Shown here in pieces: positions 1 through 64,000 of a stretch of DNA of 64,000 nucleotides. Below the pieces are notes generated by a model that was not told the DNA's origin, ran no database searches, and saw nothing but the letters and a program-made list of their open reading frames with translations. Made by a program: the position numbers and the translations under genes. The stretch comes from Opitutus sp. GTDB taxonomy: Bacteria > Verrucomicrobiota > Verrucomicrobiia > Opitutales > Opitutaceae. How positions within the stretch are numbered: position 1 is the first letter of the stretch; each line of letters begins with the position of its first letter. The stretch spans positions 434,001 to 498,000 of the forward strand of contig JACEUQ010000001.1 of NCBI GenBank assembly GCA_024998815.1, read 5' to 3'.

Positions 1-65
1 TCGATGAACAACAGGACGTTCGCTACGTGTACGAAAAGTCCTGTCCTCACTGCCACCGCGCTTAG
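1..65 (+). CDS. C-terminal end of an unidentified protein
   Basis: Frame 3 is open from the window edge and ends at TAG 63-65. The visible tail is about 20 residues and ends YEKSCPHCHRA. The CPHC pair followed by HR could be a metal-binding knuckle, but the fragment is too short to name a family. It converges on ogt, which lies on the other strand 53 bases downstream. Confidence 0.45.
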   Translation, partial: DEQQDVRYVYEKSCPHCHRA

Positions 66-118
66 GCGTTAGGCCGGTCGGCGAATCCCGTTCGGAGTGG
101 CTCTCGTTTTTCGTGTGA

Positions 119-670
119 TTAGGTGCGCTCCCGCCTCGTCCAAACGTATCCGCCAACAGGATTCACAGCAGGTCGGCCGGGCCACGCGCCCTCGTGGGTG
201 AGCAGGTGCTGTTTGATGGTTGCACCAAAAGCGAATCCCCCCAGCGCACCGTCCGCGCCGATTACCCGGTGGCAGGGCACGAGCAGGGCGAGGGGATTGG
301 CGGCGTTGGCCCGCCCGACGGCCCGCGAAGCGCCGCTTTGGCCCAGAGCCACGGCGAGTTGTCCGTAGCTGCGCGTCTGCCCGAATGGAATCGCCGCCAA
401 TTCCGCCCACACCTGTTTTTGAAACGCGGTCCCCTGCGCCGCCATCGGTACACTGAACACGCGCCTTCTGCCGGAAAAATACTCGGCGACCTCCCGCTGC
501 ACCGGAGCGGTTAAACCCAAAGTGGCACCTATTAGGTGACACTTTTTCGGCAGGCGGGAGCGGAGGGATGGCAGCTCGCCGAAGGCGGTGGCGAGCACTT
601 GCCCGGCCGCGTTGACCGCCACCGAAAATGGGCCGCAGGGAGTGTCAAACGTGGAGGAATGGAGCTGCAT
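119..670 (-). CDS. ogt: Methylated-DNA--protein-cysteine methyltransferase
   Basis: Suicide repair protein that transfers alkyl groups from O6-alkylguanine (and O4-alkylthymine) in DNA to its own cysteine. The 183-residue product has the family signature VPCHRVIG with acceptor Cys133, and a helix-turn-helix segment RAVGRANAANPL around residue 120 whose Arg acts as the base-flipping finger in this family. The N-terminal half is the usual divergent domain. An oddity is residues 42-52 (KKCHLIGATLG), which are encoded by a 23-bp palindrome also found at two intergenic sites. The palindrome appears to be an in-frame insertion in the variable linker and should not damage the catalytic domain. The gene stands alone, divergent from nothing and downstream of ffh on the same strand. 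Confidence 0.93.
   Translation of the reverse strand: MQLHSSTFDTPCGPFSVAVNAAGQVLATAFGELPSLRSRLPKKCHLIGATLGLTAPVQREVAEYFSGRRRVFSVPMAAQGTAFQKQVWAELAAIPFGQTRSYGQLAVALGQSGASRAVGRANAANPLALLVPCHRVIGADGALGGFAFGATIKQHLLTHEGAWPGRPAVNPVGGYVWTRRERT
521..543. repeat. 23-bp palindrome, copy 1, inside ogt
   Basis: Arms AGTGGCACCTA and TAGGTGACACT around one central base. It differs by one base from the perfect palindrome at 48619-48641 and is close to the core of the hairpin at 38524-38568. It lies in frame within the ogt coding sequence, where it encodes roughly KKCHLIGATLG. Confidence 0.8.
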
Positions 671-762
671 GATTCGTTAACCGCTTCGGTAAATACATTC
701 TCCCAGGTGCCCACGCGTCAATTCACACTCACGCCCGCTCACACCAGTGCGGGTTCACGCGC

Positions 763-2106
763 TCACATGCCGGGGAAACCGCCGCGGCCTTTCATCGTTT
801 CCATCTGGCGCATCATCTTTTTCGCGCCGCCACCCTTGAGCATTTTCATCATCTTTTGCATCTGCTGGAACTGCTTGATGAGCTGGTTGACCTCCAAAAC
901 TTTGACGCCGGCACCGTTGGCGATGCGTAGGCGGCGGTTGCCATTAAGAATGTCCGGCTTACGGCGCTCCTGAATGGTCATCGACTTGATGATGGCCTCC
1001 GTGCGCCCCATCTGCTGCTCGGCGTCGTCGGGGATTTGCATGCCGCTCATGCCGGGCATCATGCCCATGATGCTCTGCATCGAGCCGAGCTTTTTAATCT
1101 GCTGCATCTGCGCGAGGAAATCCTCGAGGTTGAAGTCGGCCTTGCGGAGCTTCTCCGCCATCTTTTCAGCCTCTTTCTGGTCGATGTTTTCCTGTGCACG
1201 TTCGACCAGTGAAACGACGTCGCCCATGCCGAGAATGCGCGAGGCCAGGCGGTCGGGATAAAAGGTGTCGAAGTCGGCAGTCTTTTCGCCGGTGCCGACA
1301 AACTTGATGGGCACGCCGGTGATCGACTTGATCGAGAGGGCGGCACCGCCACGGGCGTCACCATCGAGTTTGGTCAGGATAAGACCGGTGAGCACGAGGG
1401 CCTCATGGAAGGCCTTGGCAACGTTGACCGCCTCTTGGCCGAGCGCGCCGTCGGCCACCAGCAGGATCTCGTCGGGCTTGATGCGCTCGCGCAGTTTTTT
1501 GACCTCCTCGATCAAGTCGGTGTCGATCTGGAGGCGTCCGGCGGTATCGAACAAAACGGCGTCGGCACCGGCGGCTTGCGCGGCGGCCAAGCCGGCTGCG
1601 GCAATGGCGGGAACGTCCTTGCTGACGCGGTCGCTGTAGAAGCCGAGCTCCTCCTGTTTGGCGAGGATTTCGAGCTGGTCGATGGCGGCGGGGCGGTACA
1701 CGTCGCAGGCGATTACGAAGGGGCGGTAGCCGCGTTTTTTTAACAACTTGCCGAGCTTGACCGTCGAGGTGGTTTTACCCGACCCGTGCAAGCCGACCAT
1801 GAGCACTTTGAGCGGACGCGCGGTTGACAGATCGGTCGTGCCTTCACCGAGCAGGCGAACGAGTTCGTCGTTGATGATTTTGACGATCTGCTGGCCGGGG
1901 GTGACCGATTTGATCACCTCTTGGCCCACGCACTGGGCCTGGACGCGTTCGACGAATTCACGGGCGACCTTAAAGTGGACGTCGGCCGAAAGAAGGGCGG
2001 TGCGCACCTCTTTGAGGGCATCGGCCATGTTGTCTTCGGTGAGTTTGCCGACACCGCGCAGGTTGCGCAGGGCGGAGGAAAGTTTGTCGGTGAGTGACTC
2101 GAACAT
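763..2106 (-). CDS. ffh: Signal recognition particle protein Ffh (SRP54 GTPase)
   Basis: GTPase of the signal recognition particle, which binds 4.5S RNA and hydrophobic signal sequences and docks nascent chains at FtsY on the membrane. The product is 447 residues, normal for the family, when started at [10 protein letters not shown]; the open frame continues 30 codons upstream but that extension is low-complexity and unlike Ffh. Visible motifs are the N domain (1-90), G1 GLHGSGKTT (105-113), [15 protein letters not shown], and a methionine-rich M domain ending RGGFPGM. G1 has His where most members have Gln. No clear Shine-Dalgarno precedes the chosen start. Confidence 0.97.
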
Positions 2107-2276
2107 GTAGTTGGGCACCGTGGGCGGCGCGGAGCGCTCTGGCAAGTCGCTGGTGCGAGAGACCCACGAACTTGTGCCGCGAGAGACCGGCGCCATGCGA
2201 CGGGGAAATAAACCCTTGACCGGCCCTAGTGCGGGCTGTGCTATCGACTTTTTTCCGATACCGAACCCGCCCGACC

Positions 2277-2477
2277 ATGAGAGACGACTACCTTAAAGAA
2301 GCCCACAAAGTTATCCCTGACGCCAACATCCTCATCAATGTGGTGTCGCGCCGTGTTAAACAGCTGCGCCGGGGCCAGCGTGCGCTGGTGGAATCCCTCG
2401 AAAAGCTCGCTCCCGAAGACATCGCCCTGCGCGAAATCATCGAGGGCAAGATCACTTACGAAGAGGCCACCGAGTAA
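2277..2477 (+). CDS. rpoZ: DNA-directed RNA polymerase subunit omega
   Basis: Small 66-residue protein beginning [14 protein letters not shown]. The core [18 protein letters not shown] matches the conserved omega helix that clamps the beta-prime C-terminus during polymerase assembly. The start is the ATG at 2277; an in-frame ATG 48 bases upstream would add an unconserved leader. It is divergent from ffh, and the 170-base gap between them must hold both promoters. smpB follows 154 bases downstream. Confidence 0.88.
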
Positions 2478-2631
2478 TCACCACCGCAGCGGGATCGACC
2501 CGCTCACCACGGGTCATTCTGTGCCAAGCCGGTCATCGCCTTGTTCAAAATAAACAAGTCGTTTGGCCCTCAGCTTTGCGCGGAGTGACTTTTTTTATAC
2601 CTTTTAACCGAGGGCTTCGCGCCCATTTGCC

Positions 2632-3111
2632 ATGTCCGCCAAGAAAAAAGACGCCCCCCGCTTCACGGAGGTTCGCAACGCCAAGGCGCTGCGCGATTTT
2701 TCCGTGGAGGAGCGCTTCGAGGCGGGCTTGGTTCTCCACGGCACCGAGGTGAAGGCCATCCGCGCCGGACGGGCCCAGATTGGCGACGCCTTTGGTAAAT
2801 TTGAAAAAGGCGAACTGTGGTTGTTTAACGCCCACATCGACGAGTACGCCTACGGCAATATCAATAACCACGCGGCTCGCCGTACCCGTAAGCTGCTCCT
2901 CCATCGCCATCAGGTGCGCAAGATTGCCCAAGCCATGCAGGTCGGCGGGCGCACCTTGGTGCCCCTGCGCATGTATTTTAAAGAGGCGCTCGTCAAAGTG
3001 GAGGTCGCCCTCTGCCTCGGTAAACAATCGCACGACAAACGTCAGGACTTGCGTGAAAAAGCCGCGATGATGGAAGTGGAGAAAATCATGAAACCTGTTC
3101 GTCGCACATGA
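2632..3111 (+). CDS. smpB: SsrA-binding protein SmpB
   Basis: tmRNA-binding protein of trans-translation; it delivers alanyl-tmRNA to stalled ribosomes and mimics the missing codon-anticodon arm. The 159-residue product has the OB-fold features FEAGLVLHGTEVKAIRAGRAQI and the basic, normally disordered C-terminal tail (KQSHDKRQDLREK) that becomes helical in the mRNA channel. Its stop overlaps the start of thrB by four bases (ATGA), so the two genes are probably translationally coupled. The tmRNA gene itself is not in this window. Confidence 0.96.
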   Translation: MSAKKKDAPRFTEVRNAKALRDFSVEERFEAGLVLHGTEVKAIRAGRAQIGDAFGKFEKGELWLFNAHIDEYAYGNINNHAARRTRKLLLHRHQVRKIAQAMQVGGRTLVPLRMYFKEALVKVEVALCLGKQSHDKRQDLREKAAMMEVEKIMKPVRRT

Positions 3112-4016
3112 GCCCCGCCCCCAACTCCGTGACCACCCGCGTGCCGGGTAGTACATCCAATTGCGGCGCGGGTTTTGACACCCTTGGCCTCGCCTTGCAG
3201 ATCCACAATCGGGTCACGCTTACGCGTGAACCGGGTGCTGTGGCCCGTCCGGTAACCGTCGGCGATGGCCGCGCGCAGGCCATGGTTGAGACCACGGCAT
3301 CGGCTTTTTTTACGACGGCAGGCGTGGTGCCTTTTGGTTTCTCATATCAAATCGACGGTGACGTGCCGCCGGCGCGCGGGTTGGGTTCGAGTGTCACGGT
3401 GATCGGCGGGGTACTGGGCGGGCTCAACGCGCTGTCGTCCGCGGGGCTTTCACGGCAGCAATTGGTGGGTATCGCCACCGCCATCGAGGGCCATCCCGAC
3501 AACGCGGCTGCAGGTATTCTGGGCGGCTTCTGCGTGGCGCGCTGCGACCCGGCAACCGGCGCGTACGTGGATACGGTTCGCGTGGAGCTACCGGCGGATT
3601 TGGCCTTTGTGGCAACCTCGCCCGACGTTGAAATGCTCACCAAGGAGTCGCGTGGGGTTCTACCCGCGACGCTGTCTTATTTTGACGCCGTGAAGAGTAT
3701 TAACAGCGCCGCGTACCTCGTCGCCGCTCTGGTGGCGGGTGACTACGAGCGGCTGCGGCATGCGGTGAGCGACTACATGCACGAGCCTTACCGGTTGCCG
3801 CGTATTCCAGGTGGACGCGCCGCGATTGAAGCGGGTGTCGCTGCCGGCGCTTACACCGGCTGGTTAAGCGGCAGCGGCTCGACCGTGCTCTGTGTCGCCA
3901 CGCGACCAGCGGCATCCGCGGTCGCCGCAGCCATGCAGGCCGCCTTCGCTAGCGCCGGCCTGACCAGCACCGCTCGGGTGTTGGCCGCCGATAACAGCGG
4001 TTTGGTCGTGGAGTGA
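3108..4016 (+). CDS. thrB: Homoserine kinase
   Basis: GHMP-family kinase that phosphorylates L-homoserine to O-phosphohomoserine in threonine synthesis. The 302-residue product has motif 1 PGSTSNCGAGFDTLGLAL near residues 13-30, the ATP-binding glycine loop PPARGLGSS at 87-95, and the C-terminal motif WLSGSGSTVLC. It starts within the stop of smpB. The aspartate-family pathway is also represented by asd at 29 kb, but the two are not in one operon. Confidence 0.95.
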   Translation: MSPAPNSVTTRVPGSTSNCGAGFDTLGLALQIHNRVTLTREPGAVARPVTVGDGRAQAMVETTASAFFTTAGVVPFGFSYQIDGDVPPARGLGSSVTVIGGVLGGLNALSSAGLSRQQLVGIATAIEGHPDNAAAGILGGFCVARCDPATGAYVDTVRVELPADLAFVATSPDVEMLTKESRGVLPATLSYFDAVKSINSAAYLVAALVAGDYERLRHAVSDYMHEPYRLPRIPGGRAAIEAGVAAGAYTGWLSGSGSTVLCVATRPAASAVAAAMQAAFASAGLTSTARVLAADNSGLVVE

Positions 4017-4066
4017 GGGCGACCTAGCGCCGATCGTCTGGACTCCTTCAGCACTCGATTCTTGCA

Positions 4067-4531
4067 ATGCTGCACATCGTCCTTTTTCAGCCGGAGATTC
4101 CCCAGAACACGGGTAATATCGGGCGCATGTGCGCGCTCACCCGTTCGCGCCTGCACTTAATCCACCCGCTGGGCTACGAAATAACCGACAAGCACCTGAA
4201 GCGGGCCGGCATGGACTATTGGCACTCGTTGGACGTCCACCACCACGCCGATTGGGCTGCATTTAAGAGCAGCGAGGCGGGCCCGAAGCGCTTGTGGTTA
4301 TTCACGACCAAGACGGCGTGCAGCTATTGGAGCGCGAGTTATGCCGACGGCGACGGGTTGGTTTTTGGCAACGAAGGTCATGGTGCACCGGAGTGGTTGC
4401 ACGCGGAATTTGGCGACGACCGGCGCGTGACCATACCACACGCCAACCACGAATTGCGTTCGCTCAACCTCAGCACGGCGGCGGGCATCGCCTGCTATGA
4501 AGCCCTGCGGCAGACCGGGTTACTGGCCTAG
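4067..4531 (+). CDS. trmL: tRNA (cytidine(34)-2'-O)-methyltransferase
   Basis: SPOUT-fold methyltransferase that 2'-O-methylates the wobble base of leucine tRNAs using S-adenosylmethionine. The 154-residue product has PEIPQNTGNIGRMCA at the N-terminus, and the trefoil-knot motifs NEGHGAPEW and IPHANHELRSLNLSTA. The length equals that of the compact TrmL/YibK group, without the RNA-binding extension of larger SPOUT enzymes. It lies 50 bases after thrB and could share its transcript. Confidence 0.95.
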   Translation: MLHIVLFQPEIPQNTGNIGRMCALTRSRLHLIHPLGYEITDKHLKRAGMDYWHSLDVHHHADWAAFKSSEAGPKRLWLFTTKTACSYWSASYADGDGLVFGNEGHGAPEWLHAEFGDDRRVTIPHANHELRSLNLSTAAGIACYEALRQTGLLA

Positions 4532-4550
4532 TCTACCGGTCTTTTCGGGT

Positions 4551-4997
4551 GAGTTAAGGCCAATGCCTGTAAGGCATGCTTTAACTCGGCCAATCGGCAT
4601 CAGACCGGAATGGCACTTAGTTAGGCCCGACCGCCCCAACGGGGCTCTCTACCACAGCCTAGGGCAACGCCCTAGGAATCATGGGGTAAAGTGCACAAGC
4701 CCTGAAGGGGCGATCTAACTAGGACTGACGATAACACCCCTTAACTAAGTGCCATTCGCATCAGACCGAGAACGAGTAAGATTAAGAGAACGAGAACGAT
4801 ACGGAATTCAGCGGTGCCACTGGCAGGCTGATTGGTGGAAGGGGATTGAATCGTTCTCGTTCTCTTACTCGTTCTCGTTCGTCAGGGGATCGGGTGATGG
4901 CCGGACCGACGCACTCTTCCCTGCCAACCGCAACCCCGCTTTAGCACGCAAGTTACTTATCATGAGAATCACCCGACCAATGCCTTACAGGCATTGG
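4551..4997. repeat. Composite repeat region between trmL and a minus-strand gene
   Basis: This non-coding stretch is framed by inverted copies of CCAATGCCTGTAAGGCAT at 4560-4577 and (inverted) 4980-4997. Inside are a 150-bp miniature element (4608-4757) and two facing copies of a motif close to GAGAACGAGTAAG, at about 4769-4800 and inverted at about 4850-4882. Copies of that motif recur near 35842 and 53604. Reading frames here are low-complexity and not convincing. Confidence 0.7.
4608..4757 (+). mobile_element. 150-bp MITE-like element, copy 1
   Basis: Perfect 16-bp terminal inverted repeats GAATGGCACTTAGTTA (4608-4623) and its complement (4742-4757). The element is flanked by the 11-bp direct repeat GCATCAGACCG at 4597-4607 and 4758-4768, which looks like a target duplication. 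It has no coding capacity. Internal hairpins include GCCCCAACGGGGC and CCTAGGGCAACGCCCTAGG. A second copy of exactly the same length lies inverted at 42959-43108. Confidence 0.8.
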
Positions 4998-5063
4998 AGT
5001 TAAGGAGTCTGGTTCCCGCGATCTCATCGGCCGAGCGAGTTTGCCACCTCAGGGGTGGTCGGG

Positions 5064-5729
5064 TTAGAGTCCGATGACGCTGACGGGGGCCGTTTTTTGC
5101 TGCTCGATTTTCTTCAGAGCAGACTCTTTGGCTTCCGTCTCTTTGGCGATCGTTTGTTGGGCAATCACATACTCATCAAGGCGGGCCGAGAAAATCATCA
5201 GCCAGGTCCCCTTTTGTTTGGCGCGCAGTGAACCGTCTTCGAGCTCATAATCATAGCCAATTCCGTTAACTCCACCACCGGCTCCCGAGTTTTTCCGCCA
5301 AGAAGACCCCCCTTGGTTAGCCGCCAGAATGGCGCGCACCTCAAATTCACTGAGCTCTTCGCCGACTCGGTTGTAACCCTCTAAAACAGAGCGCCCTGCT
5401 GTATAAAATACGAATATCTTCCATCCGTTATCGTTACTGAGTTGTTTGGCGATTGCCGACTTCCAGTAAACGGCCGCTTTGCTGTCCGAGGGGAAAAACT
5501 TCCGTGCTTCGTTGAACGGCTGTTCGCTCAACTCTTTTAGCCGCGCTCGTTCCGTCGCAGGGGTTTCTTTCTCCTTAGAGTGGAAAAAAAGCCTGCCCAA
5601 GTTGGGCTGCAATAGGCGACGCTCTACGACATCCTGGGTTTCTCCGACCCGAGCCGAAAGTGTTGCGACGGGTAATGCTCCAATCATGAGCACGAATAAC
5701 GACCTGCGTAATGATTGAGGGGTAATCAT
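5064..5729 (-). CDS. Secreted hypothetical protein
   Basis: A 221-residue protein with a likely signal peptide: basic MITPQSLRRS, hydrophobic LFVLMIGALPVATL, then a small-residue site LSA before RVGETQDVVERRL. The mature part is rich in charged residues and ends with an alpha-helical, Gln/Glu/Lys-rich segment (IAQQTIAKETEAKESALKKIEQQ). I recognise no catalytic motif. The VGETxxxVxxR pattern just after the signal peptide resembles small periplasmic proteins that are common in Verrucomicrobiota, but no function follows from that. Neighbours give no clue. Confidence 0.6.
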   Translation of the reverse strand: MITPQSLRRSLFVLMIGALPVATLSARVGETQDVVERRLLQPNLGRLFFHSKEKETPATERARLKELSEQPFNEARKFFPSDSKAAVYWKSAIAKQLSNDNGWKIFVFYTAGRSVLEGYNRVGEELSEFEVRAILAANQGGSSWRKNSGAGGGVNGIGYDYELEDGSLRAKQKGTWLMIFSARLDEYVIAQQTIAKETEAKESALKKIEQQKTAPVSVIGL

Positions 5730-5875
5730 AGCCGCAGGCTAAGCACTCCAACTGGGGCTTCGCCATCCCAATTATTGGGCTTGGTCTCTTTGCCCAGAAG
5801 AGGCCCGCCGATTCATTTAAACCGCGAAGGCTCTAATTTGCGCGTGGAATTTGGGGGGGGCTGACGCCTTGTTTT

Positions 5876-7174
5876 TTATGTGGCCACCAGCTGGGCCTCA
5901 CTTGCTTCGAGGTGGGCGATTTCCATGCTGACCAGGCAGACGTCGTCGGGAAACACATGGCCTGCTGCGAATAACTCGATCTCGGCGATCACCGAGTCGA
6001 CCAATTGCGCCGGGGGTTGCCCCGCGCGTTGTTCAAATGCGTCCCTCAGCCGGCCCTCCCCGTAGGATTCATTCAGGGTATTTTCCACCTCAAAGAGGCC
6101 ATCCGTGAAGAGCAAAATGAGGTCGTCGGCAGCCACGGGGAATGCGTACGTGCGATATACCTCCTCCTCAAACAGCCCCAGTGCCGGGCCAGCGGTGTGC
6201 TCAGGGGTGAGTTGCACGACTTCCCTGGGCTCGTTGCGCACCAGCAGCGGGCTGGGATGCGCGGCATTGGCCACGGTGATGCGCGATTTGCCGATGTCGG
6301 CCACGATGTAACAGGCGGTGGTGAACAGGGTGATGCCGGACTGGCGCAAAATGCCGCACAGGCTCTGGTTGATTGCCGTGAGCAGGGCCCCCGGATCGGC
6401 CGCCAAGTCCCCCAGTTGCTCCTCAAGTGCACGCATCATTGCGGTGACCAACGCCGCCCGAACCCCGTGGCCCATCACGTCACAGATGAACACCCCCACG
6501 GCGGACTCCGAGACGCGCACCACGTTGAAAAAATCCCCGCTTACCGAGCTCGCGGGATGAAAAATGCTGGAGAATTTCACCGCACTCGTCCCTTGCAGAG
6601 TACCGTAGGGCAGGGTGGGGAAGCGGTGCGGCAGCAGTGCCAGTTGGAGTTCCTTGGCCATGGTCAGATCCTCTTCCATGCGCAGATTCTTTTCGCGCAA
6701 CTCCCGGGTGCGATCGGCGACCCGTTGCTCCAGTGCTTCGTTGAGCGCCCGTAGATCGGCCTCGGCTTGGCGTAGCGCCTGGTGTTCCGCCACCTCTCGC
6801 AACGCCCTCCGCACCGCTGGAACGAGCCGGGTGAGCCGATCCTTGAGAACAAAATCGGTGGCCCCGTTTTTGAGCAACTCAACGGCGGTTTCCTCGCCTA
6901 CTGCACCCGAAATTATGATGACGGGCACCTCCGGGCTGCAGTCTTTGGCCAGAGCCAACGCCTCACCTCCGTCAAAGGTTGGCAGCTTGTAATCGGCCAG
7001 AATGAGGTCGGGGCTGAACTCACTGATCTCACGCAGGAAATCCTCCCGTGTCTGCACCCGGCGCACGACGAAATCGATCCCGCCGCGTTTGATCTCACGC
7101 AGGATCAACTCCTCGTCCGTATCGGAATCCTCGAGCGAGAGGATGCGCAAGCCGACTAGAAGGGCTTCAATCAT
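5876..7174 (-). CDS. Response regulator with SpoIIE-type PP2C phosphatase output
   Basis: A 432-residue two-domain regulator. Residues 9-125 form a receiver domain with acidic pocket EDSD and probable phospho-acceptor Asp61 in [10 protein letters not shown] coiled-coil linker rich in Glu/Arg follows (about 135-185). The C-terminal half is a SpoIIE-like Mn-dependent phosphatase with [29 protein letters not shown] and [13 protein letters not shown]. Such proteins are RsbU-like: phosphorylation of the receiver controls dephosphorylation of an anti-sigma antagonist. No anti-sigma factor or antagonist gene is in the window. Its ATG overlaps the end of the upstream response regulator by 8 bases, so the two are co-translated. 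Confidence 0.92.
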
Positions 7175-7619
7175 GGGATACGCAGGGGGGCTGATTTAAG
7201 AGTATCCAATAAAGCCCCAAGTTGGCGACGGCCTCGGCGAAATTCTCGAATTCCACCGGTTTTACCACATAGCTGTTGGCGCCCAGTTTGTAGCTTTCGA
7301 TCACGTCGCGGTCCTCGCGCGACGAGGTCATGATGACTACGGGCAAAAGCTTGGTCCGCTCGTTGGCGCGCAGTTGGCGCAACACCTCGATGCCGTTGAG
7401 CTTGGGCAGGTTTAAGTCCAGCAGGACCACCTTGGGTTGTTCGTCTTTTGGGCGGCCCGCGTAGGGGCCGGTACTGAAAAGAAAATCGAGCGCCGCCTGA
7501 CCATCCGTGACGTGCACGAGGTGGTTGGCGAGATTGCGTTTTTTGAGTGAGCGAATGGTCAATTCCGCATCGGTCGGGCTGTCTTCGACCAGCAGGATTT
7601 CTACTTGTTGGGAGTTCAT
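7167..7619 (-). CDS. Rcp1-like single-domain response regulator
   Basis: A 150-residue stand-alone receiver. It has the acidic pair VEDSPTD, phospho-acceptor Asp68 in VVLLDLNLP, the Thr/Ser switch VIMTSS and the conserved Lys in VVKPVE. The extended loop [13 protein letters not shown] before the active-site strand is typical of the Rcp1 group, regulators that pair with phytochrome-like or PAS kinases. The start [13 protein letters not shown] was preferred to an upstream in-frame ATG nine codons earlier. A run of nine G residues lies about 70 bases upstream of the start. The likely partner is the kinase gene upstream. Confidence 0.92.
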
Positions 7620-7873
7620 GGGGAGAGGGCGGGTAGGGCAGAGCAAATACGGTTCTTTTGAGGGGTGGCGGGAGCACGTCGATGACGCCAGGGGGGGGGC
7701 GCGGCGAACGGGGCCTTAGAGTAAAGCTCTGAGCTGGTTTGTGCAACCGAGGGACGCATAAATGAGGTTTAGTTTGGGCGTCCTTTTTTGGTCGATCGTT
7801 CGCGATCGATTTGGGTAAAGCACCTGCTGGCTTTGGGTGCCCTTGTTGATAAATGGGCTACGTCGCCTTCCGT

Positions 7874-8115
7874 GGTTCTTCGACAGTTCCAGTGGGTAGG
7901 TAAATACGAAACCAGGACGCCGGATCTTTAACCGCGAAGACAATCCGAAGGAACGCGAAGTGGATAAATTTAATTGATTAACGATGGGTTGCGTTGTCCT
8001 CCGCACACTTCGCGAGCCTTCGCGGTTAGATCGATCGATGCCTGAGTTTTTGTGTCATTTTGTGGTTTTCGTGGCCAATGGTTTGGGGGCGACCCACTGG
8101 AAACGTCGAAGAACC
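7874..8115. mobile_element. 242-bp MITE-like element, copy 1
   Basis: Ends are imperfect inverted repeats, GGTTCTTCGACAGTTCCAG at the left and the complement of GGTTCTTCGACGTTTCCAG at the right. The interior holds facing AACCGCGAAG repeats (about 7930-7950 and 8015-8028). It sits between the kinase and response regulator genes. A second, inverted copy lies at 13505-13743 and is cut by the group II intron. No coding capacity was seen in 7620-8126 otherwise. Confidence 0.72.
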
Positions 8116-8126
8116 CCTTCCGTTAT

Positions 8127-11100
8127 TCAGATGCCTGATTTACCGGCCTCGGCCGCCACCGTTTCCGGGGCTGGCAGGGTGAAATAAAAACAGGCGCCCT
8201 TATCGACTTCTCCCTCCGCCCAGATGCGCCCGCCGTGGCGTTGCAGGATGCGTTGCACCAGCGCCAAGCCCACTCCCGTTCCTTCATAATCCGCGTTATC
8301 GTGCAGACGCTGAAAAACCCCAAACAGCTTGTTGCTGTGGCGCATATCGAAACCCACCCCGTTGTCTTTGACGTGGTAAACCCACACGCCGTCCACGCCC
8401 ACCTGCGCCCCAATCTCGATTCGGGCGTCCGGCCGTTTACGGGTGAACTTCAGCGTATTACTGATCAGGTTCTCCCACACCTGACGAATCATCGCTGGGG
8501 TGCCCTGCGCCGCGGGCAGCGTGTGCAGGTCGAATTTAACGGTGCGGCCGGGTTCGGCTTTAATTAACGCGTTATAAACCTCCTGCGCCAGCTCCTGCAT
8601 GTTGATCGCCACCGGTTCGGCCTGCTGGCGGCTGATACGCGAAAAGGCCAGCAGGTCGTCGATCAACCGGCCCATGCGCTTGGCCTCGGCACTGATCACA
8701 TTGAGCAGGCGGCGACCATTGTCGTCGAGCAGGGCGGCTAAGTCTTCAAGTGCCATACGCGCATACCCGTCGATGGCCCGCAACGGTGCCCGCAGGTCGT
8801 GCGCGACGGTATAACTGAACGCCTCCAGCTCCTTGTTGACCCTTTCCAGCTTGGTGGCGCGGGTGTGGAGGTCGGTGTTGAGCTTCTGGTTGTCCGCCTC
8901 GGCCACCTTGAGCGGGGTAATGTCGTTGCGGATGGCGATGTATTGCACCGGGCGGCCGTCCGGCCCTCGGAACGGCACGATGGTGGTGTTTACCCAATGG
9001 AACGAGCCGTCCTTGGCCCGGTTGCGGATCTCGCCCCGCCATACCCGCCCCGCGCTGATCGTTACCCAGAGCTCCTTGAAAAATTCGCCGGGGTGATAGT
9101 TGGAGTTTACGATGCGGTGGTTGTGGCCGAGCAACTCGGCGCGCGAATACTGGGTGAGGGCGCAGACCCGGTCATTGGCATAGGTGATATTCCCATGGGT
9201 GTCGGTCATGGTGACGTTGACGTGCTCATCCAGCGCGGACTTGAAATCGGTCAGGGAGGTGTTGGTGGCCTGCAGTTCGGCGGTGCGCTCGGCCACGCGC
9301 TGCTCCAGCTCGGCGTTGAGCGCGTTGACCTTCGCCTCGGCCTGCTTGTGATCGGTGATATCGATATTGGTGCCGAGCATCCGCAGGGGGGTGCCCTGTT
9401 CGTCGCGAAACACCTTGGCCACGGCCTTGATGTGGTGAATTTCGCCGTTGGGCCAGATGACGCGGAATACCGTGTCGAATGGTTTTTCACCGGAGATCGC
9501 CTCCCTGACTTCCTGGTCCCCGCGTCCAAGGTCCTCTGGGTGTAATGACGCCCGCCACGCCTCTTCGGTGCCGACGAAGTCTTCGCGGCGGATATGGTAG
9601 AGCGCGAACATCGAATCGTCCCACACCATCTCTTGGGTAACCAGGTTCCAGTCCCAGATGCCGATGCCATTGTGGAGCGTGGCGAGAGCCAGGCGCTCCT
9701 CCTTTTCTCTCAGCTCATGTTCGGCGGCTTTGCGCTCTTCCTCCGCCCGCTTACGCTCGCTGATGTCTTCGATCATGCACAGATGACGCGGGTGGGCGGT
9801 ATCTGCGACCCGTAAGGGCGCAATTGTCATGCCAATCCACACGGGGAAACCACCCGGTTGCAGATAACGTTTTTCCATGTGGAATCCGCTGATTTTCCCA
9901 GCGTTCAACGCGGCCATGTTATCCAGGTCCGCCTGCACATCATCCGGATGCGTGATTTTCAGCCAGTCGATCGACGCCAGCTCTTCGCGGGTCCTACCCG
10001 CGATGGCGGCAAAGCGCGGGTTGACTTCGTAAATATGTCCCGTGTGCGAATCGATCAGGGCGATGCCGAGCGGGGCCTCCTCGAACATGGTTTTGAAGCG
10101 CGCCTCGCTTTGCGCCAGGGAGGCCAGTGTTTGCGCCTGCTCGAGGGCCTGTGCTTTGAGCTGGTCGGTGCTTTCTTGCAGCAAGGTAAGCCCGCTTAGC
10201 CGGGCGGCCGTCTCGGCATTGAGCCGCAGCACCCCGGCGATAATAAGCAGGGTGCTCAGGAGCAGCCCGATTGGCAGAATCACCTCGGCGCGTTCGCTGA
10301 GGCGCAACACCTGCCGCTGGCGTTCGCCGAGTAGCCGCTCCTCCTCGGCCATCATCTCGTCGAGGTTGGCATTGATCTGGTCGTTCAACGCCACGGTCTC
10401 GGTGTTTTGGAGGGGCGAGTTGGACACGGTGTTACCGCTCGACGGGTACGCGGCGATGAAGTGCGCAAACTCGGTTTCGCGTCTGGCGACCAAGGGCTCG
10501 ACGCGGGCCAGATTTGCCTGCTGGACGGCGTTGTCTGCCGTCAGCGCGCGTAGTTCTGCGATCAGCTTGCGTGCCTGGGTGATCGCCTTGGCTTGGTTTT
10601 GCAGCCGATCGCCTTGGCCTGTGGTCAGGTAGCCGTGCAGGTTACTCTGCTCGGTTTCAAGGGTCGCTTTCAGTTGGTGGAGCTGGCCGGTGACGTTGTT
10701 GGTGTGCAGCACCCAATCGGTGGCCGCCTTCAACTCTTGGTGGGAGTTGAAGGTCGCAGTCGCCACGATGATGATGATCGCAATGCCGACGGTTAGCCCG
10801 AGGGTGCTCCAGAGACCGAGCAGCCTGCGCCTCCCGTTTTTTTCACGGGCGGCAGCGAGCACGGTTGCCCCCAAGAGGATAAACAGAAGCGCCGTCGCCT
10901 GGGCCATCGGTTTGAGCTGCCCCCAGCTATAAAAAAACCGGAAACCGGCGAGATAACCCACCATCGTGGTGATCCCCAGCATCAACACCGCCAACCCCAG
11001 CCCGCCGAGGATCCAGGGCCGACGGCGCCCCAGCCAGTCCGGCCGGCTCAGGAGCCCAAGCGCCGCCGCCGTGAGCAGGAACGCGAGCGCCGTGTTGGGT

Positions 11101-11540
11101 GCCATACGGCCTGGGGGCAGTCCCGCCGGGGTGAAGCGATCGAGGACGAGGAGTTCGTCGAGGCCGAGATTCCAGCCCGCCACGTATTCGCCCAGGGTGA
11201 GCAAGGCGATGACCCCGACGGCGAGGGCGCATGCCCGCGCGGTGCGGTGCAGGCATTGCCGCTGCGTTTGCAAAAACAGCAGGGCCGAACCGCTCAGGAT
11301 GAAGCAGAACGCCGAATTGGCCACCATCGGTCCCCCCTGAAGGCAGAGGGTGGTGAGCTCCTGAAACCCCAGGGCCCAGCCGACTAGCACGAGACCGCCG
11401 ACGCTGATCGTGAGCGCGCCGACGATCTGCGCTAACGAGCAGCAGGACCGAGGTGGGGTGGACGCAACCGCGGGGAGCGGGGCGGGGAGGGACGGTACGT
11501 TGGGAGGCGGCACGTTGGGAGACGGCGTAGGTGCATTCAC
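8127..11540 (-). CDS. Membrane CHASE3/PAS sensor histidine kinase
   Basis: Large sensor kinase, about 1137 residues from the GTG at 11540, which is preceded by AAAGGTAG. The frame is open to 11774, but that extra part is Arg/Pro-rich and unlikely. After a Pro-rich start come about seven hydrophobic helices (roughly residues 35-260), then a CHASE3-type region ending in a further membrane segment, three PAS/PAC domains, a HisKA domain with FSYTVAHDLRAPLRAIDGY and an ATPase with ENLISNTLKF, DNGVGFD and GTGVGLALV. This HisKA/ATPase type is the one found in Cph1-like and other light or redox kinases that use Rcp1-like receivers, fitting the regulator downstream. The ligand is unknown. A 242-bp element separates it from its likely partner. 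Confidence 0.9.
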   Translation of the reverse strand: MNAPTPSPNVPPPNVPSLPAPLPAVASTPPRSCCSLAQIVGALTISVGGLVLVGWALGFQELTTLCLQGGPMVANSAFCFILSGSALLFLQTQRQCLHRTARACALAVGVIALLTLGEYVAGWNLGLDELLVLDRFTPAGLPPGRMAPNTALAFLLTAAALGLLSRPDWLGRRRPWILGGLGLAVLMLGITTMVGYLAGFRFFYSWGQLKPMAQATALLFILLGATVLAAAREKNGRRRLLGLWSTLGLTVGIAIIIIVATATFNSHQELKAATDWVLHTNNVTGQLHQLKATLETEQSNLHGYLTTGQGDRLQNQAKAITQARKLIAELRALTADNAVQQANLARVEPLVARRETEFAHFIAAYPSSGNTVSNSPLQNTETVALNDQINANLDEMMAEEERLLGERQRQVLRLSERAEVILPIGLLLSTLLIIAGVLRLNAETAARLSGLTLLQESTDQLKAQALEQAQTLASLAQSEARFKTMFEEAPLGIALIDSHTGHIYEVNPRFAAIAGRTREELASIDWLKITHPDDVQADLDNMAALNAGKISGFHMEKRYLQPGGFPVWIGMTIAPLRVADTAHPRHLCMIEDISERKRAEEERKAAEHELREKEERLALATLHNGIGIWDWNLVTQEMVWDDSMFALYHIRREDFVGTEEAWRASLHPEDLGRGDQEVREAISGEKPFDTVFRVIWPNGEIHHIKAVAKVFRDEQGTPLRMLGTNIDITDHKQAEAKVNALNAELEQRVAERTAELQATNTSLTDFKSALDEHVNVTMTDTHGNITYANDRVCALTQYSRAELLGHNHRIVNSNYHPGEFFKELWVTISAGRVWRGEIRNRAKDGSFHWVNTTIVPFRGPDGRPVQYIAIRNDITPLKVAEADNQKLNTDLHTRATKLERVNKELEAFSYTVAHDLRAPLRAIDGYARMALEDLAALLDDNGRRLLNVISAEAKRMGRLIDDLLAFSRISRQQAEPVAINMQELAQEVYNALIKAEPGRTVKFDLHTLPAAQGTPAMIRQVWENLISNTLKFTRKRPDARIEIGAQVGVDGVWVYHVKDNGVGFDMRHSNKLFGVFQRLHDNADYEGTGVGLALVQRILQRHGGRIWAEGEVDKGACFYFTLPAPETVAAEAGKSGI

Positions 11541-11788
11541 GAAACTACCTTTGGGTACAGGTCGTTGGACGGGCACCGGACCTGGGCGGGTGCGGGCTGG
11601 GCGGGCGTGTCCACGGTAGTGCATGCGACCCCTGCGTTGCAACCGGTGCAGGCTTAAATCCAGATGGGGAATATCGGAACAAGGGGCCTCCCCGTATTTA
11701 GGCAACAAGGTGTTTCCGTAGCGGTTCCGGCGCTGCTTTTGGACCACAGCCGAATCGACTACCGCGCGGGGCAAAAAAACTGAACTGA

Positions 11789-12635
11789 TTCTAATTCGCG
11801 TTCAACTTTAGGCTAACTGGTAGGAGTTTATTTATGGGCGAATTCGCCCCGTTTAAGCAGTGCCAAGCCAGCGCCCACATACCCTACACGTTCCGATTTT
11901 AGGCTTTAAGGAGGCTATGCTAAATAACTTGATCAATTTAGGGGAAGACTGATGGGGAGGTGCCACGTTGAATTCATACGGCTCAAACCCTATTATTGGC
12001 GTGGGATAGAGCAGTTACGACAAGCCGGCTGAATTTAAATCCACTGAATTTTTAACCACTAATGGACACTAAGATGCACTAATCTAGGAGATGTATATCT
12101 TGTTTTATTAAGTGCCTTTTAGTGGTCATTAGTGGTTAAACGGATTGGGTTATATGTCTTTAAGTTACGAGTGGTGAGGTAGGGGGGGGGAGTGTACAGG
12201 TTGTTTTGATTCGCCTCCTAACGCAAAGGCGCAAGGACGCGAAGAAGCGCAAGGAACTCATTTATTTGTAATCCTTTGCGAACTTAGCGTCTCGGCGGCT
12301 TTGCGTTAAAAATAGCCTCGTTCGTTTAAGCTATGGGTATAAATGGGCTCCTACTAGGCTGTAACATTTAAAGTGTCGCATCCCGAGCCCCCTTAAAATC
12401 AACGTAAACATCGATCGTTTTTAGCCGCGAAAGAACGCAAAGAGCGCATAGAAATACAGGGGTCTTGTCGGATTTAGCCTTGAGGTAGTGCGGTGCTTTA
12501 GCCCGCAGGTTTGCATCGGGTTCTTCGCACAATCGCCAATGCGGGCTGAAGCACCGCACTACTTTCGATCCGCCACTTTAAATGTTACAGCCTACTACCC
12601 ATGGAAACTCAGCTATTCTTGATCGCGAATTGGTA
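11789..12635. mobile_element. TNA-type miniature element, composite copy of 847 bp
   Basis: Left end TTCTAATTCGCGTTCAA and right end complementary to TACCAATTCGCGATCAA, flanked by TGA at 11786-11788 and 12636-12638. The interior is non-coding and repeat-rich. It includes facing AACCACTAATGGACACTAA motifs (12055-12142), facing CGCAAAGGCGCAAGG / TTTGCGTTAAA motifs (12218-12310), a run of nine G at 12182-12190, and a nested 236-bp element. The ends match those at 18097, 24779, 55800 and 56398. Confidence 0.65.
12357..12592. mobile_element. 236-bp MITE nested inside a larger element
   Basis: Perfect 19-bp terminal inverted repeats GGCTGTAACATTTAAAGTG (12357-12375 and complement at 12574-12592), with TACTA on both sides (12352-12356, 12593-12597). 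A related unoccupied sequence, GGGCTCCTACCCATGG, occurs at about 25693-25708. The interior holds a facing AGTGCGGTGCTT..AGCCCGC pair, related to the repeat at 28297-28404. Confidence 0.75.
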
Positions 12636-12756
12636 TGAGATGCGCCCAGTGGGGAAACGCCCCATGGTGAAAGGGCGCCGTTGGCTGCATCTTTACCCAC
12701 GCAGGAAACACCGTGGAGCCACCCGGTTTTTGCCCGCCCGTGTCGGTCTAAAATGA
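12601..12756 (+). CDS. Possible 51-residue basic peptide (doubtful)
   Basis: A short frame from ATG 12601 to TGA 12754-12756. It begins METQLFLIANW and ends with a strongly basic part rich in Arg and Lys. The first eleven codons lie in the end of the 847-bp element, and the same start recurs at 25703, where the frame then diverges. No family is recognised. It could be a chance frame running out of a repeat; its only support is that it ends six bases before the next gene. Confidence 0.15.
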   Translation: METQLFLIANWYEMRPVGKRPMVKGRRWLHLYPRRKHRGATRFLPARVGLK

Positions 12757-12762
12757 GCCATC

Positions 12763-13185
12763 ATGGATAATAACCCGCTCAATCAAGGCGTCTTCGTCGA
12801 GCACGGCCTCGGCGTTGGCGTGATTACCCGAAAAATGATCCGCGAGCGCGCCCTAGAGGTGGCGCTCCTTAACGGTCGCAATGCCCACGAGGTCGAACCC
12901 GCCGACTGGGAGCAGGCCAAGCGCGAATTGTCGGGCGGGCCTGAAGTCGATCCCGAGACCGCGATTCTCGAAGCCCTGCCCGAAGCCGTCCGCAGCAACG
13001 AGCTGCCGGATGCGGAAGCCTCTCGAGCGCCGGAATCGCCTATGGAAGACGAGGACGAGGAGGGCCGCAGTGAGACCGTGCGGCTCGTTGAGGAGGGCGC
13101 TCAGGAGGCGGCGCGCGATCAGTGTCTTGTTGCTGCCAGGGAGGCGCAAAAGCAGCGCAGAAGGAGGAATCATGAACCCGCCTAA
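12763..13185 (+). CDS. Hypothetical acidic protein
   Basis: A 140-residue protein with no recognised domain. Residues 8-55 (GVFVEHGLGVGVITRKMIRERALEVALLNGR region) look folded, with an Arg-rich helix and an aromatic DWEQAKREL helix. The pattern of a short helix pair ending DWxxAxREL resembles small DUF2934-like proteins, but I cannot confirm that. The rest is very acidic (EDEDEEG) and ends in a basic KQRRRRN tail. It overlaps the next gene by 14 bases, so the two are likely one unit. Both lie in an accessory zone next to mobile elements. Confidence 0.55.
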   Translation: MDNNPLNQGVFVEHGLGVGVITRKMIRERALEVALLNGRNAHEVEPADWEQAKRELSGGPEVDPETAILEALPEAVRSNELPDAEASRAPESPMEDEDEEGRSETVRLVEEGAQEAARDQCLVAAREAQKQRRRRNHEPA

Positions 13186-13447
13186 CGAACATTCCGCGTG
13201 GCCGCTCGCAGCATCCGTAGCGGATAAAGGAAACTCCTTGGCCGAGCCGGTGAACGACGAGGCTCTTTCGAAGCGCCCCACGATGGCGGTCGCTGTCAGG
13301 CCGGAGATGCATCTGGCCAATCGCTCGACGTGGGCTCTCGCCGTCGAGCCCGACTCGCACGCGACTGCAACCGATCCGAATCAGAAAGCGGATATCCAGG
13401 CCATTGAGGCCTGGGAAAACGAGGGCGATCCCAACCACCGAACGTAA
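13172..13447 (+). CDS. Hypothetical small protein
   Basis: A 91-residue protein starting MNPPNEHSAWPLAAS. The start is supported by a strong AAGGAGG Shine-Dalgarno five bases upstream, rare among genes of this window. It overlaps the upstream hypothetical gene by 14 bases, suggesting translational coupling. It contains two related segments, TMAVAVRPEMHLANRS and TWALAVEPDSHATATD, which look like an internal duplication of about 18 residues. No family is recognised. Confidence 0.5.
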   Translation: MNPPNEHSAWPLAASVADKGNSLAEPVNDEALSKRPTMAVAVRPEMHLANRSTWALAVEPDSHATATDPNQKADIQAIEAWENEGDPNHRT

Positions 13448-13504
13448 TAGCGGATTTCCCTGTTTTCGCCGTTCGAGCAGGCGGGAAACCAGGACGCCTA
13501 GATC

Positions 13505-13743
13505 GGTTCCTCGACGATTTTGGTGGGACGCCCTCAATCCATTGGCCACCAAAAACACAAAATGACACAAAAGCAGCGGCATCGATCCATTTAACCGCGA
13601 AGGCTCGCGAAGGTGCGCGAAGAAAAATGCAATCACTTATTAATCAATTTGATTCATCTCCTTCGCGTTCCTTCAGATCCTTTTCGCGGTTAAAAAACCG
13701 GAGTCCGGGTTTCGTGTTTAGCTACCCACTGGAACTGTCGAAG
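13505..13743. mobile_element. 242-bp MITE-like element, copy 2, cut by an intron
   Basis: Inverted, diverged copy of the element at 7874-8115. It shares the ACACAAAATGACACAAAA segment, the facing AACCGCGAAG motifs and the terminal CCCACTGGAACTGTCGAAG. The right end stops at 13743, just where the group II intron begins, so the last four terminal bases are missing on this side. Confidence 0.65.
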
Positions 13744-14311
13744 GTGCGATCATGAAACTAACAACCACAACAGTGAAAGTCTGTTCGACCGAATTAAACG
13801 ATTCGCGGTCGAAGGGCTTGGTCACGGACGACTGCCGCGAGGCAGCACCGGAAAGCACGACCGAGCTACGAACCGGCCAGCCGCAACGAAGGTGAACCCC
13901 ATCGAATGAGCTTCGAAAATTCAACAACCGGCAAGCCGAGCCAATCTTCGACTGGTGAAGGCTGTCAGGATCGGGCAGGGCAGTCCCGCAAGGACGTAGG
14001 ACCCAAATCGTTGATGTCCGATCAACGTGCCGGCGGAGTCTGCGGGGGCGGCGGGTCGGGAAGGGGTGTTAGGTTAAGTGGTGAGACCTGCGATGGCGGG
14101 GTGTCCTCGGATGCTCCAACCTCCGGCACAAGTGCGGCTAAACCGCGCGAGGCAGGACGGGCCGTGGCAGGAGTCGGAGACCTCCATAGTAGTGATGATC
14201 TAGCGGACATTAAAACCGCTGGGGAGCGAAGGGAGGGCACTTGTTCCCACTGCATCACAGCGTGGCGAAGGACTTGACGATGGCTGGAGTGATGAACTCT
14301 GGATAAAAACG

Positions 14312-15670
14312 TTGCCCAAAGTTCGGAAGCTGCAACGGGTGCTATATCGTAAAGCAAAAGCGGAGCCGCGTTGGCGGTTCTATAGTTTGTATGGAGAGCT
14401 GTATCGGCGGGACATACTGTCCGATGCGCTCGATCAGGTGATCGCCAACAAGGGCGCTGCCGGAGTGGATGAGTTTGAGGTGGAAACGTTGGCGAAAGAT
14501 CCGTCGTTGCGAGAAGTTTGGCTTCTGGCGCTGGAGGAGGAATTGCGAACGAAAACCTATCGGCCGAGTCCGGTCCGGCGCGTTTTTATATGGAAAGATC
14601 AGGCCAAGACCAAGCGCCGCGCGCTGGGCATCCCTACGGTGAAAGATCGGGTGGTGCAGAGTGCGGCGGCGATCGTGTTGCAACCCATCTGGGAAGCGGA
14701 CTTCCATGACCATTCCTACGCCTACCGGCCGAAACGCCGGACCCATCAGGCGATGGATAAAGTCAGGGAGGCGCTGCTGAGCGGAAAGGTGGAGGTGGTC
14801 GATGCGGACCTATCGAGTTACTTCGATATGATCCCGCACCGAGAACTCCTGCGACTGGTGGCTAAACGGGTGAGCGATGGCAGCATGTTGCGCCTCATCA
14901 AGGCGTGGCTGCGCGCGCCCATCGTGGAGGAGGATCGTGATTCGGGACGCCGCAAGGTGCACCCAAATCACTGTGGCACGCCGCAAGGCGGAGTCATTTG
15001 ACTCCCTCCGGTCGGGCTCTTAGCCCCGCTCTGCTGAGCGGCCCATCTCCGCTGCGCTTCGTCACCGCTCTTGGCGAACCTCTATCTCAACGACCTCGAT
15101 CATGCGGTGAACGAGAAGTGCGAACAAAAGCCGACGATGGTGCGCTACGCCGACGACCTGCTGATCCTGTGTAAACCGGGTCAGGGGCCGGGGCTGCAAA
15201 CGCGTCTGAAGAGGTGGCTGGAAGCACGAAAGTTAAAACTCAACGAAGAGAAAACCCGGCTGGTGGACACGCGAAAGGAAGGCATCGAGTTCCTCGGTTT
15301 TAGCGTCGCATGGCGGCAAGGACTGAAGAGCAAGCGGTGGTATCCGCACGTGGAACCCAGCGCGAAGAGTCAGGCAAAGCTGCGAGACAAGGTGCGGCAG
15401 GTGCTGGAGGTGCGCACGCGAAACCAAGCGGCGGTGGCGGTAGTCCGAAAGGTCAACCAGATCACGCGCGGGTGGGCGAATGCGTTTCATTATGGGCACA
15501 GCACACACGTGTTTGGTAAGCAGCAGCTCTTTGTGCAAAACCGGCTGAGACGATGGCTGTGGCGAAAGTATAGCCGCACCCACGGGCTGTTTGAGTTCTT
15601 CACCGACGAGCGTCTGCATGGACAATACAAGCTATGGCACTGGCCGCTTACGGCGGCTTGGAAACAATGA
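14312..15670 (+). pseudogene. ltrA: Group II intron reverse transcriptase/maturase, interrupted
   Basis: Intron-encoded protein that normally binds the intron RNA as maturase and copies it into DNA. The first part (14312-15001) carries RT motifs through RRALGIPTVKDRVVQ, YAYRPKRRTHQAM, VDADLSSYFD and GTPQGGVI. The second part (15071-15670, open from 15062) resumes with SPLLANLYLNDLD, the catalytic MVRYADDLLIL, and the thumb/maturase X domain (ITRGWANAFHYG, RLRRWLWRK). There is no C-terminal endonuclease domain. The parts are separated by 63 bases, exactly 21 codons, holding two in-frame TGA codons. Without bypass or removal of that segment the protein is split before the catalytic aspartates. 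Confidence 0.88.
14999..15061 (+). other. 63-nt frame-preserving insert with stops inside the RT gene
   Basis: The insert falls between codons for GVI and SPLLANLYL, one of the most conserved blocks of group II reverse transcriptases. It begins with TGA and has a second in-frame TGA at 15035-15037. It can form short hairpins: GGAGTCA/TGACTCC across the 5' junction, GGGCT/AGCCC and CCGCTC/GAGCGG. Removal of exactly 63 bases restores the consensus protein. Confidence 0.75.
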
Positions 15671-15708
15671 ACTCCGCTGAAACCAAACCGAAAGAATTGA
15701 GACTCGGT

Positions 15709-15741
15709 AAGCCGTGTGCGGGAAAACCGCTTGCACGGTTT
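15709..15741 (+). ncRNA. Group II intron domain V
   Basis: Hairpin of 33 bases starting AAGCCGTGTGCGG, with a GAAA-like loop and returning CCGCTTGCACGGTTT. It contains the AGC catalytic triad near its 5' side and matches the size and shape of group II domain V. It lies 38 bases after the end of the reverse transcriptase frame, the usual place. Confidence 0.8.
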
Positions 15742-15797
15742 GACGAGGGGGAGGGTCGCGCTGACGGGTTACCGACGCACGGCTCTCTCTACTCTAC

Positions 15798-15936
15798 GTC
15801 TAATTATTTTTCTCGGTTAATTAGTGTATCTTAGCGTTCATTAGTGGTTAATAAATTCCGTTGCTTGGTTTTTGCGGGCTGGTGCAGTGACCGTGAACGG
15901 TAGCCAAGTTGGTATGCGTATGAATGAGAAATGGTA
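15798..15936. repeat. Right half of a TNA-type miniature element
   Basis: It contains TTAGTGTATCTTAGCG..CATTAGTGGTTAA, then a divergent middle, and ends GAATGAGAAATGGTA, all in the order seen in the 219-bp element at 24779-24997. The left half is missing, replaced by the group II intron. Confidence 0.6.
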
Positions 15937-15956
15937 TGTGCCCTACTCGCGGGCAC

Positions 15957-15988
15957 AAAAAAGCCGCCGGGGTGAGCCGGCGGCTTTG
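15957..15988 (-). terminator. Rho-independent terminator of typA
   Basis: Ten-base stem AAGCCGCCGG / CCGGCGGCTT (15961-15970 and 15977-15986) with a six-base loop. On the minus strand it is followed by a T run (A run at 15957-15962). It lies 28 bases beyond the typA stop. Confidence 0.85.
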
Positions 15989-16015
15989 GGGGAAGGGCGA
16001 CGAAGACGAGTCGGC

Positions 16016-17833
<1,818 letters not shown>

Positions 17834-18096
17834 AAATCTCGGGACGCGTTCTTCTGTGAAAAAACGAAGACCGTGCGAGGCGGTTTCCGTGTTGGCAAGG
17901 ACTAAGGCGAACAGTGACGAAATCGTTACTCAGGCGAATGAGTTAACGCGTAACGGCAGTGGGTTGGCTTCCTAAGAGCGCCGACTTAAGCGGGCGTTTT
18001 TACTGGAAATACCGGTCATTTCCAGGGGCGGATAGCTGAATCGGAGCGTTTCAACGTGGGGCGCGGCGGCAAACGCGGTCAGGGGATTACACCTCA

Positions 18097-18269
18097 TACT
18101 AATTGGCGTTCAAGTTGCGGCTTACGGCATCCTTGAGCTCACGCTTAAGGCCACTCACTTGGTGTACACGCTCCTCGTGGCCTTGAGCGTGAGCTCAGGG
18201 TGTTTTCCCAATGGTATCCGCCCCCCCATGACCCTGGTTAATTAAGCTCATCTTGAACGGGAATTCGTA
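18097..18269. mobile_element. TNA-type miniature element, 173 bp
   Basis: Inverted ends TACTAATTGGCGTTCAAG and (complement) TACGAATTCCCGTTCAAG, flanked by TCA at 18094-18096 and 18270-18272. The interior holds two facing copies of the palindrome CTTGAGCTCACGCTTAAG (18132-18152, 18179-18200). It occupies much of the 504-base gap between ispG and typA. The rest of the gap has only a small hairpin (CTGGAAAT/ATTTCCAG, 18003-18025) and no gene that I can see. Confidence 0.7.
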
Positions 18270-18337
18270 TCAGCCGCCCTCGAAGTTTCTTACTGAATAC
18301 TATCAGCAGCGGTTGGCGCGCGCCTCGGGGATGCAGG

Positions 18338-20398
<2,061 letters not shown>

Positions 20399-20546
20399 GG
20401 GAGATAAAGACGTTCAATGACCTGGGATCTTGAGCCAAGGTCAAATTCACTCCCCGTCGAGCTGTCGACTCGACGCGTTCGTGGCGCGGCGGGGTGTTTC
20501 GCTTGCGCGGTTGACAAGGCCCGCAGCCCTCGGGGTCATAGCTGCC

Positions 20547-22652
20547 GTGGTAACCCATTCTTTTCTAGATAACACCTTTGCAGTCCGCTGGTCGCAGCAT
20601 ACCCCCGAGCAGATCGCGCCGGCCATTGAGGCGGCCTTGGCTGGCGCCCAACGCGCCATCGACGCCATCGCGCAGCTCGACCTCGCCGCGCTCACCTACG
20701 AAAATACGTTTCTCGCGCTTGAGCGCGCCACCGAGGAACTCAATTTCGCCTGGGGCAAGGTCACCCACCTTCAGTCAGTCGACGATTCGCCCGCGCTGCG
20801 CGACGCCCACAATGCCCTGCTGCCCGCCGTCTCGGTTTTCTTCGCCCGCATTCCCCTCAACCCCGCGCTGTGGACGCGGTTAAAAGCCTTTGCCGCCACG
20901 CCTGCCGCCGTCGCCCTCACGGGAATTCACCGGCGCTTCCTCGACGAGACGGTGGCCGACTTCCGTCAAGCCGGCGCTGATTTGCCCGAGGCCCAGCGCA
21001 CCCGCCTCGAGGTGCTGCAAACCGAGCTCGCGGAAGCCACCCAGAAATACGGGGAAAACGTGCTCGATGCGACCAACGCCTGGGAGCTCATCGTGACCGA
21101 TCCCGCCCGCCTGCAGGGGCTGCCCGAACACGCGGTTGCCACCGCACTGCGCAGTGCCGAAGCCAAGGGTTTGGGCACGCCTGCGGCACCCGCCTGGCGC
21201 TTCACGTTGCACATGCCGTCGCAGGAGCCGGTCATGACCTATGCCGCCGATGAGAGCCTGCGCCGCGAGGTCTGGACGGCCGCCACCGCCGTGGGAACGC
21301 TTGCGCCGCACGACAACGCCGCCCTCGTGCAGAAAATTATCGCGCTGCGTGACGAGAAGGCGCGGTTGCTCGGACAGCCGCATTTTGCCGATCTGGTGCT
21401 CGCCCGCCGCATGGCGGTTTCGGGTAAAAAGGCGCTCGCGTTTATTGCTGACATGCAGGCACGCGCTCAGGTCGCTTTTGTACGTGAGTGCGCCGAGTTG
21501 GAGGAGTTTAAAGCCAAGCATACCGGTGCGCCGCGCGCCTTGCTGAAGCCGTGGGAAGTGGGCTATTGGGCCGAGAAACTGCGCCAGGAACGCTACGATT
21601 TCGATGACGAGGTGCTGCGTCCCTACCTGCCGATGGATCGGGTGATTGCCGGTCTGTTCGACTTGGCGGGCCGCGTGTTTGGGCTGCGCATTACGGAGCG
21701 CTCCGTGGTTTTCTCCGGGCGCGAGCTATCGCAAGCGGGCAGCCCTTCGAGCTCGGTCGAGGTGTGGCATCCGGAAGTTAAGTTTTATGATCTCCATGAT
21801 GCGGCCGGTCGCCACCTCGGCTCGTTTTACGCGGACTGGTATCCGCGCGAGTCGAAGCGTGGCGGCGCTTGGATGGGTTATCTGGTGACGGGTGGGCCCC
21901 AACCCGACGGCACGCGCGCGCCGCACCTCGGCTACATTTGTGGCAACCTCACGCCTCCGGCCGAGGGCAAGTCGGCGCTGCTGGCGCACGACGAAGTGGA
22001 GACGATTTTCCACGAGTTCGGGCACCTGTTGCACCACCTGCTCGGCGAGGTGGAAATCAAATCGCTCAACGGCGTCAACGTGGCGTGGGACTTTGTGGAG
22101 TTGCCCTCGCAGATCATGGAAAACTGGTGCTGGCAGCGTGAGAGCCTCGACCTGTTTGCCCGCCACCACGAGACCGGTGTCGCGATCCCTGAGGAGGTTT
22201 TCCAAAAGATGACCGCCGCGAAAAACTTCCGTTCGGCCTGCGCCACCATTCGCCAGGTGCAGTTCGCGCGCATGGACCTGTTGCTGCACATGCGTGCGCC
22301 GGAGTTCGTTTCTGGTGACATTGAGGCGCAGGCGCGCGCACTTGTGGCCGACTGCATGATTCCGACCGAACCAGCGGGGCGCACCTTGGTAAAACGCTTC
22401 GGCCACCTTTTCAGTGATCCGGTAGGCTACGCGGCGGGTTACTATTCCTACAAATGGGCGGAGGTGCTCGATGCGGATGCGTTTACCCGATTCCAGCGTG
22501 AAGGCGTATTCAACGCCCAAGTGGGGGCCGAGTTTGTCGCGCATATTCTCAGTCAGGGTAACTCGGCTGAACCCGCCGAACTGTATCGCCGCTTCATGGG
22601 GCGCGACCCCGATCTGACCGCGCTACTCGAGAGAAACGGTTTGCTGGCGTAA
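20547..22652 (+). CDS. M3-family zinc oligopeptidase (oligopeptidase A-like)
   Basis: Cytoplasmic metallopeptidase that degrades short peptides, including released signal peptides. The zinc site HEFGH lies near residue 489, with the third ligand Glu in the downstream NWCWQRE helix, and the C-terminal DPVGYAAGYYSYKWAEVLDAD block is diagnostic of the family. Length (about 701 residues) fits oligopeptidase A. I chose the GTG at 20547 because conserved sequence begins at about SFLDNTFAVRW; the frame is open from 20430, and an earlier start in the ispG promoter region is possible. No Shine-Dalgarno settles it. Confidence 0.92.
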   Translation: MVTHSFLDNTFAVRWSQHTPEQIAPAIEAALAGAQRAIDAIAQLDLAALTYENTFLALERATEELNFAWGKVTHLQSVDDSPALRDAHNALLPAVSVFFARIPLNPALWTRLKAFAATPAAVALTGIHRRFLDETVADFRQAGADLPEAQRTRLEVLQTELAEATQKYGENVLDATNAWELIVTDPARLQGLPEHAVATALRSAEAKGLGTPAAPAWRFTLHMPSQEPVMTYAADESLRREVWTAATAVGTLAPHDNAALVQKIIALRDEKARLLGQPHFADLVLARRMAVSGKKALAFIADMQARAQVAFVRECAELEEFKAKHTGAPRALLKPWEVGYWAEKLRQERYDFDDEVLRPYLPMDRVIAGLFDLAGRVFGLRITERSVVFSGRELSQAGSPSSSVEVWHPEVKFYDLHDAAGRHLGSFYADWYPRESKRGGAWMGYLVTGGPQPDGTRAPHLGYICGNLTPPAEGKSALLAHDEVETIFHEFGHLLHHLLGEVEIKSLNGVNVAWDFVELPSQIMENWCWQRESLDLFARHHETGVAIPEEVFQKMTAAKNFRSACATIRQVQFARMDLLLHMRAPEFVSGDIEAQARALVADCMIPTEPAGRTLVKRFGHLFSDPVGYAAGYYSYKWAEVLDADAFTRFQREGVFNAQVGAEFVAHILSQGNSAEPAELYRRFMGRDPDLTALLERNGLLA

Positions 22653-22684
22653 CCGGTTCTTGGCGACGCAGGCGCTGGGAAAAG

Positions 22685-22759
22685 TAGCGCAGACTTCCAG
22701 TCTGCTCCGGCTGCGTATGGCTAACTCAGTAGGCCGAGTCAGACTGGAAGTCTGCGCTA
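22685..22759. repeat. Palindromic intergenic repeat
   Basis: Perfect 20-bp arms TAGCGCAGACTTCCAGTCTG (22685-22704) and complement (22740-22759) around a 35-base loop. The same arm occurs at 49116-49135. The IS1182-type element begins just to its right. Confidence 0.8.
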
Positions 22760-22763
22760 CTAG

Positions 22764-24425
22764 GAGCCTGTCGGACTTGGAAAAATAAACGCATTAAATA
22801 TTTGTTTTATATTGACTACCAATTAAAAGCGTAACTAAGTAGTTCCATGGCAACCAAGTTCGTTATAATTGATCGGCGCACTCCGTTACTGCTGCCGCCC
22901 GACCTGCGGGATTGGGTGAAGCCGGATCACTTGGTGCATTTTGTCATCGATGCGGTTGACTTGATCGACGTCAGTTCGGTGTCCGTAAATCAGCGTGGGA
23001 GCGGCAGTGCGCAATACCCGCCGTCGATGCTCCTGAGTTTACTGACTTACAGTTACGCGACGGGAGTTTTTTCCAGCCGCCAAATTGAGCGCACGACCTA
23101 TGAAAACGTGGCAGTGCGCCTGCTCTGTGCCGACACGCACCCCGACCACGATACGATTTGCACGTTCCGCCGGGAGAACCGGAAATTGGTGCAAAAAGCT
23201 TTTGCTCAATTACTTCAGATGTCTGCGGCGTGCGGAGTGTTAAAGATCGGCAACGTCACGGTGGCCGTCGATGGCACCAAAATACTTGCCAACGCCAGCA
23301 AGCACTCGGCGGTGAGTTATGCCCATGCGGTTAAGACGATGGAAGTCCTTGATCTGGAAATCGCTGAACTGTTGCGCAAAGCCGACGCTGCGGACGCGAT
23401 CCCGCTGCAAGACGGGTTGACGATCCCCGCAGAGATCCAGCGGCGCGAGGAGCGCAAGGCGACGTTGGCCAAGGCCAAGGCGGAAATCGAGGCCCGGGCG
23501 CATCTGCGGTTTCAGGCGGAACAAGCTGAGTATGAAGCTAAAATGGCAAAACGCTCCGCGTCCGAAGCCGACACGGGTAAAAAACCGCGTGGCCCAGTTC
23601 CCGTTCAGCCCGACCCCACTCCGGGCACGAAAGACCAGGTCAACCTGACCGATGAAGTCAGCCGGATTATGAAAACGGGCAACGGCTTCCAGCAGTGTTA
23701 TAATGCACAAGCCGGGGCCGACACCGACTCGCGCCTGATCGTCGGTGCGCGGGTCTGTAATGCGCCCAATGATAAACAGCAGCTTGAGCCAAACCTGGCG
23801 GCCATCGCGCAACATATTGAGGTGGCGAACGTACTGATTGACAGTGGTTTTGTGAGTGAAGCGGCGGTGACAAAGGCCGAGTCCGCACCGGACGCAACCA
23901 CAACGGGCGTAACTGTATATGCAGCGATGAAACGGGAGCCGCATGGCCGCACGATCGCCCAACTCGAACAGCACGAAGACCCGCCGCAACCGGGCCCCGA
24001 GGCGAGCTTCGCCGAACGCATGATCCACCGCACCGCTACGGCCGCCGGACGAGCGTTATATAAACTACGGCAAGAAACCATTGAACCGATTTTTGGTATT
24101 ATAAAAGAGGCGCTCGGCTTCCGACGTTTTTTAATGCGCGGACTGGAAAAAGTATCCCTCGAATGGGAGCTGGTGTGCCTGGCCTACAACTTTAAGCGTC
24201 TTCATCGCCTCAACGCCAAACTGCGGCCGGCCTAACCTCGCCAACGCAGGAAAACCAACCCTCAAACACCAAAAAAATCCGGACGCGCCATTGATTAACC
24301 GCCCTAATCCAACGGGCCACAGCCCGAAGGAGTATTTTAGGCCCCAAAATCTATCCGCCACACTCAAAGTTGGCGCGCGGGCCGGGGACTTGGCCCGAAC
24401 CCGCTTTTTTCAGTCCGACGGGCTG
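22764..24425 (+). mobile_element. IS1182-family insertion sequence
   Basis: Imperfect terminal repeats GAGCCTGTCGGACTTGG on the left and (complement) CAGCCCGTCGGACTG on the right. CTAG occurs at both outer edges (22760-22763 and 24426-24429) as a probable 4-bp target duplication. It contains one intact transposase gene. It abuts an older, decayed IS1380 transposase on its right. Confidence 0.75.
22847..24235 (+). CDS. IS1182-family transposase
   Basis: Complete 462-residue DDE transposase. Recognisable segments are the N-terminal DUF772-like part (PPSMLLSLLTYSYATGVFSSRQIERTTYENVAVRLL), the first catalytic Asp in VTVAVDGTKILANASKH, a charged coiled-coil insert (about 165-240), the middle segment GFQQCYNAQAGAD, and the C-terminal EPIFGIIKEALGFRRFLMRGLEKVSLEWELVCLAYNFKRL. 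No frameshift or stop was seen, so the element may be active. Nothing shows regulation. Confidence 0.92.
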   Translation: MATKFVIIDRRTPLLLPPDLRDWVKPDHLVHFVIDAVDLIDVSSVSVNQRGSGSAQYPPSMLLSLLTYSYATGVFSSRQIERTTYENVAVRLLCADTHPDHDTICTFRRENRKLVQKAFAQLLQMSAACGVLKIGNVTVAVDGTKILANASKHSAVSYAHAVKTMEVLDLEIAELLRKADAADAIPLQDGLTIPAEIQRREERKATLAKAKAEIEARAHLRFQAEQAEYEAKMAKRSASEADTGKKPRGPVPVQPDPTPGTKDQVNLTDEVSRIMKTGNGFQQCYNAQAGADTDSRLIVGARVCNAPNDKQQLEPNLAAIAQHIEVANVLIDSGFVSEAAVTKAESAPDATTTGVTVYAAMKREPHGRTIAQLEQHEDPPQPGPEASFAERMIHRTATAAGRALYKLRQETIEPIFGIIKEALGFRRFLMRGLEKVSLEWELVCLAYNFKRLHRLNAKLRPA

Positions 24426-25632
24426 CTAGTGGTGGTGCCCGCAGGCGGGTTTCACCTGGACTTGGACTCGACGGTGTTTTGCGGGAGGGCAAGCAGGAGG
24501 GCGCGCGCAAGGGCTACAATCCGAAGCGCAAGGGCCGCGCGAGTCACCACCCGCTGCTGGCGGTGTTGGCCGAGGCGCAGTTTATTCTACATGGCTGGTT
24601 GCGCAGCGGCAATTGCGGCTCGGCGCGCGGGGTCGTCGCGTTTTTACAGGAGGCCTTAGCGCTGGCACCGGCGGGATTAAAAATCGCCTGCGTTCGCGCC
24701 GATAGTGGTTTTTGCGAGAACGGGTTTCTCTCTTTTTTGGAGGAAAAAAGCTGCCCTACATCGTTGTCGCCCGCATGATACCATTTCGCGTTCAAAGACA
24801 TACAAACAAATCGTTTTAACCACTAATGGACGCTAATAGCCGCTAATAAAAACAAGGAATTCGCCGCTTCTGGATTAGTGTATCTTAGTGGTCATTAGTG
24901 GTTAAAAACTCCAGTTGTTTTAAGGTTAGATGATGGATCGCTACTGACGTGATCACGGTGGTGGTCGGGTTTTAATGCGTTTGAATGCAAAATGGTATGA
25001 CGTCCTCGATCAGGGCACGTTGCACCGGGCTGACCGAATGGACCGCACTCGACGAGAACTATGCGGTCGGCGAGATTTGGTTAAAACTGCACGGATGGAC
25101 CGTGACGCGACGCTTCGTGGTGCTGCGCGAGCGCGAGCGTGAGGACAAATCGGCGGTCGGCCGTAGGCTCATCGAGGTGCCCGGCTACACCTTCCGCATC
25201 TTCGTCACCAATCGCTGCGAATCCGCCGAGATCATCTGGCGCGACTACAACGGGCGGGCCTGCATCGAGCAGCGTATCGAGGAACTCAAAAACGATCTGG
25301 CGGCCGACGGCTTTTGTGTGCGCGAGTTTTTCGGCACCGAATCCGCCTTCCTCGGCGTACTCTACGCCTTCAACCTGCTCAGTCTTTACCAGCGTCAAGT
25401 CACGCCCGAAAAGCCCTACCGCCAACCTGCCACCCTGCGCAGCCAGGTCTTCGTCGCCGGTGCGATCCTCGGGCTCGTCGGCAAACAAATCGCCGTCAAA
25501 CTGTCGCAAGCCTGGGGTGGCCTTTCAAAACACAAGCCCATTATTGATAACGCCTTGCAGTGGCGTCCGCCAACTCCGCCGAAGTTGGATTCCGACCCTC
25601 TATCGCCCTGCGTTATGACTGCCTGCACTTAG
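24426..25632 (+). pseudogene. Decayed IS1380-family transposase
   Basis: Remnant of a DDE transposase. The pieces FHLDLDSTVF, then EGKQEGARKGYNPKRKGRASHHPLLAVLAEAQFILHGWLRSGN, then PYIVVAR, and from 25000 WTALDENYAVGE..ACIEQRIEELKNDLAADGF are consecutive parts of one IS1380 protein. The N-terminus is missing. There are probable single-base deletions near 24482 and 24750, and a 219-bp miniature element (plus TGA duplication) is inserted at 24779. It is therefore non-functional; the C-terminal frame 24985-25632 is only a fragment. Confidence 0.85.
24779..24997. mobile_element. TNA-type miniature element, 219 bp, unoccupied copy
   Basis: Terminal inverted repeats TACCATTTCGCGTTCAAA and (complement) TACCATTTTGCATTCAAA, flanked by TGA at 24776-24778 and 24998-25000. 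Removing it with one TGA rejoins the IS1380 reading frame as VVAR-M-TSS. The interior holds facing AACCACTAATGGACGCTAATA / TTAGTGGTCATTAGTGGTT motifs. It is the same size and nearly the same sequence as the copy at 56398 once that copy's insertions are removed. Confidence 0.85.
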
Positions 25633-26055
25633 CCACTACCGCCTCTTTCCTCCACTAAATCGCACTCCAACTTCGGCGTTCGGGATAAATGGGCTCCTAC
25701 CCATGGAAACTCAGCTATTCTTGATCGCGAATTGGAATAAGCCGCCAAGACGAAAAGTGCGCAAAATGTTGCAAGTATATGATTTATTCGCGCTTCTCCG
25801 CGTCCTTGCGCCTTTGCGTTAAAGCCTAAAATCGGAATGTGAATGGTTTAGCCGCAAAAAAGCGCAGAAGACTCAGAAACCAGGCCAAGCGAAATACGCC
25901 GTTTTTTGCGACTCCTGCGCCTCTTTGCGGCCATCTTCCGTGTCTCGTCTCCAAAAGCGGCGATTCGCCCACCACCCTTGTCGTGACATACCGTGAGCGC
26001 CGTGTTGGGTCTCGCGTTGCATCGGCACGGAAAAGGCATTTTTTGAAAACCTCTT
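25633..26055. repeat. Repeat-rich gap before the metal ATPase
   Basis: No gene is seen. The gap holds a fragment resembling the right end of the 847-bp element (GGGCTCCTACCCATGG..GATCGCGAATTGG, about 25690-25732). A facing GCCGCCAAGACG / TTGCGCCTTTGCGTTAA repeat follows (about 25740-25825). A facing GCCGCAAAAAAGCGCAG / CTGCGCCTCTTTGCGGCC repeat lies at about 25849-25932. Confidence 0.55.
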
Positions 26056-28275
26056 ATGCATTCCTCGTGGACCGAAACCTTGGCGGAGTTTCTCAAACAT
26101 GAACCGGGCGTCGAAGCCGTGCGGCTTGATCCGGCTGCCCGCAAGGTGTCCATTGCCACACTCGGCAAGGTCGATATCACGAACTTGGAGAAACGCCTGG
26201 CCGAAACGCTCGCCGCCATCGATCGGCACCTCGATTTGCAGGCTAAGCCCCCCGTAGGTTTTACGGTGAAGCGCGACGGGGCGTTGACTGAATTCGCGGG
26301 CGTGAGTTGCGCGACCGCCCCGAAGTTTTGGAAGTGGCGTGAGTTCAACTGGCCCGAGTACGTCGCGCCGGTGGACGCCCACGCCGAGGAATCCGAATGG
26401 AAAGAACTCACCGTGTTCGCCTCGGTGTGCGGCGTGGCGGGCTTAGCTGGGTTTGCCACGAAAGAGCTTGGAGTTGGGCCGGACTGGCTGCCAACGGCGT
26501 TGTACGCGGTCGGGCTGATTGCGGGCGGTTGGGATGCGGTGGTCGACTCGTGGGAGAATATTAAAAAAGCTAAGGTCGACATTCATTTTCTCATGCTGGC
26601 GGTGGCGGTGGGCGCGGTGGCTATCGGGGCTTGGGGCGAGGCCGTGCTGCTCCTGTTTTTGTTTTCCGCTTCTGGGGCGATGGAGGCCTACGCGCTGGAC
26701 CGCACTCATCGTGAAGTGAGCGCCTTGCTCAAATCGGCCCCCAAGCGGGCGACCCTGCTTGTGCCGGGTGGTGGCGAACGCGAAGTGCCGGTCGAGGAGG
26801 TCTGTATCGGTGATCGACTGCTGGTGCGCCCAGGCGAGGCGTTTCCGGCCGACGGCAACGTGCTCAAGGGTAAAAGTGCGAGCGACGAATCGGCGCTCAC
26901 CGGTGAGGCCGTGCCGGTCGAAAAAGGCGTGGGCGATCCGGTCTTCAGCGGCACGCTCAACTTGTGGGGAGCGGTGGAGATTCAGGTGGTTCGCCTGCCC
27001 TCGGAGAGTACGCTGCAAAAAATTATCCGGCTGATCCAGACCGCGCAAAAACTGCGTGCGCCGAGCGAGCGGTTTACCGATAAGTTCGGCGGTGGTTACA
27101 CGATTGGAGTTTTGGGTGTGTGCGCGGTGATGTTTTTGGTGTGGTGGCTGGGCTTTAACCTGCCGCCCTTTGCCAACGTGGAGGGGACGCGCTCGGCGTT
27201 TTATCGGGCGATGACGCTGCTGGTGGTGATGAGCCCGTGCGCCTTGGTGTTGTCGATTCCCTCGGCCATTCTCGCGGCCATTGCGTGGGGCGCGCGGCAT
27301 GGTGTGCTGTTTCGAGGCGGTGCGGCCATTGAGAGCTTGGCCACCATCAACGTGGTCGCGATGGACAAGACTGGCACGCTCACAACTGGTGAATTGGCCG
27401 TGGTGGGTTACGAAAGTTTTCCTGCCGGCCGGGAGGTTGAAATCATGGAGTTGGCCTTCGCTTTGGAGTCCAATTCGCAGCACCCGCTGGCGCGCGCCAT
27501 TGTGCGTGACGCCAAGGCGCGTGGCGTGCGCGAGCTGGGGCTGGAGGAGTTTCAGTCGATCACGGGACAGGGCGTGCGCGGCAGTTTTGCTGGCAGCCAA
27601 GTATTGCTTGGGCGGCGCGAGTTGTTGGAAAAAGGCCCGCTGGCCGATTGGTTGAAAAAACTCCCGGCCGCGCCCGCTGATTTGGCTGAGGTTTGGGTGG
27701 TGGGTAAGGACGTGATCGGCCGCGTGCTGTTGCGCGATCAGATTCGTGCCGAGTCGAAGGCGGTTTTAAGCCAACTTAAAGCCGCTGGTATTCACACGGT
27801 GATGTTGACCGGCGACCGTCGGCAGGCGGCGGAGGCGGTGGCGCACGAACTCGGTCTTGACGAGGTACGCGCCGGACTCAGTCCTGAGCAAAAAGTGGAA
27901 GCAATCCAGGCGCTGCGTGCCGGTGGGCGCAAGGTCGCGATGGTGGGTGACGGGGTGAACGACGCGCCCTCGCTGGCCGCCGCCGATGTGAGTGTTGCGA
28001 TGGGCGCGCGCGGCAGCGACGCGGCGCTCGAGCAGGCCGAAGTCATCTTGATGCATGACCGCATTGAGAACTTTTTGGCCGCGCTCAAGCTCAGCAAGCG
28101 GGCCACGCGGATCATTAAGCAGAATCTGGCCATTTCGCTCGGTGTGGTGGTGATCATGGCGGTCGCCTCGACCCTCGGATTTGTACCGTTGGCGGTGGGT
28201 GTTGCCGCACACGAGGGCAGCACGGTGGTGGTGTGCTTGAATTCGCTCCGGCTGCTGTTTGGCGAAAATAAGTAG
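26056..28275 (+). CDS. P1B-4-type heavy-metal translocating ATPase
   Basis: Inner-membrane cation efflux pump of 739 residues. It has the actuator motif SALTGEAVP, the phosphorylation site DKTGT (Asp about 437), HP in SNSQHPLARAI, and GDGVNDAPS near 632. The membrane metal site is SPC (393-395) rather than CPC, and the last membrane helix carries HEGST (719-723). This SPC plus HEG(G/S)T pair defines the P1B-4 group, whose members export Co, and in some cases Fe, Zn or Ni. The N-terminal 130 residues lack a CxxC metal-binding motif. It stands alone, with mobile-element debris upstream. The metal cannot be fixed from sequence alone. Confidence 0.9.
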   Translation: MHSSWTETLAEFLKHEPGVEAVRLDPAARKVSIATLGKVDITNLEKRLAETLAAIDRHLDLQAKPPVGFTVKRDGALTEFAGVSCATAPKFWKWREFNWPEYVAPVDAHAEESEWKELTVFASVCGVAGLAGFATKELGVGPDWLPTALYAVGLIAGGWDAVVDSWENIKKAKVDIHFLMLAVAVGAVAIGAWGEAVLLLFLFSASGAMEAYALDRTHREVSALLKSAPKRATLLVPGGGEREVPVEEVCIGDRLLVRPGEAFPADGNVLKGKSASDESALTGEAVPVEKGVGDPVFSGTLNLWGAVEIQVVRLPSESTLQKIIRLIQTAQKLRAPSERFTDKFGGGYTIGVLGVCAVMFLVWWLGFNLPPFANVEGTRSAFYRAMTLLVVMSPCALVLSIPSAILAAIAWGARHGVLFRGGAAIESLATINVVAMDKTGTLTTGELAVVGYESFPAGREVEIMELAFALESNSQHPLARAIVRDAKARGVRELGLEEFQSITGQGVRGSFAGSQVLLGRRELLEKGPLADWLKKLPAAPADLAEVWVVGKDVIGRVLLRDQIRAESKAVLSQLKAAGIHTVMLTGDRRQAAEAVAHELGLDEVRAGLSPEQKVEAIQALRAGGRKVAMVGDGVNDAPSLAAADVSVAMGARGSDAALEQAEVILMHDRIENFLAALKLSKRATRIIKQNLAISLGVVVIMAVASTLGFVPLAVGVAAHEGSTVVVCLNSLRLLFGENK

Positions 28276-28296
28276 AAAGCATTAACATTGAATTTA

Positions 28297-28404
28297 TCGG
28301 ATCGCGTTCTGAGGTAGTGCACGGTGCTTCAGCCCGCAGCTTTGAAATGGAATTACCCCTGCAATCGCCGATGCGAGCTGAAGCACTGCGCTACTTTTGA
28401 TCCG
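28297..28404. repeat. Inverted intergenic repeat
   Basis: Ends CGGATC / GATCCG enclose facing arms around GGTGCTTCAGCCCGC and GCGAGCTGAAGCACTGCGC. The same arms form the core of the 236-bp element at 12357-12592. It fills the gap between the convergent ATPase and L,D-transpeptidase genes, where a transcription-ending hairpin would be useful, but there is no clear T run. Confidence 0.6.
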
Positions 28405-28436
28405 ACAACTCGTTCAGGCAAATGCCGCGCGTTTGA

Positions 28437-28973
28437 CTAAGTCCCGATCCACACCAAATCCCCAGCGCGCACCTCTTCGTAGAGCGCGATGATGTCCAGG
28501 TTGTTCATGAGCACGCAGCCTGCGCTTTGCGGGGTGCCGAGGCGGTCTTCGTGGTTGGTCCCATGGATGTAAACGTAGCGATCATAGGTGTCGACCTCGC
28601 CGCCTTGGTTCACGCCCGGCTCAAGCCCGCGCAGCCAGAGAATCCGGCTCGTGATCAGGTTGGGGTGGGTCGCGGAATCACTCAGCTCGTTAAAATGGTA
28701 GCCGGTGGGCACGCGGCTTTTAAAAACGATGCCGGGTGGTTGGCCTGAGCCGATGCGTTCGGCGATGGCGTGCAGGCCGCACGGGGTGCCGAGTGAGTTT
28801 TTGACGTTCGAGGGCGGGCGCTTCGACGTGGAGATAACGTAGCTGCGCGCCAGTTCTCCGTGGCGGAAAAACTGCATCGTCTGGTGTTCGATGCTTACAA
28901 CAAGGCAGCGGTCTGCGGGCTTGATGCCGAGGCGGGTGCATGTTTCTGTGGCCGATTCCAAAAAGGATTTCAT
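28437..28973 (-). CDS. L,D-transpeptidase (YkuD domain)
   Basis: A 178-residue protein with the catalytic motif HGTNHEDRLGTPQSAGCVLM; His and Cys are the active-site pair that forms 3-3 peptidoglycan cross-links or attaches proteins to the wall. It lacks an obvious signal peptide or LysM domain, unusual for a wall enzyme, so either export uses an unseen signal or the start is mis-set. I start at MKSFLESATETC. Its start codon (28971-28973) is one base from that of asd on the other strand. Substrate peptides contain diaminopimelate made from the asd product. Confidence 0.88.
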   Translation of the reverse strand: MKSFLESATETCTRLGIKPADRCLVVSIEHQTMQFFRHGELARSYVISTSKRPPSNVKNSLGTPCGLHAIAERIGSGQPPGIVFKSRVPTGYHFNELSDSATHPNLITSRILWLRGLEPGVNQGGEVDTYDRYVYIHGTNHEDRLGTPQSAGCVLMNNLDIIALYEEVRAGDLVWIGT

Positions 28974-28974
28974 C

Positions 28975-30018
28975 GTGAATACGAGTAACAACTACGTCAT
29001 CGGTATCGTCGGCGCCACGGGTGCCGTCGGTCAAGAGCTCGTGCGCTTGCTGCATGAGCGTAACTTCCCCATGAGCTCGCTGCGGCTGTTCGCCTCGGCT
29101 CGCTCGGCGGGAAAAGTCGTGGAGCGTTTCGGTAAGAAGTGGACCATCGAAGAGGCCAAACTAGGCGCTTTCGCCGGAGTTGACCTGGCGTTCTTCGCCG
29201 CCGGTGGCTCCGTCACCCGCGCGCTCGCGGCCGATGCCGTGAAGTCGGGCTGCGTCGTCATCGACAAGAGCTCGGCCCTGCGCATGGAGCCCGGCGTTCC
29301 GTTGGTGATCCCCGAGATCAACCCCGAGAAACTGCGCAACCACGGCGGCATCATCGCCAATCCCAACTGCTCCACCGCCGTCATGCTGATGGGCCTTTGG
29401 CCGCTGCACCAGGCCTTCGGCGTTAAGCGCATCATCGTCTCCACCTACCAATCGGTTTCTGGCACCGGTGCAGAAGCCGTGCGTGAGCTCGCCGACCAGA
29501 TCCAGGCCCACTCGGCCGGCCAGCCGCTCACGCACGCGGTTTACCCGTACCAGATCGCCTTTAATTGTATCCCCCACATCGATTCATTCGGTGCGAACGG
29601 TTACACGGGCGAGGAGACCAAGATGGCTGACGAGTCGCGCAAAATCATGGGCCTGCCCAACCTGAAGGTTTCCGCCACCACGGTGCGCGTGCCAGTGGTG
29701 CGCGCCCATTCGGTCTCGGTGAGCGCCGAGTTTGAGCGTCCGGTCGATTTAGCCACGGCGCGCGCCGCCATTGCCGCGTTTCCCGGGGCTGAATTGGTCG
29801 ATGATACGGCCAATAAAAAATATCCCACCCCGCTCGATTTCGCCGAGAAGGTGAAGTGCGGTGTTGGTCGCCTGCGCATCGACACGGCCTGGGACAACGG
29901 GCTCTCCTTCTGGGTGAGCGGCGACAACCTATGGAAGGGCGCCGCACTGAACGCGGTGCAGAATGCCGAGTTGATGATCCGCGAGGGTCTGCTCCAACCC
30001 AAGGCCGTGCGCGCCTGA
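28975..30018 (+). CDS. asd: Aspartate-semialdehyde dehydrogenase
   Basis: NADPH-dependent enzyme that makes aspartate semialdehyde from aspartyl phosphate, the branch point to lysine, diaminopimelate, threonine and methionine. The product is 347 residues from GTG 28975, which has AAGGA upstream. Motifs are GIVGATGAVGQELVRLL, the catalytic cysteine in NPNCSTA, QSVSGTGAEAV and the C-terminal His in VRVPVVRAHS. The open frame extends 28 codons upstream into the L,D-transpeptidase gene and is unlikely to be translated. tRNA-Val and ilvN follow. Confidence 0.96.
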   Translation: MNTSNNYVIGIVGATGAVGQELVRLLHERNFPMSSLRLFASARSAGKVVERFGKKWTIEEAKLGAFAGVDLAFFAAGGSVTRALAADAVKSGCVVIDKSSALRMEPGVPLVIPEINPEKLRNHGGIIANPNCSTAVMLMGLWPLHQAFGVKRIIVSTYQSVSGTGAEAVRELADQIQAHSAGQPLTHAVYPYQIAFNCIPHIDSFGANGYTGEETKMADESRKIMGLPNLKVSATTVRVPVVRAHSVSVSAEFERPVDLATARAAIAAFPGAELVDDTANKKYPTPLDFAEKVKCGVGRLRIDTAWDNGLSFWVSGDNLWKGAALNAVQNAELMIREGLLQPKAVRA

Positions 30019-30164
30019 TTTTGGCCGCTGGCGGAGAGCGCTCGGGACTGTCCCGAACGCTCCCCGCGCACTGTTTTAAGGGGCGCGGTGACAAACCTGT
30101 TTGTATCCACGAATAAATCCTTGTCAGCCGCCTATTCCGCCCGCTTATCTCTGAACTTTGGTTC

Positions 30165-30241
30165 GGACGCTTAGCTCAGTTGGTTAGAGCACCTCGCTTA
30201 CACCGAGGGTGTCGGGGGTTCAAGTCCCTCAGCGTCCACCA
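30165..30241 (+). tRNA. tRNA-Val (anticodon TAC)
   Basis: Acceptor stem GGACGCT / AGCGTCC, D-arm TAGCTCAGTTGGTTAGAGCA, anticodon stem CCTCG / CGAGG with loop CTTACAC giving TAC, T-arm GGGGGTTCAAGTCCCTC, and an encoded CCA end. All four arms fold. It lies 30 bases before the valine-pathway gene ilvN, on the same strand. Confidence 0.95.
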
Positions 30242-30271
30242 GAAAATTTTCTCCTCACTTCATCACCCGCA

Positions 30272-30742
30272 ATGCGACACACGATCTCTGTCCTCGTTGA
30301 GAACAAGTTCGGCGTTCTAGCCCGCGTGTCCGGCATGTTTTCCGGTCGCGGCTTCAACATCGACTCGCTTAACGTTGCCCCTACCCACGACGCCTCGCTG
30401 TCGCGAATCACCGCCGTGCTCATGGGCGACGACGCCGCGCTCGATCTTTGCATCAAGCAGCTGCGCAAGTTGGTCAACGTCGTCGAGGTCATTGATTTCA
30501 CCGAGGGTCAGGCGGTCGTTCGCGAACTCGTGCTGATTAAGGTCAAGGCCGACTCCCGCACGCGCTCGGAGATCATGCAGATCAGTGACATTTTCCGCAC
30601 CAAGATCGTCAACGTGGCACAAGATTCGGTCATCATCGAAATGACCGGCGATGACGGCAAGGTCAGCGCCTTCCTCAAGTTGGTCGAACCTTTCGGCATC
30701 CTTGAACTGGCCCGCACCGGCGTGCTGGCCCAGATGCGTTAA
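30272..30742 (+). CDS. ilvN: Acetolactate synthase small (regulatory) subunit
   Basis: Regulatory subunit that binds valine and activates the catalytic subunit of acetolactate synthase in branched-chain amino acid synthesis. The 156-residue product has an N-terminal ACT domain (HTISVLVENKFGVLARVSGMFSGRGFNI, residues 3-75) and a second ACT-like half ending PFGILELARTGVLAQMR. The start MRHTISVLV was chosen because the upstream open frame runs through the tRNA. The large subunit gene (ilvB) is not in the window. ilvC follows after 113 bases. Confidence 0.95.
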   Translation: MRHTISVLVENKFGVLARVSGMFSGRGFNIDSLNVAPTHDASLSRITAVLMGDDAALDLCIKQLRKLVNVVEVIDFTEGQAVVRELVLIKVKADSRTRSEIMQISDIFRTKIVNVAQDSVIIEMTGDDGKVSAFLKLVEPFGILELARTGVLAQMR

Positions 30743-30855
30743 GACCGCTGCGCGGAAATTCCAAAACCCAAGTAGCCAAATCCCAGTAGGATTGCCTCAG
30801 CGATTCACCCGGATCCCACTTTCAGTTAAACACCTCAAAATCGTTTTCCCACACC

Positions 30856-31887
30856 ATGCCCGCTAAAGTATACACCGACAAAGACGCCGATCTCGGCCTC
30901 TTCAAAGACAAGACCATTGCTGTGCTCGGCTACGGCTCCCAAGGCCACGCGCACGCCCTGAACCTGAAGGACTCCGGCGTTAAGGTCATCATCGGCCTTT
31001 ACGAGGGTTCCAAGTCCAAGCCCGTTGCTGAAAAGCACGGCTTCACGGTCGTTTCGACCGCCGAGGCTGTTAAGCAGGCCGACATCATCCTGGTCGGTCT
31101 TCCCGACATGAAGCAGGCTGACGTCTACACCAAGGACATCGCCCCCAACCTGAAGAAGGGCAAAACCCTGATCTTCTCGCACGGCCTCGCGATCCACTTC
31201 GGTTTGATCACCGTTCCCGCCGACATCGACGTGATCCTGGTCGCCCCCAAGGGCCCCGGCCACATGGTCCGCCGCCTCTATGTTGAAGGCAAAGGTATGC
31301 CCGCCCTCATTGGCGTGTTCCAAGACAAGTCCAAGAAGGCCAAGAAGAACGCCCTCGCCTGGGCCAAGGGCATCGGCTCGACCCGCGCTGGCGTCCTCGA
31401 GACCACCTTCAAAGAAGAGACCGAGACCGACCTCTTCGGTGAACAGGCCGTGCTGTGCGGTGGCGCTTCCGCCCTCGTTCAGGCCGGTTTTGAAACCCTC
31501 GTCGAGGCTGGTTACCAGCCCGAGATGGCCTACTTCGAGTGCTTGCACGAGCTGAAGCTCATCTGCGACCTCATGTACGAAAAGGGCATCTCCGGTATGC
31601 GCTTCTCCATCTCCGAGACCGCCAAGTATGGCGACATCACCCGTGGTCCCCGCGTGATCAACGCGAACACGAAGAAGGAAATGAAGAAGATCCTCACCGA
31701 GATCCAAAACGGTAAGTTCGTTAAGCAGTGGGTCGCCGAGTACAAGGGCGGCCTCAAGAACTACAACGCCCTCCTCAAGGCCGGCGAAAAACACCAAATC
31801 GAGAAGACCGGTGAGCGTCTCCGCAGCCTGATGCCTTGGATGCCCAAGCGCGACATCAGCGGCGTTGCCGGTTCCTACGCCAACTAA
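30856..31887 (+). CDS. ilvC: Ketol-acid reductoisomerase (NADP+), class I
   Basis: Isomerises and reduces acetolactate or acetohydroxybutyrate to the dihydroxy acid, the second common step of valine, leucine and isoleucine synthesis. The 343-residue length is that of the short class I enzyme. Motifs are the Rossmann loop [29 protein letters not shown], and metal ligands in [12 protein letters not shown] and [14 protein letters not shown]. Codon use is strongly biased, with many CCC, AAG and TCC codons, suggesting high expression. A terminator follows. Confidence 0.97.
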
Positions 31888-31909
31888 GCGTTTAACCGTC
31901 TGTTTTGCG

Positions 31910-31944
31910 AAGGCCGAGGGCACTTGTTGTCCCCGGCCTTTTTT
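31910..31944 (+). terminator. Rho-independent terminator after ilvC
   Basis: Stem AAGGCCGAGGG (31910-31920) paired with CCCCGGCCTT (31931-31940), one bulged A, a ten-base loop, then a T run. It starts 23 bases after the ilvC stop. Confidence 0.85.
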
Positions 31945-32040
31945 CTGATAACCCCGCAGGCATATCCGCTCCTTTCCGTCCTCCGTCCTCCGTTCTCTGC
32001 CCGCTGCCCGCTGAACTCTGACTTCTGCTCTCCAATCCCC

Positions 32041-32904
32041 GTGTCCTCACCCGTCCTCCGACTCGCCACCCGTAAGAGCCCGCTTGCCCTCGCTCAATCC
32101 GCGCAGGTTGCCGCGCACCTGCGCGCTACGCTCGGCGTCGAAGTCGAGTTGTTGAAAATCGTCACCACCGGCGACCAACGCATCGAGTGGTCCCTCGAAA
32201 AACAGGGCGGCAAGGGGCTTTTCACCAAGGAACTCGAAGAGACCTTGCTGCGCGGTGACGCAGATCTCGCCGTGCATAGCTGCAAAGACTTGCCGGGCGA
32301 AATTCCCGCCGGTCTGGCGGTCGCCGGTTACATGCCGCGCGAAGATCCGCGCGACATGCTGGTGCTGCGCGAGGGCATTGAGTCACCGGCGACCATCGCC
32401 ACCAGCAGTCCGCGCCGCCGACTCCAGTTGGCGATGATGTTTCCCGACGCCACGTTCACGGAAATCCGAGGCAATGTGGATACGCGTCTGCGTAAGATCG
32501 CCCAGGACGGCGTGGCCGACGCCACCGTGCTGGCTACGGCCGGGTTACGCCGCCTAGGTATTGGTGGCTGGGTTGGGGCTGAGTTCCATGCGCTGGCCTG
32601 TGAGCACATGGTGCCCGCCGTGGGGCAGGCCGCCATCGCGATCCAAACCCGCTCGGCCGATGCGGCGCGTTTCGCCGCCGTACTGGATCACCGCACCTCG
32701 CGCGCCGTCACCTTGGAACGCGCTTTTCAGGCCGCCTTGGGCGGTGGTTGCCAAACGGCTTTCGCGGCCCATGTCACCGCCGATACCCTCTGGTTTTATC
32801 ACCACGAAATCGGGTTGAGGAGTCTTCCGCTCAGCGATGCCGAGATCGACAATCCGGTCGAGACGGCGCGGGTTATTTTAAAACATTTCGGATTTCAGAT
32901 TTAG
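32041..32904 (+). CDS. hemC: Hydroxymethylbilane synthase (porphobilinogen deaminase)
   Basis: Polymerises four porphobilinogens into hydroxymethylbilane for heme, siroheme and cobalamin. The product is 287 residues from GTG 32041. Motifs are LRLATRKSPLALAQ, KGLFTKELEETLL, AVHSCKDLPGE, ATSSPRRRLQL, EIRGNVDTRLRKI, and the dipyrromethane-binding cysteine Cys237 in GGGCQTAF. The frame is open 39 codons upstream, but that part is pyrimidine-rich and unlike the family. cobA-hemD follows after an inverted repeat. Confidence 0.95.
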   Translation: MSSPVLRLATRKSPLALAQSAQVAAHLRATLGVEVELLKIVTTGDQRIEWSLEKQGGKGLFTKELEETLLRGDADLAVHSCKDLPGEIPAGLAVAGYMPREDPRDMLVLREGIESPATIATSSPRRRLQLAMMFPDATFTEIRGNVDTRLRKIAQDGVADATVLATAGLRRLGIGGWVGAEFHALACEHMVPAVGQAAIAIQTRSADAARFAAVLDHRTSRAVTLERAFQAALGGGCQTAFAAHVTADTLWFYHHEIGLRSLPLSDAEIDNPVETARVILKHFGFQI

Positions 32905-33000
32905 TTACACAGAGGGCACAAGAGGAGGCACCGAGAGCACAGAGCTTCAGTCCTGCCTTTCTCCGTGACCTCTGTGATACCTCTCGTGCCCTCTGTGTAA
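32905..33000. repeat. Inverted repeat between hemC and cobA-hemD
   Basis: Perfect 15-bp arms TTACACAGAGGGCAC (32905-32919) and complement (32986-33000), with further imperfect pairing inside (GAGAGCACAGAG / CTCTGTGATACCTCTC). It begins at the hemC stop. Sequences of this ACACAGAGGGCAC type are widespread intergenic repeats in bacteria. Confidence 0.75.
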
Positions 33001-33011
33001 TTCCTCTCTCC

Positions 33012-34556
33012 ATGTCCTCCTCCACAGGTATTGTTCATCTCGTCGGTGCCGGTCCCGGCGATCTCGGTTTGGTCACGTTCCGCGCCAAGGAGTTGATCTC
33101 CCAGGCCGATGTTTTGGTGTACGACTACCTCGTGCACCCCGAGTTGGTGAAGTGGTGCCGCCCTGAGTGTGAGGTTGTTTATGTGGGCAAAAAAGCGGGT
33201 TGCCACACCGTTCCCCAAGAGGAAATCGAGACGCTGCTCGTCACGCACGCTCAAGCCGGCAAGAAGGTCGTGCGGCTCAAGGGCGGCGACCCGTACATCT
33301 TTGGCCGCGGTGGCGAGGAAGCCCGCGCCCTGGCCAAAGCCGGAATTCCCTTCGAGGTCGTACCGGGTGTGACCGCTGCCATCGCCGCCGGCGCCTACGC
33401 AGGCATTCCTTTAACCTATCGCAACCAAAGCACCGCGCTGGTCCTGCTCACCGGCCACGAGGACCCCACCAAGTCCGAAACCCAGGTGAACTGGCGCAGC
33501 TACGGCGCGTTAAAAAACACCACGCTCGCCATCTACATGGGCATGGGGCGACTCGAGTTTATCCTCGCCGAATTGCAGGCCGGCGGGCTCTCCGCTGAAA
33601 CCCCCGCAGCCGTTGTGCAATGGGCCTCGTTGGGCCGCCAGCGCAGCGTCACCGGCACCGTTGCCACACTGGCTGGCTTGGTGGCGCAATCCGGCCTGAG
33701 TGCGCCCTCCATTATTTTTGTCGGCGAAGTCGTGCGCGATCATGAGTCGATCGACTGGTTCGAGCACCTGCCGCTCTTCGGGCGCCGCGTTGCGATCACC
33801 CGCACGCGCGACCAGAACAGCGAACTGCGCGACAAACTCGAAACCCTCGGCGCCGAGGTGCTCGAACTTCCGCTCATCCACATCAGCAAGGACGTGGACC
33901 GCCAGGGCTTCGTGGAAATTTTAACCGAACTCGGTGGCTACGATTGGATCGTGTTCACCAGCGCCAATGGCGTGCGTTTCTTCTTTGAGGACTTCCTTAA
34001 GGGTTTCCGCGACATCCGTGCGCTCGGCATGTTGCGCTTTGCCTGCGTGGGCAAGGCGACCGCCCTCGAAATCGAGCGTTACCACATCAAGGTCGAGTGC
34101 ATGCCCGACACCTCAACGGGTTCGTCTTTGGCCGATGCGTTAATCGCCACCGAAAGTTTGGACAGCGCCAAGGTGATCGTGGTGACGGGCAACCTGAACC
34201 GCGACGTGCTGGTGCGTAAACTCGAGGCCGCCGGAGCCATCGTGGATAGCATGCTGCTTTATAAGACCGAGAAAACCGATCTGACCAGCGACCCGATTGC
34301 CGACGATTTCCGTGAAAAGGGGGCCGATGCGATCCTCTTCGCGAGCTCATCGGCCGTGCAGTCCTTCAGTGAGCAATCCGCCGCGCTAGCCTTGTCCCCC
34401 GAAGCCAAACTGCCGCTGATCGGCAGCATTGGGCCGCAAACCAGTGAGACGATGAAGAAGGTCGGTATGACAATCGCCTTTGAGTCCAAGAAGCCGAGTC
34501 TCGACGCGCTGATCGACGGCCTGATTAAAAACCTGAAGGCGGTAAAGCGGAGCTGA
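33012..34556 (+). CDS. cobA-hemD: Fused uroporphyrinogen-III C-methyltransferase / uroporphyrinogen-III synthase
   Basis: A 514-residue bifunctional protein. Residues 1-250 form the methyltransferase, with VGAGPGDLGLVTFRA, VRLKGGDPYIFGRGGEE, VPGVTAAIAAGAYAGIPLTYR and MGMGRLEFI; it uses S-adenosylmethionine to make precorrin-2. Residues 255-514 are a HemD-like synthase (GRRVAITRTRDQNSELRDKLETLGAEVLELP, IVFTSANGVRFFF, SIGPQTSETMKKVGM) that closes hydroxymethylbilane to uroporphyrinogen III. The order fits its place after hemC: HemC product, HemD half, then CobA half. The start is ATG 33012, just after the inverted repeat. Confidence 0.95.
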   Translation: MSSSTGIVHLVGAGPGDLGLVTFRAKELISQADVLVYDYLVHPELVKWCRPECEVVYVGKKAGCHTVPQEEIETLLVTHAQAGKKVVRLKGGDPYIFGRGGEEARALAKAGIPFEVVPGVTAAIAAGAYAGIPLTYRNQSTALVLLTGHEDPTKSETQVNWRSYGALKNTTLAIYMGMGRLEFILAELQAGGLSAETPAAVVQWASLGRQRSVTGTVATLAGLVAQSGLSAPSIIFVGEVVRDHESIDWFEHLPLFGRRVAITRTRDQNSELRDKLETLGAEVLELPLIHISKDVDRQGFVEILTELGGYDWIVFTSANGVRFFFEDFLKGFRDIRALGMLRFACVGKATALEIERYHIKVECMPDTSTGSSLADALIATESLDSAKVIVVTGNLNRDVLVRKLEAAGAIVDSMLLYKTEKTDLTSDPIADDFREKGADAILFASSSAVQSFSEQSAALALSPEAKLPLIGSIGPQTSETMKKVGMTIAFESKKPSLDALIDGLIKNLKAVKRS

Positions 34557-34572
34557 GTCGGTAGCCCGCTAA

Positions 34573-34748
34573 TTCCATTCGCGTTCAATGAGTGCTTAAT
34601 TAACCGGGTTCCTGGCGGGAGTGGATACCGTTGGGAAAACACCCTGAGCTCACGCTCAAGGCCACGAGGAGTGTGTTCGCGATGCCTGTGGCCTTGAGCG
34701 TGGGCTCAAGGATGCCCGGAAATCTCAAATTGAGCGCTAATTTGCAGA
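34573..34748. repeat. Degenerate TNA-type miniature element
   Basis: The left end TTCCATTCGCGTTCAAT is preceded by TAA; the right end is worn (TTGAGCGCTAATTTGCA) and shows no matching duplication. The interior holds two facing CTGAGCTCACGCTCAAG palindromes (34643-34663, 34690-34711) and shares its order with the element at 18097-18269. It fills the gap between the convergent cobA-hemD and trpS. Confidence 0.6.
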
Positions 34749-34774
34749 AGCGGCTTATCCCGCTGGCAGTGGCC

Positions 34775-35740
34775 TTAGGCCAGTCCGCAGGCTTTGCGGG
34801 CGCGGCCTAACACCTGGCTGGACGTCGCCCTGGCCCGGTCGGCACCGTCTTTCAGCACGGCGTGGACGTGGTCGAGGTTGCCCGCGAGCTCGGCCCGCTT
34901 GGTCCGATAGGGCGCAAAAAACGTCCAGTAATGTTCGAAGAGCGCCTTCTTCAGGTCGCCATAACCCAGGCCGCCTTCGCGCAGGTGGCGTTCCGTGTCC
35001 GCCGCGACTTCCGCCGGAGCGAGTAACTTGAGCAGTTGGATCGCGATGTTTTTATCGGCGTCGGGCTTGGGCTCGGCCGGGGTGCGGCTGTCCATCACGA
35101 TGCCCATGATCTTTTTTCGAAGCGCCTTCTCGTCGCCGAAAATAGGCAGGGTGTTGTCGTAGCTTTTGCTCATCTTCTGGCCATCCAGCCCCGGCACCAG
35201 CGCCGTCTCGTCGCGAATCTCCGACTCCGGCACGACAAAGGTGTCGCCGTAGGTGTGGTTAAACTTGATGGCGATGTCGCGGGTCATTTCGACGTGTTGC
35301 TTTTGGTCGCGGCCCACGGGCACCAGGTTGGAGTCGTAAAGGAGGATGTCGGCCGCCATCAGCACCGGGTAGGCAAACAGGCCGAAGTTTGGGGAAATGC
35401 CTTTGGCGGTCTTGTCCTTGTAGCTGTGCGCGCGCTCCAAGAGTCCCATCGGGGTGAGCGTGCCGAGGATCCACATCAGCTCGCAGACCTCGGGTACGTC
35501 GCTTTGGCGAAACAGCACGCTTTTCTGCGGATCGAGACCGCAGGCCAGCCAGTCGAGCGCGACATCCAGCGAGTTCTGGCGACGCTGGGCGGCGTCGGTG
35601 AGCGAGGTCATCGAGTGGTAATCGGCGATGAAATAGGTGCAGTCCCCGCGCGACTGCAGCTCAACGGCGGGTTTGATCGCGCCAAAATAGTTGCCGATGT
35701 GAAGCTGCCCGGAGGGCTGGATGCCGGTGAGAATACGCAT
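34775..35740 (-). CDS. trpS: Tryptophanyl-tRNA synthetase
   Basis: Class I synthetase that charges tRNA-Trp. The 321-residue product has the HIGH-equivalent HIGN at residues 14-17 in GIQPSGQLHIGNYFGA, the tryptophan pocket segments MWILGTLTPMG and LMAADILLYDSNLVPVGRDQKQH, and KMSKS in DGQKMSKSYDN. Length is normal for the bacterial enzyme. It appears to be monocistronic. Confidence 0.96.
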   Translation of the reverse strand: MRILTGIQPSGQLHIGNYFGAIKPAVELQSRGDCTYFIADYHSMTSLTDAAQRRQNSLDVALDWLACGLDPQKSVLFRQSDVPEVCELMWILGTLTPMGLLERAHSYKDKTAKGISPNFGLFAYPVLMAADILLYDSNLVPVGRDQKQHVEMTRDIAIKFNHTYGDTFVVPESEIRDETALVPGLDGQKMSKSYDNTLPIFGDEKALRKKIMGIVMDSRTPAEPKPDADKNIAIQLLKLLAPAEVAADTERHLREGGLGYGDLKKALFEHYWTFFAPYRTKRAELAGNLDHVHAVLKDGADRARATSSQVLGRARKACGLA

Positions 35741-35841
35741 GAGTGGTCTGGAAATTAATCGTTGGGGTTCGTCCTTTGCTTACTCGGTCGCGACTGGATC
35801 AAGTGCCGAGGGAGCGGGCGATGGCGAAGGCTCGCGGCAAT

Positions 35842-35874
35842 GAGAACGAGTAGTAGTAAGAGAACGAGAATGAT
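35842..35874. repeat. GAGAACGAG-type short repeat
   Basis: TGAGAACGAGTAGTAGTAAG followed by AGAACGAGAATGAT, between trpS and the next minus-strand gene. Related copies lie near 4769-4800, 4850-4882 (inverted) and 53604-53640. No function is evident. Confidence 0.5.
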
Positions 35875-35884
35875 TTTTGAGGGG

Positions 35885-36565
35885 TCAATCCCGGCGCGGG
35901 AATTGCGTCACGGCGCCGCGAATGCGGGCGATGGTGGCCTCAGGCAGGTAGCCGCCGAAGGAGGTGGTTGGCATGACCAAGGCGCGTTTGCCGAGGAGGG
36001 TTCCGGGGTTGAGGACCGCGTTGCAGCCCACCTCGGCACCATCGCCCAGAATCGCCCCAAACTTCCGCAGTCCGGTTTCGAAGACGCCGGTGGGAAGGCG
36101 CACGGAGATGGGTTTTTGGTCGAGGCGAAGGTTGGACAAAATCACGCCGGCACCAAGGTGGGCGCGGTTGCCCAAAATCGAATCGCCTACGTAGCTGAAG
36201 TGGGGCACCTGCACGCCGTCGAGCAGCAGGCAGTTCTTAAATTCACAGGAGTTACCGAGCACGCAGCCTTCGCCCACAATCACGTTGCCGCGGATGTAGG
36301 CACCGGGGCGGATCTCGGTTTTAGCACCAATCCAAGCCGGCCCGATGATCGTGGCGTAGGCGGGCAGTTTCACCGACGGGTCGATCCACACCGCGCCTTC
36401 AATGTGAACCCCTGGCGGCAGCGTACGGGCAGCTGCGGGAGGCGGAAGTTGGCCAAGGGCGGCGGAGATTTGTTTTAACCAGTCCCACGGAGCGGCGTCG
36501 GCGCGGAACTGTGCGGCAAAGGGGGCGAGCGACGGCGGTAGGGCGAAGAAGTCGGCGGCGAGCAT
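35885..36565 (-). CDS. Left-handed beta-helix acyltransferase/nucleotidyltransferase-like protein
   Basis: A 226-residue protein. After an N-terminal helical part (MLAADFFALPPSLAPFAAQF), residues from about 75 show hexapeptide repeats typical of a left-handed parallel beta-helix (VWIDPSVKLPAYATIIGPAWIGAKTEIRPGAYIRGNVIVGEGC in outline). The sequence resembles the C-terminal half of GlmU and similar sugar-nucleotide proteins that lack the pyrophosphorylase domain. The active-site His of acetyltransferases is not clear. The substrate is unknown. The ATG at 36565 is preferred to a start 43 codons upstream that would leave almost no gap to the DUF4202 gene. Confidence 0.78.
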   Translation of the reverse strand: MLAADFFALPPSLAPFAAQFRADAAPWDWLKQISAALGQLPPPAAARTLPPGVHIEGAVWIDPSVKLPAYATIIGPAWIGAKTEIRPGAYIRGNVIVGEGCVLGNSCEFKNCLLLDGVQVPHFSYVGDSILGNRAHLGAGVILSNLRLDQKPISVRLPTGVFETGLRKFGAILGDGAEVGCNAVLNPGTLLGKRALVMPTTSFGGYLPEATIARIRGAVTQFPRRD

Positions 36566-36697
36566 GATTTGCCCAGTGGAAACAAAAAAAACGCGAGTGT
36601 CATCACCCAAGGCGGCGTGGGAGAGGATTCTCGTCACGGGGAGTGCGAACGCGCGATCGTCTTGCGCGAACGCGGCCACCTTGAGCGCAAACAAGTT

Positions 36698-37285
36698 TTA
36701 GCCGGCGAGGGCGTCGTGGATCAGGCCGGCGATCGCGGGCGGCAGGTCAAGGCCGAGCGCGGCTTGCTGGCCGGCCGGGCTGAGTTTTCGCCAGGTTTTT
36801 TGCAGGATATCGATGAACTTTTCGCGCGGATAATCCGCGTTTTTGGCGGCAAAATCCGCGATTTCGTTTTCCAAAAACACGAGCACGGCGGCGTCTTCGA
36901 GCACTTGCGTGCCGGGGTTGGTTTTCAGGCCGGACTTGGAGATCCAGGTGGCGGCGTCGGCGGCTTCGTCGGCGGGCACGCCTGCGGAGAGCAGTATGGC
37001 CCGGGCGCGTTCGGCTTGTTTCGTGTAGAGGGAGCGCCGCCACGACAGGTATCCCACTTTGCCCTCGGGAAACGTGGCGCGTGGGGTGAGCCAGCGTTCG
37101 AGGTGTTGGCAGCGAGCGGCGAGTCGAAGTATCAGTGTGGCGGCGACGTCGAGGCGGTTAACCCAGGCTTCTACGCGGTCGGCGTAGATCAGTTCAGCGG
37201 CGTGACCCTCGGGCGTGCGGGCCGGGTCGGCGGCGTGCGCGGAATCGATCAAGGAGCGGGCGAGGGCGTAGGGTTGGTCGTTCAT
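36698..37285 (-). CDS. DUF4202 domain protein
   Basis: A 195-residue soluble protein matching my memory of the DUF4202 family. Recognisable segments are HAAELIYADRVEAWVNRLD near the N-terminus, RATFPEGKVGYLSWRRSLYTKQA in the middle, and LEDAAVLVFLENEIADFAAK toward the end. The conserved His and acidic residues suggest a helical hydrolase-like or metal-binding fold, but no activity is established. It starts inside the stop of the upstream heme-binding gene (four-base overlap), so the two are co-translated. Confidence 0.8.
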   Translation of the reverse strand: MNDQPYALARSLIDSAHAADPARTPEGHAAELIYADRVEAWVNRLDVAATLILRLAARCQHLERWLTPRATFPEGKVGYLSWRRSLYTKQAERARAILLSAGVPADEAADAATWISKSGLKTNPGTQVLEDAAVLVFLENEIADFAAKNADYPREKFIDILQKTWRKLSPAGQQAALGLDLPPAIAGLIHDALAG

Positions 37286-37758
37286 GGGGCTTCGGGTTCG
37301 CTGGCAAGGATGCGGCTGCGCACGGCGGTTATCCAATCGGTGAGGGCTTTGACTTGTTCGGGGGTGAGCCGAGCGTCGGGGTGGGCGAGTGTGTAGGACG
37401 GCAGGGGCATCTCGCCCTCGGCGACGGCATCGGCTGCGGCTTCAAGTTTGGCGTCGGCGCGTTTGGCGGGGTAGTCGAAGAAGGTGGAAAAATTGAGGTT
37501 CTGTTTCCCGTTTTTGACGTGGGAGGCCATCCACAAACTGAGCGGTTGGATTTCGGCGTACCAGGGGTAACGGGTGGTGTTGGAATGGCAGTCGTAGCAG
37601 GCGTTGCGCAGGATTTTCTGCACTTCGGGCGGGGCCGGGTGAATGGCCAGGATGTCACGCGGGTCGGGCCCTGCGGCGATGTTTTTTTTGGTGCGGATGA
37701 ACTGAATCGTCACAAAAAAAATGAGGAGGCCGAGCAGGGTTTGGCTAAACGTGCGCAT
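37282..37758 (-). CDS. Membrane-anchored heme-binding domain protein
   Basis: A 158-residue protein with one N-terminal membrane anchor or signal (TLLGLLIFFVTIQFI) and the cytochrome-like motif ACYDCHSNTTRYPWY, a CxxCH heme-attachment site. This pattern, with the following IQPLSLWMASHVKNGKQNLNFS segment, fits the haem-bd (PF14376) family of periplasmic proteins. A role in electron transfer is inferred only from the heme motif. It overlaps the DUF4202 gene by four bases. Confidence 0.82.
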   Translation of the reverse strand: MRTFSQTLLGLLIFFVTIQFIRTKKNIAAGPDPRDILAIHPAPPEVQKILRNACYDCHSNTTRYPWYAEIQPLSLWMASHVKNGKQNLNFSTFFDYPAKRADAKLEAAADAVAEGEMPLPSYTLAHPDARLTPEQVKALTDWITAVRSRILASEPEAP

Positions 37759-37775
37759 GGTGGGAGTGCGCAGGG

Positions 37776-38396
37776 TTAAACGCGGATCCAGCGCTGGTCA
37801 AAGCCTGTGCGATCGACCGGCCAAGTTTGCCAGTTCGGCGGTGCCAGGCGCAGCTGTGCGGTGGCGGCCAGCAGGTTGTGGGAAACCACCGCGAGGTCGT
37901 CGGCGCACCAGAAGTCCTGCGAGGCATCGGTCGCGCTCGCAGGATCGGACTGCGCGGCGGTTTGCGCGGCGAGTGAGAGGACTACGCCGCTCATCGGCGG
38001 TATCAAGCCCCCGAGGGTCACCAGCACGCCCTGGAGGCGCGAAAGTACGCCCTTGCCGCCCACGGAGTGTTCGGTGACGAAGCAGGCGACTGGTTTGCCC
38101 AGCCAGAGCGCGGTGCCCTCGGCGGGCGTGGCTTCTTCCAAAAAGCGTTGGAGGTGGCTGCTCCACGAATCCCAGTGTGTGCCGGTACCGATCACCACTG
38201 CATCGGCGGCAGCAAGCGCCTCGCAACAGGCCGCGAAGCCCGGCTCCGTGGCGAGGGTGTGGCGGGCGACCCTGGCATGGGGTGCGAGCAGGGCGGCCAT
38301 GTGGTCGAGGGCGGCGGCGGTGTTGCCGAAGTCGCCAGCGAGCGAGGCGTTGAGCAGAAGGATCTGCGGGCGGCGGAGGCTTTCGGGGGCGTTCAT
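37776..38396 (-). CDS. NADPH-dependent FMN reductase / flavodoxin-fold protein
   Basis: A 206-residue protein beginning MNAPESLRRPQILLLNASLAGDFGNT. The ILLLNASLxGxxGNT segment matches the phosphate-binding loop of NADPH-dependent FMN reductases, and ADAVVIGTGTHWDSWSSHLQRFLEE and LWLGKPVACFVTEHSVGGKGV match the isoalloxazine-binding loops. The partner substrate is unknown. It lies 18 bases upstream of the heme-binding gene, so flavin and heme proteins form one operon with the DUF4202 gene. Confidence 0.82.
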   Translation of the reverse strand: MNAPESLRRPQILLLNASLAGDFGNTAAALDHMAALLAPHARVARHTLATEPGFAACCEALAAADAVVIGTGTHWDSWSSHLQRFLEEATPAEGTALWLGKPVACFVTEHSVGGKGVLSRLQGVLVTLGGLIPPMSGVVLSLAAQTAAQSDPASATDASQDFWCADDLAVVSHNLLAATAQLRLAPPNWQTWPVDRTGFDQRWIRV

Positions 38397-38523
38397 GGGG
38401 CCCAACATGGAATAAAAACCCATCGGTGGAACAGGTTAAATCGCCACGGCGTCCAGTCTCTGGCGGAAGCACGTTGTGGGGCACTGGCACATGACGTTGG
38501 CCTGCACAGGTCGGTTAATAAAC

Positions 38524-38568
38524 CCCCAACCCAAAGTGTCACCTAATGGGTGACACTTTGGGTTGGGG
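38524..38568. repeat. Hairpin containing the 23-bp palindrome, copy 2
   Basis: Perfect 20-bp arms from CCCCAACCCAAAGTG to CACC (38524-38543) pair with 38549-38568 around the five-base loop TAATG. The core (38535-38557) is a variant of the palindrome found in ogt and at 48619. It lies between the divergent FMN-reductase gene and the disrupted gene at 38683. Confidence 0.8.
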
Positions 38569-38724
38569 CGGGTAGAGGCGGAAACTCGTTAGGTGCCGGG
38601 GGTTGTGTCGTCGCTGATCGCAGTCGCCGATCCTGTGATTGAATGCTGGCGCGGTGAACGGGAAATGCTCACGGTTCTGCGCATGGCGTGGCGTATTGAG
38701 GAATCTTTAATTCGAGGCGAACTA

Positions 38725-39839
38725 GTGCTTACTTGCAATAATAAGTGATATTGTATCCGCTTTGTAGATGGGACGAAAAGCCGTGCGAATCACTTGTAGC
38801 GAGGGGGATCAGCAATCCCTAGAAAAACGGGCAACCAGCCGGATTGAGTCGAGGCAGCGAGTTGAGCGCGCCCGGATGATCCTTGGGTGCGTGAGTGGCG
38901 AGCAGGTGCAAGAGGTGGCGCGCCGCTGCAACACCAGGCCGAACACCGTAATAAAGTGGAGGGATCGCTTTGTGCTGCTTGGCATGAAGGGGCTGGATGA
39001 TGCGGCACGGCCGGGCGCGAAGCGCACCTACGGTGAGGACTTTCGAGATCGGGTGCTGGCTTTATTGGAAGGGCCACCCCCTCCGGGGCAGGCGCGCTGG
39101 GATGGTCCAGCGGTGGCCCGTGTGCTCGGCGGCTCGGTGCACGCGGTCTGGCGAGTGCTGCGCAAGGAGGGCATTTGCCTGCAGCGCCAGCGCTCGTGGT
39201 GCGTGAGCACTGACAAGCAGTTCGCAGCCAAGGCAGCCGATATCGTCGGGCTCTACCTGAGCCCACCGGAAAAGGCATTGGTGATAAGTGTGGATGAAAA
39301 GCCTGGCATCCAAGCCCTAGAGCGCGCCACCGGTTACGTGGAGACCGACAATGGTAAAATCGTCCAGGGACTCAAAAGCACCTACAAGCGCCACGGTACA
39401 CTCAACTTGTTCGCTGCCCTTGATGTGGCCACGGGCTTGATCAAGACGCAGAAAACCACCCTTAAGCGCCGGGAGGAGTTCCTGCTGTTCATGGACCAAG
39501 TGGTGGCGGATCACCCGCCCGAGAGAGAACTCCACGTGATTTTGGATAATTATTGCACCCACAAAAAGTGCGACGCTTGGCTCGCTCGGCACCCCAATGT
39601 CCACTTCCACTTTACCCCAACCTCGGCGAGTTGGCTCAATCAAGTTGAAATCTGGTTCGGCATACTAACAAGGAAGGCGCTACGGGGCGCGAACTTCAGA
39701 AGCGTCGCCGAACTTAGTCAGGCCATTGACGCTTTCGTCGCCGCCTACCTGCCCAATGCCAAGCCGTTCAAGTGGCGCAAGCGCGAGGTCAAGGGAAGCC
39801 AACTCAGAAATACTATCATTAATCTACGCAATTAAGCAC
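38725..39839 (+). mobile_element. IS630-family insertion sequence
   Basis: Ends GTGCTTACTTGCAATA and (complement) GTGCTTAATTGCGTAGA form inverted repeats, with TA at 38723-38724 and 39840-39841, the TA duplication characteristic of IS630/Tc1 elements. Length is 1115 bp with one intact transposase gene. It interrupts codon 14 of the gene starting at 38683. Confidence 0.9.
38768..39835 (+). CDS. IS630-family transposase
   Basis: Intact 355-residue DDE transposase. The N-terminus is a helix-turn-helix region (VQEVARRCNTRPNTVIKWRDRF). The catalytic domain has Asp in VISVDEKPGIQA, Asp in HVILDNYCTHK, and Glu in NQVEIWFGILTRK, the D-D-E spacing of this family. The stop lies five bases before the right end of the element. 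No frameshift is needed for expression, unlike some IS630 members. Confidence 0.95.
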   Translation: MGRKAVRITCSEGDQQSLEKRATSRIESRQRVERARMILGCVSGEQVQEVARRCNTRPNTVIKWRDRFVLLGMKGLDDAARPGAKRTYGEDFRDRVLALLEGPPPPGQARWDGPAVARVLGGSVHAVWRVLRKEGICLQRQRSWCVSTDKQFAAKAADIVGLYLSPPEKALVISVDEKPGIQALERATGYVETDNGKIVQGLKSTYKRHGTLNLFAALDVATGLIKTQKTTLKRREEFLLFMDQVVADHPPERELHVILDNYCTHKKCDAWLARHPNVHFHFTPTSASWLNQVEIWFGILTRKALRGANFRSVAELSQAIDAFVAAYLPNAKPFKWRKREVKGSQLRNTIINLRN

Positions 39840-41116
39840 TAGACAACCGTATCCGCGGCCGTGTGACCGGGCGGCTGTGGTTCACCGGTCGCGAGGAACC
39901 CGTTACCCTTGAGCTCATGGGTAATGCCTGGCGAGACCTAGCTGGGCATGTCCTTCGCTTCACCAATCCGGAGCCCAAGGCGGGCGATTTGGGCAACTTT
40001 GCCTGCCTTCAGCGCGGCGTCACCGGCGACATCACCGCCTCGCGCAAGGTCAAGGTGCCGGACTGCTCCATGGACGAGCTGATGGTCTATTTTGAGGCGC
40101 GGAAGCCCTTTCCGTGGCATTGGGGCAACAGCCTTTACTTGGAATGGCACAGCGCGACTAACGGCCGGGTGGTCATCGAGTCGGCGAGTTATACGTTGGA
40201 ACTCGACTCGGAGTGCACGTGGTCGATGGACGAATCCAGCGAGCAGGAACAGCGCACGGCCAACGGCCAGGCGATGATCGCGTTTATGGAGAAGTTGACC
40301 GGGGCGACAGCGGCCGGGGCGCACGAGGACGACGACGCGCCCACCAGCAAATCCGAGGCGAGCGCCGATGCGAACGCCGCCCGCATGGACCGGCTGCTGG
40401 ATCGGGTCACGGGCCGCATGCAGCGCGAAGCACTGGCCCCCACCGAGTTTGCCCGGGTGATGGAGGAGGAGCGCAAGCGGATGCGGCGCGAGCGCGGCGA
40501 GCCCGAGCCCACGCCGCTCACCCCCGACGAGAAGGCCATTCAGAGCCGCTGGATCGACACAATGAATACAGCGGCCCAAGAGGTGATCGCCGCAGCGCAG
40601 GCCGACGAAGCCAATCAGCCGGACGGCGATGATGCCAATGGGCGGCCCCCCCACTGGCATCCGCTCGTTGAACGGTGTTATGCTCTTGTCCACCGGCTCA
40701 TCGACGAACCCGAGCAGCGCGGCTGGTTAACCGATGCGGATGGGCGCGAGCACCCGTTGCGGGAGTTAATCGAGGGCGTGATTAGTTCCGCCGGCAAGTT
40801 GGCCGGGGCCTTGGGCTCAACGTTGGACGAATTACCCTGGCCGCCGGAATCACTTTTGGCCGGCGCGGTTTTAGTGCGGCTGAAGAAGGCCCGCGGGCAT
40901 CTGCGCGATGCTCTTGGCGGTCTGGAGGCGACAGCAGCGCAGAAGCTGGCCGATTCCGCCTGGTGCGTCGAAGTGGGGACGGAAACGGCTGCGATTTTAT
41001 CCGAGGTGGAACGGCTAATTACCGAAGTGCGGGCGGTCTTGGAAGAAGGCGAAGGCGATTGATCTGGCACGGGACGGGCGGCCCAAGAAGGTCGTTCTCC
41101 CGTCGCAAGGAAAGCA

Positions 41117-42895
41117 TTAGGCGCGGAGTTGCTGGCCGCGCACCAAGTCCTGAAACAGCCCTTCGGTGGCCACCAGTTCGTCGTAGGTGCCGGATTGGAT
41201 AAGTGCTCCGCCAGAGAGTACGAAAATGCGGTCGCAGTGTTTCACGGTTGAGAGCCGGTGGGCGATGAACACCGCCGTGCGGTCGCCCAGATTGTGTTCC
41301 AGCGCCTGCGAGATGAGCTGCTCGCTCAACGTGTCGAGCGCGCTGGTGGCCTCGTCGAAAATGAAGCACTCAGGCTCGGCGAGCAGCGCGCGGGCGATGG
41401 CCAGGCGCTGGCGTTGCCCACCCGAAAGCATCGAGCCGCCTTCGCCGACGCGGGCGTCGAGTCCGCCGGGCAACGCGGCGATGAACTCCCACGCGTTGGA
41501 CTTTTCGCAGGCCAGGCGGATGGCCTCGTCGGTCGCATCGGGGCGGGCCACGCGGAGGTTGTCGCGCAGCGTGGTGTTGAAGATGAACGGGTCTTGCGGG
41601 ACGACGCCGAAGTGGCGGCGCAGCGCCGAACCGGCCACGGTTTTGAGGTCGATCTCGCCGATGCGAATGGCGCCGGCTTGCGGATCGTAGAGACGCAGGA
41701 GGAGCTGGGTGATGGTGGTTTTACCCGCGCCGGAGGGACCGACAAAAGCTACACGCTCGCCCGGGCGCAGGGTCAGCGAAAGGTCGCGCAGGATCGGCTG
41801 TGCCGGATCGTAGCCGAAGGTGACGTGATCAAGAACGATGTCGGCGCGGGCGGGCAGGCTTCGGGTGGCGTGGTCGGGGTCGGGCGTGGTGCTGGCGGTG
41901 TCGAGCACGTTGCCGATACGCGTCAGGGCGGCGGCGGCTCCCGCCCACAGTGTGAAGGCAGTGAACAATTGCTGCAGCGGTCCCATCAGGCCGAGGTAGG
42001 CGGCCAGGCATGCCGCGACGATCCCTAGGTCGATGTGGCCGGATAGGTAGCGCCAGGTGCAGGCGGCCATGAGGCCGGCGTAGCAAACGTAGGAAAGCGC
42101 CTCCTGCTTCATCCATTCCTGGTGGGAGAGGATGTCGCGCTCGTAGGTTTTGCGCCCGATGACGTCGGCCTGCTGCTCGAAGTTGTGCACCACCTGGGTC
42201 TCCATCGCGTAGAGTTTCACCGCCTTGTTGCCGCGCAACAGATCGGCGACTTGCCCGCTGATGTTACCTTCCAGCGCCTGAAACTCCTTTTGGATCAGCT
42301 CTACGCTTCGGCGGGAGCGGAGCATCATGTACACGCTCAACGAGGCGGCGGTCATCAGCACGGCGGCGAGGGCGCCGTCCCATTGCCAGAACAAGGCGAT
42401 GGTGAGCAGCACGAAGACGATGGCACTGGGCAGCGCCATGGTGGCGTGCTGCGCAAACTGCATGATCGCATTTAGCGGCGAGCCGAACAGGTAGCTAAAC
42501 AGTTCGCCCGAGGAGTGGGTGCCATGGAAGCGCAGGCAGAGCTGGTTGACGTGGCGGAAAAATTTGGCGCGCAGGGCGAAGATGATGTTTTCCCGGGCGC
42601 GGGTGAACAACCGGTAGCCGAAGTGCCAGAACGCCATGCGGGCGATGCCGGTGAGCACGAGGTAACCGGCCGCCAGCCAGGCGAGTCGTTTCCATCGTTC
42701 CGCAGTGGCCAGATCTTTGACGTCGAGCACGTAGAAAAACAGCCATTTGGGGAAAATGTTCTGGGTGGCGACCGCGCCCCCGCTCAGGCCGACGAACAGC
42801 GAGGCCCAGAGTAACTGCCCGCGGTTTTTTAAAATCAGCGGCCAGAGGTGGCGGCGAAAGGGGGACGAGGTGGATGCGGACTCTGGGAGGCTCAT
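41117..42895 (-). CDS. ABC exporter, fused permease and ATPase (MsbA/MdlB type)
   Basis: A 592-residue half-transporter expected to work as a homodimer in the inner membrane. Six membrane helices lie in residues 25-310. The nucleotide-binding domain has Walker A GPSGAGKTT, Q-loop VPQDPF, signature LSGGQRQRLAIARALL, Walker B CFIFDEATSALD and switch His in IAHRLS. Sequence type fits lipid or drug exporters such as MsbA, but the substrate cannot be told. It is monocistronic and convergent with the disrupted gene upstream. Confidence 0.92.
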   Translation of the reverse strand: MSLPESASTSSPFRRHLWPLILKNRGQLLWASLFVGLSGGAVATQNIFPKWLFFYVLDVKDLATAERWKRLAWLAAGYLVLTGIARMAFWHFGYRLFTRARENIIFALRAKFFRHVNQLCLRFHGTHSSGELFSYLFGSPLNAIMQFAQHATMALPSAIVFVLLTIALFWQWDGALAAVLMTAASLSVYMMLRSRRSVELIQKEFQALEGNISGQVADLLRGNKAVKLYAMETQVVHNFEQQADVIGRKTYERDILSHQEWMKQEALSYVCYAGLMAACTWRYLSGHIDLGIVAACLAAYLGLMGPLQQLFTAFTLWAGAAAALTRIGNVLDTASTTPDPDHATRSLPARADIVLDHVTFGYDPAQPILRDLSLTLRPGERVAFVGPSGAGKTTITQLLLRLYDPQAGAIRIGEIDLKTVAGSALRRHFGVVPQDPFIFNTTLRDNLRVARPDATDEAIRLACEKSNAWEFIAALPGGLDARVGEGGSMLSGGQRQRLAIARALLAEPECFIFDEATSALDTLSEQLISQALEHNLGDRTAVFIAHRLSTVKHCDRIFVLSGGALIQSGTYDELVATEGLFQDLVRGQQLRA

Positions 42896-42958
42896 GGCGG
42901 CTTGCGGCAGCCAACGTGAAAAACGCCGACTCGTCCATCCTGGATTTGGGCGAGTGAC

Positions 42959-43108
42959 GAAGGGCGCTTAGTTAAGGGGCGTTATCGTCCGTCCTGATGA
43001 GATCGCCCCTTCAGGGCTTGTGCACTTCACCCAATGATTCCTAGGGCGTTGCCCTAGGCTGTGGTAGAGAGCCCCGTTGGGGCGGTCGTGCCTAACTAAG
43101 TGCCATTC
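42959..43108 (-). mobile_element. 150-bp MITE-like element, copy 2
   Basis: Inverted copy of the element at 4608-4757, exactly the same length and about 90 percent identical by eye. One end is intact (TAACTAAGTGCCATTC at 43093-43108); the other has two changes. No target duplication is visible. It lies between the ABC exporter and the SNF2 helicase. Confidence 0.8.
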
Positions 43109-43130
43109 TGGCCTCGGCCCAGGATTCGCC

Positions 43131-46100
43131 TCAGCCCAGGATCCGCCGCAGGCTGTCCAGGTCCATCACCGTCGCCAGGCTCTCCTCCTGCACCACCGCG
43201 GCCGCCAACTCGGACTTTTCCCGCTGCAGCGCGCGGATTTTTTCCTCCACGGTGTTTTTGGCGATCAGGCGGTACGCCATCACCGTGCTCTTTTGGCCAA
43301 TACGGTGCGTGCGGTCGATCGCCTGCGCTTCCACCGCCGGATTCCACCACGGATCGTAGAGGATAACGTAGCTGGCCGCCGTGAGGTTCAGGCCGGAACC
43401 GGCCGCTTTCAGCGACAAGAGGAATACCGGAGGGCCGTCGGCTGCTTGGAATTTGTCCACCAAGGCCTGGCGGTTTTCGGTTTGGCCGGTGAGCAACAGG
43501 TGGCCGATGCCGCGCTCGGCCAACTCGGCACGGATGAGCTCCAGCATGCTCACGAACTGGGAGAAAACCAGAACCCGGTGGCCCTCGGCCACCAGCGGCT
43601 CAACGGTGTCGAGCAGCGCGTCCAATTTGGCGCTGCTCGGCCGGGCGGGCGCATCCTCGTCGGTCGTGTCGATCACCGCGTTGGCGTCTTCCGAACCGGC
43701 GGTGGTTGCGGCGGAATTGGCGTCGAGCGCTCTGGCGGCCGCAGCCGCTTTTTTGGAGGGGCGACCACGTTTTTTGGCGGCGACTTGTTCGACCGGATCG
43801 ACCGCGTTGTGGCCGATGAGGCGAGGGTCGCAGCAGATCTGGCGCAGGCGCAGGAGCGACTGGAGGATGTTGAAGCGCTGGGCGTCGAACTGGCGGTTGT
43901 CGCCGACTTTGAGCAGGAGTTGGCGGGCGCGTTTGAGTTCCGCCTCGTAGAGCGCGCGTTGGGCTCCTTCGAGTTCGCAGCCGATTTCCTCCTCGATGCG
44001 TGCAGGCAGGTCGCGGGCCACCTGGCCTTTGGTGCGGCGCAGCAGGAAGGGGCGCACGCGCGTGGCCAGGCGGGAGCGCGCGCCTTCGGGGTCTTCCTTG
44101 TCGTTGTAGAGGCGCTGGAAACTGGCCTGCGAGCCGAGCAAACCGGGTTGGGCAAAGGCCACCAAGCTCCACAGGTCGAGCAGGCGGTTTTCGATCGGCG
44201 TGCCGGTGAGCACCAGGCGGTGGCGGGCTGGCAAATCACGCGCGGCACGGGCGGTGGCGCTGCCGGGATTTTTGATGTTTTGGCCCTCGTCGAGCACGAC
44301 GGCATCCCACGACATGGCGGACAACTCGGGCGCGCGCAGGCGCAGTTGCACGTAGTTAATCACCAGGATTTGCGCGGTATCCGGTAAATCGATGCCGGGC
44401 ACCGAGCGCGCGGTGGTGAGCGTGGGGGCGAAGCGGCCGGCCTCGACCGCCCAGTTGGGCACCACGGATTTGGGCGCGACCACGAGGGCGCGGAACGGGC
44501 GCCCTTCGGCGGCGGCGCGGTCAGCCAGCCAGAGCAGCCAGGCCAGGGTTTGCAGGGTTTTGCCCAAACCCATGTCGTCGGCCAAAACCCCTCCCAGCCC
44601 TTGCGAGGCGAGGTGGGCGAGGAAGTGGTAACCTTCTAATTGATACGGGCGCAGCTCGGCGCGTAGTCCGGCGGGCAGCGCGGGTGGCGGTAGGGCGCGC
44701 AGGGCGGCCGAGCGGTCGCGCAGGCGGGCGGCCAATTCCTCGTCGTCCACCGGGGCGTCGGCCAATTGCAGGGCGTGGTAGCGGTGGGTGGTGCGGCGGC
44801 CGGAGAGCACTTCGGCGTCGGCGGTCAGGCCGAGGCGATCGAGCGCGGCGCGTTCTTCCGGGCTGATGACTTCCTCGACCGAGAGGCGTTGCCAGCCGCG
44901 TTGGGGAAGTTTGACCCAGCCACCGCGGGCTTTGACCAGCAGTTCAATCTCGGCGGGGGTTAGCGTGGTGTCTTCGGGCTGAAGTTGGACGGCGAGGTCG
45001 AACCAGTCCTGACCGGAGTCTTCGGCAGGCGTGAGGTTGACCGACAGGCGGGCACGCATGGGTTTACCGAGCAGGCCTTGAAGGTCGTGGGAAACTTCGA
45101 TGGCGGTGCCGGGGGGCAAGGTTGCGTGCCAGGCGACAAAATCATCGGGGAAGCTGCGGGTGGCGTTGCGACTCCACGCCGAATTCCAGTCGGAGTACTG
45201 CAGACCGAAAGCGCCGAAGCGGGCGCCGACGGCATTGGCGGCTGATAGCTCAAAGGTGTAATGCGGATCGTTGGGACCGGACGCGGGAGGAGCGCCGTTT
45301 TTGGCCCAATGCCAGCCGCCGTAGCCGCTCCATTCCTGCGTGCACAGGGGATCGGTCGAGTTGGCGAATAGTTGGGCGTTAAAAATGGCAGTATGAGCCG
45401 AGCCTTGGCCGGCGGAAGCGTCGGTGAGCCAGCAGCGCAGTAGGGGGCGCAGGGCGATGGTGCGGAACTTGGCGGCGATTTCGCTCGGCAGGGTCATGCC
45501 GGTGCTGCGAAGTGCGCTGGCCAGACCGGGGTCGGAGAGCGCCGCAACCGGCAGGCGATTGGGTAGTCGGGGCGGGCCGCGCCAGACGCGGCGGTCGAGC
45601 AGGTAGAGGGGTTCGCGCTCGGCAAGGAACGGACGCAGGTCGGCTGGCACCGGAGTGCCATCGGGTTTGACTAAAGTCACTTGGAGGCGGGCGGGATCGG
45701 CGGGATCGGTGACCGCATTGTGGCGTAGCGGTTCGTCTTCGATTCGGAATGGAGAACCATCAGCCATCACCACAGTCGGCAGCGCGGGTGGGTGGGCGAG
45801 GATGCGGGCGAACAGGTCGCAGGCCAAAACACGTTGATAACGCAGATCGTGGGAACGGTTTTCAAGCCTCAGGAGCAGGCCTAGCGCACGGGCGGGAGGG
45901 GGGAGCGCTTCGAAAGCGGCCAGCCCGGCATCCGTGAGTTGGCCGAGCCATTTTTGGGTGGGGGCTTTCCAGCCTTTACCGATTTGGGCCTGTAGCTCTA
46001 GCCGTGCTTTGCCGTCGGGTTGCAGCAACACCCGCAGGTCGGCCGGCATTTCAAAGGCGGACTCGTCGCCTGCTTGATTCTGGGTGTAACGCTCGATGGC

Positions 46101-46892
46101 CGCCGGTGCGAGGAGTGCGTTGCGCCAATGAGCGAGCTCTTGTTGCACCAAGCGGGACTCGGCCGCGGCGCGCACCGCCGAGGTGTCGGTCATGACCTGG
46201 AGTACCTCAGGGATGGCTTGGTTGGAGCGCTGGTAGTCGTAGGCTAGGTATTGCCAAAGTTCCCACGGATCGGAGGGCGGCTGAGAGGGCGGCCACCAGC
46301 CATTAAAAGCGGGTTCCCATTCGCTCGGGGCGGCCTCGCGGCTGACCACGAATTCGCGCGCGCGAATGTTCGCCGGCATGATGCGCCCGTGGGCCTGCAG
46401 ATCGCTAAACAGTGCTGCGAGCCGGCCCAGCAACCGGCCTTCATCGGAGTTGATCTCCCGGTCGAGTTTTTCGGCCAGCTTAGCCGACCATTCTTGGCGG
46501 AAGGACGGTTTGTCGGCCAAGGCCGAGGCCTCGGCTTTGGTTTTTCCGGTGATGCGCGTGATGGTGACTTGGCCGGTGGTGGGGCGCACGATTTGGCGGT
46601 TCAGCCAGGTGCGGCCCAGCGCGTAGGCGTGTTTGCAGTCCACCTCCATGGAGCAGGTGCATTCGGAGAACCAGCGTTGTCCGTCCCAACTCAGGGTCGA
46701 GGTGTAGGGCTCACGTTCGGTTCCCTGCACCGAACCGGTGACGACGCAGTCGTCTTCCCACAGATCGGTGACGCGCCGCCCACGGGCATAGGATTCACCG
46801 CGTTTGGTCGTGGTGATGTCGAGGCCGGCAAGGTAGCGGGTGAGCGCGCCAAGGGCGGCCGGTGATTTGGGATCGAGCGAGGGAGCGGACAA
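43131..46892 (-). CDS. SNF2-family ATPase with SWIM zinc finger
   Basis: A 1253-residue DNA-dependent ATPase. A SWIM zinc finger with Cys78, Cys80, Cys86 and His88 (ECTCSMEVDCKH) begins the protein. A long middle region of unknown fold follows. The helicase core starts near residue 760 with LADDMGLGKTLQTLAWLLWL, then VLDEGQNIKNP (DEGQ in place of DEAH), LTGTPIENRLLDLW, and the C-terminal half with FSQFVSMLELI, LKAAGSGLNLTAASYVI and DRTHRIGQKSTVMAYRLI. Bacterial members of this RapA/HepA-like group are thought to remodel protein-DNA complexes; the target is unknown. It does not overlap glyS. Confidence 0.93.
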   Translation of the reverse strand: MSAPSLDPKSPAALGALTRYLAGLDITTTKRGESYARGRRVTDLWEDDCVVTGSVQGTEREPYTSTLSWDGQRWFSECTCSMEVDCKHAYALGRTWLNRQIVRPTTGQVTITRITGKTKAEASALADKPSFRQEWSAKLAEKLDREINSDEGRLLGRLAALFSDLQAHGRIMPANIRAREFVVSREAAPSEWEPAFNGWWPPSQPPSDPWELWQYLAYDYQRSNQAIPEVLQVMTDTSAVRAAAESRLVQQELAHWRNALLAPAAIERYTQNQAGDESAFEMPADLRVLLQPDGKARLELQAQIGKGWKAPTQKWLGQLTDAGLAAFEALPPPARALGLLLRLENRSHDLRYQRVLACDLFARILAHPPALPTVVMADGSPFRIEDEPLRHNAVTDPADPARLQVTLVKPDGTPVPADLRPFLAEREPLYLLDRRVWRGPPRLPNRLPVAALSDPGLASALRSTGMTLPSEIAAKFRTIALRPLLRCWLTDASAGQGSAHTAIFNAQLFANSTDPLCTQEWSGYGGWHWAKNGAPPASGPNDPHYTFELSAANAVGARFGAFGLQYSDWNSAWSRNATRSFPDDFVAWHATLPPGTAIEVSHDLQGLLGKPMRARLSVNLTPAEDSGQDWFDLAVQLQPEDTTLTPAEIELLVKARGGWVKLPQRGWQRLSVEEVISPEERAALDRLGLTADAEVLSGRRTTHRYHALQLADAPVDDEELAARLRDRSAALRALPPPALPAGLRAELRPYQLEGYHFLAHLASQGLGGVLADDMGLGKTLQTLAWLLWLADRAAAEGRPFRALVVAPKSVVPNWAVEAGRFAPTLTTARSVPGIDLPDTAQILVINYVQLRLRAPELSAMSWDAVVLDEGQNIKNPGSATARAARDLPARHRLVLTGTPIENRLLDLWSLVAFAQPGLLGSQASFQRLYNDKEDPEGARSRLATRVRPFLLRRTKGQVARDLPARIEEEIGCELEGAQRALYEAELKRARQLLLKVGDNRQFDAQRFNILQSLLRLRQICCDPRLIGHNAVDPVEQVAAKKRGRPSKKAAAAARALDANSAATTAGSEDANAVIDTTDEDAPARPSSAKLDALLDTVEPLVAEGHRVLVFSQFVSMLELIRAELAERGIGHLLLTGQTENRQALVDKFQAADGPPVFLLSLKAAGSGLNLTAASYVILYDPWWNPAVEAQAIDRTHRIGQKSTVMAYRLIAKNTVEEKIRALQREKSELAAAVVQEESLATVMDLDSLRRILG

Positions 46893-46952
46893 GGCGGGCG
46901 GGAGTCAGGAGTCAGGTGCGGAGCGAGAGGACGGCGGAGCGAGCTGCGGTTT

Positions 46953-48497
46953 TTAGTAAACCTGCTCTTCCAACAAGGCGAACAGCTCGGCCTCGGTGAT
47001 GCGTTTTTGCTGCATCGAATCGCGCTCGCGCAGGGTGAAGGTGTCGCCTTCTTTTTCGATCGTGTCGAAGTCGATGGTCACGCACCAGGGCGTGCCGATC
47101 TCGTCCTGGCGGCGGTAGCGCCGGCCGACCGCGCCGGCCTCGTCGTAGAAGCACGGATACTTGCGCTTGAGCTTGGTGTAGAGGGCCTGGGCGCGGGCGA
47201 CCAGAGCCTCCTTGTTTTTGAGCAAGGGCAGCACGGCGACCTTGACCGGGGCCAGGCGCGGGCTGAGGCGCAGCACGGTGCGCGTCTCGGTGTTGCCCTT
47301 CTCATCGGTGACCTGCTCCTCGGCGTAGCCGGAGGCGAGCACGGCCAGGAAGATGCGGTCGAGGCCGACCGCCGGCTCGATCACGTGGGGGACAAACTTT
47401 TTCTTGGTGGCCTCGTCGAAGATCTCCTGCGGTTTGCCGGAGGCGGTGGCGTGTTGGGTGAGGTCGTAGTTACCGCGCGCGGCGATGCCCCACAGCTCCT
47501 GCACGCCGAAGGGAAACTTGAACATGATGTCCGTCGTGCCCTTGGAGTAGAACGCCAGCTTCTCCTTGAGGTGGTCGAACTCGGAAATGTGCGAGTCGGG
47601 CAGGCCGATGCTCTTCAGCCAGTCTTTGCACCAGTTGATCCAGTAACGGTGCCACTTCGCCCAATCGTCGTCCTCGTGGATGAAGAATTCCATCTCCATC
47701 TGTTCGAACTCGCGCGAGCGGAAGATGAAGTTGCGCGGGGTGATCTCGTTGCGGAACGACTTGCCGGTTTGGGCGATGCCGAAGGGCAACTTGACGCGGC
47801 CGGTGTCCACCACGTTTTTGAAATCGACGAACATGCCCTGGGCGGTTTCGGGGCGCAGGTAGGCGACCGACGAGGCATCGGTCATCGCGCCGACGTTCGT
47901 CTGGAACATCATGTTAAAGGCGCGCGGCGGGGTCAGGTCGGGGTTGCCGGTGGCGGGCGAGGGGATTTGCGTGATCTCCTCGGGTTTGGCCTCGGTGAAG
48001 TCGCGCGGCTGGACGGCGGCGAGGGTGCCCTGGACGGCCTTCTTGCGCTTCATGAGCTCGGCGGCGGCTTGCAGCTCGCCGGTCGTGTCGGCGCTCTCAA
48101 GCGCAGAGACGTAGCCGATGGTTTGGGCGACGCCGTCGGCACCGGTGATGACCACCGGGGCGAAGAAAAGTTGGTCGGCGCGGTAGCGGTTTTTGGAGAC
48201 CTTGCAGTCAACCAGCGGGTCGCTGAAGCCGGCGACGTGGCCCGAGGCTTCCCAGACTTTGGGATGCATGATGATGGAGGTCTCGATGCCGACGACGTCG
48301 TCGCGGCGGCGAACCATGTCATTCCACCAGCAGTCGCGGATGTTTTTCTTCAATTCGACGCCGAGAGGGCCGTAGTCGAAGAAGCCGTTAAGCCCGCCGT
48401 AGATTTCGGAGGAGGGGAAGACGAAGCCGCGGCGTTTCGCGAGTGAAACGATGGCTTCCATGAGATTTGCAGGCTCGGTGGTGGACGGCGTGGACAT
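46953..48497 (-). CDS. glyS: Glycyl-tRNA synthetase, homodimeric class II type
   Basis: Charges tRNA-Gly. The 514-residue product is the single-chain alpha2 type found in archaea, eukaryotes and some bacteria, not the GlyQ/GlyS heterotetramer. Motifs include [21 protein letters not shown], the motif 2 region [35 protein letters not shown] (motif 3), and the anticodon-binding domain with [11 protein letters not shown] and [20 protein letters not shown] start at [16 protein letters not shown]; the open frame continues 43 codons into the palindrome at 48619, an unlikely leader. Confidence 0.95.
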
Positions 48498-48618
48498 AGG
48501 AGTCGGCGGATATAGCGCAGGCGCACTCCAGCGGTCAATGGTGGTGTGCGTTGTCAGTAAAGATAGCGGCAAGTTAGGCGTCCGCCCCCAACTCTCCCAG
48601 CGGGTGTGCCGATCCCAT

Positions 48619-48641
48619 AGTGTCACCTATTAGGTGACACT
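48619..48641. repeat. 23-bp perfect palindrome, copy 3
   Basis: Arms AGTGTCACCTA / TAGGTGACACT around one base. It lies in the 191-base divergent gap between glyS and the rhodanese gene. Perfect symmetry would suit an operator, but the copy within ogt argues for a mobile repeat. Confidence 0.8.
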
Positions 48642-48688
48642 TGCGCTGGACACTTAAGGCATCGCGACTACCTGTGATCTTCCTTCCT

Positions 48689-49096
48689 ATGAAAAAATTA
48701 CTCCTTCCCCTGTTTGCTTGTTTTGCCCTGGTTTCCGCTGTGTTCGCTGCTGACGCGGCTGCTCCGGCCAAGATCGCCGATATCTCGCTGGCTGACCTCA
48801 AAACCGCTATCGCTGCGGGCAAGGTCTCCGTCATCGATGTCAACGGCTCTGCCTCCTACGCCGCCGGGCACATCCCCGGCGCCATCGATTTCGCGGTTAA
48901 TAAGGATAAGCTCGCCTCCGTGTTGCCCGAGGACAAATCCGCCTTGGTCGTCGCGTACTGCGGCAGCTCAAAATGCGGTGCTTACAAGAAAGCTGCCAAC
49001 GCGGCCGTTAAGTTGGGTTACACCAACGTGAAGCACTTCTCGGGCGGCATCTCGGGTTGGAAAAGCGCTGGCGAGCCCACCGAGGCCGCTAAGTAA
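48689..49096 (+). CDS. Exported rhodanese-like protein
   Basis: A 135-residue protein with a clear signal peptide (MKKLLLPLFACFALVSAVFA) and a single rhodanese domain. Domain features are VSVIDVNGSASYAAGHIPGAIDFAV and the active-site loop AYCGSSKCGAYKKAA, where the first Cys is the sulfur carrier. The extra Cys four residues later is seen in other periplasmic single-domain rhodaneses. A role in periplasmic sulfur transfer is inferred. The start is ATG 48689; the open frame extends 16 codons upstream from it. Confidence 0.9.
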   Translation: MKKLLLPLFACFALVSAVFAADAAAPAKIADISLADLKTAIAAGKVSVIDVNGSASYAAGHIPGAIDFAVNKDKLASVLPEDKSALVVAYCGSSKCGAYKKAANAAVKLGYTNVKHFSGGISGWKSAGEPTEAAK

Positions 49097-49115
49097 TAGC
49101 CGCTCGTCTTTAAGA

Positions 49116-49182
49116 TAGCGCAGACTTCCAGTCTGCTTTCGTTCTGACCAACGGACCGGAGCAGGCAGGGAAGTCTGCGCTA
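49116..49182. repeat. Palindromic intergenic repeat
   Basis: The left arm is TAGCGCAGACTTCCAGTCTG (49116-49135), identical to the arm at 22685. The right arm is mutated (GCAGGGAAGTCTGCGCTA). It lies between the convergent rhodanese and chemoreceptor-like genes and could fold as a stop signal, but no T run follows. Confidence 0.75.
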
Positions 49183-49207
49183 CGTTCGGCAGGCTCCAGC
49201 CCCCGCC

Positions 49208-51364
49208 TCAGGCCGCATTACGTTGGGGGCTTTGTTCTGCGGCGGGAACTGACTCCACCACCGGATCATCGCCCCACAACTCAACGTCCATAGCCGCAGC
49301 TGCCGTGGCCACAGCCGCTGGTTTAGCATTCCCCGGTGTGGGCACGCTCGTGGGCACCGGTGCAGTCTCCAACGGCACCGGATCGTCTCCCCAAAGATCG
49401 ATTTCGCCCACCGTCGTCGCCGCAGCGACCGGCCCAGCCCCGGCACTGCCTGCCACAGGCGGCAGATCGTCAAAGCCAAATAGGTCAACGTCGCCGCTCG
49501 CCCCGTCGATTGCACCCGAAGCACCTCCCGCAGCAACGCCACTCGCTGCACCCGCTGTCGCCACTGTGGCCGCTGCAGCGCCCAGAACCGCCGCCCCCGT
49601 GCCCAGGGCGCGATTATGCACGTCCACTTGGGATTGCATGGTGTAACCCTTTAAAAAGCGGTCCATCAGCCCCGTGGTGTCGGTGGTCACACCTTCGGCG
49701 TCAGCCGTGGTGGCTGCCCTGGTTTGGAGCGCGACTACCCGCGCATGCAGCGCTTCGATTTGTTTCACCGTCGAACTCGAGAAGTCCGAATGCCCCACAG
49801 CCGTGTTGATTTGGGCGTCCAGCAGGGGCAGTTGTTCACCAATTTGCAGCAGGATATCGATAGTGCGGTCCCGGTAACTGTGCAGCCGGTCCTCATCCGC
49901 AGTCGTTTCGAGGATCAACTGGGCAAAAAAGCTTTCGGTTTGCGCGCGGACTTGGCCGAAGGAGTCGATCAGATCGCCCAGTCCGTTGGTGATTTTATCG
50001 ATCTCGGTGGCGAGCTGTTCGCTGAGCCGGCAGGTGGTGATGGAAACCTCGGTGGCGCGGGCTGAAACCACTTCGAGTCCGGTGCCTTGGGCGACGTGGG
50101 CGGATTGCACCTCGGCGTTCAGGCCGATGAGGTGAATGTCCAGCGTGAGGTCGCGCATAAAAACGGTGAACTGCGTGCTCATCCCGCGGATCGGTTCGAT
50201 CGCGCGGTGGGTTTCCGTCACCAGGTCATTGCTGGCGCGAATGAGTTTCCCGACGTTTTCGAGCGCCTCGATCAGGTTTTGAATTCCCCCGTCGATGGAG
50301 ATGTCATCGGCTTGCGCTTCCTGCTTCATGCCGAAGTCCTGGTTAAGCGAGGTCATGAACTGGACGATACGGCCTAAGCCGCCACCGACTTGTCTGCCGG
50401 CTTCAGACAGCTCGCGAGTCATGACTTCGAGTTGGGCAGTGACCAAGCCGCTGGCTTGTTCAATGAAGCGCAGGGTGCGGCCGCCGCCCGTGCGATCGGA
50501 AGGCATGGTGTCGTGGGCAACGCCTATCTCGTGCAGGATGGTGTGCAGGTGTTGCAGCTTTTGGTTAAGCATGTCCTGGGCTTGCAGGGACATCACCACG
50601 ATGCCGGTCTCGCGTTTAACCTGAGGCACGATCGATTCGACGTGGAGGTCGCGAGCTTGGTTTTTGGCGTAGTCGGCTTTGACGGAGCCGATCGATTGTT
50701 CGAGTTGGGTGCGTAGCGAGGTGAGTTGCTGGCGCGTGGCTACCTGGCGCTGGAGTAAGCGGGCACTGGCGTCTTCCAGCCGTAGTCCGATGCTGGCAAT
50801 GATGGTGAACTTTTCCTGAAAGCCCGTCTCAACGCGTTCGCAGATGCGGCTGATCTCGGTGTTGAGCGCAAGGAAGATGCTTTGTTGTTCGGGTGGCAGC
50901 GTGGCGGACTCCACACGGAATAGCACCTGCACGTATTTGAGCGGCGTGAGCGCTTCAGTGAGGTTTTGCTGGGCCGGGAGACTGGCACGGATTTGCTGGC
51001 CGGTCGCGGTCAGGCGTTCGATCAAGTCCACGACTTGGCGGTCGCTGGCTTCGGCAAACTCAATGCCGGACCAGATGTGCGCGGCGGCTTGTTCGATGAT
51101 CGCGGTGCCACCGTCAGGACCCTCCGAGAGAGCGACCAGGCGGTGACTTTGGTCGACGAGTTTACGCTCGATATCCATGGTGGTCTCAAGGATTGAGCCG
51201 ATCTCCAAAAAGCCCGTTTCCACGGCCTTCATCGCTTGATTCAGCTCGGCAGTGGCGGCGGTGACTTCGGCGAACGGGCCGACCAATTGGGTGCGGCGAC
51301 GGGTGCCGGGGTGGAGATTGCGCAAACGGGTGGCCAAACGCGGCCAAAAAGCGGGAATTCTCAT
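49208..51364 (-). CDS. Soluble chemoreceptor-like (methyl-accepting) protein
   Basis: A 718-residue, mostly helical protein with no membrane segment. Long heptad-rich regions (about 60-560) include a central part resembling a receptor signalling hairpin (FTVFMRDLTLDIHLIGLNAEVQSAHVAQGTGLEVVSARATE), but the canonical E-x-x-x-R-R-L-A-x-x-T tip is not obvious, so kinase coupling is uncertain. The tail (about 590-718) is Ala/Gly/Pro-rich and carries three related acidic motifs: VDLFGFDD, IDLWGDDPV and VELWGDDPV. It overlaps cheR by four bases and shares the operon with cheB, which supports a methylated receptor role. The sensed signal is unknown. Confidence 0.75.
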   Translation of the reverse strand: MRIPAFWPRLATRLRNLHPGTRRRTQLVGPFAEVTAATAELNQAMKAVETGFLEIGSILETTMDIERKLVDQSHRLVALSEGPDGGTAIIEQAAAHIWSGIEFAEASDRQVVDLIERLTATGQQIRASLPAQQNLTEALTPLKYVQVLFRVESATLPPEQQSIFLALNTEISRICERVETGFQEKFTIIASIGLRLEDASARLLQRQVATRQQLTSLRTQLEQSIGSVKADYAKNQARDLHVESIVPQVKRETGIVVMSLQAQDMLNQKLQHLHTILHEIGVAHDTMPSDRTGGGRTLRFIEQASGLVTAQLEVMTRELSEAGRQVGGGLGRIVQFMTSLNQDFGMKQEAQADDISIDGGIQNLIEALENVGKLIRASNDLVTETHRAIEPIRGMSTQFTVFMRDLTLDIHLIGLNAEVQSAHVAQGTGLEVVSARATEVSITTCRLSEQLATEIDKITNGLGDLIDSFGQVRAQTESFFAQLILETTADEDRLHSYRDRTIDILLQIGEQLPLLDAQINTAVGHSDFSSSTVKQIEALHARVVALQTRAATTADAEGVTTDTTGLMDRFLKGYTMQSQVDVHNRALGTGAAVLGAAAATVATAGAASGVAAGGASGAIDGASGDVDLFGFDDLPPVAGSAGAGPVAAATTVGEIDLWGDDPVPLETAPVPTSVPTPGNAKPAAVATAAAAMDVELWGDDPVVESVPAAEQSPQRNAA

Positions 51365-52191
51365 TGGGCGCCGAAAGGTTGATAAACGGTTGCCCGGCCC
51401 AGGCCGACGGATTGCCAGCCGGCGTCGAGGTTGAGGGTGGTCTCGGCCGAGCCCAGCAGCAGCGAGCCTTGCGGCTGAAGGGTGGCGCGGATGTTGCGCA
51501 GAATCCCTTGTTTGGTCGGGACGTCGAAATAGATCATGACGTTGCGCATCAGCACCACGTCGAACAGCGGCAGGCGCGGCCAGGGCTCGATCAGGTTCAT
51601 GGGGCGGAAATCCACCATGCGGCGCAGCTCGGCGTTGGCGGTCCAGACCTTACCGGCCTGGGTGAAGTATTTTTTGATCAACGCAGGGCTGAGGCCGCGG
51701 TTGATTTCGAACTCGTTGTAAGCACCGGCGCGGGCTTGGACGAGTACGGTGGAGCACAGGTCGGTGCCGATGATCTGGATCGTCCAGTCGGCGAGTTGAG
51801 GGAAACTCTCCCGGATCATCATGGCGAGGCTGTAGGCCTCTTGGCCGGTGGAACTGGCGGCGGACCAGAAAGAGAGGCTGCGCTGGGCGGCACGCTGGGC
51901 GATGAGCTTGGGGATGATGGATTCGCGCAGGGCGTCAAAGGGCGCGATGTCGCGGAAAAAGAACGTCTCGTTGGTGGTGAGCGCATCGAGGACTTTATTG
52001 TGGAGCGGATTACTCGGCGGAGTTTTACGCAGCAGGTTAATGAACTCCGGGACGCTGCTGCAGGCGTTGCTGGAGGCCAGCGAGCTCAGGCGCGACTCGA
52101 CGAAATAGTCCTTGCCCGGCTCGATGATGATCGCGGCGGAGCGTCGGGCAAAGTTGGTTACAAATTCGAAATCGGCGGTGAGGAGGGCCAC
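51361..52191 (-). CDS. cheR: Chemotaxis protein methyltransferase CheR
   Basis: Transfers methyl groups from S-adenosylmethionine to receptor glutamates. The 276-residue product has the N-terminal helical domain (FARRSAAIIIEPGKDYFVESRL), then SFWSAASSTGQEAYSLAMMI (SAM-binding loop), GTDLCSTVLVQARAGAYNEFEINRGL and DVVLMRNVMIYFDVPTKQGIL. Length is normal. The start is 60 bases from the end of cheB. The stop overlaps the receptor-like gene by ATGA. Confidence 0.95.
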   Translation of the reverse strand: MALLTADFEFVTNFARRSAAIIIEPGKDYFVESRLSSLASSNACSSVPEFINLLRKTPPSNPLHNKVLDALTTNETFFFRDIAPFDALRESIIPKLIAQRAAQRSLSFWSAASSTGQEAYSLAMMIRESFPQLADWTIQIIGTDLCSTVLVQARAGAYNEFEINRGLSPALIKKYFTQAGKVWTANAELRRMVDFRPMNLIEPWPRLPLFDVVLMRNVMIYFDVPTKQGILRNIRATLQPQGSLLLGSAETTLNLDAGWQSVGLGRATVYQPFGAQ

Positions 52192-52251
52192 GGGAAGTTG
52201 GGGTGAGGTGGGGTGGACGGGCGTGCGGAGGCGGGCGGAGGCGTGCGGGCG

Positions 52252-53367
52252 TTAAGGACGCGAGGCGGGCAGGAGGCGCAGGAGGGCGCCGGCGATTTCT
52301 TGCAACGGCAGGATTTGGTGGGCGAGGCCGGCTTCGGCGACATAACCGGGCATGCCCCAGACCACGCTGGTGGCCTCGTCTTGGTCGAGAATAGTGGCGC
52401 CGCGTTCACGCAGCACTGTGCAGCCATGCAGCCCGTCTTGACCCATGCCGGTCATGATCAAGGCAAGCGTGGCCCCGCCATAGACGTTTGACACGCTGCG
52501 GAACAGGACGTCGACGGCGGGTCGGCAGGAGTTTTCCGGCGGGCCGTCGTGCAGGTGCAGGCGCACCAGGGTCCCTTCGCGGCGGACCTCCATATGGCGA
52601 CCGCCGGGGGCGATGTACACATGCCCGGCCTCGACCAACTGGCCCTCTTGGCCCTCGTGAAACTTGAGCGGTGAACCCTTGCCGAGCCGTTCGGCTAGCA
52701 TTTGGGTGAAAAGGGGCGGCATGTGCTGGACGATCACCACCGGCACGGGCAGCGGCCGGGTGATGTCCTTGAACACGGCGGCCAAGGCGTTGGGCCCGCC
52801 CGTCGAGCAACCGATGCAAAGGACGGCCGGCGGAGTGGACTTGGCGGGTGCGGGGCTGGTTTTCAGTGCCGGACGAGCGACTGAAGAAGCCGGTAAAAAT
52901 CCGGTGGATCCAGTGGAGTTGCTCGCAGGTGCGCCGACTGCGGGATGAGGCGGCGGGATGTGGCGGCAGTGCGTTTTGATCTTGGGGATGAGCTCGTTTT
53001 TGAGCCGCTCCAAGCCCTCGGCGATGTTGCCTACGTTGGACGGTTTGGTGACGTAGTCGGTGGCGCCTGCGTCGAGTGCCTCAAAGGTGGATTCGGCCCC
53101 CTTAAGCGTCAGCGTGCTGAACATGATGACCGGCAGCTTGGGGTAGGTTTTGCGCAGCTCGCGCACGGTTTGCAGGCCGTCCATCTCGGGCATCTCGATA
53201 TCGAGGGTGATGATGTCGGGGTTAACCTGGGGGATTTTTTGTAGCGCAATTTTGCCGTTGGCGGCGGTGCCTACGACCTCCAGTTGGGCGTCACTGCCCA
53301 GCGCTTCCGAGATCATTTTACGCATGACAACGGCATCATCGACAACCAGAACACGGATTCGGGGCAT
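52252..53367 (-). CDS. cheB: Chemotaxis response regulator protein-glutamate methylesterase CheB
   Basis: Removes receptor methyl groups and deamidates glutamines when phosphorylated. The 371-residue product has a receiver domain (VVDDAVVMR, acceptor Asp56 in IITLDIEMP, Lys in VTKPS), a Pro/Ser-rich linker (about 135-170), and the esterase with catalytic Ser in GCSTGGPNAL, His in VQHMPPLF and Asp in MTGMGQDG. It is first in the cheB-cheR-receptor operon. No cheA, cheW or cheY is in the window, so the phosphodonor kinase is elsewhere. A run of eight G lies about 115 bases upstream. Confidence 0.96.
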   Translation of the reverse strand: MPRIRVLVVDDAVVMRKMISEALGSDAQLEVVGTAANGKIALQKIPQVNPDIITLDIEMPEMDGLQTVRELRKTYPKLPVIMFSTLTLKGAESTFEALDAGATDYVTKPSNVGNIAEGLERLKNELIPKIKTHCRHIPPPHPAVGAPASNSTGSTGFLPASSVARPALKTSPAPAKSTPPAVLCIGCSTGGPNALAAVFKDITRPLPVPVVIVQHMPPLFTQMLAERLGKGSPLKFHEGQEGQLVEAGHVYIAPGGRHMEVRREGTLVRLHLHDGPPENSCRPAVDVLFRSVSNVYGGATLALIMTGMGQDGLHGCTVLRERGATILDQDEATSVVWGMPGYVAEAGLAHQILPLQEIAGALLRLLPASRP

Positions 53368-54025
53368 GGGTGAAATAGGGTATGCGCAACGGCGCGGTTA
53401 CAGAGAGAAATAGAGCAGGCTCACCAGGGGTTAATCGGTCGTGTTGAACAAAACTTAAATGCGCTAAGCAAAATCCCTAGTTTGGGGGGGGCTTTGGCAC
53501 CCGAGGTGGTGAACCTTATTGCGGCGCTGACTGGTAGGAGAAAGGCGTTCCGCCGGGCGCCTGCTGGTGCCGCTGGGTGGGCGGAGGGCGGAACGGCGTC
53601 GGGCGAGAGAACGAGTAGGAGTAAGAGAGCGAGAACGATTGGCGGAGGGACGACCTCCGTGTCGTCCGTGTCGAAAATGTCCATCCGCAGCGACCCCTGC
53701 GCACGTGGGCCAGCGCGTCGGAAAGCGGGGGCGCAGGGGCGGTCGGGTGCCGATTATTTGGCTTGGCGACGGTGCGTGGCAACGGGGTGCCCGCTGAACG
53801 GCGCGACAACTGGCGCAATTACGGGGGCAGGCAGGTTCGGCGCGCGAAACAGCGGCTTGCCCCAAAGTACGTCAAAGGCGGCAGTCGATTCAATCGATAC
53901 TGCGGGACGGGCGGGGAGGGTGTGGGCTTGCTGGATCATGGTCGTTTTGGGGTTGGGTTAACCCTTATATCGGAACCGTCCGCCTGAAAATTGAGCGCAA
54001 AATGGAAGTTTGCTCAAAAAATAAC
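53368..54025. other. Non-coding gap between cheB and hsp20
   Basis: I see no supported gene; the open frames here are low-complexity and overlap one another. The gap contains a run of eight G (53484-53491) and a GAGAACGAGTAGGAGTAAG-type repeat (about 53604-53640). It should also hold the cheB promoter, which I cannot place. Confidence 0.5.
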
Positions 54026-54054
54026 GAAAAAAGCCCGTCCGCAGGGCGGACGGG
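54026..54054 (-). terminator. Rho-independent terminator of hsp20
   Basis: Nine-base stem CCCGTCCGC / GCGGACGGG (54034-54042, 54046-54054) with a three-base loop. On the minus strand it is followed by CTTTTTT. It lies 66 bases beyond the hsp20 stop. Confidence 0.85.
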
Positions 54055-54120
54055 TAATCAGGTGAATCATGAACTGGGTTTGGGGGCGGGGTAGCCGCAC
54101 CCCTCCTGGCTGGGGCGAAC

Positions 54121-54525
54121 TCACGCTACCCGAACTAATTCCGCCCCGGAGGCGAAACTCAGGGGCTGTTTCTTGGGAATGGTCAGGGTTAGGATTCCCT
54201 GGTGGAATTCGGCCTGGAGCGCCGCGTAGTCCAGTCCGCGGCCCAGCCGCAGGCTGAGCTGGTAGTCGTGCTGCACGCCTTCGAGGTTGAGCGAGCCAAA
54301 GTTGACCCGAACGAAGTGGTGCTTGCGGGCGTTGATCAGCAGGTCGACGCCGTTGGAGGTGATTTCGATCCCAGCAGACTCCACCCCCGGCACGTACACG
54401 ACGATCCCGAAGTCGGACTCACGCTCTTGGCAGTCGTAGTGCGGCTTGCGGACCGTCACGGTGGAACCCGAGGCGGTGGAGGTGCGGCGACTGACGGTGG
54501 AGAGCGGTAGAGTTAACGTATTCAT
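54121..54525 (-). CDS. Hsp20/alpha-crystallin small heat-shock protein
   Basis: ATP-independent holdase chaperone of 134 residues. The alpha-crystallin domain spans about residues 28-118, from YDCQERESDFGIVVYVPGVESAGIEI to ALQAEFHQGILTLTIPKK; the GxLxxxxPK type ending is present as GILTLTIPK. The family's IxI-like tail motif is weak here. The N-terminal arm is short and Ser/Thr-rich. The gene stands alone with its own terminator. No heat-shock operator is evident. The 314 bases to miaA contain no gene that I can support. Confidence 0.9.
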   Translation of the reverse strand: MNTLTLPLSTVSRRTSTASGSTVTVRKPHYDCQERESDFGIVVYVPGVESAGIEITSNGVDLLINARKHHFVRVNFGSLNLEGVQHDYQLSLRLGRGLDYAALQAEFHQGILTLTIPKKQPLSFASGAELVRVA

Positions 54526-54839
54526 GGCGGCGCGGGCGAGTGAGGTGAGGAGTGGTGTGGATTATTTTAGGTGTGACCGGACGGGAGGGCATAGTGCCCA
54601 GAAAAATCGGGTCATTCGCGACGTAGTTTAGCGGATGCCTCCTAGGTTGGTATGGGGTCCTTGCCCACCTGACGCTGGGCTCGATGGCGCGGGCAGGGCG
54701 GTGAGGTGGGTGCGGGTGGTTGGTTTCATGGGTGAAGTTTTTTTTCTGGCGTTAACCGATAATGCACATGGCGTGCCAACCCGGGCGCGCCGTGCGCGAG
54801 AGAGATTGTCTCGCCCCGCAGGCCTTGGGCGGCGAAGCA

Positions 54840-55778
54840 ATGGGGGACAAAATGAAGGGACTCATTCATGTGCTCACGGGGCCGACAGCCGTAGGGAAAA
54901 CCGAGTTGGCGTTGCGCTGGGCCGAGGCCAACGACGCCGAGATCGTGTCGTGCGATGCCCTGTTGTTTTACCACGGCATGGACATCGGCACGGCAAAGCC
55001 CACGGCGAGCGAGCGCGCTCGCGTGCCTCATCACCTCATCGACCTGTGTCCGGTGCACCAAGGCATGGATATCACCCATTATGTGGCGCAGGCGCAGGCG
55101 GCGGTGGCGGCGATCGCCGGGCGCGGGCGGCGGGTTTTGGTGGCGGGCGGCAGCGGGTTTTATTTGAAAAGCTTTTTTTGCCCGGTCGCCGATAATGTGG
55201 CGGTGCCGGCGGCGTTGCGCGCTGAGATCGCAGCCGAGTTGGCAACGGCGGGGCTGGCCGCGCTGGTCGCAGAGTTGCGCCGCTTGAATCCGGGGGGCCT
55301 GGGTGCGCTGGATGTGGACAACTCGCGCCGGGTGACGCGGGCGTTGGAGCGGTGCAGGGCTTCGGGGAAAAACCTCGCCGTGCTGGCGGCGGAGTTTGCG
55401 CAGATGCCGGGGCCTTTCGCCGACTGGGAGGTGCGTTGCACCCGGCTGGAACGGGCTCCGGCCGAGCTTGAGGAACGGATCGCGCGGCGAGTGGATATGA
55501 TGCTGGCCGAGGGTTTAATCGATGAGGTGCAACGGCTGCGCGCGGCGGGGCTGGAGCAGAACCTGAGCGCGTCGCGTGCGATTGGTTATCGGGAGACGCT
55601 TGCCTGGCTTGCGGCGGATAACTCCAGCAAGGCGGCTGGCTGTTTAGCCGGGCTGGCGGCGGAAATTTGCCAAAACACGCGAGCCTTGGTGAAAAAGCAG
55701 CGCACGTGGTTCCGCAACCAGTTGCCTGCTCATCGCGAGCTGGCCGCGGATGCGGCGACGGTGGAGGAGTTGTTCTGA
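54840..55778 (+). CDS. miaA: tRNA dimethylallyltransferase
   Basis: Adds the dimethylallyl group to A37 of tRNAs reading UNN codons, the first step of ms2i6A. The 312-residue product has the P-loop GPTAVGKTELAL, then SCDALLFYHGMDIGTAKPT (the usual SAQ-Y/V segment is replaced by ALLFY), VAGGSGFYLKSFF, DNSRRVTRALE and SRAIGYRE. I start at MGDKMKGLIHVL; the open frame runs 26 codons further upstream. Composite mobile elements begin 21 bases downstream of the stop. Confidence 0.95.
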   Translation: MGDKMKGLIHVLTGPTAVGKTELALRWAEANDAEIVSCDALLFYHGMDIGTAKPTASERARVPHHLIDLCPVHQGMDITHYVAQAQAAVAAIAGRGRRVLVAGGSGFYLKSFFCPVADNVAVPAALRAEIAAELATAGLAALVAELRRLNPGGLGALDVDNSRRVTRALERCRASGKNLAVLAAEFAQMPGPFADWEVRCTRLERAPAELEERIARRVDMMLAEGLIDEVQRLRAAGLEQNLSASRAIGYRETLAWLAADNSSKAAGCLAGLAAEICQNTRALVKKQRTWFRNQLPAHRELAADAATVEELF

Positions 55779-56473
55779 TTGTAAGTCGGCGGCGGGTTAT
55801 GCCTATTCGCATTCAAGGTGAGCTTAACGAAATCGGTTCGTGGGGGAGCGGATACCTTTGGGCAAACACCTTGAGCTCACGCTCAAGGCCTGGAGTTTGG
55901 CCCCTGACTAGTCGAACGCAGATCAGCCGAATCCTTGAGCTCACGCTCAAGGCCACACTCTTCGCGAACACACTCCTTGTGGCCTTGAGTGTGAGCTCAA
56001 GGATTCGGCGCACCGCAGCCAGAAAAAACACCTCGTGCTCACGCACGAAGCCACACCGAGCCAAAGCCACCCAGGCAAAGGCACACTCCAGGCCGCACCC
56101 GCCCGAACGTGGCCTTGAGCGTGAGCTCAAGGTCTGGAGTTTGGCCGTTTAACTCGTGCCAAGAACCACACAGGTGCGGCGCATCATGTATGGCGATCTG
56201 AGCTGATCACTCCGGAGAGTTTCGCAGACTTCGCAACAGCCACCCGCACGTCAACGAACGCATCGAAACCCATGCCGTTGCTACCTGCGGTACGCTTCTA
56301 CCTTAGCTGGGGGGACGGATCTCAACTCGTTTTGGGGCCAAACTCCAGACCTTGAGCTCACGCTCAAGGCCACGAGGAGTGTGTTCGCGAGGAGTGATAC
56401 CATTTCGCGTTCAAAGATATACAAACAAACCGTTTTAACCACTAATGGACGCTAATAGCCGCTAATAAAAACA

Positions 56474-57937
56474 CAACGGTGTCCAAGTTTTAGATCTATG
56501 GGTTGGCATAGAGCAGTTTAAGTTGCGGCAGCAGAGCTGAAATAGGGCAAGAAGAGAACCAATGTGAGCGCAACCAGCGGAGAAGTTTCACACTGCGCTG
56601 AAGCGGTCGCAATACGGTTGTGAGTAAGGAGCAAAGAAGCCGGTCATTTTTTTTGGCGGTCGCGATTTGGTCGTCTAATCGTTTTTGTTGCCGACGGAGG
56701 CCCGCCTCATTTTTGATTTGATAATCTCGTTCTAATTTTTGCTCAAACAGGACCAGTAGGTTATGGGTTAGGCAAAGAAAATGGGCCTGTATTTGCTTGG
56801 CGGTTGAGCTCGACGCCCACGCCTTGGATTCCTCCAGCTTGTTTTTAAATTGATCGAAAACCTTTTCAATCTCCCAGCGTTTTTTATAAAGCCAGGCGAG
56901 AAGCCCTGGCGGTAAGTCAAAAACGCTGGTGATGAACTCATACACCTCACCACTGACTGGATCGCGGTATCGTATTAAGCGCACACGCACCTGATGGGCG
57001 GCGATGACTATTTCATCCGCTATGACGCCATGATTAATGGGATCAGCACGATCAAACAACTTCGAAGCGAAGGGCTCAAACAGGAGATTTTCTTTGGTGC
57101 GTGAAAGAAAATAGACGCCGGCAGTTTGCTTCCAGTTATGCCAGAGAGGAAAATCAAGGCCTGCGCGATCCCAGATCCAAAGAACTTTCTTGCCGGTCGG
57201 CTCCCCCATACGCAAAGCATTAGAGCCGAGTCGCTTGATCACGCTCATATCGTGTTCTTTTTTGCCCTCAGTGAGTGCAAGATGTTGCATGGCATGAGTT
57301 CGAATATTAAGGGCATATAAATGTCCTACCGGCCAACGGCGTTCATCAATTTTCTGATCGTGCGAAGCCGCCCCATGCCAATGACCGTCGCCGGCATAGA
57401 GGGCATAATTATCAACGGCAGCGGGCAGTTCGGTAAAGTTTTCGAGCAGGGCGGTGGCCTGCACCGAAACATCCATTAATAAAGCCAACCTGCGTTCGCT
57501 TTTCAGTACTTCAAAGAAGTGCCCCGTAGCGGGACAAGACTCGAACAAGGAACCGACTTGTTGAAGAAAACCGCGACCGCTTCGAGGATCCGATAGAGCT
57601 CTGGTAATACCAAGCCGAAGGAATGCATCGTCAGTCAATTCCGGGCATTGACGCGCGTACCTAGAAGCGGACGCGAGTCCGGTAAGCGGCCCGAAAAATA
57701 CTTCGTTTAAAGCGAGGGGATGAAGTGTAGCCATGAGGCCCAAAAAAATTTTTACATGTGCCTCGTAAAGCCTTATATTGAAGTATTTTAAGGCCAATTA
57801 ACACCCGCCGCAACACACGTAATTGGCATGGCTCGACCCCCAGTCCGTGCTGGTTCGCGACGGCCCCAAAGGGGCGCTTCCGAGCGCTGTGTGACGCCCC
57901 CCTGCACAGAAAATACTTCAAAACTTGGACACCGTTG
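56474..57937 (-). mobile_element. IS4-family insertion sequence
   Basis: Terminal inverted repeats CAACGGTGTCCAAGTTTT at both ends (56474-56491 and complement at 57920-57937). An 8-bp target duplication TAAAAACA flanks it (56466-56473 and 57938-57945). Length is 1464 bp with one transposase gene on the minus strand. Confidence 0.9.
56496..57734 (-). CDS. IS4-family transposase
   Basis: Intact 412-residue DDE transposase from MATLHPLALNEVFF; a start 21 codons upstream is also open. Catalytic Asp lies in ALYAGDGHWHGA and in LWIWDRAGLDF, and the YREK-type signature YKKRWEIEKVFDQFKNKL carries the catalytic Glu. The C-terminal part is helical, with an internal region (KQIQAHFLCLTHNLLVLFEQKL) typical of IS4 relatives. 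No disruption is seen, so it may be active. Confidence 0.92.
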   Translation of the reverse strand: MATLHPLALNEVFFGPLTGLASASRYARQCPELTDDAFLRLGITRALSDPRSGRGFLQQVGSLFESCPATGHFFEVLKSERRLALLMDVSVQATALLENFTELPAAVDNYALYAGDGHWHGAASHDQKIDERRWPVGHLYALNIRTHAMQHLALTEGKKEHDMSVIKRLGSNALRMGEPTGKKVLWIWDRAGLDFPLWHNWKQTAGVYFLSRTKENLLFEPFASKLFDRADPINHGVIADEIVIAAHQVRVRLIRYRDPVSGEVYEFITSVFDLPPGLLAWLYKKRWEIEKVFDQFKNKLEESKAWASSSTAKQIQAHFLCLTHNLLVLFEQKLERDYQIKNEAGLRRQQKRLDDQIATAKKNDRLLCSLLTTVLRPLQRSVKLLRWLRSHWFSSCPISALLPQLKLLYANP

Positions 57938-57988
57938 TAAAAACAATGATTTTTCCGCTTCTGTATTAGTGTATCTTATTGGTAATTA

Positions 57989-59795
57989 GAGCCTGTCCCA
58001 AATTTCCGGATTTTTAAAAAGTGCGCAGAGGTCCATTGGGATTGCGGGCGAACGAGGTGGCACGAATCACCCCAGCGACGTTAAACGGCGGCCCGAATCG
58101 ATTTTTCCCGCCCCCAAGCGCGGTAGTAAGGTACGGCAAAGCCGGGGCGAGCCCCAGGGTTATTCACATTTTTGCCGGAAAATTGAATTAAGCGGCCAGC
58201 GGAAGTGTTATTTCCTCGGCAAGGATTCGTGACACCAGCCAGAGGTTGTGACCGAGTACACTCCAACCCACCGAACGGTAGCGGTTGGCAAACCCTTTAC
58301 AGCGCAAGCGTCCGCCGAGGCGTTGTTTGAGGATCGCAATGCGCGCTTCGGTCGCCGAACGGCGCCGCTGCAATTGGGCGAAGCGTTTTTCGCTCAAACG
58401 CTCCTTGAGCGCGTGCGGATCACGCGGGCATACCGCATCGTAAACGTCTTGTTGCTTGAGCATTGCGGAAGTTTTTTTGGTGGCGAAGCCGCGGTCGGTG
58501 CCGACCGCGCTAATCGGCGCACTCAGGTCAAAGCGGTTCTGCCGCGCCAGGCTTTCCTCGAGTTGGCACCATTCTGCCGGAGCCGCGCCCTGGTAGAGTT
58601 GCCAGTCGGTGATTAAACCGGAGAGCGCCTCGCTCAACAGCAACGAGTTGCCAAACTCGACTTGGCTCCCTGCTTTGCCGCGAACCAGTACGTTCACATC
58701 AAGTTCATGCACGCTGAGGATCTTTTGGTCGTTGGGCACCGGGCGTCCGCCGATGATGCGCTCGTGGGCCTGCTTGATGACGGCGGGCAGTTGGCCGAGC
58801 ATAGCGTCGATGCGGGTGGTTATCCGCTTGGTTTGGCGTTGGCTGTAATGGGTTTGGCTATACTTCTGCGCCAACAGGTCGCGGTGGCGGCGGGCATGTT
58901 CTCCGATCGTGCGTAACAGCGTCTTCATCTTGCGCAGGATCTGTTTACGCGCGCGCTTGGCGTCGTTGCGGCGGCCTGCGTGGGTCATTGACATGCACAA
59001 CTTGTTCATCTGCTTGGCAAAGCACTCCGGCTCTTCAGGCATACGGTGGAGCAGTCCAGCGCGGCGGATTAAAATCATGGCCTTGAGCAAAGTCTTGGAC
59101 ACATCACGCAACAGCACCCAGTCCACCGGGAAGTGGATGTTGGTCTCCAAGCACGTGCCGTCGATGAGGCAAACATCCATGTCCAGCGGCGCGCTCAACC
59201 CGAGTTCAGTGGCGCGATCCTTCTCGCCGCACATCTCCACCAACACTTGCCCCATCCAGCGCACCTGTTCGGCGGTGAAAAACTTCGAGGCCCGCTCCAG
59301 CACACTTTTGGACGCCCCCTTGATTCCCTCAAGCGTGCGAACACCGCAAAAATCCGCCAGTAAATCACTTGAGGCAATGCTACGGGAAAGCTCGCGAAAG
59401 GATATGTTGCCCAAATGCACCCGCAACACTTCAAAGCGTAACGCTTTGAGCGCAAACTCCATACGCTGGCGTAGTTGTGCGACACTGGCTTGGCCTGCCC
59501 CCGCCTTGGCAAAGTCCATCGCCATCGTCTCCAAGTGGCTGCCACGCAACAACGCGTCGAGTCCTTCCAATTGCTGGCGAAACTCGGCGTAATCTTTATT
59601 GGCACCGACTGGCGTTAGCGCCGGACGCAACCAGCGTTGCAGGGCAATGGCCGAGGTGGCGGATACGGGTTTTGACTTCATGGCCGATTATAGCGGCTTT
59701 TTTTTGACCAAAACCAGGGAATTACCCCTCTTTAGGCATCATTAAACTTATGCTAATAGTTCACTGCTAGGTTTTTATGCTTTCGGGACAGGCTC
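57989..59795 (-). mobile_element. Insertion sequence, IS1182/ISNCY-like
   Basis: Ends GAGCCTGTCCCAAA and (complement) GAGCCTGTCCCGAAA. A 6-bp duplication TAATTA flanks it (57983-57988 and 59796-59801). Length is 1807 bp, with one transposase gene on the minus strand. The GAGCCTGTC end resembles that of the IS1182-type element at 22764, but the transposases differ clearly. Confidence 0.85.
58188..59681 (-). CDS. DDE transposase, family uncertain
   Basis: Intact 497-residue protein. Probable catalytic residues are Asp in DVCLIDGTCLETNIHFPVD, Asp in ISAVGTDRGFATKK, and Glu in RRSATEARIAILKQ. The tail RLRCKGFANRYRSVGWSVLGHNLWLVSRI is the part I recognise in a group of large transposases annotated as ISNCY or IS1182-like. 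A basic coiled region (about 230-290) is likely to bind DNA. No stop or frameshift is present. Confidence 0.85.
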   Translation of the reverse strand: MKSKPVSATSAIALQRWLRPALTPVGANKDYAEFRQQLEGLDALLRGSHLETMAMDFAKAGAGQASVAQLRQRMEFALKALRFEVLRVHLGNISFRELSRSIASSDLLADFCGVRTLEGIKGASKSVLERASKFFTAEQVRWMGQVLVEMCGEKDRATELGLSAPLDMDVCLIDGTCLETNIHFPVDWVLLRDVSKTLLKAMILIRRAGLLHRMPEEPECFAKQMNKLCMSMTHAGRRNDAKRARKQILRKMKTLLRTIGEHARRHRDLLAQKYSQTHYSQRQTKRITTRIDAMLGQLPAVIKQAHERIIGGRPVPNDQKILSVHELDVNVLVRGKAGSQVEFGNSLLLSEALSGLITDWQLYQGAAPAEWCQLEESLARQNRFDLSAPISAVGTDRGFATKKTSAMLKQQDVYDAVCPRDPHALKERLSEKRFAQLQRRRSATEARIAILKQRLGGRLRCKGFANRYRSVGWSVLGHNLWLVSRILAEEITLPLAA

Positions 59796-60067
59796 TAATT
59801 ATTGGTTAAGAACTTGGAGTGTTTTAAGGTTAGATGGTGGATCGCTACTGACGTGATCACGGTGGTGGTCGGGTTTTAATGCGTTTGAATGCAAAATGGT
59901 ATGAGTTCGCGAGGAGTGTGTTCGAGAAGCGTGTGGCCTTGAGCGTGAGCTCAAGGATGCCGTAACGCTAACATTGACCGCGAATGGGTATTACGAATCT
60001 CGGTGCAGGCCGTGTTACCGCGTTCCCTGCGGCCAACGCAGGGATTCAACCGCTCTGTTTTGAAAAT

Positions 60068-60102
60068 AAAAAAGCCCCGGCTTTTGGCCGGGGCTTTTTT
60101 TG
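60068..60102 (-). terminator. Terminator after nrdA
   Basis: Stem AAGCCCCGGC / GCCGGGGCTT with a short loop. Symmetric A and T runs flank it, so it could act in both directions. It lies 11 bases beyond the nrdA stop. Confidence 0.85.
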
Positions 60103-60112
60103 GGCTGATGGC

Positions 60113-63100
60113 CTACTGGCAGGCTTCGCATTCGCCGCCGTTACGCATCGCTTCGATGCTGCAGGCGTTCTTTTGCTCGGCGGTGAAGACCGGCTTCTGA
60201 GCTGAGAGCTGTGAGCTATTAGCTTTAAGCTCCGCACCCGAGTGGCTGCCGCCGATGTCGCCGCTGTTTTGGCCGCCCAGCGAGCCTTCGCTCACTGCGC
60301 CGCGCATTTCCTTTTTCACGCCCACGGTGGCTTTCTCGATGTTCGAGGCACCGAGCGTGCGCAGGTAATACGTCGTCTTCAGGCCCACGTGCCAGGCTTG
60401 TCGATACATGTGGCTCAAGGTCTTTAGGTCGGGCGTCTTCAGCCAGAGGTTAACCGACTGAGCTTGGTCGATCCACTTCTGGCGGCGGGCTGCGGCCTCC
60501 AGCACCCACTTGAAGTCGATGTCGAAGGCGGTCAGGTACTTGGTTTTCAGGTCGGCTGGGATAGCCTCGATGTCCTTCAGGTCGCCGTCGAAATACTTCA
60601 GGTTATCGATCATCTCCTGGTTCCAGAGTCCGCGGGACTTTAGGTCCTTTACGAGGAACGGATTGAGGACGATGAATTCGCCGGAGAGGTTCGATTTAAC
60701 AAAAAGGTTTTTGTAAGTCGGCTCGATGCACGGGCTGGTCGCGGTGATGTTGGAGATCGTCGCGGTGGGGGCGATGGCCAGCACGTTGCTGTTACGCATG
60801 CCGTGTTTGGCGATCTTGGCGCGCAGGGGCGCCCAATCCATCCGGCCGCCACGGGGAACCTCGACGGTGACGCCGCGCTCTTTTTCCAGCAGATCGATCG
60901 TGTCTTGGGGCAACAGGCCGCGGTCCCACTTAGATCCCTTGTAACTGCTATAAGTACCGCGTTCGGCTGCGAGGTCGGAGCTGGCTTCGTAGGCGTAGTA
61001 GGCGATGGCCTCCATGGCCTCGTCGTTGAACTCGACGGCCTCGGGCGAGGCGAAGGCATGGCCGCGCAGGTATAGCGCGTGGGCCAGGCCCATCACGCCG
61101 AGACCGATCGGGCGGTGGCGACGATTGGAAACCTCGGCCGCCTTGGTCGGGTAGAAGTTGATGTCGATGACGTTGTCCAGGGCGCGCACCGCGGTCTGGA
61201 TCGTCTCTCGCAGCTTCTTGTGGTCGATCTGGCCGTCGGGCAGCAGGTGGTTTTCGAGGATGACCGAGCCGAGATTGCACACGGCGGTCTCGTCGTTGCT
61301 GGTGTTGAGCGTGATCTCGGTGCAGAGATTCGACGAGTGGATGACGCCGACGTGGTCTTGGGGCGAACGGATGTTGCAAGCGTCTTTGAAGGTGATCCAC
61401 GGGTGGCCGGTTTCGAAGAGCATCGAGAGCATCTTTTTCCAGAGATCGAGGGCTTCGATCTTCTGGCTGTAGATTTTGCCCTCGTCGGCGAGCTGCTCGT
61501 AACGCACGTAGGCGTCCTCGAACTTCTTGCCGTAGAGCTCGTGCAGGTCGGGAACCTCGTTGGCGCGGAACAGCGTCCAGTGCGAGCGGGCCTCCATGCG
61601 CTTCATGAACAGGTCGGGAATCCAGTTCGCCGTGTTCATGTCGTGGGTACGGCGGCGGTCGTCGCCGGTGTTCTTGCGCAACTCGAGGAACTCAAAGATG
61701 TCGTTGTGCCAGGATTCCAAATACGCGCAGCCGGAGCCCTTGCGTTTGCCGCCCTGGTTGACGGCGACGAGCTGGTCGTTGTGGAGCTTCAGGAATGGGA
61801 TCACGCCCTGGGATTCGCCGTTGGTGCCGCCGATGTGGGCGCCGGTGCCGCGCACCGCAGTCCAGGAGCCGCCAAGGCCGCCGGCCCACTTGGAGAGCTG
61901 GGCGTTTTCGGCGATGCCGCGGTACATGATGCCCTCCAGGCTGTCGTCCACGTAGTAGAGGTAGCAGGACGAGAGCTGCGAGTGCAGCGTGCCGGAGTTG
62001 AACAACGTGGGCGTGCTGCTGCAGAAGCGGCGGTTTTTGTAGAGCTCGTAAAGGCCTACAACCTTGGCTTCGCGGTCGCCGGGCTCGTCGATGAACAGGC
62101 CCATGGCCACGCGCAGCCAGAAGAACTGGGGCGTCTCGATGCGGCGGGAGGTTTTGCCCGTTTTGTCGATGATCAGGTAACGGTCGTAGATGGTCTGGAT
62201 GCCGAGGAAGTCGAATTCGAGGTCGGCGGTGGGATCGAGAGCGGCACCGAGTTTGTCCAAGTTGAAGGCGAGCAGCTTGGGGTTGAGGCGTTTGATGCTG
62301 ATGCCGTATTCGAGGTATTTTTTAAACGCAGCGACATGGAAGGCGCGCAGTTTAACAATGCCGTCTTTAAGAATGTCCCAGCCGAGGACCTCTTCGTAAA
62401 TGTAGGTGAGCTGGATGCGGCCGGAGAACTTGGCAAAATCGGCGTCCTTTTCGATCAGCGTTTTGGAGTTCAGGACGATGGTCTGGTCTAGGTCCTTTTT
62501 GCTGATCTGGTCGAAGACCGAGCGCAGCAGCTCCTGTTCGATTGCCTCGTTAGACAGGCAGAGATCGAGGCCGATGGAGGCGAAGGCGATGCGGGCCTTC
62601 AGTTCAGAGCGGTTCCAGACGGAGGTCTCGCCGTTGGCGAGTTTGATGACGATCTGGGCGGGTTGCGCGGGAACGCTCGCAGCGGTCGCACCTGCGGCTA
62701 CGGCGGAGTCGTCGGCGGTGGCGCGCTCCTCGTTGCGATGGGCGCGGTAGAGAATGTAGGCCTCAGCGACCTTGAAGTGGCCGGCTTTCATCAGCTCCTC
62801 CTGGACCATGTCTTGGATTTCCTCGATGTGGATAAAGGATTGTTTGGAGGCGGTCACGCGGGCGGAGACCGCTTTAGTGATGGCCATGGCCGAGGTGCTG
62901 TCGGAGTGCAGAGAGAGGAAGGACTTGCGCACTGCGATCTCGATTTTTTGGGCGATGAACGGGACGACCTGCTTGTTGCGGCGGATCACGCGGATGGTGC
63001 CCAGCGCGTGCGGGGCGGGCGTGAGCAGCTTGCGGCTACGGTTGAGCAGGAGGCTCTTGGCGACGTCGTAGGCGTTATTATCAACGAGGGTCTTTTCAAT

Positions 63101-63445
63101 GAGCTCGTAAAGGTCGTTGAGGGAGACGCGCAGGGGCGAAGTGAGCAGGGCCTGGGCGAGCAGATTGGCGGCGATTTCCTTCACGATCCGGCCGACGAAG
63201 GTGCGGGATTCGGGGGTGAAGATGGCGGCACTCTCGCCGCGGGCGAGGTGGACGTTGGTGACTGCGCGGCCGAGGGTGTCGGCGATTTCCGCCAAGTCGA
63301 AGCGCGTCTCCCCCTGGGGCGCGAGCAGTACGATGGACGGCAGCAGCGGGGTGTCGGTGGGGATGCAATCGCGCCAGGCGAATGCCGGCGGGTTTTCGAG
63401 GGAGGAGCGGTTAAGCGCGAGATCGTGGGAGAGGGACGAATTCAT
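60113..63445 (-). CDS. nrdA: Ribonucleoside-diphosphate reductase, large (alpha) subunit, extended
   Basis: Class I reductase subunit that reduces ribonucleoside diphosphates. At 1110 residues it is about 350 longer than E. coli NrdA, all at the N-terminus. A degenerate cone-like segment (about 35-145), a clear ATP-cone (IRVIRRNKQVVPFIAQKIEIAVRKSF, about 150-245) and a third cone-like segment (IVIKLANGETSVWNRSELKARIAFAS, about 262-355) precede the barrel. Active-site residues are Cys494 (SSCYLYY), Cys708 and its Glu in SNLCTEI, and Cys723 (AVCNLGS). The C-terminal CEACQ supplies the redox pair. Chlamydia also has a long NrdA. nrdB lies just upstream. Confidence 0.95.
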   Translation of the reverse strand: MNSSLSHDLALNRSSLENPPAFAWRDCIPTDTPLLPSIVLLAPQGETRFDLAEIADTLGRAVTNVHLARGESAAIFTPESRTFVGRIVKEIAANLLAQALLTSPLRVSLNDLYELIEKTLVDNNAYDVAKSLLLNRSRKLLTPAPHALGTIRVIRRNKQVVPFIAQKIEIAVRKSFLSLHSDSTSAMAITKAVSARVTASKQSFIHIEEIQDMVQEELMKAGHFKVAEAYILYRAHRNEERATADDSAVAAGATAASVPAQPAQIVIKLANGETSVWNRSELKARIAFASIGLDLCLSNEAIEQELLRSVFDQISKKDLDQTIVLNSKTLIEKDADFAKFSGRIQLTYIYEEVLGWDILKDGIVKLRAFHVAAFKKYLEYGISIKRLNPKLLAFNLDKLGAALDPTADLEFDFLGIQTIYDRYLIIDKTGKTSRRIETPQFFWLRVAMGLFIDEPGDREAKVVGLYELYKNRRFCSSTPTLFNSGTLHSQLSSCYLYYVDDSLEGIMYRGIAENAQLSKWAGGLGGSWTAVRGTGAHIGGTNGESQGVIPFLKLHNDQLVAVNQGGKRKGSGCAYLESWHNDIFEFLELRKNTGDDRRRTHDMNTANWIPDLFMKRMEARSHWTLFRANEVPDLHELYGKKFEDAYVRYEQLADEGKIYSQKIEALDLWKKMLSMLFETGHPWITFKDACNIRSPQDHVGVIHSSNLCTEITLNTSNDETAVCNLGSVILENHLLPDGQIDHKKLRETIQTAVRALDNVIDINFYPTKAAEVSNRRHRPIGLGVMGLAHALYLRGHAFASPEAVEFNDEAMEAIAYYAYEASSDLAAERGTYSSYKGSKWDRGLLPQDTIDLLEKERGVTVEVPRGGRMDWAPLRAKIAKHGMRNSNVLAIAPTATISNITATSPCIEPTYKNLFVKSNLSGEFIVLNPFLVKDLKSRGLWNQEMIDNLKYFDGDLKDIEAIPADLKTKYLTAFDIDFKWVLEAAARRQKWIDQAQSVNLWLKTPDLKTLSHMYRQAWHVGLKTTYYLRTLGASNIEKATVGVKKEMRGAVSEGSLGGQNSGDIGGSHSGAELKANSSQLSAQKPVFTAEQKNACSIEAMRNGGECEACQ

Positions 63446-63670
63446 CTAATGGAGACCTGTGTTGAATGAAGAGACGGAACGGATGACTGAGGGGGGCGCG
63501 ATGGCGGCGGAAGAACGGGGCGAGTGCTAGAAGCGGAACGTGGACCAAAGTCGCTGCGGCAGTGAATTTGGTCGAAAAAAGGAGACCGGCTCGGGATTCG
63601 TGAAGGCGAAACCGGAGCCGGTGAATCCCTGTGGACTGACGGGGGGGGGCAGGGGACTGCCAACGAGCGA

Positions 63671-64000
63671 TCAGAGATCGTCGTCCGAGGCGTTGGTGAG
63701 GGCTGAGGATTTTTGGTATTCGGTGACGCGGCCCTCGAAGAAGTTTTGCTCCTTTTTGATGTCCATCATCTCGGCCAGCCAGGGAAGCGGGTTTTTGGCT
63801 CCGGGAGTAAGCGGGGCCAGGCCCACGCCCTCAAGACGGCGGTCGGCGATGTAGTCGATGTAGGTGAGGAATTCGTCGATAGCCAAACCCACGGCGTTCA
63901 CCGGCAGGCAGTCGCGAATGAATTCTTTTTCCAGTTGCACGCCCTCGGCCATGGTGGCGCGGAGCTCTTCCTTGAATTCGGTGGTCCAGATTTCGCGGTT
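63671..64000 (-). CDS. nrdB: Ribonucleoside-diphosphate reductase beta subunit, C-terminal part
   Basis: The frame is open to the window edge; only about 109 C-terminal residues are visible, beginning NREIWTTEFKEELRAT. VQLEKEFIRDCLP, GLAIDEFLTYIDYIADRRLEGVGL and KNPLPWLAEMMDIKKEQNFFEGRVTEYQK are the C-terminal helices of class I NrdB, and the acidic tail binds the alpha subunit. The radical-site residues lie outside the window, so it cannot be told whether this is a tyrosyl or a Chlamydia-type metal cofactor enzyme. A nine-G run (63641-63649) lies in the 225-base gap before nrdA. Confidence 0.93.
   Translation of the reverse strand, partial: NREIWTTEFKEELRATMAEGVQLEKEFIRDCLPVNAVGLAIDEFLTYIDYIADRRLEGVGLAPLTPGAKNPLPWLAEMMDIKKEQNFFEGRVTEYQKSSALTNASDDDL

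Follow-up and report, generated by a model that had tools for sequence, protein, structure and literature searches.

The window, that is, the whole 64,000-nt stretch of Opitutus sp. DNA that was analysed, contains a group II intron (copy A) whose reverse transcriptase (RT)/maturase gene is interrupted by a 63-nt insert at 14999-15061. The codons GGA GTC ATT precede the insert and TCA CCG CTC TTG follow from 15062; the initial annotation had described the insert as exactly 21 codons that split the GVI/SPLL block of a group II intron RT, and this was borne out. It had also reported an in-frame TGA at the start of the insert, which is correct, but had overlooked a second one: translated in the RT frame the insert reads *LPPVGLLAPLC*AAHLRCAS (* = stop), with in-frame TGA at insert codons 1 and 16. 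The insert, with its two stops, breaks the RT gene of copy A. The features of the locus are as follows.

About 13744-15797, + strand: group II intron copy A, host of the insert (from sister comparison and the Rfam domain V match)
14251, + strand: extra T relative to four sister introns, taking the RT frame out of phase with the ATG at 13906
14312-14998, + strand: 5' half of the RT/maturase, ending in GVI (TIGR04416 positions 2-186)
14990-15005, + strand: hairpin GGAGTCA-TT-TGACTCC at the 5' junction, half host codons and half element
14999-15061, no strand assigned: insert with two in-frame TGA codons; empty site in 19/19 sister loci
15000-15064, - strand: RtT-like palindromic element (65/65 positions of covariance model R1); its last three bases overlap the codon TCA
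15014-15026, no strand assigned: abutting hairpin GGGCT-CTT-AGCCC
15027-15040, no strand assigned: hairpin CGCTC-TGCT-GAGCG
15043-15064, - strand: conserved module, here TGACGAAGCGCAGCGGAGATGG
15062-15670, + strand: 3' half of the RT/maturase, SPLLANLYL to the terminal TGA (TIGR04416 positions 190-353)
15707-15797, + strand: group II catalytic intron match (Rfam RF00029)

The 5' end of copy A was set by comparison with sister introns, and the 3' end by the Rfam domain V match together with the end of similarity. Both RT halves match one NCBIfam model, TIGR04416 (2-186 and 190-353), and therefore hardly any RT position is missing. The dN/dS ratio of the window RT against three sister copies is 0.125-0.135 for the 5' half and 0.084-0.091 for the 3' half, and such values (0.08-0.14) point to copy A having been a working gene until evolutionarily recently. 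The earlier statement that the gene carries no other stop or frameshift stands within both RT halves, but the extra T at 14251 had been missed. The RT frame of copy A contains no ATG, GTG or TTG before the TTG at 14312; in the sister L030 the frame is open from the ATG that matches 13906. Changes at first, second and third codon positions number 3, 3 and 11 in 14081-14250, and 9, 16 and 13 in 13906-14080, a pattern that would support coding in the former segment and not in the latter. The intron copies that were compared sit 3' of a short hairpin motif, such as AACTTCGGAGTTC.

Counting copy A, 62 matching intron pieces were found in the same genome. At least 19 are other long copies of this intron, among which the window copy is an outlier, diverged by about 14%; the long sister pieces mostly share 84-87% identity with copy A in the 5' part and 89-90% in the 3' part. 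The insert site is empty in all 19 sister loci that were fetched (L030-L048), with the allele TATATCGCC in 16 and CATCTCGCC in 3. Open frames of 601-602 codons are present in 14 of these loci; further along, four or five of the 19 carry disruptions or alterations. As such, the insert disrupts a single copy of a redundant gene. Recurrence, which had been proposed as a check, was found in the form of one further, identical copy in the genome, but not at the same site in any of the 19 sister introns.

The insert was also used as a query beyond its own genome. Among 273 genomes of the order there were seven partial relatives, all with the same right end; the 63-nt query gave no match at E <= 0.001 in 12 congeners. 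The relatives share a family-wide 21-nt module, GACGNAGCGMAGCGGAGATGG, adjoining abutting hairpins. The pattern CCNTCTCCGCTKCGCTNCGTCR (up to two mismatches) was found in 73/273 genomes of the order against 13/273 for a reversed control, and part of the 73 positive genomes is therefore due to chance. Across 84,980 species (one genome each) the exact tail occurs in 21 stretches, 20 of them titled as Verrucomicrobiota groups; the other one is in a Nitrosospira metagenome-assembled genome and lacks the usual flanks. At least two genomes of the order have elements that recur unchanged in Puniceicoccaceae records (L025 and L069, L027 and L054). The plasmid collection gave no match, and among viral contigs the exact tail was found in one stretch (L070). 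Five exact 15-mers of the module are absent from 5.39 million open-access papers, and no description of the element family was found among the best matches, chiefly open-access papers, in the literature on Verrucomicrobia.

The structure of the family was captured in a covariance model, R1, built from 29 hairpin elements with the window copy left out. We started from a list of 45 elements (L084, L089, L101 and L127 excluded) and removed near-duplicates and, by eye, some others; 25 of the 29 members are located 3' of a tRNA gene, the exceptions being L022, L051, L059 and L070. R1 matches the insert at 52.7 bits (E = 6.2e-12; E = 3.7e-10 in a search of the whole genome), and genome-wide it places just the two identical copies below E 0.1, a third place standing at E 0.195. 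Over 61 genomes of the family, own genome included, 28 have a match at E 1e-4 or better, and in loci mostly picked for having no nearby tRNA the model gave 15 matches in 14 loci (E 7.3e-5 or better). A fuzzy scan of 29 loci misplaced or missed the module in several of them and was excluded from the counts.

Folds of single elements are mostly weak (mean z of -1.4 over 44 cores), and the hairpins were therefore tested at the level of the family; for the insert the single-sequence fold is unremarkable, with an RNA z of -0.5, or -1.3 with flanks. The 44 cores were chosen by requiring GGATT, GGGTT or GGACT in the flank, 25-56 nt ahead of the tail, and contain a few probable non-members, e.g. L084, L101 and L127. 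Two abutting perfect hairpins beside the conserved tail, as in the insert, arose in 6 of 2000 shuffles of its sequence; by the module of the other cores they are found in 31 of 44, whereas 50 shuffled sets gave 0.18 on average and never more than 1. The arms of the two hairpins come in 16 and 21 different sequences, and in the alignment of the 29 members both sides have changed in 7 of the 11 consensus pairs. Judged from this alignment, the element stems vary by compensation. The hairpin GGAGTCA/TGACTCC across the 5' junction, which had been pointed out before, is present and is probably fortuitous. By sequence and structure, the insert belongs to the element family of tRNA tails.

Members of this family usually reside in repeated tRNA 3' ends that follow a tRNA gene. 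The contexts compared number 91. In 56 of them the element is located 3' of a tRNA gene, at a distance of up to 800 nt and in one relative orientation; in 31 the fetched stretch has no tRNA. Of the four left over, two are far from the tRNA, one has the opposite sense and one is located 5' of the tRNA. Where a tRNA is nearby, the element is typically found at the T-loop position of the repeated tRNA 3' end, GGGTTCGACG...AATCCC. This habitat is not universal, and the insert, which lies in an RT gene, is found outside it. In several loci (L063, L088, L090, L094, L115, L116 and L118) tRNA-3'-end units carrying the element are arranged in tandem; such arrays lie behind tRNA-Gln, Ser, Met and His genes and resemble the E. 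coli tyrT repeats. In the viral stretch, an IMG/VR contig, the element (L070:4823-4886) sits in the T-loop of an apparently complete tRNA-Ser. Parts of both flanks separately match another tRNA-Ser; neither ARAGORN nor Rfam called a tRNA at this site, and E. coli genomes gave no DNA-level match to the element plus part of its flank. An ORF at 5788-7077 of the same contig is, by appearance, a putative tyrosine recombinase.

One of the known systems closest to the family is RtT (Rfam RF00391), which was originally discovered as an RNA that the E. coli tyrT transcript sets free (PMC4986893). Locus L059 scored 46.0 bits with the RtT model against a cut-off of 45, the sole match among five sources tested; in the 18 tRNA-tail sources RtT was found in three (L059, L081 and L088), two of them below the cut-off. 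The GGUUCGAGUCGAGCGAAGCGAGA of RtT aligns with the family module, and the tRNA-tail units of the family share with RtT GGATGAGAACC, the T-arm GGTTCGA, a GAGCGAAGCG-like module, hairpins, AATCC and a copy of the acceptor end. The window insert differs: it covers only the segment that separates the T-loop halves, its host is a protein gene, and the region around it (14900-15160) gave no RtT match up to E 5. The sX4 model matched 11 of the 18 tRNA-tail sources at 25-44.5 bits, below its cut-off of 70, the matched stretches taking in the tRNA gene.

Other repeats resemble the insert in part. Elements similar to rtT are reported as belonging to the BIMEs of Enterobacteria (PMC2965389). REP/BIME and GTAG- or CGTC-tagged palindromic repeats (PMC3733652) are likewise short, hairpin-forming and sometimes located within genes, and GTAG repeats are reported inside genes of O. 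terrae (Verrucomicrobia). The insert element ends in an unpaired CGTC (CTTCGTC, in the 15058-15064 region), as CGTC-tagged REPs would. CGTC families are characterised in that source by a single 8-9 bp stem that starts with A-T, a loop of 4-5 nt and mostly a CCA tail, and the five phyla listed there do not include Verrucomicrobia. Membership in the CGTC-tagged REPs was considered and rejected, since the insert has several short abutting stems instead of the single 8-9 bp stem given there. Rickettsia palindromic elements (RPE) are reported as being read in frame inside genes (PMC3733652); the insert resembles them as a palindromic element of frame-keeping length in a coding gene, and differs in its two stops.

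The second genomic copy of the insert is located at L001 (designated C2). Here the element heads an 803-nt stretch that reaches the 3' end of the intron; compared with copy A it has no mismatches before 15085 and 90 mismatches over the remaining 713 nt, and from base 78 on it is 95-98% identical to sister copies. Upstream of the element there are 73 nt of a repeat arm, not intron. At L001 the element thus marks the point where a palindromic repeat arm meets the 3' half of a further intron copy. This join may have originated from deletion between two element copies, adjacent deletion, abortive retrohoming with template switching, or conversion.

The repeat arm belongs to inverted pairs spanning approximately 175 nt in the own genome and in G012, a genome of the same genus. 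This palindromic repeat, with the ends CCCGAACTCCTGAGTT...AACTCAGGAGTTCGGG, was seen in several genomes of the genus, at L001, L109, L112 and L114 of the own genome and at L106, L107 and L110 of relatives; its right end is similar to the intron insertion site. Copies L109, L114 and L106 are empty (CACT^CGAAGC), and so is the diverged L107. The G012 copy (L110) carries at the matching place a different element of about 97 nt, CATT[...]CGAAGC, which holds a diverged family module (19.1 bits, E = 0.002 with R1).

The explanation that we favour is that the insert is a displaced copy of an RtT-like palindromic element, one that is usual in repeated tRNA 3' ends across Opitutales; we consider this very probable. 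The element is of a known kind in an unusual place. Most of the alternatives fare poorly against the same evidence. Ordinary decay, i.e. an insertion that arose at random or through slippage in an intron copy that was dying, would agree with the extra base that copy A has at 14251; as the origin of the insert it is very unlikely, because the insert matches an independently built structured model over its full length (E = 6e-12). A small self-excising or spliced segment would account for the clean empty site of the sister copies, yet it is equally improbable: no Rfam intron family matches the insert, its relatives are mostly found in tRNA tails or elsewhere in apparently non-coding DNA, and splicing of the members in tRNA tails and repeats would restore no protein. 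In the bypass of T4 gene 60, ribosomes pass over an in-frame-length gap that opens with a stop codon and is bounded by matching take-off and landing codons. The insert resembles it as a gap of in-frame length that starts with a stop codon, and the idea that ribosomes skip or read through the 63 nt to make a full RT is in keeping with the length of 21 codons and with RT halves that are intact and under purifying selection (dN/dS 0.08-0.14). We regard it as improbable in the extreme, since the take-off codon ATT and the landing codon TCG do not match and the insert contains no ATT; readthrough would have to pass two TGA stops in a gene that TGA itself terminates; the RT frame is, relative to the sisters, also out of phase with the ATG upstream; and the elements related to the insert vary in length and are mostly located outside genes. 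The multiple-of-three length, formerly the main ground for interest, is uninformative because family members do not keep to such lengths: division of core plus tail by three leaves a remainder of 0, 1 and 2 in 22, 9 and 13 of 44 cores, many of which are related. The length of the insert looks like chance.

Recombination with L001 is the main rival to transposition. The C2 locus may have passed the insert to copy A through gene conversion or recombination, in place of direct insertion, a course of events that we hold to be possible but rather unlikely. In its favour, CATT, the insert and the sequence up to 15084 are identical at the two loci, in front of 713 nt that differ at 90 positions, and the allele TCACCGCTCTTGG is common to both loci and is found in none of the 19 other copies. 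Against it, the insertion in the window is exact and keeps every host codon, and a one-sided conversion with CATT as the left homology needs luck.

As to how a displaced RtT-like element came to this site, it would have entered an ATT^(T)CG-like target without target duplication; other members of the family may have made parallel entries into the T-loop sequence GGATT^CGAACC and into the middle of the approximately 175-nt palindromic repeat (CACT^CGAAGC). The earlier suggestion of a small mobile palindrome is supported as far as a small dispersed palindromic element is concerned, but mobility is deduced. The absence of a target duplication, the left flank of ATT or a near form of it and the fixed right end CGTC are reminiscent of single-strand HUH transposition; the most likely route would be single-strand (HUH, REP/RAYT-like) transposition in trans. 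The own genome has five Y1 transposase (Y1_Tnp) matches, none linked to the element. Copy A would make no maturase of its own and, with no recoding, could at most splice or move with the protein of a sister copy. A broader and tentative proposal, which we think has a smaller chance of being right than of being wrong, is that the RtT core is a mobile DNA, conserved in structure and hypervariable in its stems, that enters ATT^(T)CGA targets, has colonised the tails of many Opitutales tRNA genes and sometimes escapes to other repeats and retroelement genes, and is moved in trans by a single-strand transposase. If true, RtT RNAs would be recast as domesticated or parasitic mobile DNA. With a clean empty site, 19 sisters uninterrupted there and a second type of repeat that carries a relative, the locus presents an RtT-like tRNA-tail element away from tRNA genes, and mobility of the RtT/BIME type therefore becomes directly testable. 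Apparently shorter forms around GCTACG CCATCTCCGCTTCGCTCCGTC were also seen at L119-L125, loci with no tRNA, and some of them are flanked by ATTTCGA.
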